From Halorubrum persicum (lineage in GTDB: Archaea; Halobacteriota; Halobacteria; Halobacteriales; Haloferacaceae): a DNA stretch of 41,141 bases. The stretch covers positions 1-41,141 of the forward strand of contig NZ_NHOA01000042.1 in the NCBI RefSeq assembly GCF_002727125.1. Reading direction: 5' to 3'. The translations under genes were made by a program, and so were the position numbers. The stretch's first letter is position 1. Each line of letters opens with the position of its first letter. The notes below the pieces were generated by a model. That model was not told the origin of the DNA, made no database searches, and was given only the letters and a program-made list of their open reading frames with translations. Below are positions 1 to 41,141 of the stretch, in pieces.

Positions 1-45
1 GGCGGGACTAAGGGGCAACCGCGAGTCCTCGCAGGTGGGGCTTTG
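1..45 (+). repeat. Left-edge fragment of a dispersed intergenic repeat
   Basis: This non-coding stretch has the same order of blocks as the element at 40945-41055 read on the minus strand: GGGACT, then AAGGGGCA, an inner GC-rich hairpin, and finally TGGGGCTTTG. The inner hairpin here is GCGAG (21-25), TC, CTCGC (28-32). The outer arms pair as C-AAG/CAAAG but carry GGGG on one side and CCCC read on the other strand, the same peculiarity as at the right edge. The fragment is cut by the window start. Membership of one family is inferred from these two copies only. Confidence 0.5.
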
Positions 46-92
46 AAACCGTTAACCGTCGATCCCGTACTACCGAAACGGCGGTCACACAG

Positions 93-665
93 TTACTCCA
101 CCTCCCGCGTCAGCTGCTCGCGGTACGGTTCGAACCCGTGTTTCTCGTAGAACGCCATCGCTCGCTCGTTGTCGACGTCGACGTCGAGCCGGAGCTCGCC
201 GCAGTCCCGCTCCCGAGCGTCGGCCGCCGCGCGCTCCAGGAGCCGGCTCGCGACGCCGCTCCCCCGGTACGGCTCCCGGACGTAGATGTCGCCGACCACC
301 AGCCGGTCGGGACGGTCGAACACCGTGGGGCACTCGTCGACGCTCGTCGAGACGAACGCCACGAGCTCGCGGTCCGGCTCCGGGACGCCGGGGGGCGCGG
401 GGTCGGTCGGGGCGAGGGCGTCGCCGTCGGTCGCACCCGGATCGGCGTCCGAGCCGGCCGCGACGACCCACACCCGGCGGTCCGGGTTCTCCCGCAGCAG
501 GCCGAGCTGGAACTCGGTCTCCGCGGCGATCAGCTCTCCGTCGGGTCGGTCCGCGAGCGCGTGTCTCGCCACATTCGCTGCAAGGTCGCGGTGATACGGG
601 AGCCACAGCTCCGCCGCGTACCGCTCGACGGCGGCCTCGGTGGCCGGCAGGCGTCGGATCTCCAT
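93..665 (-). CDS. GNAT family N-acetyltransferase
   Basis: This 190-residue protein looks like a cytoplasmic acyl-CoA-dependent N-acetyltransferase of the GNAT superfamily. The acetyl-CoA-binding signature is visible in the second half as [16 protein letters not shown] (the R/QxxGxG/A loop plus helix). It is followed by the usual C-terminal strand-helix-strand ending in [13 protein letters not shown], where the Tyr is the typical general acid. The N-terminal part (about residues 1-80) carries the acceptor side and gives no clue to the substrate. I chose the ATG at 665 (MEIRRL) because GNAT proteins start with this short strand. An in-frame extension to 776 would run through the upstream gap toward the divergent rpo11. 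It is transcribed away from rpo11 and is probably monocistronic. The family is clear and the substrate unknown. Confidence 0.85.
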
Positions 666-778
666 ACGGCGGCAACCGGAGCCGGCGGCATACGCTTTCG
701 GGTCGCGTGGGGACCGGTCGCACCTCTCGATATTCGGGAGACGAAAGCTTGAAACGCCGCTCGCTCGACCTGACAAAC

Positions 779-1057
779 ATGAAACTGCGGGTCATCGAGA
801 AAACCGACACGGAGCTCCGCATCGAGATCGCCGGCGAGGACCACACGTTCATGAACGTGCTGAAGGGCGTCCTGCTGGAGACCGACGACGTCGCGGCCGC
901 GACCTACGACATGAACCCCGAGCAGTCCGGCGGCCAGACGGAGCCGGTGTTGACGGTGAAAGCCGAGTCCGGCGATCCGCTCGACGTGCTCGCCGACGCC
1001 GCCGGGTCGATCACCGACCGCACGGACGCGCTGCGCGACGCCGTGAAGGCGGCCTGA
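779..1057 (+). CDS. rpo11: DNA-directed RNA polymerase subunit Rpo11 (RpoL)
   Basis: This 92-residue protein is the archaeal counterpart of eukaryotic RPB11 and of the N-terminal domain of bacterial alpha. It pairs with Rpo3 to form the assembly platform of RNA polymerase. The diagnostic segment is [14 protein letters not shown] near residue 21, the conserved 'HT-N-L---L' helix of the family, and the length is typical of archaeal L subunits. The ATG at 779 gives the canonical [10 protein letters not shown] start. A weak TATA-like GCTTGAAAC lies 24-32 bases upstream, fitting a leaderless transcript. In many haloarchaea this gene sits beside unrelated genes, and here the neighbours (GNAT, glycosyltransferase) give no functional link. 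Identification is secure. Confidence 0.95.
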
Positions 1058-1082
1058 ACCGGGACCGACGAGCGTTTCGGAG

Positions 1083-1130
1083 CGTCTTTTCGTCCGCTTT
1101 CTCGCCCTTCACCCTCCGCTCTTTCCCGCG
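1083..1130 (+). terminator. Pyrimidine-rich probable terminator after rpo11
   Basis: Several T clusters (CTTTTCG, CTTTCTCG, CTCTTTCC) occur on the coding strand from 26 bases after the rpo11 stop. Archaeal intrinsic termination depends on such U-rich runs without needing a hairpin. No strong stem is visible. The function is inferred from composition and position. Confidence 0.4.
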
Positions 1131-1186
1131 AGCCGCCCGGCCGAACGAGGGGCATACCTAAGTGCCGACTCCCGAAACGGGGAGGT

Positions 1187-2233
1187 ATGCCGCCGAGCGT
1201 ACTCATGCTGGGATGGGGATATCCGCCGAACATCACCGGTGGGCTCGACGTTCACGTCGGTGAACTCTTCTCCGGGCTCCGCGACGACTTCGGGGTGGAC
1301 GCCACCCTCGTGTTGCCCGCGGAGTTCGCGCCGGACGACGAGCCGGGGATCGAGCCGGTCGAGACGGGGAAGGGGGACGTTGCGGCCCGCGTCGACCGCC
1401 TCAGCGACCGGTTCGCGGATCTCGCTCCGGACCACGACGTGATCCACACGCACGACTGGTTCGGCTACGGCCCCGGCCGACAGGCCGCGCGCGCGTCGGA
1501 CGCGACGTGGGTGTCGTCGTTCCACTCGCTGGCGAGCGACCGCAACATCGACCCGCCGACCCGCGAGGTCGAGACCGAGCGCCGCCTCGCGAACGCCGCG
1601 GACACCAACATCGCGGTCAGCGAACTCGTGCGCGAGGACATCCGCGAGCTGTACGACGCCGACTCCCGCGTCGTGTACAACGGCTTCTCGACGCCGAAGT
1701 TCTCCGGGAAAGACATCCGCGAAGACCTCGGAATCCACGGCGAGATGCTGTTCTTCGTCGGGAGACACACGGACCAGAAGGGGATCTCGCACCTGCTGTA
1801 CGCGATGCGGAAGCTCCACCGCCACGACGTGACGCTCGTCGTCGGCGGATCGGGCCACCAGACCGACCAGCTGAAGCGGTTCGTCGAGCTGCTCGGCATC
1901 GAGGACCGCGTCGAGTTCGTCGGCTACGTTCCGGAGGCGGAGCTGGGCGACTACTACGCCGCCGCCGACGCGTTCGTCTCCCCCTCGTACGCGGAGCCGT
2001 TCGGCATCACGATCACCGAGGCGCTGGAGTCCGGAACGCAGGTCGTCGCCACGCGCTCGGGCGTCGCGGAGGTGCTCCCGGACGACTGCCTCGTCGAGGT
2101 GGAAGTCGACTCGGAGTCGATCGTCGACGGGATCGCGACCGCGCTCGACCGCGAGGAGCCCCCGGCGTACGAGCGGCGCGAGTGGTCGGACGTCACCGAG
2201 GACACGCTCGCCGTCTACGAAGACGTGGCGTAA
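1187..2233 (+). CDS. GT4-family glycosyltransferase
   Basis: This 348-residue cytoplasmic retaining glycosyltransferase has a GT-B fold. The N-terminal Rossmann domain opens with LMLGWGYPPNITGGLDVHV, the glycine-rich acceptor-side loop typical of glycogen-synthase-like and other GT4 enzymes. The sequence HTHDWFG follows in the first domain. The C-terminal domain begins near residue 180 with MLFFVGRHTDQKGISHLL and contains EPFGITITEALESG, the E-x7-E motif that binds the nucleotide-sugar donor. A GGAGGT sequence (1181-1186) directly abuts the ATG, too close for a normal Shine-Dalgarno, while ATACCTA about 30 bases upstream could be a TATA box. Donor and acceptor cannot be read from the sequence. 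No glycan cluster surrounds it, so a stand-alone role in storage or compatible-solute sugar metabolism is as likely as surface glycosylation. Confidence 0.85.
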   Translation: MPPSVLMLGWGYPPNITGGLDVHVGELFSGLRDDFGVDATLVLPAEFAPDDEPGIEPVETGKGDVAARVDRLSDRFADLAPDHDVIHTHDWFGYGPGRQAARASDATWVSSFHSLASDRNIDPPTREVETERRLANAADTNIAVSELVREDIRELYDADSRVVYNGFSTPKFSGKDIREDLGIHGEMLFFVGRHTDQKGISHLLYAMRKLHRHDVTLVVGGSGHQTDQLKRFVELLGIEDRVEFVGYVPEAELGDYYAAADAFVSPSYAEPFGITITEALESGTQVVATRSGVAEVLPDDCLVEVEVDSESIVDGIATALDREEPPAYERREWSDVTEDTLAVYEDVA

Positions 2234-2321
2234 GACGCTCGGCACTCCGCTCGGCGTTTCTCAACTCGTTTCCACTGGTATCGACCGCGGCTCACCGCGT
2301 CTGCCCGGCGCTACTCGCCGG

Positions 2322-2681
2322 CTAGTCGCCGCCGCTCGCGTCGCCCGCGTCGCCGTCGACAGCGCTGCCGTCGCCGCGGTACACGTCGAACTCGGTGGCC
2401 GCCTCCGGGTGGGTGATCCGGAAGCCGTCCGCGGTGTCGATCACGCCCCGTGTGCTTCCGGACTCGCCGCCGTACGGGCTCTCCTCGCCGTCGACGCCGC
2501 TCCCGCCCTGATACGGCGAGGTGTACGGCGACTCGGAGACGGGCTCGTCGAAGTCCTCCGGCGGGAGGTAGATCCGCTCGCCGCTCGCCGAGCGCACGAC
2601 GACCGCGATGTCACGAGTTCCGCTCACGTCGATGACGGTCCGCTCTCCCGTGACGCGCGCGTCGATGTCGATCTCGTCCAT
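2322..2681 (-). CDS. Small acidic haloarchaeal protein, function unknown
   Basis: This 119-residue, strongly acidic soluble protein shows no signal peptide or membrane helix. The N-terminal 45 residues form a compact beta-rich pattern (MDEIDIDARVTGERTVIDV, then DIAVVVRSASGERIYLPPED). A Tyr/Ser/Pro/Gly-rich middle (SPYTSPYQGGSGVDGEESPY) and a short second conserved patch near residue 80 (RGVIDTADGFRITHPEA) follow, before an Asp/Gly tail. I recall similar haloarchaeal conserved hypotheticals (possibly DUF7510) but cannot confirm the match. It lies tail-to-tail with the glycosyltransferase and head-to-head with rpa1 across 143 bases, so it could share a control region with the replication operon. 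No function is proposed. Confidence 0.65.
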   Translation of the reverse strand: MDEIDIDARVTGERTVIDVSGTRDIAVVVRSASGERIYLPPEDFDEPVSESPYTSPYQGGSGVDGEESPYGGESGSTRGVIDTADGFRITHPEAATEFDVYRGDGSAVDGDAGDASGGD

Positions 2682-2824
2682 GCCCCACGTTGCGGACGGG
2701 GGCGGTTTAGCACTACCGGCGCCCGCGGCCGACGAGGTCCCGGAGGCGGGCGACGGGCACCGCGGATCCGAGATCCGGGAGGGGTGGTGAACCCTTTTGT
2801 GCGGTCGCGTCGAACTCCGACCCG

Positions 2825-4099
2825 ATGGACGTCAACAGCCATGCCGAGGAGCTCGCCTCCGACCTCGGTGTCGACAAAGAGGAGGTCAAAGCCGACCTGC
2901 AGAACCTGCTGGAGTACAGCGTCCCGATCGACGAGGCCAAACAGAGCGTCCGCCGGAAACACGGCGGGGGTGGCGGCGGCTCGACGCCGACGCCCGACGC
3001 CGTCGACGTGGGCGAGATCACCACCGACCACGACGGCGTGACGGTCACCGTCAGGGTGCTCACGCAGGGGACCCGCACGATCCGGTATCAGGGCGACGAC
3101 CTCACGATCCGCGAGGGGGAGATCGCCGACGAGACCGGTGTCATCTCCTACACCGCGTGGCAGGACTTCGGCTTCGAGCCGGGCGACTCGCTGACGATCG
3201 GCAACGCCGGCGTCCGCGAGTGGGAGGGCGAGCCCGAACTCAACCTCAACGACTCCACCACCGTCGCCATCGCCGACGAGCCCGTCGAGGTCGATCGGGC
3301 GGTCGGCGGCGACCGGAGCCTCGTCGACATCGACGCGGGCGACCGCGGGCGTAACGTCGAGGTCCGCGTGCTGGAGGTCGACGAGAAGACGATCTCCGGG
3401 CGGGACGGCGAGACGGAGATCTTGGAAGGAGTCGTCGGCGACGCCACCGCGAAGCTGCCGTTCACCGACTGGCAGCCCCGCTCCGAGCTGAAGCCGGGCA
3501 CCGACCTCCGGATCGAGGACGTGTACGTCCGCGAGTTCCGCGGCGTCCCCTCGCTCAACCTCACGGAGTTCTCGACGGTGACGCCGCTCCCGGACCCCGT
3601 CGAGGTCGCCGAGGACGCGCCCCGGCTGTCGATCGCCGAGGCGGTCGGCTCCGGCGGCATGTTCGACGTGGAGATCGTCGGCAACGTCCTCGAGATCCGG
3701 GACGGCTCCGGGCTCATCGAGCGCTGTCCGGAGTGCGGCCGCGTGGTCCAGAACGGCCAGTGTCGGAGCCACGGCGACGTGGACGGCGAGGACGACCTCC
3801 GCGTGAAGGCGATCGTCGACGACGGCACCGACACCGTCACCGTCGTCCTCGACGACGAACTGACCGCCGAGGTGTACGGCGGCGGGCTCGACGACGCCCT
3901 CGACGCCGCGAAGGACGCGATGGACAAGGCGGTCGTCGCGGACGACATCGCCGACTCGCTGGTCGGGCGCGCGTACCGCGTCCGCGGGAACCTCTCGGTC
4001 GACGACTACGGCGCCAACCTCGACGCGACCGAGTTCGCGCTCGCGGACGACGACCCCGCCGACCACGCCCGCGCCGCGCTCGCGGAGGTGGGCGAATGA
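2825..4099 (+). CDS. rpa1: Replication protein A, three-OB-fold subunit (RPA1 type)
   Basis: This 424-residue single-stranded DNA-binding protein acts in replication, repair and recombination. A short helical N-terminus (1-50) and Gly-rich linker precede OB folds at about 58-150, 165-270 and a third from about 275. The first two carry the repeated pattern GVISYTAWQDFGFEPGD / AKLPFTDWQPRSELKPG, typical of RPA strands. A zinc finger C301-x2-C304-x8-C313-x2-H316 sits in the third fold, as in RPA70. Length, three folds and the downstream partner match haloarchaeal RPA1 (Haloferax rpa1, about 427 residues) rather than the two-gene RPA3 type. A TATA-like CCCTTTTGTG lies about 27 bases upstream. The stop overlaps the next start as ATGA. 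Identification is strong, and the '1' numbering follows the Haloferax operon layout. Confidence 0.92.
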   Translation: MDVNSHAEELASDLGVDKEEVKADLQNLLEYSVPIDEAKQSVRRKHGGGGGGSTPTPDAVDVGEITTDHDGVTVTVRVLTQGTRTIRYQGDDLTIREGEIADETGVISYTAWQDFGFEPGDSLTIGNAGVREWEGEPELNLNDSTTVAIADEPVEVDRAVGGDRSLVDIDAGDRGRNVEVRVLEVDEKTISGRDGETEILEGVVGDATAKLPFTDWQPRSELKPGTDLRIEDVYVREFRGVPSLNLTEFSTVTPLPDPVEVAEDAPRLSIAEAVGSGGMFDVEIVGNVLEIRDGSGLIERCPECGRVVQNGQCRSHGDVDGEDDLRVKAIVDDGTDTVTVVLDDELTAEVYGGGLDDALDAAKDAMDKAVVADDIADSLVGRAYRVRGNLSVDDYGANLDATEFALADDDPADHARAALAEVGE

Positions 4100-5781
4100 G
4101 CGACGACGGGCCGGGCGCCCGCGAGGTCGCCCACCGGCTGTTCGCCGCCGAGTTCGACGACGCCTCCCTCTCGTACTCCGAGAGCGACGAGGAGCGCGCC
4201 CCGAACTACGTGGTCACGCCGACCGGCGCGCGCGTGAACCGACTGTTCGTCGCCGGCGTGCTCACCGAGGTCGAGCGCGTCAACGACGAGACGCGCCGCG
4301 GGCGGGTCGTCGATCCCACCGGCGCGTTCGTCACCTACGCCGGGCAGTACCAGCCGGAGGCGCAGGCCTTCTTAGAGCGCGCCGACCCGCCGTCGTTCGT
4401 CGCGCTCACGGGGAAGGCGCGCACCTTCGAACCCGAGGACTCCGACCGCGTGTTCACCTCGGTCCGGCCCGAGAGCCTCAACGAGGTCGACGCCGACACT
4501 CGCGACCGGTGGGTCGTCTCCGCCGCGGAGGCCACGCTCGACCGGCTCGCCGTCTTCGCGGCGGCGCTCGACTCCGACCTCCGGGGCGAGGCGCTCCGCG
4601 CGGCGCTCGAATCGGGCGGCGCGCCCGCCTCGCTGGCGGCCGGAATCCCGAAGGCGATCGCCCACTACGACACCTCGACGGCCTACGTCGAGGCGCTCCG
4701 GCGGCTCGCCGTCGACGCCCTGGAGCTGATCGCCGGCGACCGCGACGAGGTGCGCGCCCTCGAGGCCGCGCCCGACGAGGGCGGCGAGGCCGCGATCGGC
4801 GCGCTCCCGGAGACCGACGTTACGATCGAGGCGCCGACCGACGCGGTCGCCGACTCGTCGGCGGCCGATCCGGCGGTGTCCGACTCCGAACAGCCCGAAC
4901 CGGTCTCTGAGACGGACTCCGAGGCCGCGGAGGTCGAGACGACTGAGACGAGTGAGGCAGCCGAGGCGACCGAAGCGACCGAGACGGCCGAGGCGACCGA
5001 GACGATCGACTCCGAATCGACGGAGTCCGCCTCGATCGGCTCCGAAGCATCCGACGCTGCCGATGCTGTCGACACTGCGGACGCCGCCGACGCCGCCGAC
5101 GCCGCGGCTGTCGACTCCGACTCCGCACCCACCGGGACCGAGTCCGCCGCGTCCGTGCCCGACCCCTCGGAGACGGAGTCCGAGTCCCTCGACGCCGAGC
5201 CGGAACCCGACCTCGGTTCCGAGCCCGCCGACGAGAGCGACGGACTCGGCGACTTCGACGCCGGAGCGGGCGACGCCGGCGAAGCCGGCGCGGAGAGCGC
5301 CGACGTCGACCTCGACGAGCCGCCGACCGAGCCCGCCGCCGACGAGATGTACGAACTCGACGACGCGGAGCGCGAGGAGATCGAGTCGGAGTTCGGCACC
5401 GACTTCTCGACCGGCAGCGAAGTCGACGAGCCCGGCGAGGCCGACATCGACGTTCCCGACCCCGAGGAGATGGAGGAGCCGGCCGCGGCCGAGAGCGCTG
5501 ACACGGCCGCGGGGCAGTCGGACGCCGGCGCGCAGCCGGCGGACGAGGTGCCGGCGGGCGACGAGGCGGGCGAAACGGCCGCCGACATCGACCTCGAAGC
5601 CGCGGTCGTCGACGCGATGGGCGCGCTCGACGACGGCGACGGCGCCGACCGCGAGGCGGTCGTGGAGGCCGTCGCCGACGATCACGGGGTCGCGGCCGAC
5701 GCGGTCGAGGACGCGATCCAGGACGCGCTGATGAGCGGGAAGTGTTACGAGCCGGGCGACGGCATGCTCAAACCGATCTGA
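4096..5781 (+). CDS. rpap1: RPA-associated protein (RPAP1 type)
   Basis: This 561-residue protein belongs to the RPAP family (COG3390), which in Haloferax binds its cognate RPA. The N-terminal 215 residues form the conserved part: an OB-like core with NYVVTPTGARVNRLFVAGVL and GAFVTYAGQYQPEAQAFL, followed by a helical region. Residues of about 230-485 are a low-complexity acidic linker full of Glu/Ala/Thr/Ser, including TEATEATETAEATET and an Asp-Ala repeat, probably disordered. The last 65 residues (from DLEAAVVDAMGALDD) have a winged-helix pattern ending GKCYEPGDGMLKPI, like the C-terminus of RPA32. I chose the ATG at 4096 because it overlaps the rpa1 stop. The reading frame stays open far upstream only because of high G+C. 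The stop overlaps the next ATG by one base. Confidence 0.9.
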   Translation: MSDDGPGAREVAHRLFAAEFDDASLSYSESDEERAPNYVVTPTGARVNRLFVAGVLTEVERVNDETRRGRVVDPTGAFVTYAGQYQPEAQAFLERADPPSFVALTGKARTFEPEDSDRVFTSVRPESLNEVDADTRDRWVVSAAEATLDRLAVFAAALDSDLRGEALRAALESGGAPASLAAGIPKAIAHYDTSTAYVEALRRLAVDALELIAGDRDEVRALEAAPDEGGEAAIGALPETDVTIEAPTDAVADSSAADPAVSDSEQPEPVSETDSEAAEVETTETSEAAEATEATETAEATETIDSESTESASIGSEASDAADAVDTADAADAADAAAVDSDSAPTGTESAASVPDPSETESESLDAEPEPDLGSEPADESDGLGDFDAGAGDAGEAGAESADVDLDEPPTEPAADEMYELDDAEREEIESEFGTDFSTGSEVDEPGEADIDVPDPEEMEEPAAAESADTAAGQSDAGAQPADEVPAGDEAGETAADIDLEAAVVDAMGALDDGDGADREAVVEAVADDHGVAADAVEDAIQDALMSGKCYEPGDGMLKPI

Positions 5782-6593
5782 TGACGCCGGGGGCGTCGCC
5801 CGCCGTCGAGCCGGTGGTCGGCGAGCCGGCGGCCGTGGCCGACCTCGGGAGCGAGCGCGCCCTGCTGGTCGCCGACGTGCACGCGGGCATCGAGGTCGGG
5901 CTCCGCTACGAGCGCGGCGTCGAGCTCGACAGCCGCGCCGCCGAGCGCCGCGAGCGCCTCTGCGATCTGATCGCCGAGACCGACGCCGACCGACTGGTGG
6001 TTCTCGGCGACCTCGCACACCGGATCGCGGCGCCGGAGGGCGACGAACGCGAGGAGCTCGTCGAGCTGGCCCGGGCGGTGACGGACCGGGTCCCCATGAC
6101 GCTCGTCGAGGGCAACCACGACGCCGGAGTCGCGGAGGCGTTCGCCGACGATCTGGACGTGATCGGGGCCGGCGGCGGGATTCTCGGCGACGGCAGCCGC
6201 GGCGCCAACGGCGCGTCCCCCCGCGGAGACACGGGAATCGGCGTCCTCCACGGCCACACGTGGCCCGATCCCGCACTCCTCGACGCCGACGTGGTGTGTA
6301 TGGGCCACGAGCATCCCCAACTGCGGCTGGAAGACGCGGTCGGCGGGTCGCGCGTGGAGCGCGCCTGGCTCCGCGGACCCCTCGATCCGGCGGCGTTCGT
6401 GGAGGGGGACGAGCATGCTCCCTCCGAACCGCCCGAACTCGTCGTCTTTCCCGCGTTCAACGAGCGCTCCGGGGGGACGTGGATCAACGTCGACGGCCAG
6501 TCGTTCCTGGCGCCGTTTCTCCCGGAGGCCCTCCCGTCCGGCGACGCCTACCTGTTGAACGGGACGCGACTCGGCGACTTCCGACGGATCTGA
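5781..6593 (+). CDS. rpe: Calcineurin-like phosphoesterase of the RPA operon
   Basis: This 270-residue metallophosphoesterase of the calcineurin/MPP superfamily is soluble and probably binds two metals. The motifs appear in order: LVADVHAG (DxH), VVLGDLAH (GD), VEGNHD (GNHD), GVLHGHTW (GH) and VCMGHEHPQL (GHxH). It resembles COG1407 enzymes, the same type found as the third gene (rpe) of the rpa1 operon in Haloferax volcanii. The start ATG shares its A with the rpap1 stop (TGATG), so translation is probably coupled. A downstream nuclease or phosphatase role in DNA metabolism is suggested only by operon context, and the substrate is unknown. Residues of about 140-150 hold a short Gly/Asn insert between motifs. 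An upstream in-frame ATG would lie inside rpap1 and is not preferred. Confidence 0.88.
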   Translation: MTPGASPAVEPVVGEPAAVADLGSERALLVADVHAGIEVGLRYERGVELDSRAAERRERLCDLIAETDADRLVVLGDLAHRIAAPEGDEREELVELARAVTDRVPMTLVEGNHDAGVAEAFADDLDVIGAGGGILGDGSRGANGASPRGDTGIGVLHGHTWPDPALLDADVVCMGHEHPQLRLEDAVGGSRVERAWLRGPLDPAAFVEGDEHAPSEPPELVVFPAFNERSGGTWINVDGQSFLAPFLPEALPSGDAYLLNGTRLGDFRRI

Positions 6594-6669
6594 AGGGGCG
6601 ACGCTCCTCCCCGGCTCGCCGCCCTCCCGCGCCGGGAGCGTTTTTCTCTCGCGGGACGAAACGACGCCC

Positions 6670-7245
6670 ATGACCGTCGACCGCGCGCCGACCGAGATCG
6701 ACGAGGCGGGGTGGCACTGGCTCCGGGTCAAACACGTAACGGGATTTCCGCGGGACGCCCGGGACGGCTACTTCCCGGAACACGATGTGACGCGGCCGGC
6801 GGCGACGACGGAGGCGCACCTCCCGGCGATCGAGGCCGACGAGGAGTCGCTCCCGGCCGACGCCGAGACCGTCGCCGACGCGGACCGGCTCGCTCTCGAA
6901 ACGACGTACCTGAGCGGGAAGTGGCTCGTCGAGCGCCCGCCAGAGGCGGTGGACGACCTCTGGGAGGCGGTGGTCGACGATGTCGCGGCGGGGCGCTTCT
7001 GGGACGCGAAGGTCTCGACCCGCGCCGGCTGCGAGGCGTTCGGCGAGACGGAGCACGCGGTGCTCGTGTTCACGCCGAACTACTTCGACCGGAGGGACGT
7101 CGATCGGGTGCGACGCCGGCTCAGGGACGCCCACGGGGTGACTCGAGAGATCCGGTACCGCCCGGACGTGTACACGCTTGAGGGCGTCCACGAAACGCGG
7201 CTCGGCCCCCTCACCGACTCGGGCTCGGCGCGATTCAGAGGTTGA
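6670..7245 (+). CDS. Bles03/DUF1917-like protein (putative phosphothreonine-lyase domain)
   Basis: This 191-residue soluble protein contains WHWLRVKHVTGFP near the start. Its middle has GKWLVERPPEAVDDLWEAV followed by AKVSTRAG, and then HAVLVFTPNYFDRRDV. This order (tryptophan-rich start, 'GKW', 'KVST', 'VYT' near the end) is what I associate with the Bles03/UPF0696 family (PF08939), often annotated as a putative phosphothreonine lyase domain protein. No enzymatic activity has been shown for haloarchaeal members as far as I know. It follows the RPA operon by 76 bases and could be read through from it, but the spacing is larger than within the operon. It faces the DUF35 gene with a 36-base gap containing a strong hairpin. 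Confidence 0.7.
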   Translation: MTVDRAPTEIDEAGWHWLRVKHVTGFPRDARDGYFPEHDVTRPAATTEAHLPAIEADEESLPADAETVADADRLALETTYLSGKWLVERPPEAVDDLWEAVVDDVAAGRFWDAKVSTRAGCEAFGETEHAVLVFTPNYFDRRDVDRVRRRLRDAHGVTREIRYRPDVYTLEGVHETRLGPLTDSGSARFRG

Positions 7246-7263
7246 GCCGGCGACAGCGCCGGC
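7246..7263. terminator. GC hairpin between convergent genes
   Basis: A perfect stem of GCCGGCG (7246-7252) and CGCCGGC (7257-7263) closes a four-base ACAG loop directly after the TGA of the upstream gene. It fills half of the 36-base gap between convergent genes. There is no flanking T run, so it may act more as a 3' end stabiliser than as a terminator. Confidence 0.4.
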
Positions 7264-7281
7264 GGCTCGCGGCGTCGCCGA

Positions 7282-7743
7282 CTACTCGACCGGCCGGAAC
7301 CGGAACCCGTCCCACGCCTGGCTCTCGGGTTCGCGGATCCCGGCGCCCGGTTCGCGCAGTTCGCCGGCGTAGACCGGCTCGACGCGGTCGCCGATGTCGA
7401 CGTCGAACGTCTCCCCGGAGTCGTCCTCCCGTCCGGCGATCTGTCCGAGCGCGCGGACGGCCGGGCCGTCGTACTCGTCGCCCAGTTCGAACTCGACGAT
7501 AGCGAGGGTGTTGGGTTCGCGGACGCCCGGCGGCGTCGCCGTCGAGGTGGTCCACGTGAGGACGTGCCCCTCGTACTCGCGGAGGTCGACCGTTCCGACG
7601 CGCTCGGCACCGTTCGGGCTCACGGTGTGGGGCGGGTAGGTGACGGTGCCGTCCGCGTACTCGGCGGCCTCGAAGGTCGGTTCGGCGGTCTCTTCGCTCC
7701 CGTCTCCCGCGTTCGCGTCGTCGGTCGCGTCGTTGTCGCTCAT
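7282..7743 (-). CDS. DUF35 OB-fold protein, partner of thiolase
   Basis: This 153-residue protein is of the DUF35 (Zn-ribbon/OB-fold) type that accompanies archaeal thiolases and the HMG-CoA synthase complex. After a 25-residue acidic leader, the region of about 28-45 (YADGTVTYPPHTVSPNG) corresponds to the ribbon. The OB fold follows, with GTVDLREYEGHVLTWT and TLAIVEFELGDEYDGPAVRALGQI. The protein has no cysteine at all, so the zinc ribbon seen in classical members is lost, while the PP element remains. Its start overlaps the stop of the upstream thiolase-like gene as ATGA, implying stoichiometric expression and probably a complex that handles or channels acyl-CoA. The family assignment is good and the substrate unknown. 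Confidence 0.78.
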   Translation of the reverse strand: MSDNDATDDANAGDGSEETAEPTFEAAEYADGTVTYPPHTVSPNGAERVGTVDLREYEGHVLTWTTSTATPPGVREPNTLAIVEFELGDEYDGPAVRALGQIAGREDDSGETFDVDIGDRVEPVYAGELREPGAGIREPESQAWDGFRFRPVE

Positions 7744-8900
7744 TGGTTACCCTCCAGAATCGTCGTGGTCACGCAGTTCCCGAACCCGCCGACGTTGCAG
7801 GCGAGCCCCGTGTCGGCCTCGACCTGCCGCGGGCCGGCGTTGCCGGTGACCTGCTCGAATATTTCGTACACCTGTGCCACCCCGCTGGCGCCGAGGGGGT
7901 GCCCCTTCGACTTGAGGCCGCCGGACGTGTTGATCGGGAGGTCGCCGTCGCGGTCGGTGACGCCCTCCTCGACCGCCTTCCACCCCTCGCCCTTCTCGAA
8001 GAAGCCGAGGTCCTCGCTCTGGAGGAACTCGAGGATGGTGAACATGTCGTGGAGCTCCGCCACGTCGATGTCGTCCGGCCCGATCCCGGCCATCTCGTAG
8101 GCGATATCGGAGGAGTCGACGACCCCGCCCATCGTCGTCGGGTCCGCGCGCTCGTGGACGACGTGGGTGTCGGTCGCGCCGCCGATCCCCGAGACGACCG
8201 CGTACTCGTCTTCGGGGACGTACTCCGCGGCGACCGACTCCGGACAGAACACGAGCGCGGCCGAGCCGTCCGTGATCGGACAGAAGTCGTACAGGCGGAG
8301 GGGGTCGGCGACGATCGGCGAGTCGAGCACCGTGTCGAGGTCGACCTCCTTCCGGAACTGCGCGTGGGGGTTGTCCACGCCGTTCGCGTGGTTCTTCACC
8401 GCCACCTTCCCGAGGCTCTCGCGCGGCGCGTCGTACTCGTCGAGGTAGAGCCGCGCCGTGAGTCCCGCGAAAGAGGGGAGCGTCACGCCCTGTTTGTACT
8501 CGACCGGGTGGGTGAGCGACGCGATCACGTCGGTCGCCTCGGCGGTCGTCCGGTGGGTCATCTTCTCGCCGCCGACCAGCATGGTGAGGTCCGACGCGCC
8601 GGAGGCGACCGACTGCCACGCGGCGTACACGCCGGCGCCCCCCGAGGAGGAGGTCTGGTCGATGCGGGCGGTGTAGGCGGGCTGTGCCGCCAGATCGTGG
8701 GCGAGGGCGTTCGGGACCCCGGTCTGCCCCTCGAACTCGCCGCTGGCCATGTTCGAGACGTACAGGTGATCGAGGTCGTCGCCGTCGATTCCGGCGTCGT
8801 CGAGCGCGGCCGCGCCCGCCTCCGCCAGCAGCTCTCGCACCCACGCGTCACGCTGCCCGAACGGGGTCATCGACGCGCCGATGATCGCTACGCGTTCCAT
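7740..8900 (-). CDS. Thiolase-like protein with Ser in place of the nucleophilic Cys
   Basis: This 386-residue protein of the archaeal/SCPx-like thiolase branch would normally make or cleave acetoacetyl-CoA. It has the N-terminal VAIIGASMTPFGQR, the VGGEKMT loop (109-114), AELHDMF (H284) and the catalytic KGHPLGASG (H334). At the nucleophile position, where family members have CASG, it reads QTSSSGG, placing Ser84 where Cys is expected. Near the C-terminus LACNVGG (C368) corresponds to the second catalytic region. Without the thiol, ordinary ping-pong Claisen chemistry is doubtful. It may be a non-condensing paralogue, an acyl-CoA-binding scaffold, or use C368. It is co-translated with a DUF35 partner. 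A TATA-like CTTTAGG lies about 27 bases upstream, so it has its own promoter downstream of mutL. Confidence 0.85.
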   Translation of the reverse strand: MERVAIIGASMTPFGQRDAWVRELLAEAGAAALDDAGIDGDDLDHLYVSNMASGEFEGQTGVPNALAHDLAAQPAYTARIDQTSSSGGAGVYAAWQSVASGASDLTMLVGGEKMTHRTTAEATDVIASLTHPVEYKQGVTLPSFAGLTARLYLDEYDAPRESLGKVAVKNHANGVDNPHAQFRKEVDLDTVLDSPIVADPLRLYDFCPITDGSAALVFCPESVAAEYVPEDEYAVVSGIGGATDTHVVHERADPTTMGGVVDSSDIAYEMAGIGPDDIDVAELHDMFTILEFLQSEDLGFFEKGEGWKAVEEGVTDRDGDLPINTSGGLKSKGHPLGASGVAQVYEIFEQVTGNAGPRQVEADTGLACNVGGFGNCVTTTILEGNQ

Positions 8901-8979
8901 ACCCGTGGGTCCACGGCGCCCGCCTAAAGCGTACCTCTCTGCGGTCGGCGAGCGACCGATCGACCGTCGTCCTCGCGGC

Positions 8980-11280
8980 TCACTCCCCGCGTCGCCCGGC
9001 GTGACCGGGGTAGTCGCGCTCGAACCGGGAGCCGATCTCGTCGCGGTCGAGGCGGATCACGACCGGGCGCCCGTGCGGGCAGGTGTACGGGTTCTCGCAC
9101 GCGTCGAGCCGGTCGAGCAGGTCGACGACCGCCCCCTCCGTCAGCGAGGTGTTCCCGGTTACGGAGGGGTAGCAGGCGAGATCGGCGAGCAGCTCGTCGA
9201 CCACGTCGGTCACCGGCTCGTCGCCGGCGGCCGCGTCGTCGACGAGCGCGGAGAGCACGTCCCGAACGAGGCCCGGATCGAGCGCGGCGTCGAACACCGC
9301 CGGGACCGACTCGACGATCACCTCGCGCTCGCCCGCCCGCTCGGCCCGGAAGCCGACTCCCGCGAGGTCCTCGACGAACTCCTCGAACAGCGCCGCCTCT
9401 CGAGCGGTGAGCTCTATTCGGACGGGCTCCGCGAGCGCCTGCGCGTCCGCGCCGCCGGCGAAGGCGGCCTGCAGGCGCTCATAGTTCACGCGCTCGTCGG
9501 CGGCGTGCTGGTCGATCAACACGAGCCCGTCCGGCGCCTCGGCGACGACGTACGTCTCGTGGAGCTGGCCGAGCACCCGCAGCGGCGGGAGCGAGTCGTA
9601 CGTGCGCTCCGCGGTCGTCGCCTCGCCGTCGAGCGTCCGCTGGGCGGTCGGGGTCGAGCCCGAGTCCGCCGCTGCCCCCAGTTTCCGTTGTCCCCCCGAC
9701 GTGTCGACAGCGGCGTCCGTCGCGGAGTCGGCGGCGTCGTCCGTCGCGGAGTCGGCGGCATCGGGCCCGGAAGCGTCAGAACCGTCGTCGTCGTCCTTCC
9801 CGCCCCCACCGCTCTCGTCCGGCTCCGACTGCCAGTTCCGCGGCGAGGGGCGGTCGGTCGCGGAACCGCCGGACGTGTCGGGGGGAACCGACTCGCTGGG
9901 AGTGACCGACTCGGCCGCTTCCGCCCCGACGTCGCCGACCGCCCACGCCTCCTCGTCCGTGGGGTCCAGTTCGGACGCGCCGGTCGCGGACGCGGCGGCC
10001 TCACCGCCGCCGTCGTCGTTCTGATCGTCGCCGTCGTTCGGACCGTCGCCGCGCCCCGCCTCGCCGCTCCCCAACTTGCCCCCGTTCCGATTCCGTCCGC
10101 TCCGATCGCTGAGCGCGGCGCGTTCGTGGTCGGTCCCCGCGCCGCCGACGGCCTCGGTCTCCGGAGACTCGGGGGCGACCGCCGTCTCGTCCGGGGCGGA
10201 CTGGCCCCTCGGAGCCGTCGACCGGATCAGCCCGTGGTCTAGGAGGGCCTCTTCGACGGCGTCCTCGACGGCTTCGCGCACCGCCGGCTCCTCGTCGAAC
10301 CGGACCTCCAGCTTCCGGGGGTGGACGTTCACGTCGACGTCGCCGGGCGGGACCTCGACGAAGAGCACCGCGAAGGGGTACCGGTCGGGCGCGAGCTGGC
10401 CGCCGTACGCGTCGAGGACGGCCTCACGGAGGGCGCTCGCGGTGACGTACCGACCGTTGACGTAGGTCGCCAGGTACTCGCGCGTCGACCGGGTCGTCTC
10501 CGGGTGCGAGACGAGCCCGCTGACACCTCGAACGGGCGGGCTGGCGGCGGAAGCGGGGTCACCGGCGGAGTCCGGGTCGCTCCCCTTCGGCTCCCACTCA
10601 ACGTCGACCATCGCCTCGGCGACCTCGCGGCCATAGACGGCGAGGACGGCCGACCGGAGGTCGCCGTTCCCCTCGGTCGCGAACGTCTCTCGCCCGTCGT
10701 GTTCGAGCGAGACGGCGACGCCGGGGTTGGCGAGCGCGTAGCCCGTGACGACCGTGTTGACCCGGTCGAACTCGGTGGCGGTCCGCTTGAGGAACTTCTT
10801 GCGTGCCGGCGTGTTGTAGAAGAGGTCGTCGACCTCGACGGTCGTCCCCTCGGGGCAGCCGGCGGGACGCACCTCTCCCACTTGGCCGCCCTCGACGGCG
10901 ATCTCCGCCCCCGCGTCGGCGCCGGGCGGGCGGGACCGGACGGTGAGCCGCGACACCGCGCCGACGGTGTACAGCGCCTCGCCGCGAAAGCCGAGGGTGC
11001 CGACGCCGCGGTCGAGGTCCTCGATGTCGCCGATCTTCGAGGTTGCGTGCTCGGCGACCGCGGCCTCCAGTTGCCCTTCCGGGATGCCGACGCCGTCGTC
11101 GCGGACGCGGATCCCCTCGGTGCCGCCGGCCTCGACCGACACGGCCACGCGCGTCGCCCCCGCGTCGAGGCTGTTCTCGATCAGCTCCTTGACGACGCTG
11201 GCCGGGCGCTCGACGACCTCGCCGGCCGCGATGCGCTGGACGGTCCGCTCGTCCAACCGCTCGATGTTCGGCGGCTCCAT
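8980..11280 (-). CDS. mutL: DNA mismatch repair endonuclease MutL
   Basis: This 766-residue protein couples MutS mismatch recognition to strand incision. The N-terminal GHKL ATPase domain has AAGEVVERPASVVKELIEN, then RVRDDGVGIP and TLGFRGEAL, and GTTVEVDDLFYNTPARKKFL. A low-complexity Asp/Ser/Gly/Ala linker of about 200 residues runs from about residue 355 to 560. The C-terminal domain carries the endonuclease motif DQHAADERVNYE (matching DQHAx2Ex4E, near residue 590), ACYPSVTGN and CPHGRP, so this is a metal-dependent nicking MutL, not the E. coli type. I chose the ATG at 11280 (MEPPNIERL) because the ATPase homology starts at once and GTTCAAG, a TATA-like box, lies about 27 bases before it. 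No mutS is adjacent. The linker is longer than in bacterial homologues, as expected in halophiles. Confidence 0.95.
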   Translation of the reverse strand: MEPPNIERLDERTVQRIAAGEVVERPASVVKELIENSLDAGATRVAVSVEAGGTEGIRVRDDGVGIPEGQLEAAVAEHATSKIGDIEDLDRGVGTLGFRGEALYTVGAVSRLTVRSRPPGADAGAEIAVEGGQVGEVRPAGCPEGTTVEVDDLFYNTPARKKFLKRTATEFDRVNTVVTGYALANPGVAVSLEHDGRETFATEGNGDLRSAVLAVYGREVAEAMVDVEWEPKGSDPDSAGDPASAASPPVRGVSGLVSHPETTRSTREYLATYVNGRYVTASALREAVLDAYGGQLAPDRYPFAVLFVEVPPGDVDVNVHPRKLEVRFDEEPAVREAVEDAVEEALLDHGLIRSTAPRGQSAPDETAVAPESPETEAVGGAGTDHERAALSDRSGRNRNGGKLGSGEAGRGDGPNDGDDQNDDGGGEAAASATGASELDPTDEEAWAVGDVGAEAAESVTPSESVPPDTSGGSATDRPSPRNWQSEPDESGGGGKDDDDGSDASGPDAADSATDDAADSATDAAVDTSGGQRKLGAAADSGSTPTAQRTLDGEATTAERTYDSLPPLRVLGQLHETYVVAEAPDGLVLIDQHAADERVNYERLQAAFAGGADAQALAEPVRIELTAREAALFEEFVEDLAGVGFRAERAGEREVIVESVPAVFDAALDPGLVRDVLSALVDDAAAGDEPVTDVVDELLADLACYPSVTGNTSLTEGAVVDLLDRLDACENPYTCPHGRPVVIRLDRDEIGSRFERDYPGHAGRRGE

Positions 11281-11375
11281 TGCTACCCGTTGGTGGGCCG
11301 AGCGCGCACTTGAACCCGTTGTCGGCGGCGGCGACGCCGGACGGAAGGTGTGTCGCACGGCGAGCCGATAGAAAA

Positions 11376-11430
11376 CGGACCGAAAGCGGACTGAAAGCGG
11401 ACCGAAAGCGAACCGAAAGCGAGCCGAGGC
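11376..11430 (-). repeat. Five tandem 11-bp repeats between mutL and the ABC operon
   Basis: The plus strand reads CGGACCGAAAG three times with one C-to-T change in copy 2, then CGAACCGAAAG and CGAGCCGAGGC, an 11-bp period over 55 bases. It lies 20 bases after the stop of the last permease gene and 96-150 bases upstream of the mutL start. On the minus strand it is a run of CTTTCGGTCCG units and is followed by CCGTTTTCTA, whose T run could end the ABC operon transcript. Function is not known. The 11-bp period is close to one helical turn. Confidence 0.75.
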
Positions 11431-11449
11431 GGAACCGGGACGGAGCCGC

Positions 11450-12511
11450 TTAGCCTTCCATCCCGCCGAACGAGAGGCCGTCCTCGACGGAGCGCTGCGC
11501 CGCGAAGTAGACGATCGCGACGGGGAGCGCGAACAGGTTCGCGAACGCCGCGAACCGCGTCCACGGCGTGGAGAACCGCCCCTCGGTCGCGATGTTGTAC
11601 AGCTCCACCGAGAGCGGGTAGTTCTCGGGGCGCAGCAGCGTCTGGGCGATGATGAACTCGTTCCACCCGGCGAGCCAGACGAAGATGAGCACGACGGCGA
11701 GCCCCGGCTTCGTCAGCGGGAGGATGACCTCCCGGATCGTGTCCAGGAAGCTCGCGCCGTCGACCATCGCCGCCTCCTCGTAGGAGACGGGGATGTTGTC
11801 CATGTACGTCTTCAACAGCCACGTGTTGAACGGGATCGCCGACGCGGCGTAGAACAGCCCGAGGATGAACAGGTTGTTCGTGAGTCCGTACGTGCTGAAC
11901 AGCGAGTAGAGGGCGACGAGCGTCGCGATCGACAGCCCGGCGCCGATCTGCGTGAACAGCACGTAGCCGTAGAGGATGCGCTTGCGCCCCACGAACTGTC
12001 GGCGCGAGAACGCGTACGCGGCCGGGACGATCATCCCGAAGCCGGCGACGAGCGTCACGCTGACGATGTAGAGGCTGTTGAACAGCGCGCCGGGACCGGT
12101 CTCGGTGCCGGCCCATCGGAAGCTGACCAGCCCGCTCTCCCCGCCGAGGACGAGCTGGGGGTACCCCCAGTCGCCGTCGACGAAGAAGAAGTCGGACTCG
12201 AAGATCACCCACCGGTACGCGCCGAGGTTGTACGTCGTCGGATCGGGGAAGATCCCGCTCGTGTTGAACAGCCGCGACCCCTCCGCCAGCGACGCGGTCG
12301 TGATCCAGAACAGCGGGAACAGCAGGACGAGCACCATCGCGAGCCCGAACAGCGTCATCAGGACGCTCTTGGTCACGTCCCACGCGGTGCGCTTCCCGGT
12401 TCGAACGTCGTACACGGCTCGCTGGACCATGACGGCGAACCGCTGCGGGGCGGTCGCGAGCGCGATCAGCTTGGCGGCGACGAACGACGCGAACGCGCGG
12501 ATCGCGCTCAT
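11450..12511 (-). CDS. Sugar ABC transporter permease (MalG type)
   Basis: This 353-residue inner-membrane subunit belongs to a CUT1-type carbohydrate importer. After a 45-residue cytoplasmic N-terminus comes TM1 (SVLMTLFGLAMVLVLLFPLF). A long extracellular segment of about 80 residues follows, and then five further helices. The EAA loop that docks on the ATPase is clear: EEAAMVDGASFLDTIREVIL, followed by PLTKPG. The length exceeds the usual 280 of MalG because of the N-terminal extension and the extracellular loop. Its ATG overlaps the stop of the MalF-type gene (ATGA). It is the last gene of the binding protein-permease-permease transcript. The substrate cannot be deduced. Family features fit maltose/trehalose-like or glycerol-phosphate sugars. 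Confidence 0.9.
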   Translation of the reverse strand: MSAIRAFASFVAAKLIALATAPQRFAVMVQRAVYDVRTGKRTAWDVTKSVLMTLFGLAMVLVLLFPLFWITTASLAEGSRLFNTSGIFPDPTTYNLGAYRWVIFESDFFFVDGDWGYPQLVLGGESGLVSFRWAGTETGPGALFNSLYIVSVTLVAGFGMIVPAAYAFSRRQFVGRKRILYGYVLFTQIGAGLSIATLVALYSLFSTYGLTNNLFILGLFYAASAIPFNTWLLKTYMDNIPVSYEEAAMVDGASFLDTIREVILPLTKPGLAVVLIFVWLAGWNEFIIAQTLLRPENYPLSVELYNIATEGRFSTPWTRFAAFANLFALPVAIVYFAAQRSVEDGLSFGGMEG

Positions 12512-13503
12512 TCGTCACCCACCCCCTCCGCGAGGCCGCCGTAGCGGACGGCGGCGTACATGAACAGCCCGACGAACGCGATGCCGACGATCAGGATCGC
12601 GGCCGACAAGCCGAACTGGTTGAACGTGATCGCCTCGCGGTAGCCGTAGACGATGATCAGTTCGTTTTGCCGCGACGGACCGCCCTGGTTGAACACCCAC
12701 GGGATCAGGAACTGCTGGAACGAGGTCGCGGCCGTGAGGATCGACGCGAACAGCACCGGCCCCTTGATCGCGGGGAGCGTCACGGTGCGGAACCGCTGGA
12801 GCGCCCCCGCGCCGTCGACCATCGCGGCCTCGTGGAGCGACCGGGGCACGTCCTGCAGCGCGCTCACGATGATGATCACCATGAACGGGTACGCCAGCCA
12901 CACCTCCGTGGTGACGTACGCGAAGAACGCCTCCCACCGACCGCTGAGGAAGCCGATCGGCACGTCGAAGAGGAGGAGTTCCGGCGCCGACACCGACGAC
13001 ATGAGTTCGTTGTACCGGCCCAATATCGTGTTGAAGACGCCGTAGCGGGCGTCGCTGAACATCCCGCGCCAGACGGTGATCGTGAAGATGCCGGGGAACC
13101 CCAGCGGGACGATCACCGCCGCGCGCATGTACCGTTTGCCGGCGACGCGCACGTGATTCAACAGCAGGGCGATCCCCACCGCCAGAAACACCTTGAACAC
13201 GAGCGAGACGGCGACGAACAGCCACGTCGTGAACATCGACGTACGGAACTGCGGGTCCGCGATCAGCTGGACGTAGTTTTCCAGCCCGATCAGCTGCGCG
13301 CCGCCCCCGATCACCGACCCGGCGAACGTCGCGTCGGTGAGCGAGATGTAGAAGAGGTAGATGATCGGATACAGCATGAAACTGGAGAAGAGGATCGCGC
13401 CGGGAGCGACGAGCAGGAGCCCCCAGTCGCGGGTGGAGAAGGGCAGCGCTGCCCGGAGGCGCGACAGCCCGCTGACGTCGGTGCCGAGTTGCGAAGAGGC
13501 CAT
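12508..13503 (-). CDS. Sugar ABC transporter permease (MalF type)
   Basis: This 331-residue membrane subunit pairs with the MalG-type permease. Six helices are visible, the first being WGLLLVAPGAILFSSFMLYP, followed by YLFYISLTDATF, the pattern typical of MalF/UgpA proteins. The EAA motif is HEAAMVDGAGALQRFRTVTL, followed by PAIKGP. The gene starts 15 bases after the stop of the binding-protein gene and overlaps the next permease by four bases, so all three are on one transcript. The N-terminal 25 residues (MASSQLGTDVSGLSRLRAAL) are cytoplasmic. Assignment as the MalF rather than MalG partner rests on gene order and the N-terminal pattern. Confidence 0.9.
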   Translation of the reverse strand: MASSQLGTDVSGLSRLRAALPFSTRDWGLLLVAPGAILFSSFMLYPIIYLFYISLTDATFAGSVIGGGAQLIGLENYVQLIADPQFRTSMFTTWLFVAVSLVFKVFLAVGIALLLNHVRVAGKRYMRAAVIVPLGFPGIFTITVWRGMFSDARYGVFNTILGRYNELMSSVSAPELLLFDVPIGFLSGRWEAFFAYVTTEVWLAYPFMVIIIVSALQDVPRSLHEAAMVDGAGALQRFRTVTLPAIKGPVLFASILTAATSFQQFLIPWVFNQGGPSRQNELIIVYGYREAITFNQFGLSAAILIVGIAFVGLFMYAAVRYGGLAEGVGDE

Positions 13504-13518
13504 GGTCCCGAACGGGGC

Positions 13519-14805
13519 CTACAGCGCCTCCCGGATCTCGGAGGCGGCCTGGTCGAGTGCGGCGTCGCTGTCCTGCTCGTCGTTGAAGACGCGCTCCAAC
13601 GCTTCGGTCACGGGCGTCCAGACGCTGTCCATGTCGGGGTGCGTCGGGATGGGGACGCCGTGGTCGACCTGCTGGGCGAACGCCTGGACCTCGTTGGAGA
13701 GGTCGTCGTTGTTCACCACGTCGGCGAGCACGGGGATGTACCCCTGCTCTTCGGCGTTGGTCTGGATGACGTCCTCGTTGGTCGTGTACCACTCGGCGAG
13801 GCCGGTCGTGGCGTCGACCGTCGACTGCTCCGCGTCGGCCAGCATCGCGCTGAAGTAGAACAGCTGGATCCCGGAGTAGGAGCGCGGGTTGTTCCCGTCG
13901 ACGGTCGGGAGCGTCGTGACGCCCAGATTGTCGATCTCACCCTGCAGGTTGCCGAGCTCCCACGGACCGTTGATCGCGAACGGCGCGAGGCCGTCCGCGA
14001 ACGCGACGATCTGCGACTCGTAGCCGGGGTCGGACGGGACGTACTCGGACAGCGTTTCGAGCGCGTCCATGCCTCGCTTACACGCGTCGCTGTCGACGGT
14101 CACCTCCAGCTCCTCCTCGTCGAAGATGTTCCCGCCGTACGCCTGGATGAACCCGCTGACGAAGTAGGGGTCCGTCACGGGGTACGAGAGCCCGTACTGT
14201 CCGTTCTCCGGGTCGTGGTGCTCGTCCATGATCGAGACCATCTCCTCCATCGTCTCGGGCGGCTCGTCGACCATGTCCTCGTTGTAGAACAGCGCCACGG
14301 TTTCCGAGGCGAACGGAAGCCCGTAGAGGGACCCGTCGAACTGGGCCGCCTGACGAGCGGTCTCGGTGTAGCTGTCGAGCGAAACGTCGACGTCGTCGCT
14401 CGCGTCGTAGAGGAACGGCGGGTCCTCGCGGACCGCGAACCGGCCGACCCAGTCGTGGGCCCAGATCCACGAGTCGGGACCGTCGCCGGCCGGAATCGCC
14501 GTCTCGAGCTGCTGGTCCAGCTCGCCGCCGGGCGCCTCCTTGTTGATCGTGTTCCCCGACTCCGACTCGTACTGGTCGATGTAGCCGGTGATCGCCTCGT
14601 CCTCGGCGTCGGAAAGGTCGACCCACAGCCGGGCGGTGCCCCCGCTTCCGCCGTCGGAGCCGTCGCTGCCGTCGGACGCGTCGCTCCCGTCAGACCCGTC
14701 GGAGCCGTCCGATCCGTCCCCGCCGGTGCTGATACAGCCCGCGAGCGCCGTGAGCGCCGTCGATCCCCCCACCGCTTTCAGAAGCGTTCTACGTTTCTCG
14801 TTCAT
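13519..14805 (-). CDS. Extracellular sugar-binding lipoprotein of ABC importer (MalE type)
   Basis: This 428-residue solute-binding protein is anchored outside the cell. The N-terminus MNEKRRTLLKAVGGSTALTA has twin arginines, and the lipobox LAGC follows at about residue 23, so export is by Tat with a lipid anchor on Cys. A 30-residue Gly-Ser-Asp repeat linker (GSDGSDGSDGSD) then separates the lipid from the domain, as is common in haloarchaea. The mature part resembles family-1 binding proteins (MalE/UgpB): YESESGNTINKEAPG, PDSWIWAHDWVGRFA, LYGLPFASETVALFYNEDMV and YSGIQLFYFSA. It is the first gene of the minus-strand transcript, which starts close to the ATG: a TATA-like GAATATGTAA lies about 27 bases before it. 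The ligand is unknown, probably an oligosaccharide. Confidence 0.92.
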   Translation of the reverse strand: MNEKRRTLLKAVGGSTALTALAGCISTGGDGSDGSDGSDGSDASDGSDGSDGGSGGTARLWVDLSDAEDEAITGYIDQYESESGNTINKEAPGGELDQQLETAIPAGDGPDSWIWAHDWVGRFAVREDPPFLYDASDDVDVSLDSYTETARQAAQFDGSLYGLPFASETVALFYNEDMVDEPPETMEEMVSIMDEHHDPENGQYGLSYPVTDPYFVSGFIQAYGGNIFDEEELEVTVDSDACKRGMDALETLSEYVPSDPGYESQIVAFADGLAPFAINGPWELGNLQGEIDNLGVTTLPTVDGNNPRSYSGIQLFYFSAMLADAEQSTVDATTGLAEWYTTNEDVIQTNAEEQGYIPVLADVVNNDDLSNEVQAFAQQVDHGVPIPTHPDMDSVWTPVTEALERVFNDEQDSDAALDQAASEIREAL

Positions 14806-15000
14806 GTGTTCACAACAAACGATGAATTACATATTCATACATTTAGTACTTTGGGTCGGATTCGCAGAACCCCGATAAACGCGGCTTGACGCCCGAGTAC
14901 TCCGCGATGCGCCTGATAGAAATATTTGGGATGAGATCGTTCCTCACATATCGAAAAAACAGCAAAGAACTAATATGCCAGTAGGACCGTTCTCAGGGAA
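14806..15000. promoter_or_regulatory. Divergent regulatory region of the sugar importer
   Basis: This is a 195-base, unusually A+T-rich gap between the divergent binding-protein and ATPase genes. It carries a promoter for each side: GAATATGTAA on the minus strand (plus positions 14827-14836) and TAATAT on the plus strand (14971-14976), both about 27 bases from their start codons. Two copies of the palindrome AGTACT lie between them, at 14845-14850 and 14896-14901, exactly 51 bases apart, and AAATATTT at 14920-14927. No regulator gene is adjacent. A TrmB-type sugar regulator acting in trans is a guess from the family, since TrmB sites contain TACT/AGTA half sites. Confidence 0.6.
14971..14976 (+). 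promoter_or_regulatory. TATA box of the importer ATPase gene
   Basis: TAATAT is centred 27 bases before the ATG at 15001, the spacing expected when the transcript starts at the start codon. There is no Shine-Dalgarno in front of that ATG, which agrees with a leaderless mRNA. Confidence 0.6.
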
Positions 15001-16134
15001 ATGGCACGAGTCACGCTCGATACGCTCCGGAAGGAGTTCGACCGGGGGACCATCGTCGCCGTCGACGACATCGACCTGGAGATCGGGGACGGCGAGTTCG
15101 TGACCGTCGTCGGGCCGTCGGGGTGCGGGAAGACGACCACGCTCCGGATGGTCGCGGGTCTGGAGGAACCCACGTCGGGCGCCGTCAGGTTCGACGACGA
15201 GGACGTCACCGACGTCCACGCGAAGGAGCGTCCGGTCGCGATGGTGTTCCAGAACTACGCGCTGTACCCCCACAAGACGGTCATGGGGAACATGGAGTTC
15301 GGGCTCAAGATGAGCACCGACATGGCTCCGGACGAACGCCGCGAGCGCGTGACCGAGATGGCCCAGATGATGGGGATCGAGGACCTGCTCGACGACAAGC
15401 CGGACGAGCTCTCCGGCGGACAGAAACAGCGCGTCGCCCTCGGCCGCGCCATCGCCCGCGAACCCGAAGTGTTCCTGTTCGACGAACCCCTCTCGAACCT
15501 CGACGCCAAGCTCCGCACCGAGATGCGCGCCGAGATCCAGAAGCTCCAGAAGGAGTTCGGCGTCACCGCGATGTACGTCACCCACGACCAGGAGGAGGCG
15601 ATGACGATGGGCGACCGCCTCGCGATCCTGAACGACGGGAAGCTCCAGCAGGTCGGCAAGCCCACCGAGGTGTACCAGAACCCGGTCAACAAGTTCGTCG
15701 CCGGCTTCATCGGTTCGCCCTCGATGAACTTCGTCGACGTGGAGGTCGAGACCGACGGCTCGTCGGCGACGATCCGGAGCGACGACGACGGGCTCGCGTT
15801 CGAACTCAGCGACGAGTACGTCGCGGGCCACGAGCTGGAGAACGCCCCGTACACGCTCGGCGTCCGCCCCGAGAACATCCGGATCGTGGAGAACCCGACC
15901 GGCGACGAGACCCTGACCACGACGGTCGAGGTCGTCGAGCCGATCGGCTCCGACAACTACGTCCACCTCGCGATCAACGAGGACTTCCTCGCGCGGTCGA
16001 CCCCGGACATCCTGCCCGAGACCGGCGACGAGGTGGGCGTGGTGTTCGAGGAAGCGAACATCCACCTGTTCGACGCGGAGACCGGCGAGGACGTGTTCCT
16101 CACCGAGGAGGAGATCGCGGCTGCGGTGGCCTGA
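15001..16134 (+). CDS. Sugar ABC transporter ATP-binding protein (MalK/UgpC type)
   Basis: This 377-residue cytoplasmic ATPase energises the divergently encoded importer. Visible motifs are Walker A GPSGCGKTT (37-45), the Q-loop FQNYALYPHKTV, the ABC signature LSGGQKQRVALGRA, Walker B VFLFDEPLSNLD and the H-loop MYVTHDQEEAMTMGD. The C-terminal third (from about 240) is the regulatory TOBE/MalK domain, with LGVRPENIRI. The length matches MalK/UgpC/MsmX, which often serve several importers. Its separation from the permease operon by a shared divergent promoter region allows independent control, and it may serve other CUT1 systems as well. Confidence 0.94.
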   Translation: MARVTLDTLRKEFDRGTIVAVDDIDLEIGDGEFVTVVGPSGCGKTTTLRMVAGLEEPTSGAVRFDDEDVTDVHAKERPVAMVFQNYALYPHKTVMGNMEFGLKMSTDMAPDERRERVTEMAQMMGIEDLLDDKPDELSGGQKQRVALGRAIAREPEVFLFDEPLSNLDAKLRTEMRAEIQKLQKEFGVTAMYVTHDQEEAMTMGDRLAILNDGKLQQVGKPTEVYQNPVNKFVAGFIGSPSMNFVDVEVETDGSSATIRSDDDGLAFELSDEYVAGHELENAPYTLGVRPENIRIVENPTGDETLTTTVEVVEPIGSDNYVHLAINEDFLARSTPDILPETGDEVGVVFEEANIHLFDAETGEDVFLTEEEIAAAVA

Positions 16135-16191
16135 CCCGGCCCGCCTTCTCGACGTTCGATTCGCGATCCGCGCCGCCCGCCCCGTTTCGCC

Positions 16192-17223
16192 TCAGTCCGC
16201 CGCGTCCGGCGTCGGCGCCTCGCCCCCGAGCCGGTCGCGGTCGTGCCCCGCTTCCCAGTCGAGGTCCGGCCCGCGAGCGATGATACCCGTCGGAGTTACG
16301 TCCGGGTGAGTCGTGTAGTAGTGCTCCTTGATGTGGCTCATCATCACCGTCTCGGCGACCCCCTCGGTCTGGTAGAGGTCGCGCAGATACGGCCAGAGCT
16401 GCTCGTACTGGTGGATGAACTTCTTGTTACACATGAAGTGCGTGTGGTACACCTGATCGAACCGGACCAGCGTCGTGAACATGCAGATGTCCGCTTCGGT
16501 GAGCGAGTCGCCGACGAGGTAGCGCTGCTCCGCGAGGTGGTCGTTCCAGCGGTCGAGCGCGCCGAACAGGTCGTCGATCGCCTCGTCGTAGGCCGCCTGC
16601 GAGGTCGCGAACCCGGCGCGGTAGACGCCGTTGTTGACGGGCTCGTAGATCTCGGTGATCACCTCGTCGACCGCTTCGACGGTCGCCTCGTCGTCGGGGC
16701 CGGGCAGAAGCGACGCGTCGTTGCCGAGATCATCGAACGCGGTCGAGAGGGTTCGGAGGATCTCGCGGGACTCGTTGTTGACGATCGTCTCCTCCTCGGT
16801 GTCCCACAGCACGGGGACGGTCACCCGGCAGGTGGCGTCCGGGTCGGCCTCGACGTACAGCTCGCGGAGGTAGTCGCTGCCGTGAAGCCTGTCGGGGGTA
16901 CACCCCTCCTTCTCCGGGGAGAACTGCCAGCCGTCCTCCCCCCGGTACGGGTCGACGACCGAGACCCCGATCGCGTCTTCCAACCCGAGCAGCGACCGCG
17001 CGAGCAGCGTCCGGTGCGCCCACGGACAGGCGTACGAGACGTACAGGTGGTACCGGCCCGCCTCGGGCTGGAACCGGTCGTCCGGCTCGGCGTCGATGTG
17101 GTCGGGCACGTCGCTGCCGGCGATCCAGTTCCGGAACGCCGTCTCGCCGCGCTGGAACGAGCCCTCCTCGTCGGTCGCCTCGTACGTGTCGGTCCGCCAC
17201 TCGCCGTCGACGAGCTGATTCAT
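16192..17223 (-). CDS. Xi-class glutathione S-transferase-like protein (glutathionyl-hydroquinone reductase family)
   Basis: This 343-residue protein belongs to the YqjG/ECM4 (Xi) class. The thioredoxin-like domain holds the catalytic cysteine in YVSYACPWAHRTLLAR, where CPWAH is the class signature. Next come a VPVLWDTEEETIVNNESREI segment for cis-Pro and gamma-glutamyl binding, and an all-helical C-domain with DSLTEADICMFTTLVRFD, followed by VYHTHF. Known members reduce S-glutathionyl-quinones. Haloarchaea use gamma-glutamylcysteine instead of glutathione, so the physiological thiol is probably that one (inference). I chose the ATG at 17223 because homologues begin close to 'MNxLVDGEW'. An alternative ATG at 17250 adds nine residues. 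The gene converges on the importer ATPase with a 57-base gap. Confidence 0.9.
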   Translation of the reverse strand: MNQLVDGEWRTDTYEATDEEGSFQRGETAFRNWIAGSDVPDHIDAEPDDRFQPEAGRYHLYVSYACPWAHRTLLARSLLGLEDAIGVSVVDPYRGEDGWQFSPEKEGCTPDRLHGSDYLRELYVEADPDATCRVTVPVLWDTEEETIVNNESREILRTLSTAFDDLGNDASLLPGPDDEATVEAVDEVITEIYEPVNNGVYRAGFATSQAAYDEAIDDLFGALDRWNDHLAEQRYLVGDSLTEADICMFTTLVRFDQVYHTHFMCNKKFIHQYEQLWPYLRDLYQTEGVAETVMMSHIKEHYYTTHPDVTPTGIIARGPDLDWEAGHDRDRLGGEAPTPDAAD

Positions 17224-17316
17224 GCTCGCCCGTACGGACGCGAGCCCCATAACGTGGGCGGGGACGCGCGTGTCACCGGTGACCCTGCGTGTAACCGGCC
17301 TCCCTCGATCCCGCTT

Positions 17317-17350
17317 CCTCCCGATACGGCTTTCCTCCCGATACGGCTTT
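17317..17350 (+). repeat. Perfect 17-bp tandem duplication
   Basis: The unit CCTCCCGATACGGCTTT occurs twice without mismatch, at 17317-17333 and 17334-17350, and the first four bases of a third copy follow. It is upstream of the glutathione transferase gene (start 17223) and of the plus-strand gene at 17568, outside any coding frame. A recent slippage duplication is the simplest reading. Confidence 0.85.
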
Positions 17351-17567
17351 CCTCGTCCCAGCGGCGACGGCGCGGCGACGGAAATATTGCTGCGTCGCGA
17401 CGGGTTTATCAGACGCACGCGATTACTCGCTGCTAGTCATGGCCGCACAGGCGATGGATCGCGTTCCGCGATCGTGATGAGGTCTTCTCCGTGAGTATCG
17501 ACACCGCGCCCCGAACCGACGCCTCGCACCCGAGAGCAGCCGCGCCCGCGATCGAGGTGATCGCCCG
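17351..17567 (+). other. Leader region with tiny overlapping reading frames
   Basis: This stretch has no long gene. GGTTTATC (17403-17410) could be a TATA box, placing a transcript start near 17435. An ATG at 17439 opens a 12-codon frame ending at 17477 (MAAQAMDRVPRS). A 7-bp inverted repeat GATCGCG-TTC-CGCGATC (17457-17473) lies inside it. A five-codon frame starts within its stop (ATG 17477, stop 17494). A GTG at 17491 opens a 27-codon frame (VSIDTAPRTDASHPRAAAPA, then EVIARC) whose stop at 17574 overlaps the ATG of the next gene at 17568. The chain could couple translation to the luciferase-like gene, or be chance in G+C-rich DNA. Confidence 0.35.
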
Positions 17568-18368
17568 ATGCTGACCGGCCGCGAGGCGGTCGCTCGCACC
17601 GGCATCGACGCCGTGGCGCTGAAGCCCGCCGAGTGCGACGTGTCGCGGGCCGCAGCACTCCCCGTCGACCGGGTGACGATCGACTACGAGGGCCGCGAAC
17701 ACCTCCCGGACGCGGAGACGCTGGCCGACGTGGCCGACGAGACGGAGCTGTACGTCACCACGCCGGTCCGGGTTGACGGGTTCGACCCGCTCGGCGACGA
17801 CTCGCTGGTCGATCGGATCCCGGACGCGGCCCGCCGGGTGCTCGTCGCGGGCCACGGCGCCTACCTCTCGGAGGCGGAGTCGTCGCGCGCGGTCGCACCG
17901 CGGCTGGGTGCCGCGCGGCGCGACGCCCCCGACGCGTGGGTCGGCACGGAGGGCGTCGAGCGCGTTGCGCTGGCCGCGGGCGGGACCCAGTTCGAACTGC
18001 TCTCCCGGTCGACCGACCGCGACGTGCGCGCGCTCCGGGCCGCCGGGTTCGACGGCGAACTGGCCGTCTACGCGCCGACCGTCCTGACCGACGACGAGGA
18101 CGCCGTCCTCGACGCCGTGGGCGCGTACGTCTCCCGTCGTCGGCCGGTCGCTCGCGCACTTCCGGACGGAGACGGGGCCGACGACGCGCCTCCCACGGAC
18201 GCCTCGGCGACCGGTCGCACCCGCGAGGTGCTCTCGGCGGCCGCGCGGGACTTCGCGCTCGTCGGGTCGCCCGACACCGTCCGCGAGCGCGTCGCCGACC
18301 TCCGCGAGGCCGGCGTCGACCACGTGGTCGGCTACCCGGCGCGCGGGATCGACGAGTTCCTCTCGTAG
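17568..18368 (+). CDS. Luciferase-like (LLM-type) TIM-barrel protein
   Basis: This 266-residue soluble protein is similar in outline to haloarchaeal 'luciferase family' proteins (possibly DUF7388; from memory). It contains GIDAVALKPAECDVSRAAAL and RVTIDYEGREHLPD at the N-terminus. The end, SPDTVRERVADLREAGVDHV, is the classic C-terminal segment of F420-dependent LLM oxidoreductases. It is shorter than full LLM enzymes (about 320-340 residues) and lacks a clear N-terminal flavin-binding strand, so it may be a reduced or non-flavin relative. The reading frame is closed by a stop at 17478, and the first in-frame start is the ATG at 17568. It precedes a flavoprotein oxidoreductase by 43 bases, but that gene has its own TATA box. 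No substrate can be proposed. Confidence 0.65.
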   Translation: MLTGREAVARTGIDAVALKPAECDVSRAAALPVDRVTIDYEGREHLPDAETLADVADETELYVTTPVRVDGFDPLGDDSLVDRIPDAARRVLVAGHGAYLSEAESSRAVAPRLGAARRDAPDAWVGTEGVERVALAAGGTQFELLSRSTDRDVRALRAAGFDGELAVYAPTVLTDDEDAVLDAVGAYVSRRRPVARALPDGDGADDAPPTDASATGRTREVLSAAARDFALVGSPDTVRERVADLREAGVDHVVGYPARGIDEFLS

Positions 18369-18381
18369 CGAGCGCCGCCGT

Positions 18382-18388
18382 TTTTAAC
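18382..18388 (+). promoter_or_regulatory. TATA box of the DAO-family flavoprotein gene
   Basis: TTTTTAA is centred 27 bases before the ATG at 18412 and lies just after the stop of the luciferase-like gene. It fits a leaderless transcript and also serves as a T-rich end for the upstream gene. Confidence 0.6.
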
Positions 18389-18411
18389 ACGACGCACCGC
18401 GACGCGTCGGC

Positions 18412-19683
18412 ATGAGCCGAGACACGCCGTCGGGGAGCGCCCGCCACGGCGAGGGCGAGGGACCGGCGGTCGCGGTCGTCGGCGGCGGCGCCGTCGGCGT
18501 CACCGCGGCCGCCGACCTCGCGGCCCGAGGCGCCGACGTGACGCTGTACGACCGCGGCGGCCTCGGCGCCGGGAGCTCCGGGCGCGCCGCGGGCGTGCTG
18601 TACGACGCGTACGCCGAGGACGTCGACGCCGCGTTAGCCGCCCGGGCGATGGAGCGGTTCCGGGCGCTCGACCGCTCGCTCCCCGAGTTCTCGTTCACGT
18701 CGTGCCCCTACGTCATCGCCGTCCGCGAGGGCGACGCGGACGCCGAGGCCGTGCCGGCGATGGTCGACCGGATGCGCGCACACGACCGCGCCGTCTCGCT
18801 CGTCGACCCCGCGGCCCTCGCCGACCGGTTTCCCCTCGTCACTGACGACCTCGCCGTCGCCGCGGTGGCCGACGGCGCCGGCTGGTGTGACCCCGCGAGC
18901 TACGTCGCCGCGATGGGCGAGCGCGCACGCCGGGCGGGCGTCGCCGTCGAGACCGACACCGCCGTCTCGCTCGCGGGTGACGGTCCCGAGCTGCGGGTCG
19001 GCGCCGTGGATCGACCCGCCGACAGCGGAGGGTTCGACGCGGTCGTCGTCGCCGCCGGCGCGCACACCGCCGACCTCCTCGGCGGCGCCGGGATCGAGGT
19101 CCCCGTGGTCCCCTACCGCGTGCAGGCGCTGACCGCCGGGCTCGGTGCGGGCGGCGCGGCGAGCTACGACGGGCCGATGGTGTACGACGCGACCGCGGGC
19201 GCGTACGTCCGACCGCACCCGACCGGGCTGCTCGCCGGCGACGGCACCGAGCCGGTCCCGGCCGATCCGGACGAGTACGACCGAACGGGCGACGACTGGT
19301 TCGTCGAGTCGGTCTCGGCGACGCTCCGCGAGCGGCTCGCCGCGGTCGGCGAGGGCGGGGCAGACGGCGCGGACGGCCTCCGCGTGGAGCGCGCGTGGGC
19401 CGGCCTCTGTACGGCCACGCCCGACGGCGACCCGCTGGTCGGGCCGGTCGGCGACCCCGCCGACCGCGTCTTCGTCGCCGCCGGCTGGCAGGGCCACGGG
19501 TTCATGCGCGCGCCGGCGACCGGGGAGCTCGTCGCGGAGGGCGTGTTGGCGTCGCTGGAGGGGGTCGACGCGGACTCTCCCGAATCCCCGTGGATCGACG
19601 CGTTCGATCCCGACCGGTTCGACGGCGACGAGGCGTTCGACATCGCGGAGGGGATGTCGGTCGAGAGCCGAGCGAGGGAGTGA
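18412..19683 (+). CDS. FAD-dependent oxidoreductase, DAO (DadA/glycine oxidase) family
   Basis: This 423-residue flavoprotein is probably an amine, amino-acid or sarcosine-type oxidase or dehydrogenase. After a 20-residue hydrophilic leader comes the dinucleotide-binding fold VAVVGGGAVGVTAAADLAAR (GxGxxG), ending in an acidic residue (TLYDRG). GAGSSGRAAGVLYDAY follows, the FAD pyrophosphate loop of the DAO family. A central substrate domain has GAGWCDPASYVAAMGERARR. The C-terminal GWQGHGFMRAPATGELVAE is the second FAD-contact segment. No membrane helix is visible. The substrate is unknown and the adjacent LLM-like gene suggests only general redox chemistry. The last residues overlap a GAGCGA-rich stretch that continues past the stop. 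Confidence 0.85.
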   Translation: MSRDTPSGSARHGEGEGPAVAVVGGGAVGVTAAADLAARGADVTLYDRGGLGAGSSGRAAGVLYDAYAEDVDAALAARAMERFRALDRSLPEFSFTSCPYVIAVREGDADAEAVPAMVDRMRAHDRAVSLVDPAALADRFPLVTDDLAVAAVADGAGWCDPASYVAAMGERARRAGVAVETDTAVSLAGDGPELRVGAVDRPADSGGFDAVVVAAGAHTADLLGGAGIEVPVVPYRVQALTAGLGAGGAASYDGPMVYDATAGAYVRPHPTGLLAGDGTEPVPADPDEYDRTGDDWFVESVSATLRERLAAVGEGGADGADGLRVERAWAGLCTATPDGDPLVGPVGDPADRVFVAAGWQGHGFMRAPATGELVAEGVLASLEGVDADSPESPWIDAFDPDRFDGDEAFDIAEGMSVESRARE

Positions 19684-19745
19684 GCGACTGAGAGCGAGCG
19701 GCAGAGAACGAGCGACTGGGACAGGACGAGGGGGTACGCGAGAGC
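19663..19745. repeat. GAGCGA-rich low-complexity stretch
   Basis: Short purine-rich units (GAGCGA, GAGAGC, GAGCGG) are reiterated across the end of the flavoprotein gene and the following gap. GAGCGACTG occurs twice, at 19682-19690 and 19710-19718. The 93-base gap between the convergent genes holds nothing else I can recognise. Confidence 0.5.
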
Positions 19746-19776
19746 GTCCGCGCGAGGGGCTGCCGAGAACTCCGGA

Positions 19777-20235
19777 TCAGGCGTCGGCGGCCGGGTCGGC
19801 CTCCGCGTCGGGGTCCGCCTCCTCATCTTCCTCCACCACGGCCACGTCGCGGCCGTCGTCCTTCTTCGGGATCTCCACTTGGAGGGTGCCGTTCCGCGTG
19901 AGCGTCGCGTTCGCGCCCTGCGGCGTCACGTTCGCGTCGCGGGGGAGCTCGGCACTTCCGGAGAGCGAGACGCCCCGCCCGGGAAACAGCATCTCGTAGC
20001 CGTCGTAGAAGTCGCGGAACCGGTCGAGCTCGACCTCGACGGTGTGATCGAGGAACGTCACCTTCAGGTCCTCACCGCGGACGCCGGGGGCGTCGAAGAC
20101 GACGAGGTAAGCGTCGTCGCTCTCCAGCAGATCGCACGAGAGCGGCCGCCGCTCCTGCATCTTGCTCCACCCGCGGCCGACGCGTTCGAGGGCGCGGCGG
20201 ACGACCGACCGGCCCGTCTCGACGAATCCGCTCAC
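19777..20235 (-). CDS. Hsp20/alpha-crystallin family small heat-shock protein
   Basis: This 152-residue cytoplasmic chaperone-like protein has an alpha-crystallin domain at about residues 30-122. The evidence is CDLLESDDAYLVVFDAPGVR, followed by GEDLKVTFLDHTVEVEL (strands 2-4), and the late strand region NATLTRNGTLQVEIPKK in place of the usual GxL consensus (here 'NGTL'). A 25-residue acidic tail follows, typical of halophiles. The start is a GTG at 20235. It lies three bases after the stop of the upstream zinc-ribbon gene, with GAGGTG about eight bases in front as a Shine-Dalgarno, so the two genes are almost certainly co-transcribed and the GTG is preferred over the internal ATG at 20160. 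Confidence 0.85.
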   Translation of the reverse strand: MSGFVETGRSVVRRALERVGRGWSKMQERRPLSCDLLESDDAYLVVFDAPGVRGEDLKVTFLDHTVEVELDRFRDFYDGYEMLFPGRGVSLSGSAELPRDANVTPQGANATLTRNGTLQVEIPKKDDGRDVAVVEEDEEADPDAEADPAADA

Positions 20236-20238
20236 GAG

Positions 20239-20394
20239 TTACACCTCGATTTCGGCGAGGTTACTCCCGCCGCAGTACGGGCACGAGAGGTCATCGACCG
20301 CGTGGTCGTCGGGCACGTCGTAGGTGTAGTGGTTCTCGAACATGTCGAGCTCGCAGTCGTCGCTCTCGCATTTGACCTCCATCGTCGATGGCAT
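20239..20394 (-). CDS. 51-residue zinc-ribbon protein
   Basis: This very small acidic protein starts MPSTMEVKCESDDCELDMFE and ends CPYCGGSNLAEIEV. Two cysteine pairs, C9-x4-C14 and C38-x2-C41 (CPYCGG), form a probable zinc ribbon. The spacer has HYTYDVPDDHAVDD. I recall such haloarchaeal proteins as DUF7559 but did not verify this. A clear TATA box (TTTAAG on the minus strand) lies about 29 bases before the ATG at 20394. It is the first gene of a two-gene transcript with the Hsp20 gene, three bases downstream. A nucleic-acid or protein-binding adaptor role linked to protein quality control is plausible from context only. Confidence 0.85.
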   Translation of the reverse strand: MPSTMEVKCESDDCELDMFENHYTYDVPDDHAVDDLSCPYCGGSNLAEIEV

Positions 20395-20420
20395 ATACGG
20401 AGACGTTGTGGCGGCGTGGG

Positions 20421-20426
20421 CTTAAA
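20421..20426 (-). promoter_or_regulatory. TATA box for the zinc-ribbon/Hsp20 transcript
   Basis: TTTAAG on the minus strand is centred about 29 bases before the ATG at 20394, in a short gap that otherwise holds only the 3' end of the histidine kinase transcript. Confidence 0.6.
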
Positions 20427-20456
20427 CGGCGTGGCGGCGGCGGTCTCCTCCCCGCC

Positions 20457-21998
20457 TCAGGCGGCGGGTTCGGTGCGCACCTCGATCCGGGCGCCGTCGG
20501 CCCCGTCGACCGCCTCGACGGTCCAGCCGTGCGCCTCCGCGATCCGCGAGACGATGCCGAGCCCGAACCCGGTCCCGTCCGCGGCGGTGGTGAAGCCGGC
20601 GTCGAACACCTGGTCGCGCACCCCGTCCGGGATCCCGGGGCCGTCGTCGGCGACGAAGAACCCCTCTCCGTCGTCGAGTTCGCCGACGCGCACGGAGACG
20701 GCGTCGCCGCCGTGGTCGATGGCGTCGCCGCCGTGGCCGATGGCGTCGCCGGACTCCGCCCGGCTGCCAGTGGAGCCGTGCTCCACGCAGTTCCGCACGA
20801 GGTTCTCGAGCAGTTGGACGAGCCGATCGCGGTCCGCCTCGACGGTCAGGTCCACGTCGGCGTCGAGCGTCGCGTCGTCGGTGGCGACCCCCGACCAGCA
20901 GCGCGCGGCGGCGGCGTCGAGGTCGACCGGCTCCGTGTCGGTCACCCGTTCGCCGTTCCGCGCCAGCGTGAGGAGCTGTTCGATCCGCGTCTCCATCCGG
21001 TCGTGCGCGCGGGCGGCGTGGTCGAGGTCGGGGTCGTCGTGCCGCTCCCGCGCCAGCTCGACGCGCCCCTTCGCCACGGACAGGGGGTTCCGGAGATCGT
21101 GCGAGACGACGCTCGTGAATGCCTCTAACTCCTGGTTCCGCCGTTCGAGCTCGGCCTCGTACTGCTTCCGCTCGGTTACGTCCGTGATGAACCCCTCCAA
21201 CACCGCGGTCCCGTCGACGGTCGATTCGACGAGGCAGCCGCGCTCCCACATCCAGCGGACCTCGCCGTCGCGCGTTCGTATCCGGTAGGCCGCCTCGAAC
21301 TCTTCGCCCGTGTCGATCGCCGCTTGGACGGTCTCCCACGCCTGCTCTCTGTCGTCCGGGTGGATGACTTCCTCACCCCAGACGACCGCGTCGCTCGCGA
21401 GTTCCTCCGTGGTGTACCCGGTGATCGGCTCGCTCTCGCCGCGGACGAACTCCATCGGCCACCCCGGCGCGTTCCGGCAGCGATAGACGAAGCCGGGGAG
21501 GTTGCCGATGAGCGTCTCCAACCGGCGCCTGTCGCGTTCGCGCTCGCTGCCCTCGCCGCGGTCCCGCACCCGTTTGACGGCCGCGCGAACGCGGGTGCGC
21601 AGCGTCTCGCCGTCGGTGACCGGCGCCGGGTCGCCCCCGCCGCCGGTGGCGTCGTCGTCCGTCTCCCGCTGCCCGAGGGGTACGTAGTCGGCGACGCCGG
21701 CAGCGACGGCCTCGCTCGCGACGCGCTCGGACCCCGATGCGGTCGCGAGCACGAACGGGACTCCGGGGTCGCGGTCGCGGACGTTTCTGAGCAGTTCGAG
21801 CCCGTCGCTCTCCCGGAGGTCATACCCCGAGACGACGCAGTCGAACCGCTCTCGACGCAGTCGCTCGGCAGCCGACTCCGCGCTCGGCTCGACTGCGACA
21901 TCGAACCCGTCGTCCACCCAGTCCCCGTCGAGGATCCGACTCTCGCCCCGCTCCGGAACGCTGAGGACGCGGACGGTCTCCTCGGTGGGGGCCGACAT
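20457..21998 (-). CDS. PAS-domain sensor histidine kinase with degenerate receiver domain
   Basis: This 513-residue soluble kinase has no membrane helix. Residues 8-110 follow a response-regulator fold, but the acidic pair reads SVPERG. The phosphoacceptor site reads CVVSGYDL (Gly58 where Asp is expected), and the switch Lys is Leu (DYVPLG), so this receiver cannot be phosphorylated normally. A PAS domain spans about 155-275, with GFVYRCRNAPGWPMEFV and RIRTRDGEVRWMWERG. The H-box is SVVSHDLRNPLSVAKG (His300), the N-box LLENLVRNCVEHG, the G1 box VADDGPGIP and the G2 box TGFGLGI. A GDAI-GHG/GDAI-DHG duplication sits between the N and G1 boxes. No response regulator is adjacent, as is usual for haloarchaeal orphan kinases. 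CATTATGA lies about 26 bases upstream. Confidence 0.9.
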   Translation of the reverse strand: MSAPTEETVRVLSVPERGESRILDGDWVDDGFDVAVEPSAESAAERLRRERFDCVVSGYDLRESDGLELLRNVRDRDPGVPFVLATASGSERVASEAVAAGVADYVPLGQRETDDDATGGGGDPAPVTDGETLRTRVRAAVKRVRDRGEGSERERDRRRLETLIGNLPGFVYRCRNAPGWPMEFVRGESEPITGYTTEELASDAVVWGEEVIHPDDREQAWETVQAAIDTGEEFEAAYRIRTRDGEVRWMWERGCLVESTVDGTAVLEGFITDVTERKQYEAELERRNQELEAFTSVVSHDLRNPLSVAKGRVELARERHDDPDLDHAARAHDRMETRIEQLLTLARNGERVTDTEPVDLDAAAARCWSGVATDDATLDADVDLTVEADRDRLVQLLENLVRNCVEHGSTGSRAESGDAIGHGGDAIDHGGDAVSVRVGELDDGEGFFVADDGPGIPDGVRDQVFDAGFTTAADGTGFGLGIVSRIAEAHGWTVEAVDGADGARIEVRTEPAA

Positions 21999-22020
21999 AT
22001 TCGCTTGTTAACTGTCGCTA

Positions 22021-22027
22021 TCATAAT
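22021..22027 (-). promoter_or_regulatory. TATA-like box of the histidine kinase gene
   Basis: CATTATGA on the minus strand is centred about 26 bases before the kinase ATG at 21998. It lies in the 190-base gap shared with the divergent radical SAM gene, where the remaining sequence shows no other clear signal. Confidence 0.5.
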
Positions 22028-22188
22028 GTTTGCGGGAGTGTCGGTTCGGTCCTCTCGGGACCGGCACCGTCCGGGCGGCGGGACGCTCGGCGGGGGGACA
22101 CGGCCAGCGTCCCGCTCCCGACGCCGGCGGCTCGCTCCCCCGACGTTCCGCACGCTTTTCCCGTCTCGGCCGACTACGGTGGCGTAAC

Positions 22189-24066
22189 ATGACCGATTCG
22201 CCCGCGTCGGGCTGGGGTTCGCTCCCTCCCGACCCGAACGACCTCTCCGTCACCATCGTCGACGGCTACGTCGACGAGCCGGCGCATTTCGGCGTGCCGC
22301 CGTACATCTCGACGTACCCGCGGTACACGGCCGGCGCGCTCGTCGACGCGGGCGTCCCCGAGTCGCAGATCACGTACCACACGATCGACGAACTTCGCGA
22401 GGATCGGGGGAAACACGCGGCCGTCGCGAACGCGGACCTCATGGTGTACGTCGGCGGGATGACCGTCCCCGGGAAGTACGTCGGCGGGACCCCCGCGGAG
22501 CCGGACGAGGTGCGCGAGCTGGGGTGGACCGCGGACGGCGTCACCCTGCTGGGCGGGCCGGTGCGGTTCGGCGTCGGCGAGGAGAACGCGGGCGCGACCG
22601 AGACCGAGCGCGACGACCTCGACTACGACTTCGTCGCCATGGGCGACGTGGAGGCCGCCGCGTACGACCTCGTCAGCGAGGGGTTAGAGGGGTTCGGCAA
22701 CCGGATGCGCGACAACGCCGAGATCGACCGGTGGGCCGAGAAGGGGGCGTTCGTCGTCGAGCAACACCCCAACCACCCCGACTACCTCATCTGCGAGATG
22801 GAGACTTCCCGCGGGTGCGCCTACCGCTGTTCGTTCTGCACGGAGCCGCTGTACGGGAGTCCGGCGTTCCGCGAGGCGCGCTCGGTCGTCGACGAGGTCG
22901 ACGCGCTCTCGGACCGCGGCGTGAGGCACTTCCGTCTCGGCCGGCAGGCCGACATCCTCGCGTTCGGCGGCGACGGCGAGGCGCCGAATCCGGACGCGCT
23001 CCGCGAACTGTACGGCGGGATCCGCGAGGTCGCGCCCGACCTGCGGACGCTCCACCTCGACAACATGAACCCGGTGACGATCACGGACTACCCCGAGGCC
23101 TCTCGCGAGGCGATCCGCGTGATCGCCGCGCACAACACGCCCGGCGACACCGCGGCGTTCGGGCTCGAATCGGCCGATCCGGTGGTCCAAGAGGAGAACA
23201 ACCTGCTCGTCACCGCCGAGGAGTGCCTGGAGGCGGTCCGCGTCGTCAACGAGGAAGGCGGGTGGCGGCCGGGCGACGCGCCGGCGACGACGCCCGGCGG
23301 CGACGACCGGGTGACCGGCCCCTCGACCGGCCCGGACGCCTCCCCGCGGCTGCCGAAGCTCCTCCCCGGGATCAACCTCGTTCACGGCCTCACCGGCGAG
23401 CGCCCGGAGACGTACGAGCACAACAAGGCGTTCCTCCAGAGCGTCTACGACGAGGGGCTCATGCTCCGGCGGATCAACATCCGACAGGTGATGGCGTTCG
23501 CGGGCACGGAGATGGCCGAGACGGGCGCCGAGGTGGCACAGGAGCATAAAGACCAGTTCCAGGCGTACAAACGCGAGGTCCGCGAAACGGTCGACAACCC
23601 GATGCTCGACCGGGTCGTCCCGCCGGGGACGGTGCTCCCCGACGTGCACCTGGAGTACCACCAGGACGGCAAGACGTTCGGACGCCAGCTCGGCACCTAC
23701 GCGCTCCTCGTCGCCGTCCCCGGCGAGCGGGAGCTCGGCACCGCCATCGACGTGGCGATCACGGACCACGGCTACCGCTCGGTCACGGGCGTTCCGTACC
23801 CCCTCGACGTCAACGCGGCGTCGATGGACGAGCTGACCGCGATCCCCGGAATCAACCGGAGCAAGGCCGGCGACATCGTCGTCGGCCGCCCGTACGGCTC
23901 GGTCGAGGCGGTCGACGCCGGCGTCGCCGACCTCTCGCGGTTCGCCGTCGCCGACGACACGAACGTCCCGATCCCGGGACGAGACCGCGCCGGATCGGGG
24001 CCGGGTCCCGCCGCGCGCTCCGGGCTCGACCGACGCGACGGCTCCTCCGTCGGACGCGGGGACTGA
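22189..24066 (+). CDS. Radical SAM protein with C-terminal helix-hairpin-helix
   Basis: This 625-residue cytoplasmic Fe-S enzyme generates a 5'-deoxyadenosyl radical. The N-terminal 190 residues resemble a degenerate B12-binding-like fold (LMVYVGGMTVPGKYVGG, LLGGPVRFG). The cluster motif is SRGCAYRCSFCTEP, giving C210-x3-C214-x2-C217, and the TIM barrel continues with VRHFRLGRQADI and FGLESADPVVQEENN. Residues of about 538-575 (PLDVNAASMDELTAIPGIN, followed by RSKAGDIVVGRP) are a ComEA/UvrC-like helix-hairpin-helix, suggesting contact with nucleic acid. The tail is disordered and Gly/Arg-rich. The ATG at 22189 is chosen because the conserved frame begins there. Upstream in-frame codons have no homology pattern. 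The MBL hydrolase gene starts three bases after the stop. The reaction is unknown. Confidence 0.88.
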   Translation: MTDSPASGWGSLPPDPNDLSVTIVDGYVDEPAHFGVPPYISTYPRYTAGALVDAGVPESQITYHTIDELREDRGKHAAVANADLMVYVGGMTVPGKYVGGTPAEPDEVRELGWTADGVTLLGGPVRFGVGEENAGATETERDDLDYDFVAMGDVEAAAYDLVSEGLEGFGNRMRDNAEIDRWAEKGAFVVEQHPNHPDYLICEMETSRGCAYRCSFCTEPLYGSPAFREARSVVDEVDALSDRGVRHFRLGRQADILAFGGDGEAPNPDALRELYGGIREVAPDLRTLHLDNMNPVTITDYPEASREAIRVIAAHNTPGDTAAFGLESADPVVQEENNLLVTAEECLEAVRVVNEEGGWRPGDAPATTPGGDDRVTGPSTGPDASPRLPKLLPGINLVHGLTGERPETYEHNKAFLQSVYDEGLMLRRINIRQVMAFAGTEMAETGAEVAQEHKDQFQAYKREVRETVDNPMLDRVVPPGTVLPDVHLEYHQDGKTFGRQLGTYALLVAVPGERELGTAIDVAITDHGYRSVTGVPYPLDVNAASMDELTAIPGINRSKAGDIVVGRPYGSVEAVDAGVADLSRFAVADDTNVPIPGRDRAGSGPGPAARSGLDRRDGSSVGRGD

Positions 24067-24069
24067 GGA

Positions 24070-24978
24070 ATGACGGCGCCGGACTCGGGCCCGCGCGTGG
24101 CCCGCGTCGAGGTCCCGGTCGACACCCGCGCGCCCGGCGGGACGACGAACGCCTACCTCGCCGCCGGCCTCCTCGTCGACCCCGCGGCGCGGACGGACGC
24201 GCTCGACGCGGCGGTCGGCGTCGGCGGTGCGGGGGAGAGGGGCCGAAAGCGAGTGGGCGACGGCGAACCGGAGTCCGTCGCGGTCGACGCGATCGCCGTC
24301 ACGCACACGCACCCCGACCACGTCGGCGCGGTCGCCGCGTACGCGGAGCAGACCGGCGTGCCCGTGTTCGCGCACGCCGACCACGTCGACCGGTTCGCGA
24401 GGGCGACCGGCGTCGAGCCGGACGGGACGTTCCGCGACGGCGACCGCGTCGGCGACACTCCCGTCCGCGCGGTCGAGACGCCCGGACACGCGCCGGATCA
24501 CGTCGCATTCGCCGTCGCGTCGGCGGGCGAGCGCGGCGACGAGAGCGCCGACGGCGACGCCGCGGACGGCGGTCCCCGCGACCTCCTCTGTGGCGACCTC
24601 ACCGTCGCCGAGGGGAGCGTCGTCGTCGGGGCTCCCGACGGCGACCTCCGAGCGTACCTGGGGAGTCTCGAGCGGGTCCGCGACACCGGCTACGGGCGCC
24701 TTTACCCCGGACACGGCCCCGCCATCAACGACGCGGAGTCCGCCTGTCAGCGGCTGATCGACCACCGGGCGGACCGCGAGCGGGCGGTTCTCGACGCGGT
24801 CGACGCCGGCGCCGACGGCGTGGACGCCGTGGTGGCGGGGGCCTACGAGAAAGACCTGACCGGCGTCGCGGACCTCGCGCGGGCGACGGTCGTCGCGCAC
24901 TTGGAAAAGCTCCTCGCGGAGGAGCGGATCGCTCCGGAGTGGAGCGATCGGATCGGCAGCGACTCGGGCGACGAATAG
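24070..24978 (+). CDS. MBL-fold metallo-hydrolase
   Basis: This 302-residue metallo-beta-lactamase-fold hydrolase resembles the LACTB2/glyoxalase-II-like branch. The metal-binding motif is VTHTHPDHVGAV (HxHxDH), with VETPGHAPDHVAF as the third-ligand strand, DLLCGDLTV carrying the bridging Asp, and LYPGHGPAI for the last His. The C-terminal helical part (AVLDAVDAGADGVDAVVAGA, then a winged-helix-like VVAHLEKLLAEERI) is typical of LACTB2-type proteins, some of which are RNases. It begins three bases after the radical SAM stop, so the two are co-transcribed and probably act in one pathway. An Asp/Gly-rich insert near residue 155 is species-specific. The substrate is unknown. Confidence 0.88.
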   Translation: MTAPDSGPRVARVEVPVDTRAPGGTTNAYLAAGLLVDPAARTDALDAAVGVGGAGERGRKRVGDGEPESVAVDAIAVTHTHPDHVGAVAAYAEQTGVPVFAHADHVDRFARATGVEPDGTFRDGDRVGDTPVRAVETPGHAPDHVAFAVASAGERGDESADGDAADGGPRDLLCGDLTVAEGSVVVGAPDGDLRAYLGSLERVRDTGYGRLYPGHGPAINDAESACQRLIDHRADRERAVLDAVDAGADGVDAVVAGAYEKDLTGVADLARATVVAHLEKLLAEERIAPEWSDRIGSDSGDE

Positions 24979-24992
24979 CGCGTTCGCCGGTT

Positions 24993-25613
24993 TCAGGGCT
25001 CGGCTTCGAGGTGCGCCGCCAACTCGTCGAGCGGGGTCTCCGTCACGTCCACGAACCGGCCGCCAACGTCTTCGACCCCGCTGTCCGCCGCCGGGTCGTC
25101 GCCGACGTGAACCAGCGACCCGGGCGCGATGTCGAGGGCCTCGGACGCCGCCTCGAACGCCTTCGGGTGGGGCTTCCGCCAGCCGCAGCCGATGCTGGTC
25201 GTGACCGCGTCGAACTCGCCGCGGAGCCCGGCGCGGATCAGCGTCTTGGGGACGAGTTCGGGCACCGCGCAGTTCGAGAGGAGCCCGACCGGCCCGCGGT
25301 CGCTCACGTCGCTGACGGCCTCCAGCACGCCGTCGCGCCGGCTCACGTCCGGGTCGAACGCCGCGACGACGGCGTGCCGGACGACGTTGTCGGCGGCCTC
25401 GACGCCGCGGGAGTCGAGCGCGTGTGCCACGTGAGCGGGGAGGGGGACCTCGGCGCCCGAGGGGGCGTCCACGTGTCGCTCGCCGTACGCGACGTGCCAG
25501 TCGTCCGGCACCTCGACGCCGCGCGACTCCAGCTCGCGCGCGACGATCTCCGCGGGGTCGGACGGGTACTCGACGTCGACGAGGGTCCCGAACAGGTCGA
25601 AGGTGACTGCCAC
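24993..25613 (-). CDS. HAD-superfamily hydrolase (subfamily IA)
   Basis: This 206-residue cytoplasmic phosphatase- or dehalogenase-like enzyme has motif I TFDLFGTLVD (nucleophile Asp), motif II LLSNCAVPE, motif III GWRKPHPKAFE (Lys) and motif IV VHVGDDPAAD. The 'DLFGT' form, with Gly where many phosphatases have a second Asp, occurs in haloacid-dehalogenase-like members, so the reaction is uncertain. I chose the GTG at 25613. A GGAGGGGG Shine-Dalgarno lies five bases before it and motif I follows at once, whereas the in-frame extension to 25757 has no family pattern. It converges on the MBL gene with a 14-base gap. A perfect palindrome (25651-25667) lies at its promoter. Confidence 0.85.
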   Translation of the reverse strand: MAVTFDLFGTLVDVEYPSDPAEIVARELESRGVEVPDDWHVAYGERHVDAPSGAEVPLPAHVAHALDSRGVEAADNVVRHAVVAAFDPDVSRRDGVLEAVSDVSDRGPVGLLSNCAVPELVPKTLIRAGLRGEFDAVTTSIGCGWRKPHPKAFEAASEALDIAPGSLVHVGDDPAADSGVEDVGGRFVDVTETPLDELAAHLEAEP

Positions 25614-25650
25614 GATACCCCCTCCTACGGCGAAAACGGGATTGAACCTG

Positions 25651-25667
25651 TCGATCGGTGCGATCGA
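25651..25667 (-). promoter_or_regulatory. Palindrome upstream of the HAD gene
   Basis: TCGATCG-GTG-CGATCGA is a perfect inverted repeat with 7-bp arms, 38-54 bases before the GTG start at 25613 and just upstream of the weak TATA-like GTTCAAT near 25640. It could be an operator. No regulator is known. Confidence 0.4.
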
Positions 25668-25685
25668 TGCTTCGGGCGCCCCGTC

Positions 25686-25710
25686 GCTCGCCCGAACGCG
25701 GGAGGCGAGC
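25686..25710 (-). terminator. Hairpin after the DUF7321-like gene
   Basis: GCTCGCC (25686-25692) and GGCGAGC (25704-25710) form a 7-bp stem with an 11-base loop, starting 19 bases after the stop at 25729. There is no T run. It is a candidate 3' end structure for the membrane-protein gene. Confidence 0.35.
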
Positions 25711-25728
25711 GCCCGCCAAACCGCCCCC

Positions 25729-26211
25729 TCAGACCATTGGTGCGACGTGGATCGCATAGAACCGGTAGAGCCCGGTCACCCACGCGCACAGCCAGAGCAG
25801 CATGAAGCCGGCCACGCCGGCTCGGAGCCGGGCGCGCCAGTGGCCCATGTCCTCGTGGATCTCGTCGATGTCCACGTCGGGGTCCTCGTAGGCGTCGGCG
25901 TTGCGCTTCGCCTGCAGGATTCTGGCGATGCCGGTGAGCGCGAACGCCAACAGCGCGTACGCCTGCACCCCGAGGAACGCGTGGATCACGGCGAGCCCGG
26001 AGAGGCGATCGAAGAGCCGCGGGAGCATCCATCCGACGATGGGGACGGTCGTGAGCGCCAGCCCGACGCCGATGTACCGCAGGTGGCGCATGAGGACGGT
26101 CCACGTCACGGTCTCGGTGTCGATCATGATCCACGCTCCGTACAGCAGGAACGGGAGGCTCGCCGTCACCGACAGCCCGGCCGCCGCCGCGATAACCGAC
26201 TCGTCGACCAT
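25729..26211 (-). CDS. Four-helix membrane protein beside the cytochrome b cluster
   Basis: This 160-residue integral membrane protein has four predicted helices: AAAAGLSVTASLPFLLYGAW, LRYIGVGLALTTVPIVGWML, HAFLGVQAYALLAFALTGIA and VAGFMLLWLCAWVTGLYRFY. Histidines occur near helix ends (MRHLRY, VIHAFLG, AIHVAPMV), which could hold heme or face quinone, but there is no recognised motif. I recall related haloarchaeal proteins as DUF7321, found next to the cytochrome bc genes. I chose the ATG at 26211 because the preceding in-frame residues are Arg-rich and unlike a membrane-protein start, and GGCTTTACGC, a TATA-like box, lies about 27 bases upstream. It is divergent from the plus-strand respiratory genes. 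Confidence 0.7.
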   Translation of the reverse strand: MVDESVIAAAAGLSVTASLPFLLYGAWIMIDTETVTWTVLMRHLRYIGVGLALTTVPIVGWMLPRLFDRLSGLAVIHAFLGVQAYALLAFALTGIARILQAKRNADAYEDPDVDIDEIHEDMGHWRARLRAGVAGFMLLWLCAWVTGLYRFYAIHVAPMV

Positions 26212-26337
26212 TACCCGCGGTTGGGTCTCCGTCGCGTAAAGCCCCGCGATCCGCGCTCCGCGGGCGCGGCGTCCCGACACGCGTCACCGCGCCCGTAGAC
26301 GAAAACAGTTAGCCTCCGGAGCACGTACCACCGAGCA

Positions 26338-27186
26338 ATGGAGGACACCTCGACGGAACCGGATCCGGGGTCGCGGCCGGACCGGGAACCGGACGGGCCC
26401 GATAGCGACGGCGGGTCTCCCCGAGCCGACGCATCTCACGGGGACGGCGGCGACGCTCCCGACGGCGCGGACGATCTCGCCGCGCTCCGTCAGCGGGTCG
26501 ACGAGGAGTACGACTTCGACGACTTCGGCCCCGCGGACATGGCCCGGATGAGCGCCGAGGAGTGGGACGCCGCGTTCGATCCGGAGTCGTGGATCACCGG
26601 CGACCGGCTGCTCGAACGCGCCGAGGCGGAGCTGAAGTCTCGGATCGCGCGCCGAGACGTGTTCGGCGTGTTGGAGCGCGTCCGCGAGGACGGGGAGGAG
26701 CGGCTCCTCGTCTACTCCGACGAGGGGTACGCCATCGTCAGGCCGACGGGCGAGGTGACCGGGCAGGGGACCGTGCTCCGCGACATCGAACCGGTCGTCG
26801 CGCTGGCGGCGATGGAGTCGCACGACGTGCCCGAACCCCCCGAGGATTGGTCGCTCCCGCACCCGGACACGGTTCCGGAGGGGTCCGGGGAGTTCGGCAA
26901 CCTGATGATTCAGGTGATCGCGGTCGTGCAGGTGCTCGCCGGGGGGGCACTGCTCGTCGCCTCGTTCGTCGCCGATCTGAACACGATCGTCGCGCCGGCG
27001 ATGGGGATCGTGTTCCTGCTCATCGGGCTGTTGCTTTTCGTCATGGTCGCGAACGCGCGGCTCTCCGATCGGTTCCGTTCGGAGGAGTATCGCGAGCGGC
27101 TCCGGGCCCTCCGAGAGGCCAAGGAGCGTCCCGACTTCGTGCCGGTCGAAGGCGGGGTCGTGAACGAAAACGATCGCAACGAGTGA
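26338..27186 (+). CDS. Acidic protein with two C-terminal membrane helices (DUF7319-like)
   Basis: This 282-residue protein has a disordered Asp/Gly/Pro N-terminus (1-45) and a soluble domain of about 50-175. That domain contains DFGPADMARMSAEEWDAAFD and VFGVLERVREDGEERLLVYS. Two closely spaced helices follow: LMIQVIAVVQVLAGGALLVA and VAPAMGIVFLLIGLLLFVMV. A basic, coiled stretch (RFRSEEYRERLRALREAKER) lies on the cytoplasmic side. I know this only as a conserved haloarchaeal family next to halocyanin-cytochrome b genes (possibly DUF7319; from memory). A TATA-like AACAGTTAG lies about 27 bases upstream. It precedes the halocyanin gene by 95 bases, and that gene has its own promoter. It may be an assembly or membrane-tethering factor. 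Confidence 0.7.
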   Translation: MEDTSTEPDPGSRPDREPDGPDSDGGSPRADASHGDGGDAPDGADDLAALRQRVDEEYDFDDFGPADMARMSAEEWDAAFDPESWITGDRLLERAEAELKSRIARRDVFGVLERVREDGEERLLVYSDEGYAIVRPTGEVTGQGTVLRDIEPVVALAAMESHDVPEPPEDWSLPHPDTVPEGSGEFGNLMIQVIAVVQVLAGGALLVASFVADLNTIVAPAMGIVFLLIGLLLFVMVANARLSDRFRSEEYRERLRALREAKERPDFVPVEGGVVNENDRNE

Positions 27187-27205
27187 ACTGCCGATTTCGC
27201 GGGAC

Positions 27206-27278
27206 ACAAGCCTTGTAAACCCATCCCCGCCAACGGATTCAGTCGGTGGGTTTAAGCGCACCCCGTCCCGAGTAAACC
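27206..27278 (+). promoter_or_regulatory. Palindromic control region of the halocyanin-cytochrome b operon
   Basis: The region holds ACAAG-C-CTTGT (27206-27216). A perfect 8-bp inverted repeat follows, TAAACCCA (27216-27223) and TGGGTTTA (27247-27254), with 23 bases between. GTAAACC also occurs as a direct repeat, at 27215-27221 and 27272-27278. The right arm overlaps the TATA box, so a bound regulator could block or position the basal machinery. This is read from symmetry only. Confidence 0.5.
27251..27256 (+). promoter_or_regulatory. TATA box of the halocyanin operon
   Basis: TTTAAG is centred about 28 bases before the ATG at 27282, a near-consensus haloarchaeal TATA box at leaderless spacing. 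Confidence 0.65.
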
Positions 27279-27281
27279 TGT

Positions 27282-27926
27282 ATGAAAAGGCGGGAATTTG
27301 TGCGGACGGCCGGCGGTGCCAGCGCCGCGGTGGCGGCCTCGGCCGGGGCGACCGGAACGGCCTCCGCACAGGAGGCAGAACCGGACTGGCCGAGTGGAGC
27401 CAGCAGCGGGAACGTCGGGTCCTACCAGGACGCCCGCGGCGAGAGCGAGGTCACCGTTCAAGTCGGGGCCGGCGATCAGGGGCTCGCCTTCGACCCGACG
27501 CTGCTGTGGGTCGATCCCGGGACGACGATCATCTTCGAGTGGACCGGGAGCGGTGGCGACCACAACGTGCAGACCGTCGAGGGCGGCGGCCCGGCCAGCC
27601 TCGACAGCGGCGACCCGATCGGCGAAGAGGGGCACACCTACGAGTACGAAACCAGCGAGGAAGACGCCGGCATCACTCACTATCACTGCGTCCCCCACAC
27701 CGCGGTCGGGATGCACGGCGGGATCGCCGTCGGTGGGGACGTTCCGACCGTCGAGACGGGCGGGAACACCGGATGGCCGGAGAACATCGCTCACGTCGGC
27801 GTTCCGCTGCACGCCCACTGGGTCGGCATCGCGGCGATCCTCGGCATCGCGCTGACGTTCGTGTTCACGTTCTACCTGCTGAAGTACGGTGAGTCGGCTC
27901 ACACCGGCCACGGAGGGAACCAATGA
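27282..27926 (+). CDS. Halocyanin: Tat-exported, membrane-anchored blue copper protein
   Basis: This 214-residue electron carrier faces the outside of the membrane. The Tat signal KRREFVRTAGG begins the protein, with probable cleavage after about residue 29 (TASAQ). The plastocyanin-like domain (55-155) has the copper ligands H94 (GDHNVQ), C136, H139 and M144 (HYHCVPHTAVGMHGG). A single C-terminal helix of about 181-201 (VGIAAILGIALTFVFTFYLL) anchors it, ending in a short His-rich tail. It lacks the lipobox of many halocyanins. Its stop overlaps the next ATG (ATGA), and the cytochrome b genes follow, so it is probably a fixed subunit or direct acceptor of the quinol-oxidising complex. It sits upstream of cytochrome b, where other organisms often have the Rieske gene. 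Confidence 0.92.
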   Translation: MKRREFVRTAGGASAAVAASAGATGTASAQEAEPDWPSGASSGNVGSYQDARGESEVTVQVGAGDQGLAFDPTLLWVDPGTTIIFEWTGSGGDHNVQTVEGGGPASLDSGDPIGEEGHTYEYETSEEDAGITHYHCVPHTAVGMHGGIAVGGDVPTVETGGNTGWPENIAHVGVPLHAHWVGIAAILGIALTFVFTFYLLKYGESAHTGHGGNQ

Positions 27927-28312
27927 GCTCCGGCGGCTCCTCGTACGGCGACATCCACCGGTACGAGCCCGCCCGGGAGAGCACCGCCGCCGCGATCGCG
28001 ATCGTGCTCCTCACCGTCGTCGAGGTCGTGTTCGTCTCCCTGTTCGTGTACGGGCTCATGTCCTCGTGGGCCTCGACCGAGTTCGGGAACATGTTCGCCG
28101 GCGCGTTGCTGGCGATGATCTTCATCGACCTCGCCTTCATCCTCCTCCTCTACCGCAAGGAGTTCCTCCCCGACGTGATGATCGTGAAGAAGCGCCGCCG
28201 CAAGTGGGAGGACCTCTACGTCCGCGAGGAGGACAAAGACGGCGTCGAGGTCGACACCGGAGACCTGACCGAGACGATCAAACAGGCCGTCTACCCGTAC
28301 TACAAGAAGTAA
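27923..28312 (+). CDS. Two-helix membrane subunit between halocyanin and cytochrome b (DUF7318-like)
   Basis: This 129-residue membrane protein has two helices, AIAIVLLTVVEVVFVSLFVY (about 23-45) and MFAGALLAMIFIDLAFILLL (about 55-77). A basic and acidic cytoplasmic tail containing VKKRRRKWEDLYVREED follows and ends in VYPYYKK. No cofactor motif is present: there are no cysteines and no Rieske CxH pattern. Its start overlaps the halocyanin stop and its stop is seven bases before cytochrome b, so it is translated with the complex and is likely an accessory or assembly subunit. I recall the family as DUF7318 and have not checked. Confidence 0.78.
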   Translation: MSSGGSSYGDIHRYEPARESTAAAIAIVLLTVVEVVFVSLFVYGLMSSWASTEFGNMFAGALLAMIFIDLAFILLLYRKEFLPDVMIVKKRRRKWEDLYVREEDKDGVEVDTGDLTETIKQAVYPYYKK

Positions 28313-28319
28313 CCCGACA

Positions 28320-29129
28320 ATGAGCCTCAAAAAACAAGACGAGATGGACCACAACGCGTGGCTCAAAAAACAGGACCTGACGGTCATCGAGACCGCGTTC
28401 CTCACCACGCTCATCTGGCTCGACAAGCGGCTTCGCATCGTCGACTACCTCGAGCTGCTGGAGACGATGTACTACCGCGCGAACCTCCAGATGCCGAAAA
28501 GCCACACCGAACAGTACGACCTCGACAACAAGTTCTGGTACTGGTACCCCCTGTACTCGCTCGGGTCCCTGTCGATCGTCGCGTACCTCGTCGCCGCCGT
28601 CTCCGGCGCGCTACTGGGCTTCTACTACGCCCCGTCGACCGCCGGCGCCGCCGCGCAGGGCGACCCGACGGCCGCGTACGACTCGCTCGTGATGATCATG
28701 AAGGACGTTCAGTTCGGGTACATGCTCCGCTCCATCCACCGCTGGGCCGCCCAGTTCATGGTGGCGGCGGTGTTCCTCCACATGCTTCGCGTGTACTTCA
28801 CCGGCTCCTACAAGGAGCCCCGCGAGGTCAACTGGATCCTCGGCATCGTCCTCATCGGTCTGACGCTGCTGTTCGGCTTCTCCGGGTACGTGCTCCCGTG
28901 GAAGCAGCTGTCGTTCTGGGCCGCGCAGATCGGCGTCGAGATGGCGCTCGCGACGCCCATCGTGGGCGAGTGGGCGGCACAGCTCCTGTTCGGCGGCTTC
29001 ACGCTCGGACAGGCGACGCTCGTGAGAATGTACATCCTGCACGTCTTCGTGCTGCCGTTCGTGGTGACGGGGCTCATCGCCCTCCACGTCGGCATCGTCT
29101 GGGTGCAGGGCATCGCGGAGCCGCACTAA
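28320..29129 (+). CDS. Cytochrome b N-terminal half (b6/PetB-like) of quinol oxidoreductase
   Basis: This 269-residue subunit carries the two b hemes. An unusual 75-residue hydrophilic N-terminus precedes four core helices. Heme ligands are H140 and H154 in SIHRWAAQFMVAAVFLH (13 residues between) and H241 and H256 in LHVFVLPFVVTGLIALH (14 between). The 13/14 spacing is that of cytochrome b6 rather than mitochondrial b. FSGYVLPWKQLSFWAAQI is the conserved Qo-side loop. There is no cysteine, so the extra covalent heme of b6f complexes is absent. The gene follows the two-helix subunit by seven bases and precedes the subunit-IV-like gene by four. It probably oxidises menaquinol and passes electrons to halocyanin. 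Confidence 0.93.
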   Translation: MSLKKQDEMDHNAWLKKQDLTVIETAFLTTLIWLDKRLRIVDYLELLETMYYRANLQMPKSHTEQYDLDNKFWYWYPLYSLGSLSIVAYLVAAVSGALLGFYYAPSTAGAAAQGDPTAAYDSLVMIMKDVQFGYMLRSIHRWAAQFMVAAVFLHMLRVYFTGSYKEPREVNWILGIVLIGLTLLFGFSGYVLPWKQLSFWAAQIGVEMALATPIVGEWAAQLLFGGFTLGQATLVRMYILHVFVLPFVVTGLIALHVGIVWVQGIAEPH

Positions 29130-29133
29130 TCCA

Positions 29134-29922
29134 ATGACCGACAACGACACTCCCATGACGGACGGAGGCACCGACGCAGAAGCGCGCACGGACGGCGGCC
29201 CGCCGGCCACCGTGCCGCCGGACGACGAGACCCCCGCCTGGTCGGACCGCAAAGAGCGCTCGCAGGGGCTCGCACAGCTCACCTACCAGTACTTCGAGCG
29301 CTCGCGCCGCGAGGACGAGGACCTCCGCACGGAGTCGACGTACGTCGAGCGCGACGTGCTCGGCTTCCCGACGTGGCCCCACGAGACGCTTCGGAACCTC
29401 GCGATCACGAGCTTCTTCGTCGGGATCATGATCCTCGTCGCGGCGCTGATGCCGGCCCACTTCGGCGAGCCCGCCAACCCCGGCGCGACGCCGGCGATCA
29501 TCCTCCCCGACTGGTACCTCTACTGGTCGTTCGGGCTGCTGAAGCTCAACCCGATCAATCCCGAGCTGGCCGTGCTCGGCGGCAACATCGTGATGTCGAA
29601 CGAGCTGCTCGGGATCGTCGCTCACGGGGTCATCTTCGGCGTCATCGGGCTCGTGCCGTTCCTCAACAAGGGGAGCGCGCGTCGCCCCGTCGAGCAGCCG
29701 TTCTGGGCCGCCGTCGGCGTGACGGGCGTCGTTCTGGCGTTCACGCTCGCGGCGCTCGCGATCCAGAACTTCTTCCCGATCTCGCTCGACCTGCTGCTCA
29801 CTCTCACGTTCATCCTGCCGGTGCTCGGCGGCATCATCACCTACGCGGTGTTGAAGACGATGCGTGAAGGGTACATGTACGACCTGAACCGCCGGTACTA
29901 CATGCTGCGGCCGCCGAAGTAA
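29134..29922 (+). CDS. Cytochrome b C-terminal half (subunit IV/PetD-like)
   Basis: This 262-residue protein completes the split cytochrome b. A 75-residue acidic N-terminus leads to helix 1 (LAITSFFVGIMILVAALMPA). The Qo motif follows as PDWYLYWSFGLLK, the PEWY loop with Asp replacing Glu, a form also found in other PetD-like proteins. Helices continue with LLGIVAHGVIFGVIGLVPFL and AAVGVTGVVLAFTLAALAIQ, then a last one (LLLTLTFILPVLGGIITYAV), so there is one helix more than in PetD. The protein ends in MYDLNRRYYMLRPPK. An internal ATG at 29155 (MTDGGT) is a possible alternative start, but the first ATG is four bases after the cytochrome b stop. Assignment is secure. Confidence 0.92.
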   Translation: MTDNDTPMTDGGTDAEARTDGGPPATVPPDDETPAWSDRKERSQGLAQLTYQYFERSRREDEDLRTESTYVERDVLGFPTWPHETLRNLAITSFFVGIMILVAALMPAHFGEPANPGATPAIILPDWYLYWSFGLLKLNPINPELAVLGGNIVMSNELLGIVAHGVIFGVIGLVPFLNKGSARRPVEQPFWAAVGVTGVVLAFTLAALAIQNFFPISLDLLLTLTFILPVLGGIITYAVLKTMREGYMYDLNRRYYMLRPPK

Positions 29923-29961
29923 GCCGGCTGAACCACCTCGATTTTGCGGTCTCCGTCACCG

Positions 29962-30393
29962 ATGTCACCACCACCCGACCACGACGACACACAGGCGTTC
30001 GACGAGACCGGCGATCCCGTCGCGAAGGACGCCGACGAGGATCCACGGAACGAGCCCACCGGCCCGCGCGTGGGTCCCGACGGTCGGGAGATCGTCGTTC
30101 CGTTTCGGCTGTACAAGGCCGTCACCGTCTTCTCCACGCTCGCCGCCGTGATCGCGTATCTGATCGGCTTCACGCTGATCGACGCGGCGACGCTGCAGAT
30201 CAGTTTCGTCCGGACGACGATCGTCTATCTGCTCAACAACGCCGGGCTCTACCCCTCCGACGACCTGCTGGTCGCGGTCCTCGCGATCACCGGAATCGCG
30301 TTCCTCGTCGCCGGAACGGCGGTGTACGTTCTCGGCACGCGGTTCCGCGGGCAAGGGATGGGAAAGCCTCAAGGTGATTCCAGCGAAACCTGA
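29962..30393 (+). CDS. Two-helix membrane protein (DUF7315-like)
   Basis: This 143-residue protein has a charged 48-residue N-terminus, followed by VPFRLYKAVTVFSTLAAVIA and YLIGFTLIDAAT (helix 1), a short loop with YLLNNAGLYPSDD, and LVAVLAITGIAFLVAGTAVY (helix 2). I chose the ATG at 29962 over an in-frame TTG at 29944. The 39-base gap before it contains ATTTTG and could carry a promoter, so it may be expressed independently of cytochrome b. Known to me only as a conserved haloarchaeal neighbour of this cluster (possibly DUF7315). No cofactor-binding residues are evident. Confidence 0.7.
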   Translation: MSPPPDHDDTQAFDETGDPVAKDADEDPRNEPTGPRVGPDGREIVVPFRLYKAVTVFSTLAAVIAYLIGFTLIDAATLQISFVRTTIVYLLNNAGLYPSDDLLVAVLAITGIAFLVAGTAVYVLGTRFRGQGMGKPQGDSSET

Positions 30394-30397
30394 GGTA

Positions 30398-30676
30398 ATG
30401 GCAGACGAGTTCATGAAGGGGTTCACCCTGTTCACGCTCGGCGGTCTCGGATGGCTCACCTTCGGCGGCTGGTACCGGACACCCTCGTACTACGAGATCG
30501 TCCAGCTCGTCAACCCGGCCGAAGGGGTCAACACGGCCTACGGCGAGATCGGGCTGGTTCTCGGCGACGCCTCGTTCTGGCTGATGATCCTCGGTGCGCT
30601 CACGTTCTGGGTGCTCATCCCGGTGAGTCGCCAGCTCCGCGACATGCTCAGCGACGAAGCCGAAGCCGCGAACTGA
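30398..30676 (+). CDS. Small membrane protein at the end of the cytochrome b operon (DUF7314-like)
   Basis: This 92-residue protein has two helices: FMKGFTLFTLGGLGWLTFGG, and ASFWLMILGALTFWVLIPVS near the C-terminus. The aromatic loop WYRTPSYYEIVQLVNPAEG lies between them. The ATG at 30398 is preceded by GAGGT two bases upstream and lies four bases after the previous stop. An in-frame GTG at 30374 is less likely. It is the last plus-strand gene of the cluster. A supernumerary subunit of the cytochrome complex is plausible (inference from co-transcription). The family is recalled as DUF7314 and not verified. Confidence 0.7.
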   Translation: MADEFMKGFTLFTLGGLGWLTFGGWYRTPSYYEIVQLVNPAEGVNTAYGEIGLVLGDASFWLMILGALTFWVLIPVSRQLRDMLSDEAEAAN

Positions 30677-31089
30677 CCGCGAACCGGACGCGACCGTTCT
30701 CTCCTCGACGTTCACGCTCTGCCCGCCGTTTTCTCCCGCACTGCCGGCGCCGCACTTTCTCTGTTGAGGCCGTCTCGGCCATCCTGCCGTCGGTCGTCAA
30801 GGCCGTCTCTGCCGTCGTTCGTCGAGGCCGCCGATCGCCGTCGTATGTCGACGCCGACACAGCGAGTCCGGCGGGACCGACAGGTCACGGCGGAGAAACG
30901 GTTCGCACACGGCGACGGTCGGAGGCTCGCGTGACGCGTCGACCCCTCGGCGCGGGGGTCATCGCCCGCTACCGGCGGTCGTTCAGCCGACGCCCCGTCT
31001 TCGACGGTCGGCTTCGCCTTTCGCAGTGAGGCTTCGCTCTTCGAGAACGGCGGGCAACGAACAGAACTCGATACGGGGCGGCAGTCGCC
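30677..31089. other. 413-base gap between convergent genes
   Basis: I see no gene here. T-rich pyrimidine runs near 30729-30735 (GTTTTCTCC) and 30755-30764 (CTTTCTCTG) could end the cytochrome operon. Imperfect repeats beginning AGGCCGTCTC occur at 30767 and 30800, with a weaker AGGCCGCC copy at 30825. GGCTTCGC recurs at 31010 and 31030. Short open frames are present on both strands but have arginine- and proline-rich translations typical of non-coding G+C-rich DNA. Confidence 0.5.
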
Positions 31090-31533
31090 TTACGCGACGA
31101 CGAACTGGTTCCAGATCCCCGAGACGAGGAAGAACAGCGAGTAGTAGGCGACGAACACCATCAGGAGCAACGACGCGGCGATCGAGCTCTTCGGGGCCTC
31201 GATCGGCATGTCGTTGCGCGCCTCGACGTTGCGCGCCTCAAGCTCGAACAGGTCGGCGATCAGCATCGTGATCACGATCACTGCGAGGATCGTCCCGCTG
31301 ATCGGGGCGTTGAGCACGAACAGGAACGTCAAGAGCATCAGTCCGATGTTCGTGAACGCGTGGGGCGTGTACGGTTCGACGCTGTCGCCGTCGCTCCCCT
31401 GTTCGACGTGGTGCCGGTGCGCGATGTGTCGGGTCGCGAGGTTTGCGACCGCCATCACGAGAATCGCGTACGGCAGCATCGGTCCGACTTCGGACAGCCA
31501 GCCGAGCGGAACGAGGAACTGCAGTGGGTCCAT
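31090..31533 (-). CDS. Four-helix membrane protein (DUF7313-like)
   Basis: This 147-residue integral membrane protein converges on the cytochrome operon. Helices: VGPMLPYAILVMAVANLATR, ITNIGLMLL-type segment (HAFTNIGLMLLTFLFVLNAP), ISGTILAVIVITMLIADLFE and ASLLLMVFVAYYSLFFLVSG. RHIAHRHHVEQGSDGD between the first two is His-rich and could bind metal or heme, but no known motif matches. I chose the ATG at 31533, preceded by a TAATAA TATA box about 25 bases upstream, inside the end of the upstream NAD-kinase-like gene. I recall it as DUF7313, a regular neighbour of these cytochrome genes, unverified. Confidence 0.7.
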   Translation of the reverse strand: MDPLQFLVPLGWLSEVGPMLPYAILVMAVANLATRHIAHRHHVEQGSDGDSVEPYTPHAFTNIGLMLLTFLFVLNAPISGTILAVIVITMLIADLFELEARNVEARNDMPIEAPKSSIAASLLLMVFVAYYSLFFLVSGIWNQFVVA

Positions 31534-31547
31534 ACCCACACATCCGG

Positions 31548-32360
31548 TCACGAGTTATTAGAGTGTTTCCGATCAGCGCGCTCGCGACCCCCCTTCGGCG
31601 TCGCGAACGCGACCCGGTCGACCGCCTCGATCTCGATCGGTCGGTGCGGCTCGACGGCCCCGCGCCGCTCCCCGTCGACCACGAGCGCGATCGGCTCGCC
31701 CTCCCGTTCGACCGTGAGCCGCACGCGCTCCGCAGTGATCCACGCGTCCGTGCGAGTGCTGAACGGGGCGATCGGCGCCACCGCGAGGCCGCCGCCCGGC
31801 TCTACGAGGGGGCCGCCGGCGGCGTTCGCGTACCCGTCGCTTCCCAGCGGCGTCGCGACGACGACGCCGTCCGCGCGGATCGACTCCTCTCGGCCGCGAG
31901 CGAACTCGACCGCGAACTCCGAGATCCGCGCCGGCTCGTCGGTGACGACGGTGACGTCGAACGCGGTCCGCACGGGTGTTCCCGCCCCGTCGTCGACGGC
32001 GAGAACCGGATGCGTGACGCGGTTGACGACATCGTCGGTCTCCGAGCCGTCGAGGAGCTGCCGGAGGGCGGCGACGGCGCCGTCGCGATCGAAGCCGAGC
32101 CGCCGATCGGCGACCGGGATCACCGTCCCGCGCGGCGCTGCGACGACCGCGTCGCGGACCGCCGCGTCGCCGACCGCCACGACGAGGGTCGCGTCGGGGC
32201 GCTCGCCGCCGACCGCTGCCGGACCCGTGTCCGCCTCGGCTTCGTCGATCGGGTCTGCGGGCTCCGCGAGCCGCCCACCGGCGTTTCGGACCGCGTCTCG
32301 GAGCTCCGACGCGCGATCGTCGTCGCCGACGACGGCGACGCGGCGTTCCGACGGTTCCAT
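31548..32360 (-). CDS. Divergent ATP-NAD kinase-like protein
   Basis: This 270-residue protein is of the NAD kinase/diacylglycerol kinase-like fold. The second-domain signature TPLGSDGYANAAGGPLVEPG matches the NAD-binding TPxGSxAYxxxxGG segment, and LAVAPIAPFSTRTDAWI fits the following strands. The usual GGDGT ATP/catalytic motif is replaced by LVVAVGDAAVRDAV, so only Gly-Asp remains and kinase activity is doubtful. True NAD kinases keep this motif, so this may be a paralogue with another nucleotide or lipid substrate, or a regulator. The gene is minus-strand, downstream of the M28 peptidase by 58 bases, with its own TATA-like AGTTTTCAC. Its last codons contain the promoter of the next gene. 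Confidence 0.75.
   Translation of the reverse strand: MEPSERRVAVVGDDDRASELRDAVRNAGGRLAEPADPIDEAEADTGPAAVGGERPDATLVVAVGDAAVRDAVVAAPRGTVIPVADRRLGFDRDGAVAALRQLLDGSETDDVVNRVTHPVLAVDDGAGTPVRTAFDVTVVTDEPARISEFAVEFARGREESIRADGVVVATPLGSDGYANAAGGPLVEPGGGLAVAPIAPFSTRTDAWITAERVRLTVEREGEPIALVVDGERRGAVEPHRPIEIEAVDRVAFATPKGGRERADRKHSNNS
31555..31560 (-). promoter_or_regulatory. TATA box of the DUF7313-like gene inside the upstream gene
   Basis: TAATAA on the minus strand is centred about 25 bases before the ATG at 31533 and is part of the Asn-Asn codons at the very end of the NAD-kinase-like gene. It lets the membrane-protein gene be expressed separately. Confidence 0.5.
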
Positions 32361-32418
32361 AGCCGGGAGTGTGGCCGGCGCGTGTGAAAACTTCCCGGTT
32401 CGCGGCGAGCGAGCGGAG

Positions 32419-33735
32419 CTAAAACGGCCAGTCGCCGGTGATCTTCATCCCGGTCGCCTTCCCCTCCCGTTCGAGCGCGGTCGCGATCGCCTCGGTCGGC
32501 CGCCGCGCGGTCGACACGTCGTCGCCGGCGAGGTCGACGACCAGTTCGGTCAGGAGGATCGCCTGCTCGCGGAGGTTTCGGGACTCCAGCTTGTCGAGCG
32601 TGTCCGCGCCGGTGTGTCCCCACCCGCGCCCGCGCCCCTCCGTCTCCCCCGAGACCATGTAGCCGGGGACTCCCCGCGCGACGAACGGCCAGTGGTCGCT
32701 GTGGGGAACCAGCTCCTCGCCGAGCGTGATCGGGTGGTCGAAGTGGTCGCTCACCCGTTTCCCGGCCGCCGCCAGCGCGTCGAACCCGTGGTGATCGAGC
32801 TTCAGGGTGCGACCGAACACGTTGCTGTCGATGTTGACGACCGCTTTGACGCGGTCGGGGTCGACACCGGCGGCGAACCGGGAGGAGCCCACCAGCCCCA
32901 CCTCCTCGGCGCCGAAGCCGACGAAGCGCACTCTCGTGTCGAGTTCGTCCTCCCGGGCGGCGACGGCGTTGGCGACTTCGACGAGCGTCGCCGTGCCGGC
33001 GCCGTTGTCCATCGCCCCCTCCGCGAGGTCGTGGGCGTCGACGTGACACGAGACCACGAGGTACTCGTCGGTGTCGGGGCCCAGGTCGGCGGTCACGTTC
33101 CCGCTCGTCGCGTCGGCCGTCTCGCAGTCGACGGCGACGGTGAGCGGCTCCCCTTCGCGGCGGCGCGCGAGTCGGGCGCCGACCTCCTTCGAGACGCCGA
33201 CCGCCGGAATCTCGCCGATCGGCGCGTCCGCGGTGCCGACGCTCCCGGTCGGCGGGAGAGTCCCCTCGACGTGGTTCGCGAAGACGAACGCCGCGGCGCC
33301 GGCCTCGACGGCGTGGTAGTACTTCTCGCGGCGATGAATGAACCGGTCGACGGAGTCGGGCGTCGTCGAGGAGACCATCACGACCTTCCCCGTCAGGTCC
33401 GCCTCGAAGTCCTCCGGGACCCCGTACCCCAGGTCGACGAACTCGCCGGTCCCGTCTCCGCTCGGGCTCCGTGGGAGCGCGATGCAGGCGTTGCGCCCGC
33501 TCGCGACCGGGTCGTCGCCGCGTCGGATCTCGCTGCCGCCGCGCTCCCACCCCTGAATGTCGAACGCCTCGACTCGCGCGTCCCGCGCGCCGGCGTCGGC
33601 CAGCGCGTCGCGTGTCAGTTCGAGCCCGGCGCGCTCGCCGTCGGACCCGGTCATGCGGTCGCCGATGTCGACGAGCGATTCGAGGTGGTTCCAACCCGCC
33701 TCGCTGGTGAAGACGTCGCCGATCCAGTCGGTCAT
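32419..33735 (-). CDS. M28 family zinc aminopeptidase-like protein
   Basis: This 438-residue metallopeptidase has the PA-domain/M28 layout. The N-terminal helices (GWNHLESLVDIGDRMTGSDG) lead into a PA-like insert of about 105-200 (LTGKVVMVSSTTPDSVDRFI, AGAAAFVFANHVEG). The zinc site is VSCHVDAHDLAEGAMDNGAG (HxD and bridging Asp), then FGAEEVGLVGS (Glu pair), VNIDSNVFG and WGHTGADTLDKL (last His). There is no signal peptide, so the enzyme acts in the cytoplasm, probably on peptides. AAACGTTT, a palindrome overlapping the TATA position, lies about 30 bases upstream of the ATG. It shares direction with the NAD-kinase-like gene but spacing suggests separate promoters. Confidence 0.9.
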   Translation of the reverse strand: MTDWIGDVFTSEAGWNHLESLVDIGDRMTGSDGERAGLELTRDALADAGARDARVEAFDIQGWERGGSEIRRGDDPVASGRNACIALPRSPSGDGTGEFVDLGYGVPEDFEADLTGKVVMVSSTTPDSVDRFIHRREKYYHAVEAGAAAFVFANHVEGTLPPTGSVGTADAPIGEIPAVGVSKEVGARLARRREGEPLTVAVDCETADATSGNVTADLGPDTDEYLVVSCHVDAHDLAEGAMDNGAGTATLVEVANAVAAREDELDTRVRFVGFGAEEVGLVGSSRFAAGVDPDRVKAVVNIDSNVFGRTLKLDHHGFDALAAAGKRVSDHFDHPITLGEELVPHSDHWPFVARGVPGYMVSGETEGRGRGWGHTGADTLDKLESRNLREQAILLTELVVDLAGDDVSTARRPTEAIATALEREGKATGMKITGDWPF

Positions 33736-33838
33736 GCCTGTGGGTGGCCGTGGCGCGGGTCAAACGTTTCGGTGCCGGCGGACGGGGGTGGGTGCCGCCG
33801 CGGTGTGGCGTCGAAGGGGGCCGCGGAGGGGGGACGAG

Positions 33839-34501
33839 TTACGTCCCGGGGACCACCGGGACGAGCGCCGTCGCGGCCTCCGCGGCCGCGAACGTCGAGT
33901 CGTACGCGTGGTTCAACATGAGGTAGGTGACGACGCCGAGCACGAGCGAGAGGAGCCACGCGCTGGCGGCGATCCGCCCGACTCGCCGGTGGGGGGTCTC
34001 GTTCCGAAGCTCGGCGGGCGAGTGCGTGAGGCCGAGGACGACGGCGTAGAGGACGACGGGCACGGCGACGACGGAGAGGATGATGTGGATCGCGAGCATG
34101 ATCAGGTACGCCGGGTAGATCCAGTCCCAGAGGGGGACCCACGCGTACGCCGACTCCAAGACGAACTCTCGGGTCCCCCCGCCGGCGACCTTCGGCAGGT
34201 AGAGGCTGAGGAACACGAGGATGAGGGCGAACGACGTCGTCATCGCCGCCGCGTGCTTCTTCACCTCGCCGTTGCGGATCCAGTACCACCCGAGCGAGAG
34301 CGTGCCGATCGTGACGGTGTTGACGGCGGCGATGGCGTGCGCGAAGAGGTCGACGGTGCTCCGCGTCAGTTCGGGGAACAGCGCCTGAAACTGCGGCACG
34401 AGGAACACGCCGCCGACCGCGCCGTAGCCGACGATTGTGAGGAGCACGGTGACCGCGCCGGCCCGCTCTTTGACCCGGTCGCGAACGCTGGCGGTGGACA
34501 T
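33839..34501 (-). CDS. DUF420 membrane protein (heme-copper oxidase-associated)
   Basis: This 220-residue protein has about six helices and is of the COG2322/DUF420 family, which often sits near terminal oxidase genes and includes proteins needed for cytochrome oxidase maturation. Conserved patterns seen: LFAHAIAAVNTVTIGTLSLG, followed by WYWIRNGEVKKHAAAMTTSF. PAYLIMLAIHIILSVVAVPV and the C-terminal RRVGRIAASAWLLSLVLGVV, then TYLMLNHAYD, complete the set. The histidines in helices 2, 3 and 5 are the family's invariant ones. A TATA box (GAAATAA on the minus strand) lies about 26 bases before the ATG. It stands alone here, 3 kb from the cytochrome b island, and probably serves respiratory-complex assembly. 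Confidence 0.85.
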   Translation of the reverse strand: MSTASVRDRVKERAGAVTVLLTIVGYGAVGGVFLVPQFQALFPELTRSTVDLFAHAIAAVNTVTIGTLSLGWYWIRNGEVKKHAAAMTTSFALILVFLSLYLPKVAGGGTREFVLESAYAWVPLWDWIYPAYLIMLAIHIILSVVAVPVVLYAVVLGLTHSPAELRNETPHRRVGRIAASAWLLSLVLGVVTYLMLNHAYDSTFAAAEAATALVPVVPGT

Positions 34502-34523
34502 ACGCGGGGTTGTCGCGGGACGG

Positions 34524-34530
34524 TTATTTC
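34524..34530 (-). promoter_or_regulatory. TATA box of the DUF420 gene
   Basis: GAAATAA on the minus strand is centred about 26 bases before the ATG at 34501, fitting a leaderless transcript. Confidence 0.55.
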
Positions 34531-34610
34531 GCTTTCGAGGGCGGAACGGGTCGCCGGCTGTCGGGGGGTCAGGTCACCGACGGTCGACGGGTCGGGTCAC
34601 CGAGGGGCTG

Positions 34611-35663
34611 TCACCTGTCGATGACGCCCGTCGCGGTCGCGACCTCGATCGCGGCCGCCTCGTTGATCCCGCCCTGCAGGATCGTGTACCGGTCGCGGAT
34701 CTCGTGGGCGCTGGTGAGTGCGGCGATCAGCTCCGCGTCGTCGATGCCGAGCTCGGCGGCGGTCGTCGGCGCGTCCAGCTCGGCGAGCGCGTCGCGGATC
34801 GCGGCCCACTCGCCGTTCTCGCCGCTGTGGAGGTACTCCGTCATGATCGAGGCGACGCCGACCTGGTGGCCGTGGAGCGCCCGCCCCGGCGCGGTCCGGT
34901 CGAGCTGGTGGGAGATGAGATGTTCCGCGCCCGAGGCGGGCCGCGAGGAGCCCGCGATCGACATCGCGACGCCGGAGGAGACGAGCGCCTTCACGACGAC
35001 CCACGCCGACTCCTCTAACCCGGGGCGGATCATGTCGGCGTTCTCGACGAGCAGCTCCGCGGTCATCTCCGAGAGCGCCCCCGCGTACTCGCTGTACTCG
35101 ACGTTGCGGAGCCGCCGGGCGAGCCGCCAGTCCTTCACCGCGGTGTAGTTCGAGATGATGTCCGCACAGCCCGCGGTGGTGAGCCGCCACGGGGCGTCCG
35201 CGATCAGCGTCGTGTCCGCGACGACCGCCAGCGGCGGATCGGCCGCGACCGAGTGGCGCGTGTCGCCCTCCGGGATCGAGGACCGCCCCGAGACGATCCC
35301 GTCGTGGGAGGCGACCGTGGGGACGGAGACGAAGCCGACGCCGAGGTGGTCGGCCGCCATCTTCGCGATGTCGATCGGCTTCCCGCCGCCGAGGGCGATC
35401 AGGTAGCCGGGGTCGACCGCCTCCGCGGTCTCCTTCAGCTCCTCGACGGCGTCGAAAGAGGCCTCCTCGACGACGGCGGTCGCGGGGTCGTCGAACTGGG
35501 CGCGCACCCGGTCCCCGGCGATGTCGTCGGGCGTCGGGCTCGTCACGATCAGCGGGCGACCGGTGAGATACAGTTCGCCGACCGCCTCCCCGAGGTCGTC
35601 GAGGACGCCGTGCCCCACGAGCACGTTCCGCGGGAGCTTGATCCACGTGGTCTTCTCGAACAT
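34611..35663 (-). CDS. egsA: sn-Glycerol-1-phosphate dehydrogenase
   Basis: This 350-residue enzyme reduces dihydroxyacetone phosphate to sn-glycerol-1-phosphate, the first committed step of archaeal ether-lipid backbone synthesis. It belongs to the iron/zinc-dependent dehydrogenase fold. The NAD(P)-binding GGGKPIDIAKMAADHLGVGF and VPTVASHDGIVSGRSSI are diagnostic. Metal ligands fall in TTAGCADIISNYTAVKDW (Asp), EHLISHQLD (His) and LHGHQVGVASIM (His). The length matches other archaeal enzymes (about 350). The ATG at 35663 (MFEKTTWIKLPRNVLVG) is the typical start. It is flanked by the DUF420 and LysE genes in the same direction but with 80-110-base gaps, so it is probably its own unit. Confidence 0.95.
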   Translation of the reverse strand: MFEKTTWIKLPRNVLVGHGVLDDLGEAVGELYLTGRPLIVTSPTPDDIAGDRVRAQFDDPATAVVEEASFDAVEELKETAEAVDPGYLIALGGGKPIDIAKMAADHLGVGFVSVPTVASHDGIVSGRSSIPEGDTRHSVAADPPLAVVADTTLIADAPWRLTTAGCADIISNYTAVKDWRLARRLRNVEYSEYAGALSEMTAELLVENADMIRPGLEESAWVVVKALVSSGVAMSIAGSSRPASGAEHLISHQLDRTAPGRALHGHQVGVASIMTEYLHSGENGEWAAIRDALAELDAPTTAAELGIDDAELIAALTSAHEIRDRYTILQGGINEAAAIEVATATGVIDR

Positions 35664-35743
35664 ACCGGGCGGTCACGCCCGCGAGTGAAAGCCGTTGTCA
35701 ATGTCGGTCGCCGGGACGCCGGACAGGTTCGCCCGTCGGAGAG

Positions 35744-36442
35744 TCAGGCTCCGAGCGCCGCCAGCGTCGTCGCCGCGTCGTAGAGGAAGTAGACGCCGAA
35801 CCCGGCGAGGACGATCGCGGAGCCGACCGCGACCATCGGCGCGAACGTCTCGATCCGGCGCTCGGCGGCGACGAGCCCGGTCGGGAACCCGACGATCCAC
35901 GTCAACACGCCGAGGAAGAAGCCGCCGATGAGCGCCGGGGAGCCGGTGGCGACGACGAGGGTTCCGGCGAGGTCCCCGCCGACGACGGGGAGCCGGGAGA
36001 GCACGTCGAGCTCGCCGGGACGGAGGAGCCCGACCCCGATCGTCAGCCAGAACAGCACCTGGTACGGGTTGGTTAAGGCGAGCACCAGCGCCTTGCGGAA
36101 CCCCTTCCCCTCTTCGACGATGGGCTCGTCGCCGGAGGTCGGCCGGAACGACGCTCGGGCGCCGCGCGCCGCGCCGACGGCGAAGTACAGCATCAGGACG
36201 CCGCCGACCGCGACCATGGCGCCCTGGAGCAGCGGGAACGACTCCACGACCGCGACGACGCCGACGTACGCGAGGACGAAGAAGATCGCGTCGGCGGTCG
36301 CGGCGCCGAGGCCGGCCCGGAAGCCGGCGAAGCGACCGCGCAGCACGGACTCCTCGGCGATCACAGCGTTCATCGGTCCGGGCGGGGCCGCGAGCGCCAG
36401 CCCGAAGACGACGCCGGCGCCGAGCGTTACGAGGAGACTCAC
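35744..36442 (-). CDS. LysE-family amino-acid exporter
   Basis: This 232-residue inner-membrane protein has about six helices. The family signature is at the start, FGLALAAPPGPMNAVIAEES (the 'PGP' element of LysE/RhtB), followed by GFRAGLGAATADAIFFVLAY and ALVLALTNPYQVLFWLTIGV. The N-P-x-x-x-F-W pattern of the fourth helix is typical. It exports an amino acid or small metabolite, not identifiable from sequence. A perfect palindrome TTTTC-GT-GAAAA lies 18-29 bases before the ATG at the TATA position. No Lrp-type regulator, the usual partner of such exporters, lies next to it. The DtxR-type gene upstream is separated by 133 bases. Confidence 0.88.
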   Translation of the reverse strand: MSLLVTLGAGVVFGLALAAPPGPMNAVIAEESVLRGRFAGFRAGLGAATADAIFFVLAYVGVVAVVESFPLLQGAMVAVGGVLMLYFAVGAARGARASFRPTSGDEPIVEEGKGFRKALVLALTNPYQVLFWLTIGVGLLRPGELDVLSRLPVVGGDLAGTLVVATGSPALIGGFFLGVLTWIVGFPTGLVAAERRIETFAPMVAVGSAIVLAGFGVYFLYDAATTLAALGA

Positions 36443-36459
36443 ACCGACCGAGAGGGGCG

Positions 36460-36471
36460 TTTTCGTGAAAA
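36460..36471 (-). promoter_or_regulatory. Palindrome at the LysE promoter
   Basis: TTTTCGTGAAAA is a perfect 12-base palindrome, 18-29 bases before the ATG at 36442, which is where the TATA box of a leaderless gene must lie. It may be both TATA element and operator. Confidence 0.4.
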
Positions 36472-36575
36472 GTCCCGCGAACGGACCGTGGGCGTTACGG
36501 GCGGGGAACCGACACCGATGTACGAGTGTGGGCGGTGGGGCGCAGGTGTTGCGGTCGGGCGGAGCCGGACCGCGG

Positions 36576-37235
36576 TCAGTCCGCGTCCTCGACCCGGATC
36601 GAGCGGGCGATCTCGACCGGGAGGCTCTGCTCGCCGGTCGGCGTCGCCACGGTTACCATCCCGAACGGGGCGACGTCGACGACCTCGATATCTGTCCCGG
36701 GGGTGATCCCGGCGTCGGCGAGGTACTCCAGTTCGTCTTCGTCGCGGTCCGAGACGCGGGTGACGAGCACGCGGTCGCCCTCCTCGCGGTCCGCGAGCCG
36801 CGCGCCGCTCCCCTCGTCGACGGGTTCGAGGTCCGCGCTCGGGATCGGGTCCCCGTGGGGGTCGACGGCGGGGTCCCCGAGCGCCTCCGCCACGCGCCGC
36901 TCGAACGCCTCGGAGATGTGGTGTTCGAGGGCGTCCGCCTCCTCGTGGACCTCGCTCCAGTCGTAGTCGAGCCGCTCGGCGAGGAACGCCTCCAACAGCC
37001 GGTGGTGGCGGACGATCTCCAGGGCGACCGCCTCGCCTTCCGCCGTCAGCTCCGCGCCGCGATACGGCTCGCGCTCGACGAGCCCCCGCTCCTCGAGTTT
37101 GCCCAGCATGTCGGTGACCGACGGCGAGGTCTTGTCGAGGTACTCCGCGATCGCCGACGTCGAGACGGGCGGGCCCTGCTCGGACTGGAGGACGTAGATC
37201 GCCTTCAGGTAGTCCTCCATCACGTCGCTCAGCAT
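36576..37235 (-). CDS. DtxR/MntR-family metal-dependent transcriptional regulator
   Basis: This 219-residue cytoplasmic repressor is like haloarchaeal SirR/IdeR/MntR proteins, controlling iron or manganese genes. The winged helix spans residues 1-65 (MEDYLKAIYVLQSEQGPPVS, TSPSVTDMLGKLEERGLVER). The dimerisation and metal-binding helices contain ALEIVRHHRLLEAFLAE and HEEADALEHHISEAFERRV, with the His/Glu ligands of the family. The C-terminal 75 residues are a FeoA/SH3-like domain (LEYLADAGITPGTDIEVVDV). GCGATCGC (37242-37249) and TTATAA lie directly before the ATG, and GGTATTTC is placed about 29 bases upstream as TATA, so autoregulation is possible. No metal transporter is adjacent. Confidence 0.92.
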   Translation of the reverse strand: MLSDVMEDYLKAIYVLQSEQGPPVSTSAIAEYLDKTSPSVTDMLGKLEERGLVEREPYRGAELTAEGEAVALEIVRHHRLLEAFLAERLDYDWSEVHEEADALEHHISEAFERRVAEALGDPAVDPHGDPIPSADLEPVDEGSGARLADREEGDRVLVTRVSDRDEDELEYLADAGITPGTDIEVVDVAPFGMVTVATPTGEQSLPVEIARSIRVEDAD

Positions 37236-37260
37236 TTATAAGCGATCGCGTGCGCCGGCG

Positions 37261-37268
37261 GAAATACC
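37261..37268 (-). promoter_or_regulatory. TATA-like box of the DtxR-family gene
   Basis: GGTATTTC on the minus strand is centred about 29 bases before the ATG at 37235. A palindrome GCGATCGC (37242-37249) lies between it and the start codon, well placed for a repressor site. Confidence 0.45.
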
Positions 37269-37324
37269 TACCGGGAGTTACCGCCGCGGCGTCGCTCGGT
37301 GCGCCCCCGGTCGCGCCGGCGCGG

Positions 37325-38113
37325 TCAGTCCTGCAGTTCCGCGTCCCGAAGCGCCTCGTTGAGGTCCTCGCGGACGCGCTCGCCGGTCTCGCGGTCCATC
37401 GCGGTGGTGACGATCCGGTTCTCCTGCACGCTGGAGCCGTCCCGCAGGAGGAGCCGGACGTTCCCGTTCGTGCCGGCGCGCGTCGCCTTCGCGCGCAACC
37501 CCGTCCGCGAACCGGTGCCGCCGGCGTCGATCGGACCGGGGACGATCTTCTTGACGTGGGGGTGCTGCGCGACCGTACTGACCGCCTTCCGGCCTTTCCG
37601 GTCGCCGATCAGCGTCGAGTGCGACCCGCCGATCTTCTCGCGGGGCGGCGTCTCGACCACCTCCAGCGCGCGGTCGCCGCGGCGGTCGAGCACCCACGAG
37701 ACGACCGGGCTCTCGCGGCCGCGACCCTCATCGTTCGTGCGACCGCGGTCCCCGCCGGAGCCCTCGTCGACACCCGCGTCGGGAACGCGGTAGAACTCGT
37801 GGTGGACCTGCGCGCGCGTCTCGCGGAGGGGTTCCCGGTCGCCGGCGGCGTAGACGGTGTCTGGTCGCTTCCGGCGGATCTCGTCGGCGACGCGCCCGGC
37901 GAAGTTGCGGAGCTGGATCTCGGTCAGCTGCTCGTCGGTCTCGGGCCGGGTCGTCACGGTCGTCTCGCCGACGACCGCGTCCTCGTCGAGCATCGTGAGC
38001 CGGGCGCGGTCCGCCGAGAACTCGACGACGACGGCGTCGGCGTTGGCGGTGTTGCAGGTGAGACAGTAGTCCCCGGGTTTGCGGAGCGGGGTTCCACACC
38101 GCCTGCAGTTCAT
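37325..38113 (-). CDS. DUF2103 zinc-ribbon protein
   Basis: This 262-residue protein has an N-terminal zinc ribbon, MNCRRCGTPLRKPGDYCLTC (two CxxC pairs, residues 3-6 and 17-20). The conserved DUF2103/COG4031-like core follows: LRNFAGRVADEIRRKRPDTV in the middle and a C-terminal domain from about residue 165 (GGSHSTLIGDRKGRKAVST, QHPHVKKIVPGPI, GNVRLLLRDGSSVQENRIVT). The His/Lys-rich core suggests nucleic-acid binding. The function of the family is not known to me. The ATG at 38113 is chosen because the ribbon starts there and CTTTTAC lies about 26 bases upstream. The long in-frame extension toward 38725 has no such pattern and runs antisense to the next gene. Confidence 0.8.
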   Translation of the reverse strand: MNCRRCGTPLRKPGDYCLTCNTANADAVVVEFSADRARLTMLDEDAVVGETTVTTRPETDEQLTEIQLRNFAGRVADEIRRKRPDTVYAAGDREPLRETRAQVHHEFYRVPDAGVDEGSGGDRGRTNDEGRGRESPVVSWVLDRRGDRALEVVETPPREKIGGSHSTLIGDRKGRKAVSTVAQHPHVKKIVPGPIDAGGTGSRTGLRAKATRAGTNGNVRLLLRDGSSVQENRIVTTAMDRETGERVREDLNEALRDAELQD

Positions 38114-38135
38114 ACCGGACGAAGGCGCGTGCCGG

Positions 38136-38180
38136 GTAAAAGCGCGTCCGTTCGCTCTCTCGCGGAGGCAACCCATATAG
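38136..38180. promoter_or_regulatory. Divergent TATA boxes for the DUF2103 and membrane-protein genes
   Basis: In the 90-base gap, CTTTTAC on the minus strand (38136-38142) is about 26 bases before the ATG at 38113. CATATAG on the plus strand (38174-38180) is 27 bases before the ATG at 38204. Both spacings fit leaderless starts, although the plus gene also has GGAG nine bases before its ATG. Confidence 0.55.
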
Positions 38181-38203
38181 TGGGGGCCGGCCTGAAGGAG
38201 AGT

Positions 38204-38965
38204 ATGAACACCGACCGATCCGCGGCGGACGCCTCCGACGGGGAGTCCGATGGCGAGATCGAGGGGCGAGATCCGGACGAGCCGGGTCCCGACGGTTCCG
38301 ATCCGCTCGATCGCGTTCTCGGCGACCCCGATCCGGGCGATCCGGAGCCGGACGTTCCCGACGGCGGCGCCATCGAGGACCGCTTGGCGCGGCTGTTCCG
38401 CAGCGGGCGGACGAACGCGGTGATCGCGTGGGCCATGGTGGCAGTCCTCGTTGGGGTGTTCGTCGAGAGCCTGCTCGGGTTCGACTTCCTCCCGATGGTC
38501 CTCGTCGCCGCCATCACCGCGGTCGTGGTCGCGCCGGCGGTCGCGGCGCGCGACCCGCGGGTGATGCTCCCGTGGGAGGTGCTCGGTCTCGCATTGCTGC
38601 CGGTGTTGGTGCGGGCGCTTCTCGGCGGTGAGCTGGGGACGTTCTCGACGTATCTGGCGATCGCCGCGTTCGCGCTGATCGTCACCGTCGAGCTCCACAT
38701 GTTCACGTCGCTGCGGGTCACTCACTGGTTCGCCGTCCTGTTCGTCGTGCTGACGACGATGGCGACGGCGGCCGCGTGGACGGTGCTCCGGTGGAACGCC
38801 GATCGGCTGCTCGGCACCTCGTTCCTGACGACGAACGAGGCGCTGATGATCGAGTGGATCTACGTGACGCTGGCGGGACTCGCCGCCGGCGTCCTCTTCG
38901 ACGCGTACTTCCGGCGGCGCGGGGCGCGGCTTCGGGGCGCCATCTGGGGGGTGGTGCGCCGATGA
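38204..38965 (+). CDS. Polytopic membrane protein of unknown function
   Basis: This 253-residue protein has an acidic, Asp/Pro-rich N-terminus (1-60) and then about six helices, including VIAWAMVAVLVGVFVESLLG, VLVAAITAVVVAPAVAARD, LAIAAFALIVTVELHMFTSL, WFAVLFVVLTTMATAAAWTV and IYVTLAGLAAGVLFDAYFRR. Histidines in VELHMF and RVTHWF and acidic EWIY lie at membrane edges. I do not recognise a family. The next gene starts within its stop (ATGA), and both proteins have a similar helix-and-histidine layout, so they probably form a pair or are distant relatives. The ATG at 38204 is fixed by the TATA box 27 bases upstream. Confidence 0.75.
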   Translation: MNTDRSAADASDGESDGEIEGRDPDEPGPDGSDPLDRVLGDPDPGDPEPDVPDGGAIEDRLARLFRSGRTNAVIAWAMVAVLVGVFVESLLGFDFLPMVLVAAITAVVVAPAVAARDPRVMLPWEVLGLALLPVLVRALLGGELGTFSTYLAIAAFALIVTVELHMFTSLRVTHWFAVLFVVLTTMATAAAWTVLRWNADRLLGTSFLTTNEALMIEWIYVTLAGLAAGVLFDAYFRRRGARLRGAIWGVVRR

Positions 38966-39615
38966 CCGTCCGCGGCGCCCTTCGAGCCCGCCCGCCGACC
39001 CGGACGCAGAATCGACTCACGAGGGTGATGCAGGTCCTGCTGGTCGCCATCGTCGCCTACGGCGTCGCGTTCGGCCATCCGAAGGCGATCACTAACGGCG
39101 GACTCGGGCTGTTCGTCACGTTCGTGCCGGCGCTGGTCGAGCGCAACTACGACATTCCGCTCGATCCGTGGCTCGGCGTGTGGATCACGGCGGCGGTGTT
39201 CTTCCACACGCTCGGGTCGGCGTGGTTCTACGCGCAGATCGGCTGGTGGGACCACGTCACCCACGCGCTCTCAGCGTCGTTGGTCGCGGGCGCGGGATAC
39301 ACGACACTGCGCGCGATAGACATCCACAGCGACCGGATCCAGATACCCTCGCGTTTCGCCTTCGTGTTCATTTTCGTGGTGGTGCTCGCGTTCGGGGTCG
39401 TCTGGGAGCTGTTCGAGTTCACGCTCGACATCGTCGCCGACGAGACGGGGATCTCGATGCCGCTCGCCCAGTTCGGACTCGACGATACGGTACTCGACCT
39501 CATGTACAACTCCGCGGGAGCGCTGATCGTCGCGACCTTCGGACAGGCGTACCTCTCGGGCGTAGCAGCGCGAGTCCGCGAGGGGCTGTTCGGCCCGTCG
39601 GAGGAGCGACCCTAG
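38962..39615 (+). CDS. Membrane protein resembling the YjdF/DUF2238 family
   Basis: This 217-residue protein has about six helices: RVMQVLLVAIVAYGVAFGHP, NGGLGLFVTFVPALVE, LGVWITAAVFFHTLGSAWFY, LSASLVAGAGYTTLRAI, FAFVFIFVVVLAFGVVWELF and LDLMYNSAGALIVATFGQAY. The motif WWDHVTHALSASLVAG, with WELFEFTLD and DDTVLDLMYNSAGA later, is reminiscent of DUF2238/YjdF proteins, where Asp/His at one membrane face is conserved. Similarity is by eye only. It is translationally coupled to the preceding membrane protein by ATGA. Its TAG stop is shared, through CTAG, with the stop of the convergent ArsA-type gene. Confidence 0.72.
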   Translation: MTVRGALRARPPTRTQNRLTRVMQVLLVAIVAYGVAFGHPKAITNGGLGLFVTFVPALVERNYDIPLDPWLGVWITAAVFFHTLGSAWFYAQIGWWDHVTHALSASLVAGAGYTTLRAIDIHSDRIQIPSRFAFVFIFVVVLAFGVVWELFEFTLDIVADETGISMPLAQFGLDDTVLDLMYNSAGALIVATFGQAYLSGVAARVREGLFGPSEERP

Positions 39616-40784
39616 CGTAGACAGGCGGCAACGACCCGTAGCGCGGCCTCTCCGCGGACCTCCTTGGCGAGCAGCGGCACGCGCTTCACGTCGCGCCCGC
39701 GGAACAGGTCCGTGGCCCGACGCAGCGCGTCCTGCTGGACCTCCCACCGACGCGCACAGAACTCGCAGGTGTCCGGGTTCGGCTCGACGATCCAGTCGGG
39801 ATCGATCGCGGCCCCGCTCCCGTCGGTCACGTCGCCGACGCCCTCCATCACCCGATTGACCACGAGCGTGTTCACCGGAATCCCGAACTCGTCGAGGCGC
39901 GCGACGAGGCGCTCGGACTCGGCGACGCTCATCTCCTCGGGGATGGTTACCACGCGGAAGTCGGTCTTCGCGGGGTCCCGCAGCACGCTCCGGAGGCGCT
40001 CGATCCGCTCGCGGAGCTCGTCGAGGTCGGCGGAGGGGTCCGGCTCGTCCTCCCCGCCGCCGAACATCCCCTTGATCCCGTCCATCATCCCGGAGAAGCG
40101 GTTTCGGAGCTTCATCACGCGGCCGATCATCGAGTCCATGATCTCTGGGAGCTGGAGGAGCCGGAGGGTGTGTCCCGTCGGCGCGGTGTCGACGACGACC
40201 CGGTCGAACCGCGGATCGTCGAGGTACTCCAGCAGCTGGCGCATCGCGGCCGCCTCGTCGGCGCCGGGCATCGTTCCGCCGAGCAAAGAGCCGAGGCCGC
40301 CGTCGCCCTCGCCGTCCCCCGCGCCGCCCGCGCCGCCCATCATCCCGCCCATCGCGTCCCCCATCTCGCCCATTCCGCCCAGCGGGTCGCCGTCGGCACC
40401 GAACATCCCCTCCTCCATCGCGTCGTCGGGGTCGATCTCGGCGGCGTACAGGGGGATGTCCTCGCGGATGCGCGCCGGCTCGGCCGGGATCTCCGTCTCG
40501 TACGTGTCGGAGAGGGAGTGGGCCGGGTCGGTCGAGACCACGAGGGTGTTGACCCCGCCCGCCGCCGAGGCGAGCCCGGTCGCGGCCGCCATCGTCGTCT
40601 TCCCGACGCCGCCCTTCCCGCCGTAGAGGACGTAGTCCGGGGCGTCGACGCCCACCGGGAGGTCCGTGGCGGCGTCCGTCTCGGTCGGGAGCTCAGACTC
40701 GTCGCTCTCGGGATCTTTCTCGGCGTGTTCGTCGCGTTCCGGTTCCTCGACGCGATCCACCGGCTCGACGTCGATATCGTCCAT
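39612..40784 (-). CDS. ArsA/Get3-family ATPase
   Basis: This 390-residue cytoplasmic P-loop ATPase of the ArsA/Get3 (TRC40) family has an acidic leader (1-48), a deviant Walker A GGKGGVGKTT, switch I STDPAHSLSDTYETEI, switch II VVDTAPTGHTLRLLQLPE, NTLVVNRVM as the base-specific strand, and DTCEFCARRW with a CxxC. It has one ATPase domain, as in Get3, and no arsenite-site cysteine set, so tail-anchored-protein targeting is more likely than arsenite export. Two Met/Gly-rich segments (GGMGEMGDAMGGMMGGAGG and RFSGMMDGIKGMFGGG) lie where Get3 forms its hydrophobic client groove. No arsenic genes are near. The start at 40784 fits family members after the acidic leader. Confidence 0.9.
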   Translation of the reverse strand: MDDIDVEPVDRVEEPERDEHAEKDPESDESELPTETDAATDLPVGVDAPDYVLYGGKGGVGKTTMAAATGLASAAGGVNTLVVSTDPAHSLSDTYETEIPAEPARIREDIPLYAAEIDPDDAMEEGMFGADGDPLGGMGEMGDAMGGMMGGAGGAGDGEGDGGLGSLLGGTMPGADEAAAMRQLLEYLDDPRFDRVVVDTAPTGHTLRLLQLPEIMDSMIGRVMKLRNRFSGMMDGIKGMFGGGEDEPDPSADLDELRERIERLRSVLRDPAKTDFRVVTIPEEMSVAESERLVARLDEFGIPVNTLVVNRVMEGVGDVTDGSGAAIDPDWIVEPNPDTCEFCARRWEVQQDALRRATDLFRGRDVKRVPLLAKEVRGEAALRVVAACLR

Positions 40785-40944
40785 ACCGGGTCGTGGGCGC
40801 GGCCCGCTTGTGTACCCGTCGGTCCGGATACGAATGCATGTAGTGAGTGATTGGGCAATTCGGTGATTCGAGAGCGCGAGTGGACGGCGTGGCTACCGTC
40901 GATCGCCTATAAATCGGTGGTCATGGATCGGTGGTGGACTTCTC
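40785..40944. other. Non-coding gap upstream of the ArsA-type gene
   Basis: No gene is visible. CTATAAAT (40907-40914) is a TATA-like site readable on either strand. ATCGGTGGT is repeated directly at 40913-40921 and 40927-40935 (14-base period). The repeat element follows at once. A clear promoter for the ArsA-type gene about 27 bases before 40784 is not evident. Confidence 0.45.
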
Positions 40945-41055
40945 CAAAGCCCCAGCCGGGAGGCGGGCGCACGCTCGCTGCGCGCTTCAGTCGCTCGCGG
41001 TGCTCCTCCCTCCAGTGCTTACGTCGCCTGCGCCCGCCTCCCGCCTGCCCCTTTG
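40945..41055 (-). repeat. Dispersed repeat with 27-bp imperfect terminal inverted repeats
   Basis: Left arm 40945-40971 (CAAAGCCCCAGCCGGGAGGC, then GGGCGCA) and the reverse complement of the right arm 41029-41055 (CAAAGGGGCAGGCGGGAGGC, then GGGCGCA) agree at 23 of 27 positions. The four differences are all C/G swaps: CCC against GGG at one place and one further base. The 57-base spacer is pyrimidine-rich. Downstream to the window end the DNA remains C-rich without a gene. A short frame on the minus strand through this unit (40907-41089) gives a Trp/Cys/Arg-rich peptide and is not considered real. The same block order occurs at 1-45. This looks like a small MITE-like or structured-RNA repeat. 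Confidence 0.6.
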
Positions 41056-41141
41056 AGTCCCACCCGCCCGCACAGCACCACAACCTCACGCCTCCCCAGC
41101 CTCGCAGCCCACGGCTCGCGGCCTCCCCGCCCCCGTTCGCC

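Follow-up and report, generated by a model that had tools for sequence, protein, structure and literature searches.

Intergenic palindromes present at high copy number are familiar in bacteria, where ERIC, Correia (NEMIS), and BOX elements are 100-150 bp in length and sometimes carry promoters. The attC sites of integrons are folded single strands in which an unpaired central spacer lies between two helices, the inner part is variable, and one strand is the working one. REP/RAYT systems are defined by a Y1 partner and a GTAG/GTGG foot, and the only Y1 proteins found in archaea are those of the IS200 subclass (PMC6006769); a recent REP survey includes no haloarchaea. PATEs, MITEs, and SMRs have been described in Haloquadratum walsbyi (PMC3119063), and surveys of archaeal G-quadruplexes (PMC7565180, PMC12873603) give general motif counts, with neither naming Halorubrum or the repeat described here.

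This repeat lies at the right end of the window, the complete 41,141-nt Halorubrum persicum contig (G000:C10) that was analysed, which ends at 41141, 86 bases past the right arm. The two arms, at 40945-40974 and 41026-41055, match each other in inverted orientation at 83% over 30 nt, and none of 200 dinucleotide shuffles is as stable as the window hairpin (z -3.3). An earlier note on this DNA reported 27-base arms inverted at 23 of 27 positions with mismatches that are all C/G swaps; both statements are exact, and each of the four mismatches is a C facing a C on the + strand. Three of them (40950-40952 versus 41048-41050) are invariant in the family, and the fourth (40956/41044) is peculiar to the window copy, occurring in one of 118 copies at that position.

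The base of the hairpin is a helix in which CAAAG (40945-40949) pairs with CTTTG (41051-41055), followed by an internal loop in which CCC (40950-40952) faces CCC (41048-41050), and then by an inner stem (left arm 40953-40974, right arm 41026-41047). The inner stem is capped by a variable loop (40975-41025) that differs in length and sequence among copies and is inverted or carries insertions in some. On the - strand, the G-rich strand, the two CCC runs form a 3x3 internal loop of GGG facing GGG, and a second pair of G-tracts is present in the foot adjoining the right arm, AGTCCCACCC (41056-41065), which reads GGGTGGGACT on the G-rich strand. The segment GACTGAAAGGGG may resemble the G-string of archaeal origin boxes. 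The closest gene, on the - strand at 39612-40784, codes for an ArsA-family ATPase (PF02374, E 7e-78).

The arms lie where the earlier note placed them, but the element continues past them on both sides. Full Halorubrum units, as seen in G026, are ~330 bp and intergenic, and comprise a 57-nt tandem partial unit, a TATA box, the hairpin, a linker, and a second hairpin (hairpin 2). In the window a TATA-like box, CTATAAAT, is located upstream of the left arm (40907-40914, + strand) and is a putative promoter element, and a linker conserved in most Halorubrum copies, CCTCACGCCTCCCCAGCCTCG, is at 41084-41104 (+ strand). By comparison with complete copies, in which hairpin 2 ends GGCACGCGCCACCGC at a median of 137 nt past the right arm, the hairpin 2 region begins at 41105 and is interrupted by the contig end at 41141, which falls inside the downstream part of the unit. 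The same genome has about a dozen copies, of which L007, L008, and L010 are likewise at contig ends, and this suggests that the repeat breaks assemblies. In 35 of 73 Halorubrum copies a TTATAA is present at a single fixed site, ~38 nt ahead of AAAG, and some have an additional one 57 nt further upstream; in the window and in the G026 copies the fixed TATA box is often within 57-nt tandem partial units, and the predicted start corresponds to a conserved GAACACC. The loops of two copies (L066 and L011) and the linker of a third (L071) contain small inserted hairpins (GCCGGCGGC...GCCGCCGGC and GTGGCGCGTAGCGCCACG), which look like a second, smaller repeat family.

Conservation of the internal loop is evident from a search with NAAG-NNN-C[AG] ... 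[CT]G-NNN-CTTN, requiring at least 7/8 pairing of the inner stem and leaving both triplets unconstrained. The search gave 122 distinct hairpins: CCC/CCC in 118, the palindromic CCC/GGG in three, and GGG/GGG in one, which is the CCC/CCC form seen from the opposite orientation. Tip bases 1-3 and 7 are set by the search, so that evidence comes from the inner stem, the two triplets, and position 0 alone. In the foot both C-runs are kept in 100 of 116 copies, with a variable spacer of 1-2 nt, and the repeat has four runs of at least three Gs on one strand, as in a G-quadruplex motif. The proposal in the earlier note that the runs do not reflect decay is supported, as each is kept as a sequence, and a decayed transposon end is ruled out because the mismatch is invariant across copies. 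The fold it envisaged, with the runs left unpaired, corresponds to the invariant loop inside a covarying stem. Its further suggestion of selection on each arm holds for the runs, which are conserved as sequence, but not for two separate duplex protein-binding sites, which are unlikely given that the G-runs are separated by anything from ~2 to ~300 nt while the inner stems covary.

The covariation of the arms, for which the earlier note had proposed a check, is clear: the inner stem is 96.1% paired, compared with 63.1% (sd 1.3) when the arms are redistributed among copies, and compensatory changes are found between orthologues. At inner-stem position 13, for example, there are 61 C-G, 45 G-C, and 10 T-A pairs (99% paired), and the basal helix also covaries among 118 copies (C-G 95 and G-C 22 at one pair; A-T 107 and G-C 9 at another). 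Imperfect pairs are strongly asymmetric between the strands. At positions 8-17 of the local set there are 14 A.C oppositions, which are G.T wobbles on the - strand, and two G.T wobbles on the + strand, and at stem position 10 the summed counts over 52 Halorubrum genomes are 229 C.A (a few of these matches beginning in the upstream partial unit) and 13 T.G, a ratio that is not equivalent to a p-value because the copies share ancestry. Marginal base frequencies alone predict a ratio of ~1.5 to 1. Since the stem wobbles almost only on the G-rich strand, it is probably this strand that is functional or exposed; either its folding is selected, or it is the strand exposed to mutation.

Matches to the repeat are present in all 29 genomes of the genus Halorubrum searched, and the exact form AAAGCCCCA-N75-105-TGCCCCTTT is found at 1 to 134 copies per genome in 35 of 35 genus genomes (~1,480 summed), with no matches to a reversed control and 48 copies in one other genus (g20). 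Copies are thus many in related genomes and their arms are conserved as a unit, so the objection that the earlier note raised against itself, that related genomes might have no further copies or only copies with arms not conserved together, falls away.

The core extends well beyond Halorubrum. With one mismatch allowed, the right tip and flank, TGCCCCTTTSAGTCCCRCCC, is present in 67 of 116 genomes, and these represent 24 of the order's 45 genera, with zero matches to the reversed control; on the G-rich strand the tip with its flank is GGGYGGGACT. A collection scan with GGGYGGGACTGAAAGGGGC gave at least 80 loci, all of them haloarchaeal by title among the matches listed. Twenty regions from other genera, picked by the tip-and-foot motif only, contain 21 hairpins with a GGGGCTT partner; GGG faces GGG in 21 of 21 sites, and the inner stems are unrelated and nearly all well paired. 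When the partner is located by inner-stem complementarity alone, it has GGG in 64 of 74 cases and CTTTC in 62 of 74, and 17 additional sites have no inner partner, some of these being short forms or interrupted stems. Written for the G-rich (-) strand, the conserved core runs GGGYGGGACT-[SAAAG]-GGG-[C, inner stem-loop, G]-GGG-[CTTTS]. The earlier note identified the arms and did not extend to the G-tract pair beside the right arm, the strand asymmetry, or this order-wide distribution.

Miniature forms, in which the inner hairpin is short or missing and both G-runs are kept (spacer of at most 22 nt; GGGTGGGACTGAAAGGGGCCGGGGGCTTTC on the G-rich strand), are present in 29 of 194 genomes, spread over 16 genera, again with zero matches to a reversed control, indicating that the element can exchange its inner hairpin but not its G-tracts. 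One and the same 26-nt miniature, GGGACTGAAAGGGGCCGGGGGCTTTC, is present in several genera (G110:C1:2596087, G150, G156, G160, G192, and G050), and G050 has nine or so copies of a 28-nt sister. Genomes of genus g42 (loci L097, L098, and L180) contain convergent inverted motif pairs 43-46 bp apart, similar to REPINs and BIMEs.

The reading that we prefer, and in which we have about even confidence, is that the repeat represents a family of haloarchaeal intergenic DNA with a folded G-rich strand that is read by a protein, spreads in a non-autonomous, REP-like manner, and may form a quadruplex. We infer four steps, given here in falling order of support. The working form would be a folded single G-rich strand and not a duplex, this being the best supported of the four; a protein would read the fold through the G-tract module, the feet, and the basal helix rather than through the inner stem; copies would have spread as a non-autonomous REP-like element, now with slow turnover; and, least supported, the four G-tracts (GGG-Y-GGG and the two loop tracts) may assemble into a quadruplex that stacks on the basal helix and is favoured by the high intracellular potassium of halophiles (PMC12678505).

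The recognition module is plausibly a duplex-quadruplex, judging from the arrangement of the tracts. Our view of the broader proposal, that haloarchaea of the order share an undescribed duplex-quadruplex module recognised by a putative single-strand-acting protein under conditions in which potassium would stabilise quadruplexes unusually, is tentative and leans towards doubt. A quadruplex is the favoured prediction of folding software for two of four miniatures and for 27-40% of shuffles, and the miniature predictions, being no better than those for G-rich shuffles, are not computational proof of a quadruplex; the long third loop of the full hairpin is outside what the software can model. A search for a partner protein found none, with Y1 transposases neither bordering nor consistently accompanying the repeat.

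Helix covariation and tolerance of wobbles are typical of RNA, and a structured non-coding RNA or RNA element could be made from the G-rich strand or, in Halorubrum, from the C-rich strand by initiation at GAACACC, a possibility that the fixed TATA spacing and the conserved GAACACC at the would-be start favour. We nevertheless regard an RNA as unlikely, because the fixed TATA box reads the C-rich strand whereas the wobbles indicate the opposite one, for which no fixed promoter was seen, the TATA boxes past hairpin 2 varying in position. No TATA box was seen in the other-genus copies examined, and Rfam gave no match either at the gathering threshold (window) or at E values up to 1 (40870-41141). 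The orientation of the repeat relative to neighbouring genes is also random, with 23 versus 17 in other genera and a mixture in G026, using gene calls from a codon-usage script and not an annotation pipeline. A role as a 5' leader of neighbouring genes was rejected, as the co-direction seen in a first set is gone in a larger one.

Copies at equivalent positions in different species speak to a second alternative. Thirteen species have the element at one site upstream of the arsA-like gene, which is vacant in most other species examined, and in two genomes (G016 and G021) the copy at this site has a compensated basal pair, CGAAG/CTTCG. In L077, at the same site in G017, the outer tips are oriented as in other species, and the loop and inner stem between them are inverted. 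Over 400 kb of synteny at 89% identity, nine of 12 copies in G004 are shared with G008 with exact tips, and of the remaining three copies one is shared with a compensatory change in a basal pair, another is missing, and the third is beyond the syntenic region; exact-tip searches are biased towards conserved copies, and this comparison guards against that bias. Multiple compensatory changes separate the inner stems of orthologues, as in GGGAGGGCAACGC/GCGTTGCCCTCCC versus GCGAGGATGGCGC/GCGCCATCCTCGC. Sharing of this type, together with a core conserved across the order and a near restriction to chromosomes, would fit a site that serves the host, for instance through nucleoid organisation, replication, or repair proteins, and that is selected at many places without being mobile. 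This too seems improbable, and we rank it after an RNA, because copy number varies from 0 to more than 100 among relatives with lineage-specific amplification, many genomes have none, and one genome contains a set of near-identical copies.

These five copies (L152-L156 in G012) are ~433 bp, have inverted ends, CGGGAGTAGG...ACTCACTCCCG, and mostly sit in a GATCGATAG/CTATCGATC context; judged by their sequences, they are a recent burst. The inverted ends are not common to the family, and both are found at three sites in all. An ordinary transposon end is not supported, as neither terminal inverted repeats nor target duplications were seen as a general feature of the copies; the flanking duplications that the earlier note had proposed to map were not seen at five sites compared between G004 and G008, none of which offered a clean empty site. 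Entire intergenic blocks are different there, so that no target duplication is readable. A mobile, non-autonomous origin is still probable, although near absence from plasmids and phages is unusual for an active mobile element: the plasmid and phage collections gave four plasmid records, in a search of limited sensitivity for a short, divergent repeat, and no phage, and a scan of viral contigs for GGGYGGGACTGAAAGGGGC gave one match.

Neutral palindrome mechanics could in principle account for both the pairing and the mismatch, with template switching alone maintaining inner-stem complementarity, gene conversion spreading an ancestral mismatch, and the loop being unselected. Some orthologous copies have identical interiors and different flanks, as at the arsA site of G004 and G008, and a fully palindromic form at 11 loci in 52 Halorubrum genomes indicates that palindrome perfecting occurs yet is not kept. 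We consider this very unlikely, as perfecting should erase the internal loop, which is retained in more than 99% of copies, conversion is implausible both as a process that fixes short tips and spares the adjoining inner stem and between genera with unrelated stems, and the two strands would not be expected to differ in their wobbles. The least probable explanation is a PATE or other IS200/IS605 derivative, for although the palindromes, small size, and apparent lack of target duplication and of general inverted ends fit the published description (PMC3119063), no full hairpin and only two half motifs lie within twenty 6-kb regions surrounding Y1 transposase genes, Y1 (PF01797) is missing in seven of 29 genus genomes including the copy-rich G018, G027, G016, and G005, and the core stands alone in other genera.

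If the preferred reading of a folded, protein-read G-rich strand is correct, haloarchaea share, across the order, a family of structured repeats absent from the RNA library and the papers searched, and the existence of a protein that recognises them is implied. The hundreds of natural variants would allow the rules of G-tract structure in a potassium-rich cell to be read, and quadruplex function in vivo would become directly testable in archaea. It would also explain why Halorubrum genomes contain many intergenic palindromes without annotation and, probably, why some of their contigs break.

Among the known systems, ERIC, Correia (NEMIS), and BOX elements are alike in being high-copy intergenic palindromes, although we know of no conserved G-tract loop in them and of no sequence resemblance to the repeat. 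The likeness to attC sites is by analogy only, in the single-strand fold, unpaired centre, and variable inner part, whereas no extrahelical bases or GTT/AAC core are seen in the repeat, which is dispersed singly and not in cassette arrays. It shares four G-runs on one strand with G-quadruplex motifs, with short loops in the miniatures, but differs in holding two of the tracts opposite each other in a covarying stem. Like PATEs, MITEs, and SMRs, it is a short non-coding haloarchaeal repeat with palindromes and apparently no general target duplication; unlike them it is not linked to IS200/IS605 genes and has no general inverted ends, and its class-wide core sequence is unmentioned in PMC3119063. 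A PATE or IS200/IS605 assignment was rejected as the palindromes are not shared with IS200/IS605 in the Y1 regions, and MITE membership was rejected as terminal inverted repeats, expected to match a transposon, are seen in the G012 copies only.

Searches by sequence and by topic found no published description of the repeat, with most subscription journals outside the search and an earlier description possible. The repeat appears to be a haloarchaeal hairpin element without description in the literature searched, REP-like in anatomy but lacking defining features of REP/RAYT systems, PATEs, and MITEs. REP/RAYT membership was rejected on the defining features, as there is no resident RAYT (the Y1 family being absent from some genus genomes, as above) and the foot is GGGYGGGACT, not GTAG/GTGG; the 3x3 G-tract loop, the second G-tract pair, and a longer, fully variable inner stem are further differences. 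The dispersal of high-copy intergenic hairpins seen in REP/RAYT systems is nonetheless matched by the exact copy numbers in Halorubrum, and the conserved foot, the conserved unpaired place in the stem, the inverted pairs in g42 genomes, and the random orientation to genes are all shared with REPs, BIMEs, and REPINs. The repeat thus resembles REP hairpins in anatomy and, by analogy, perhaps in its mode of recognition.
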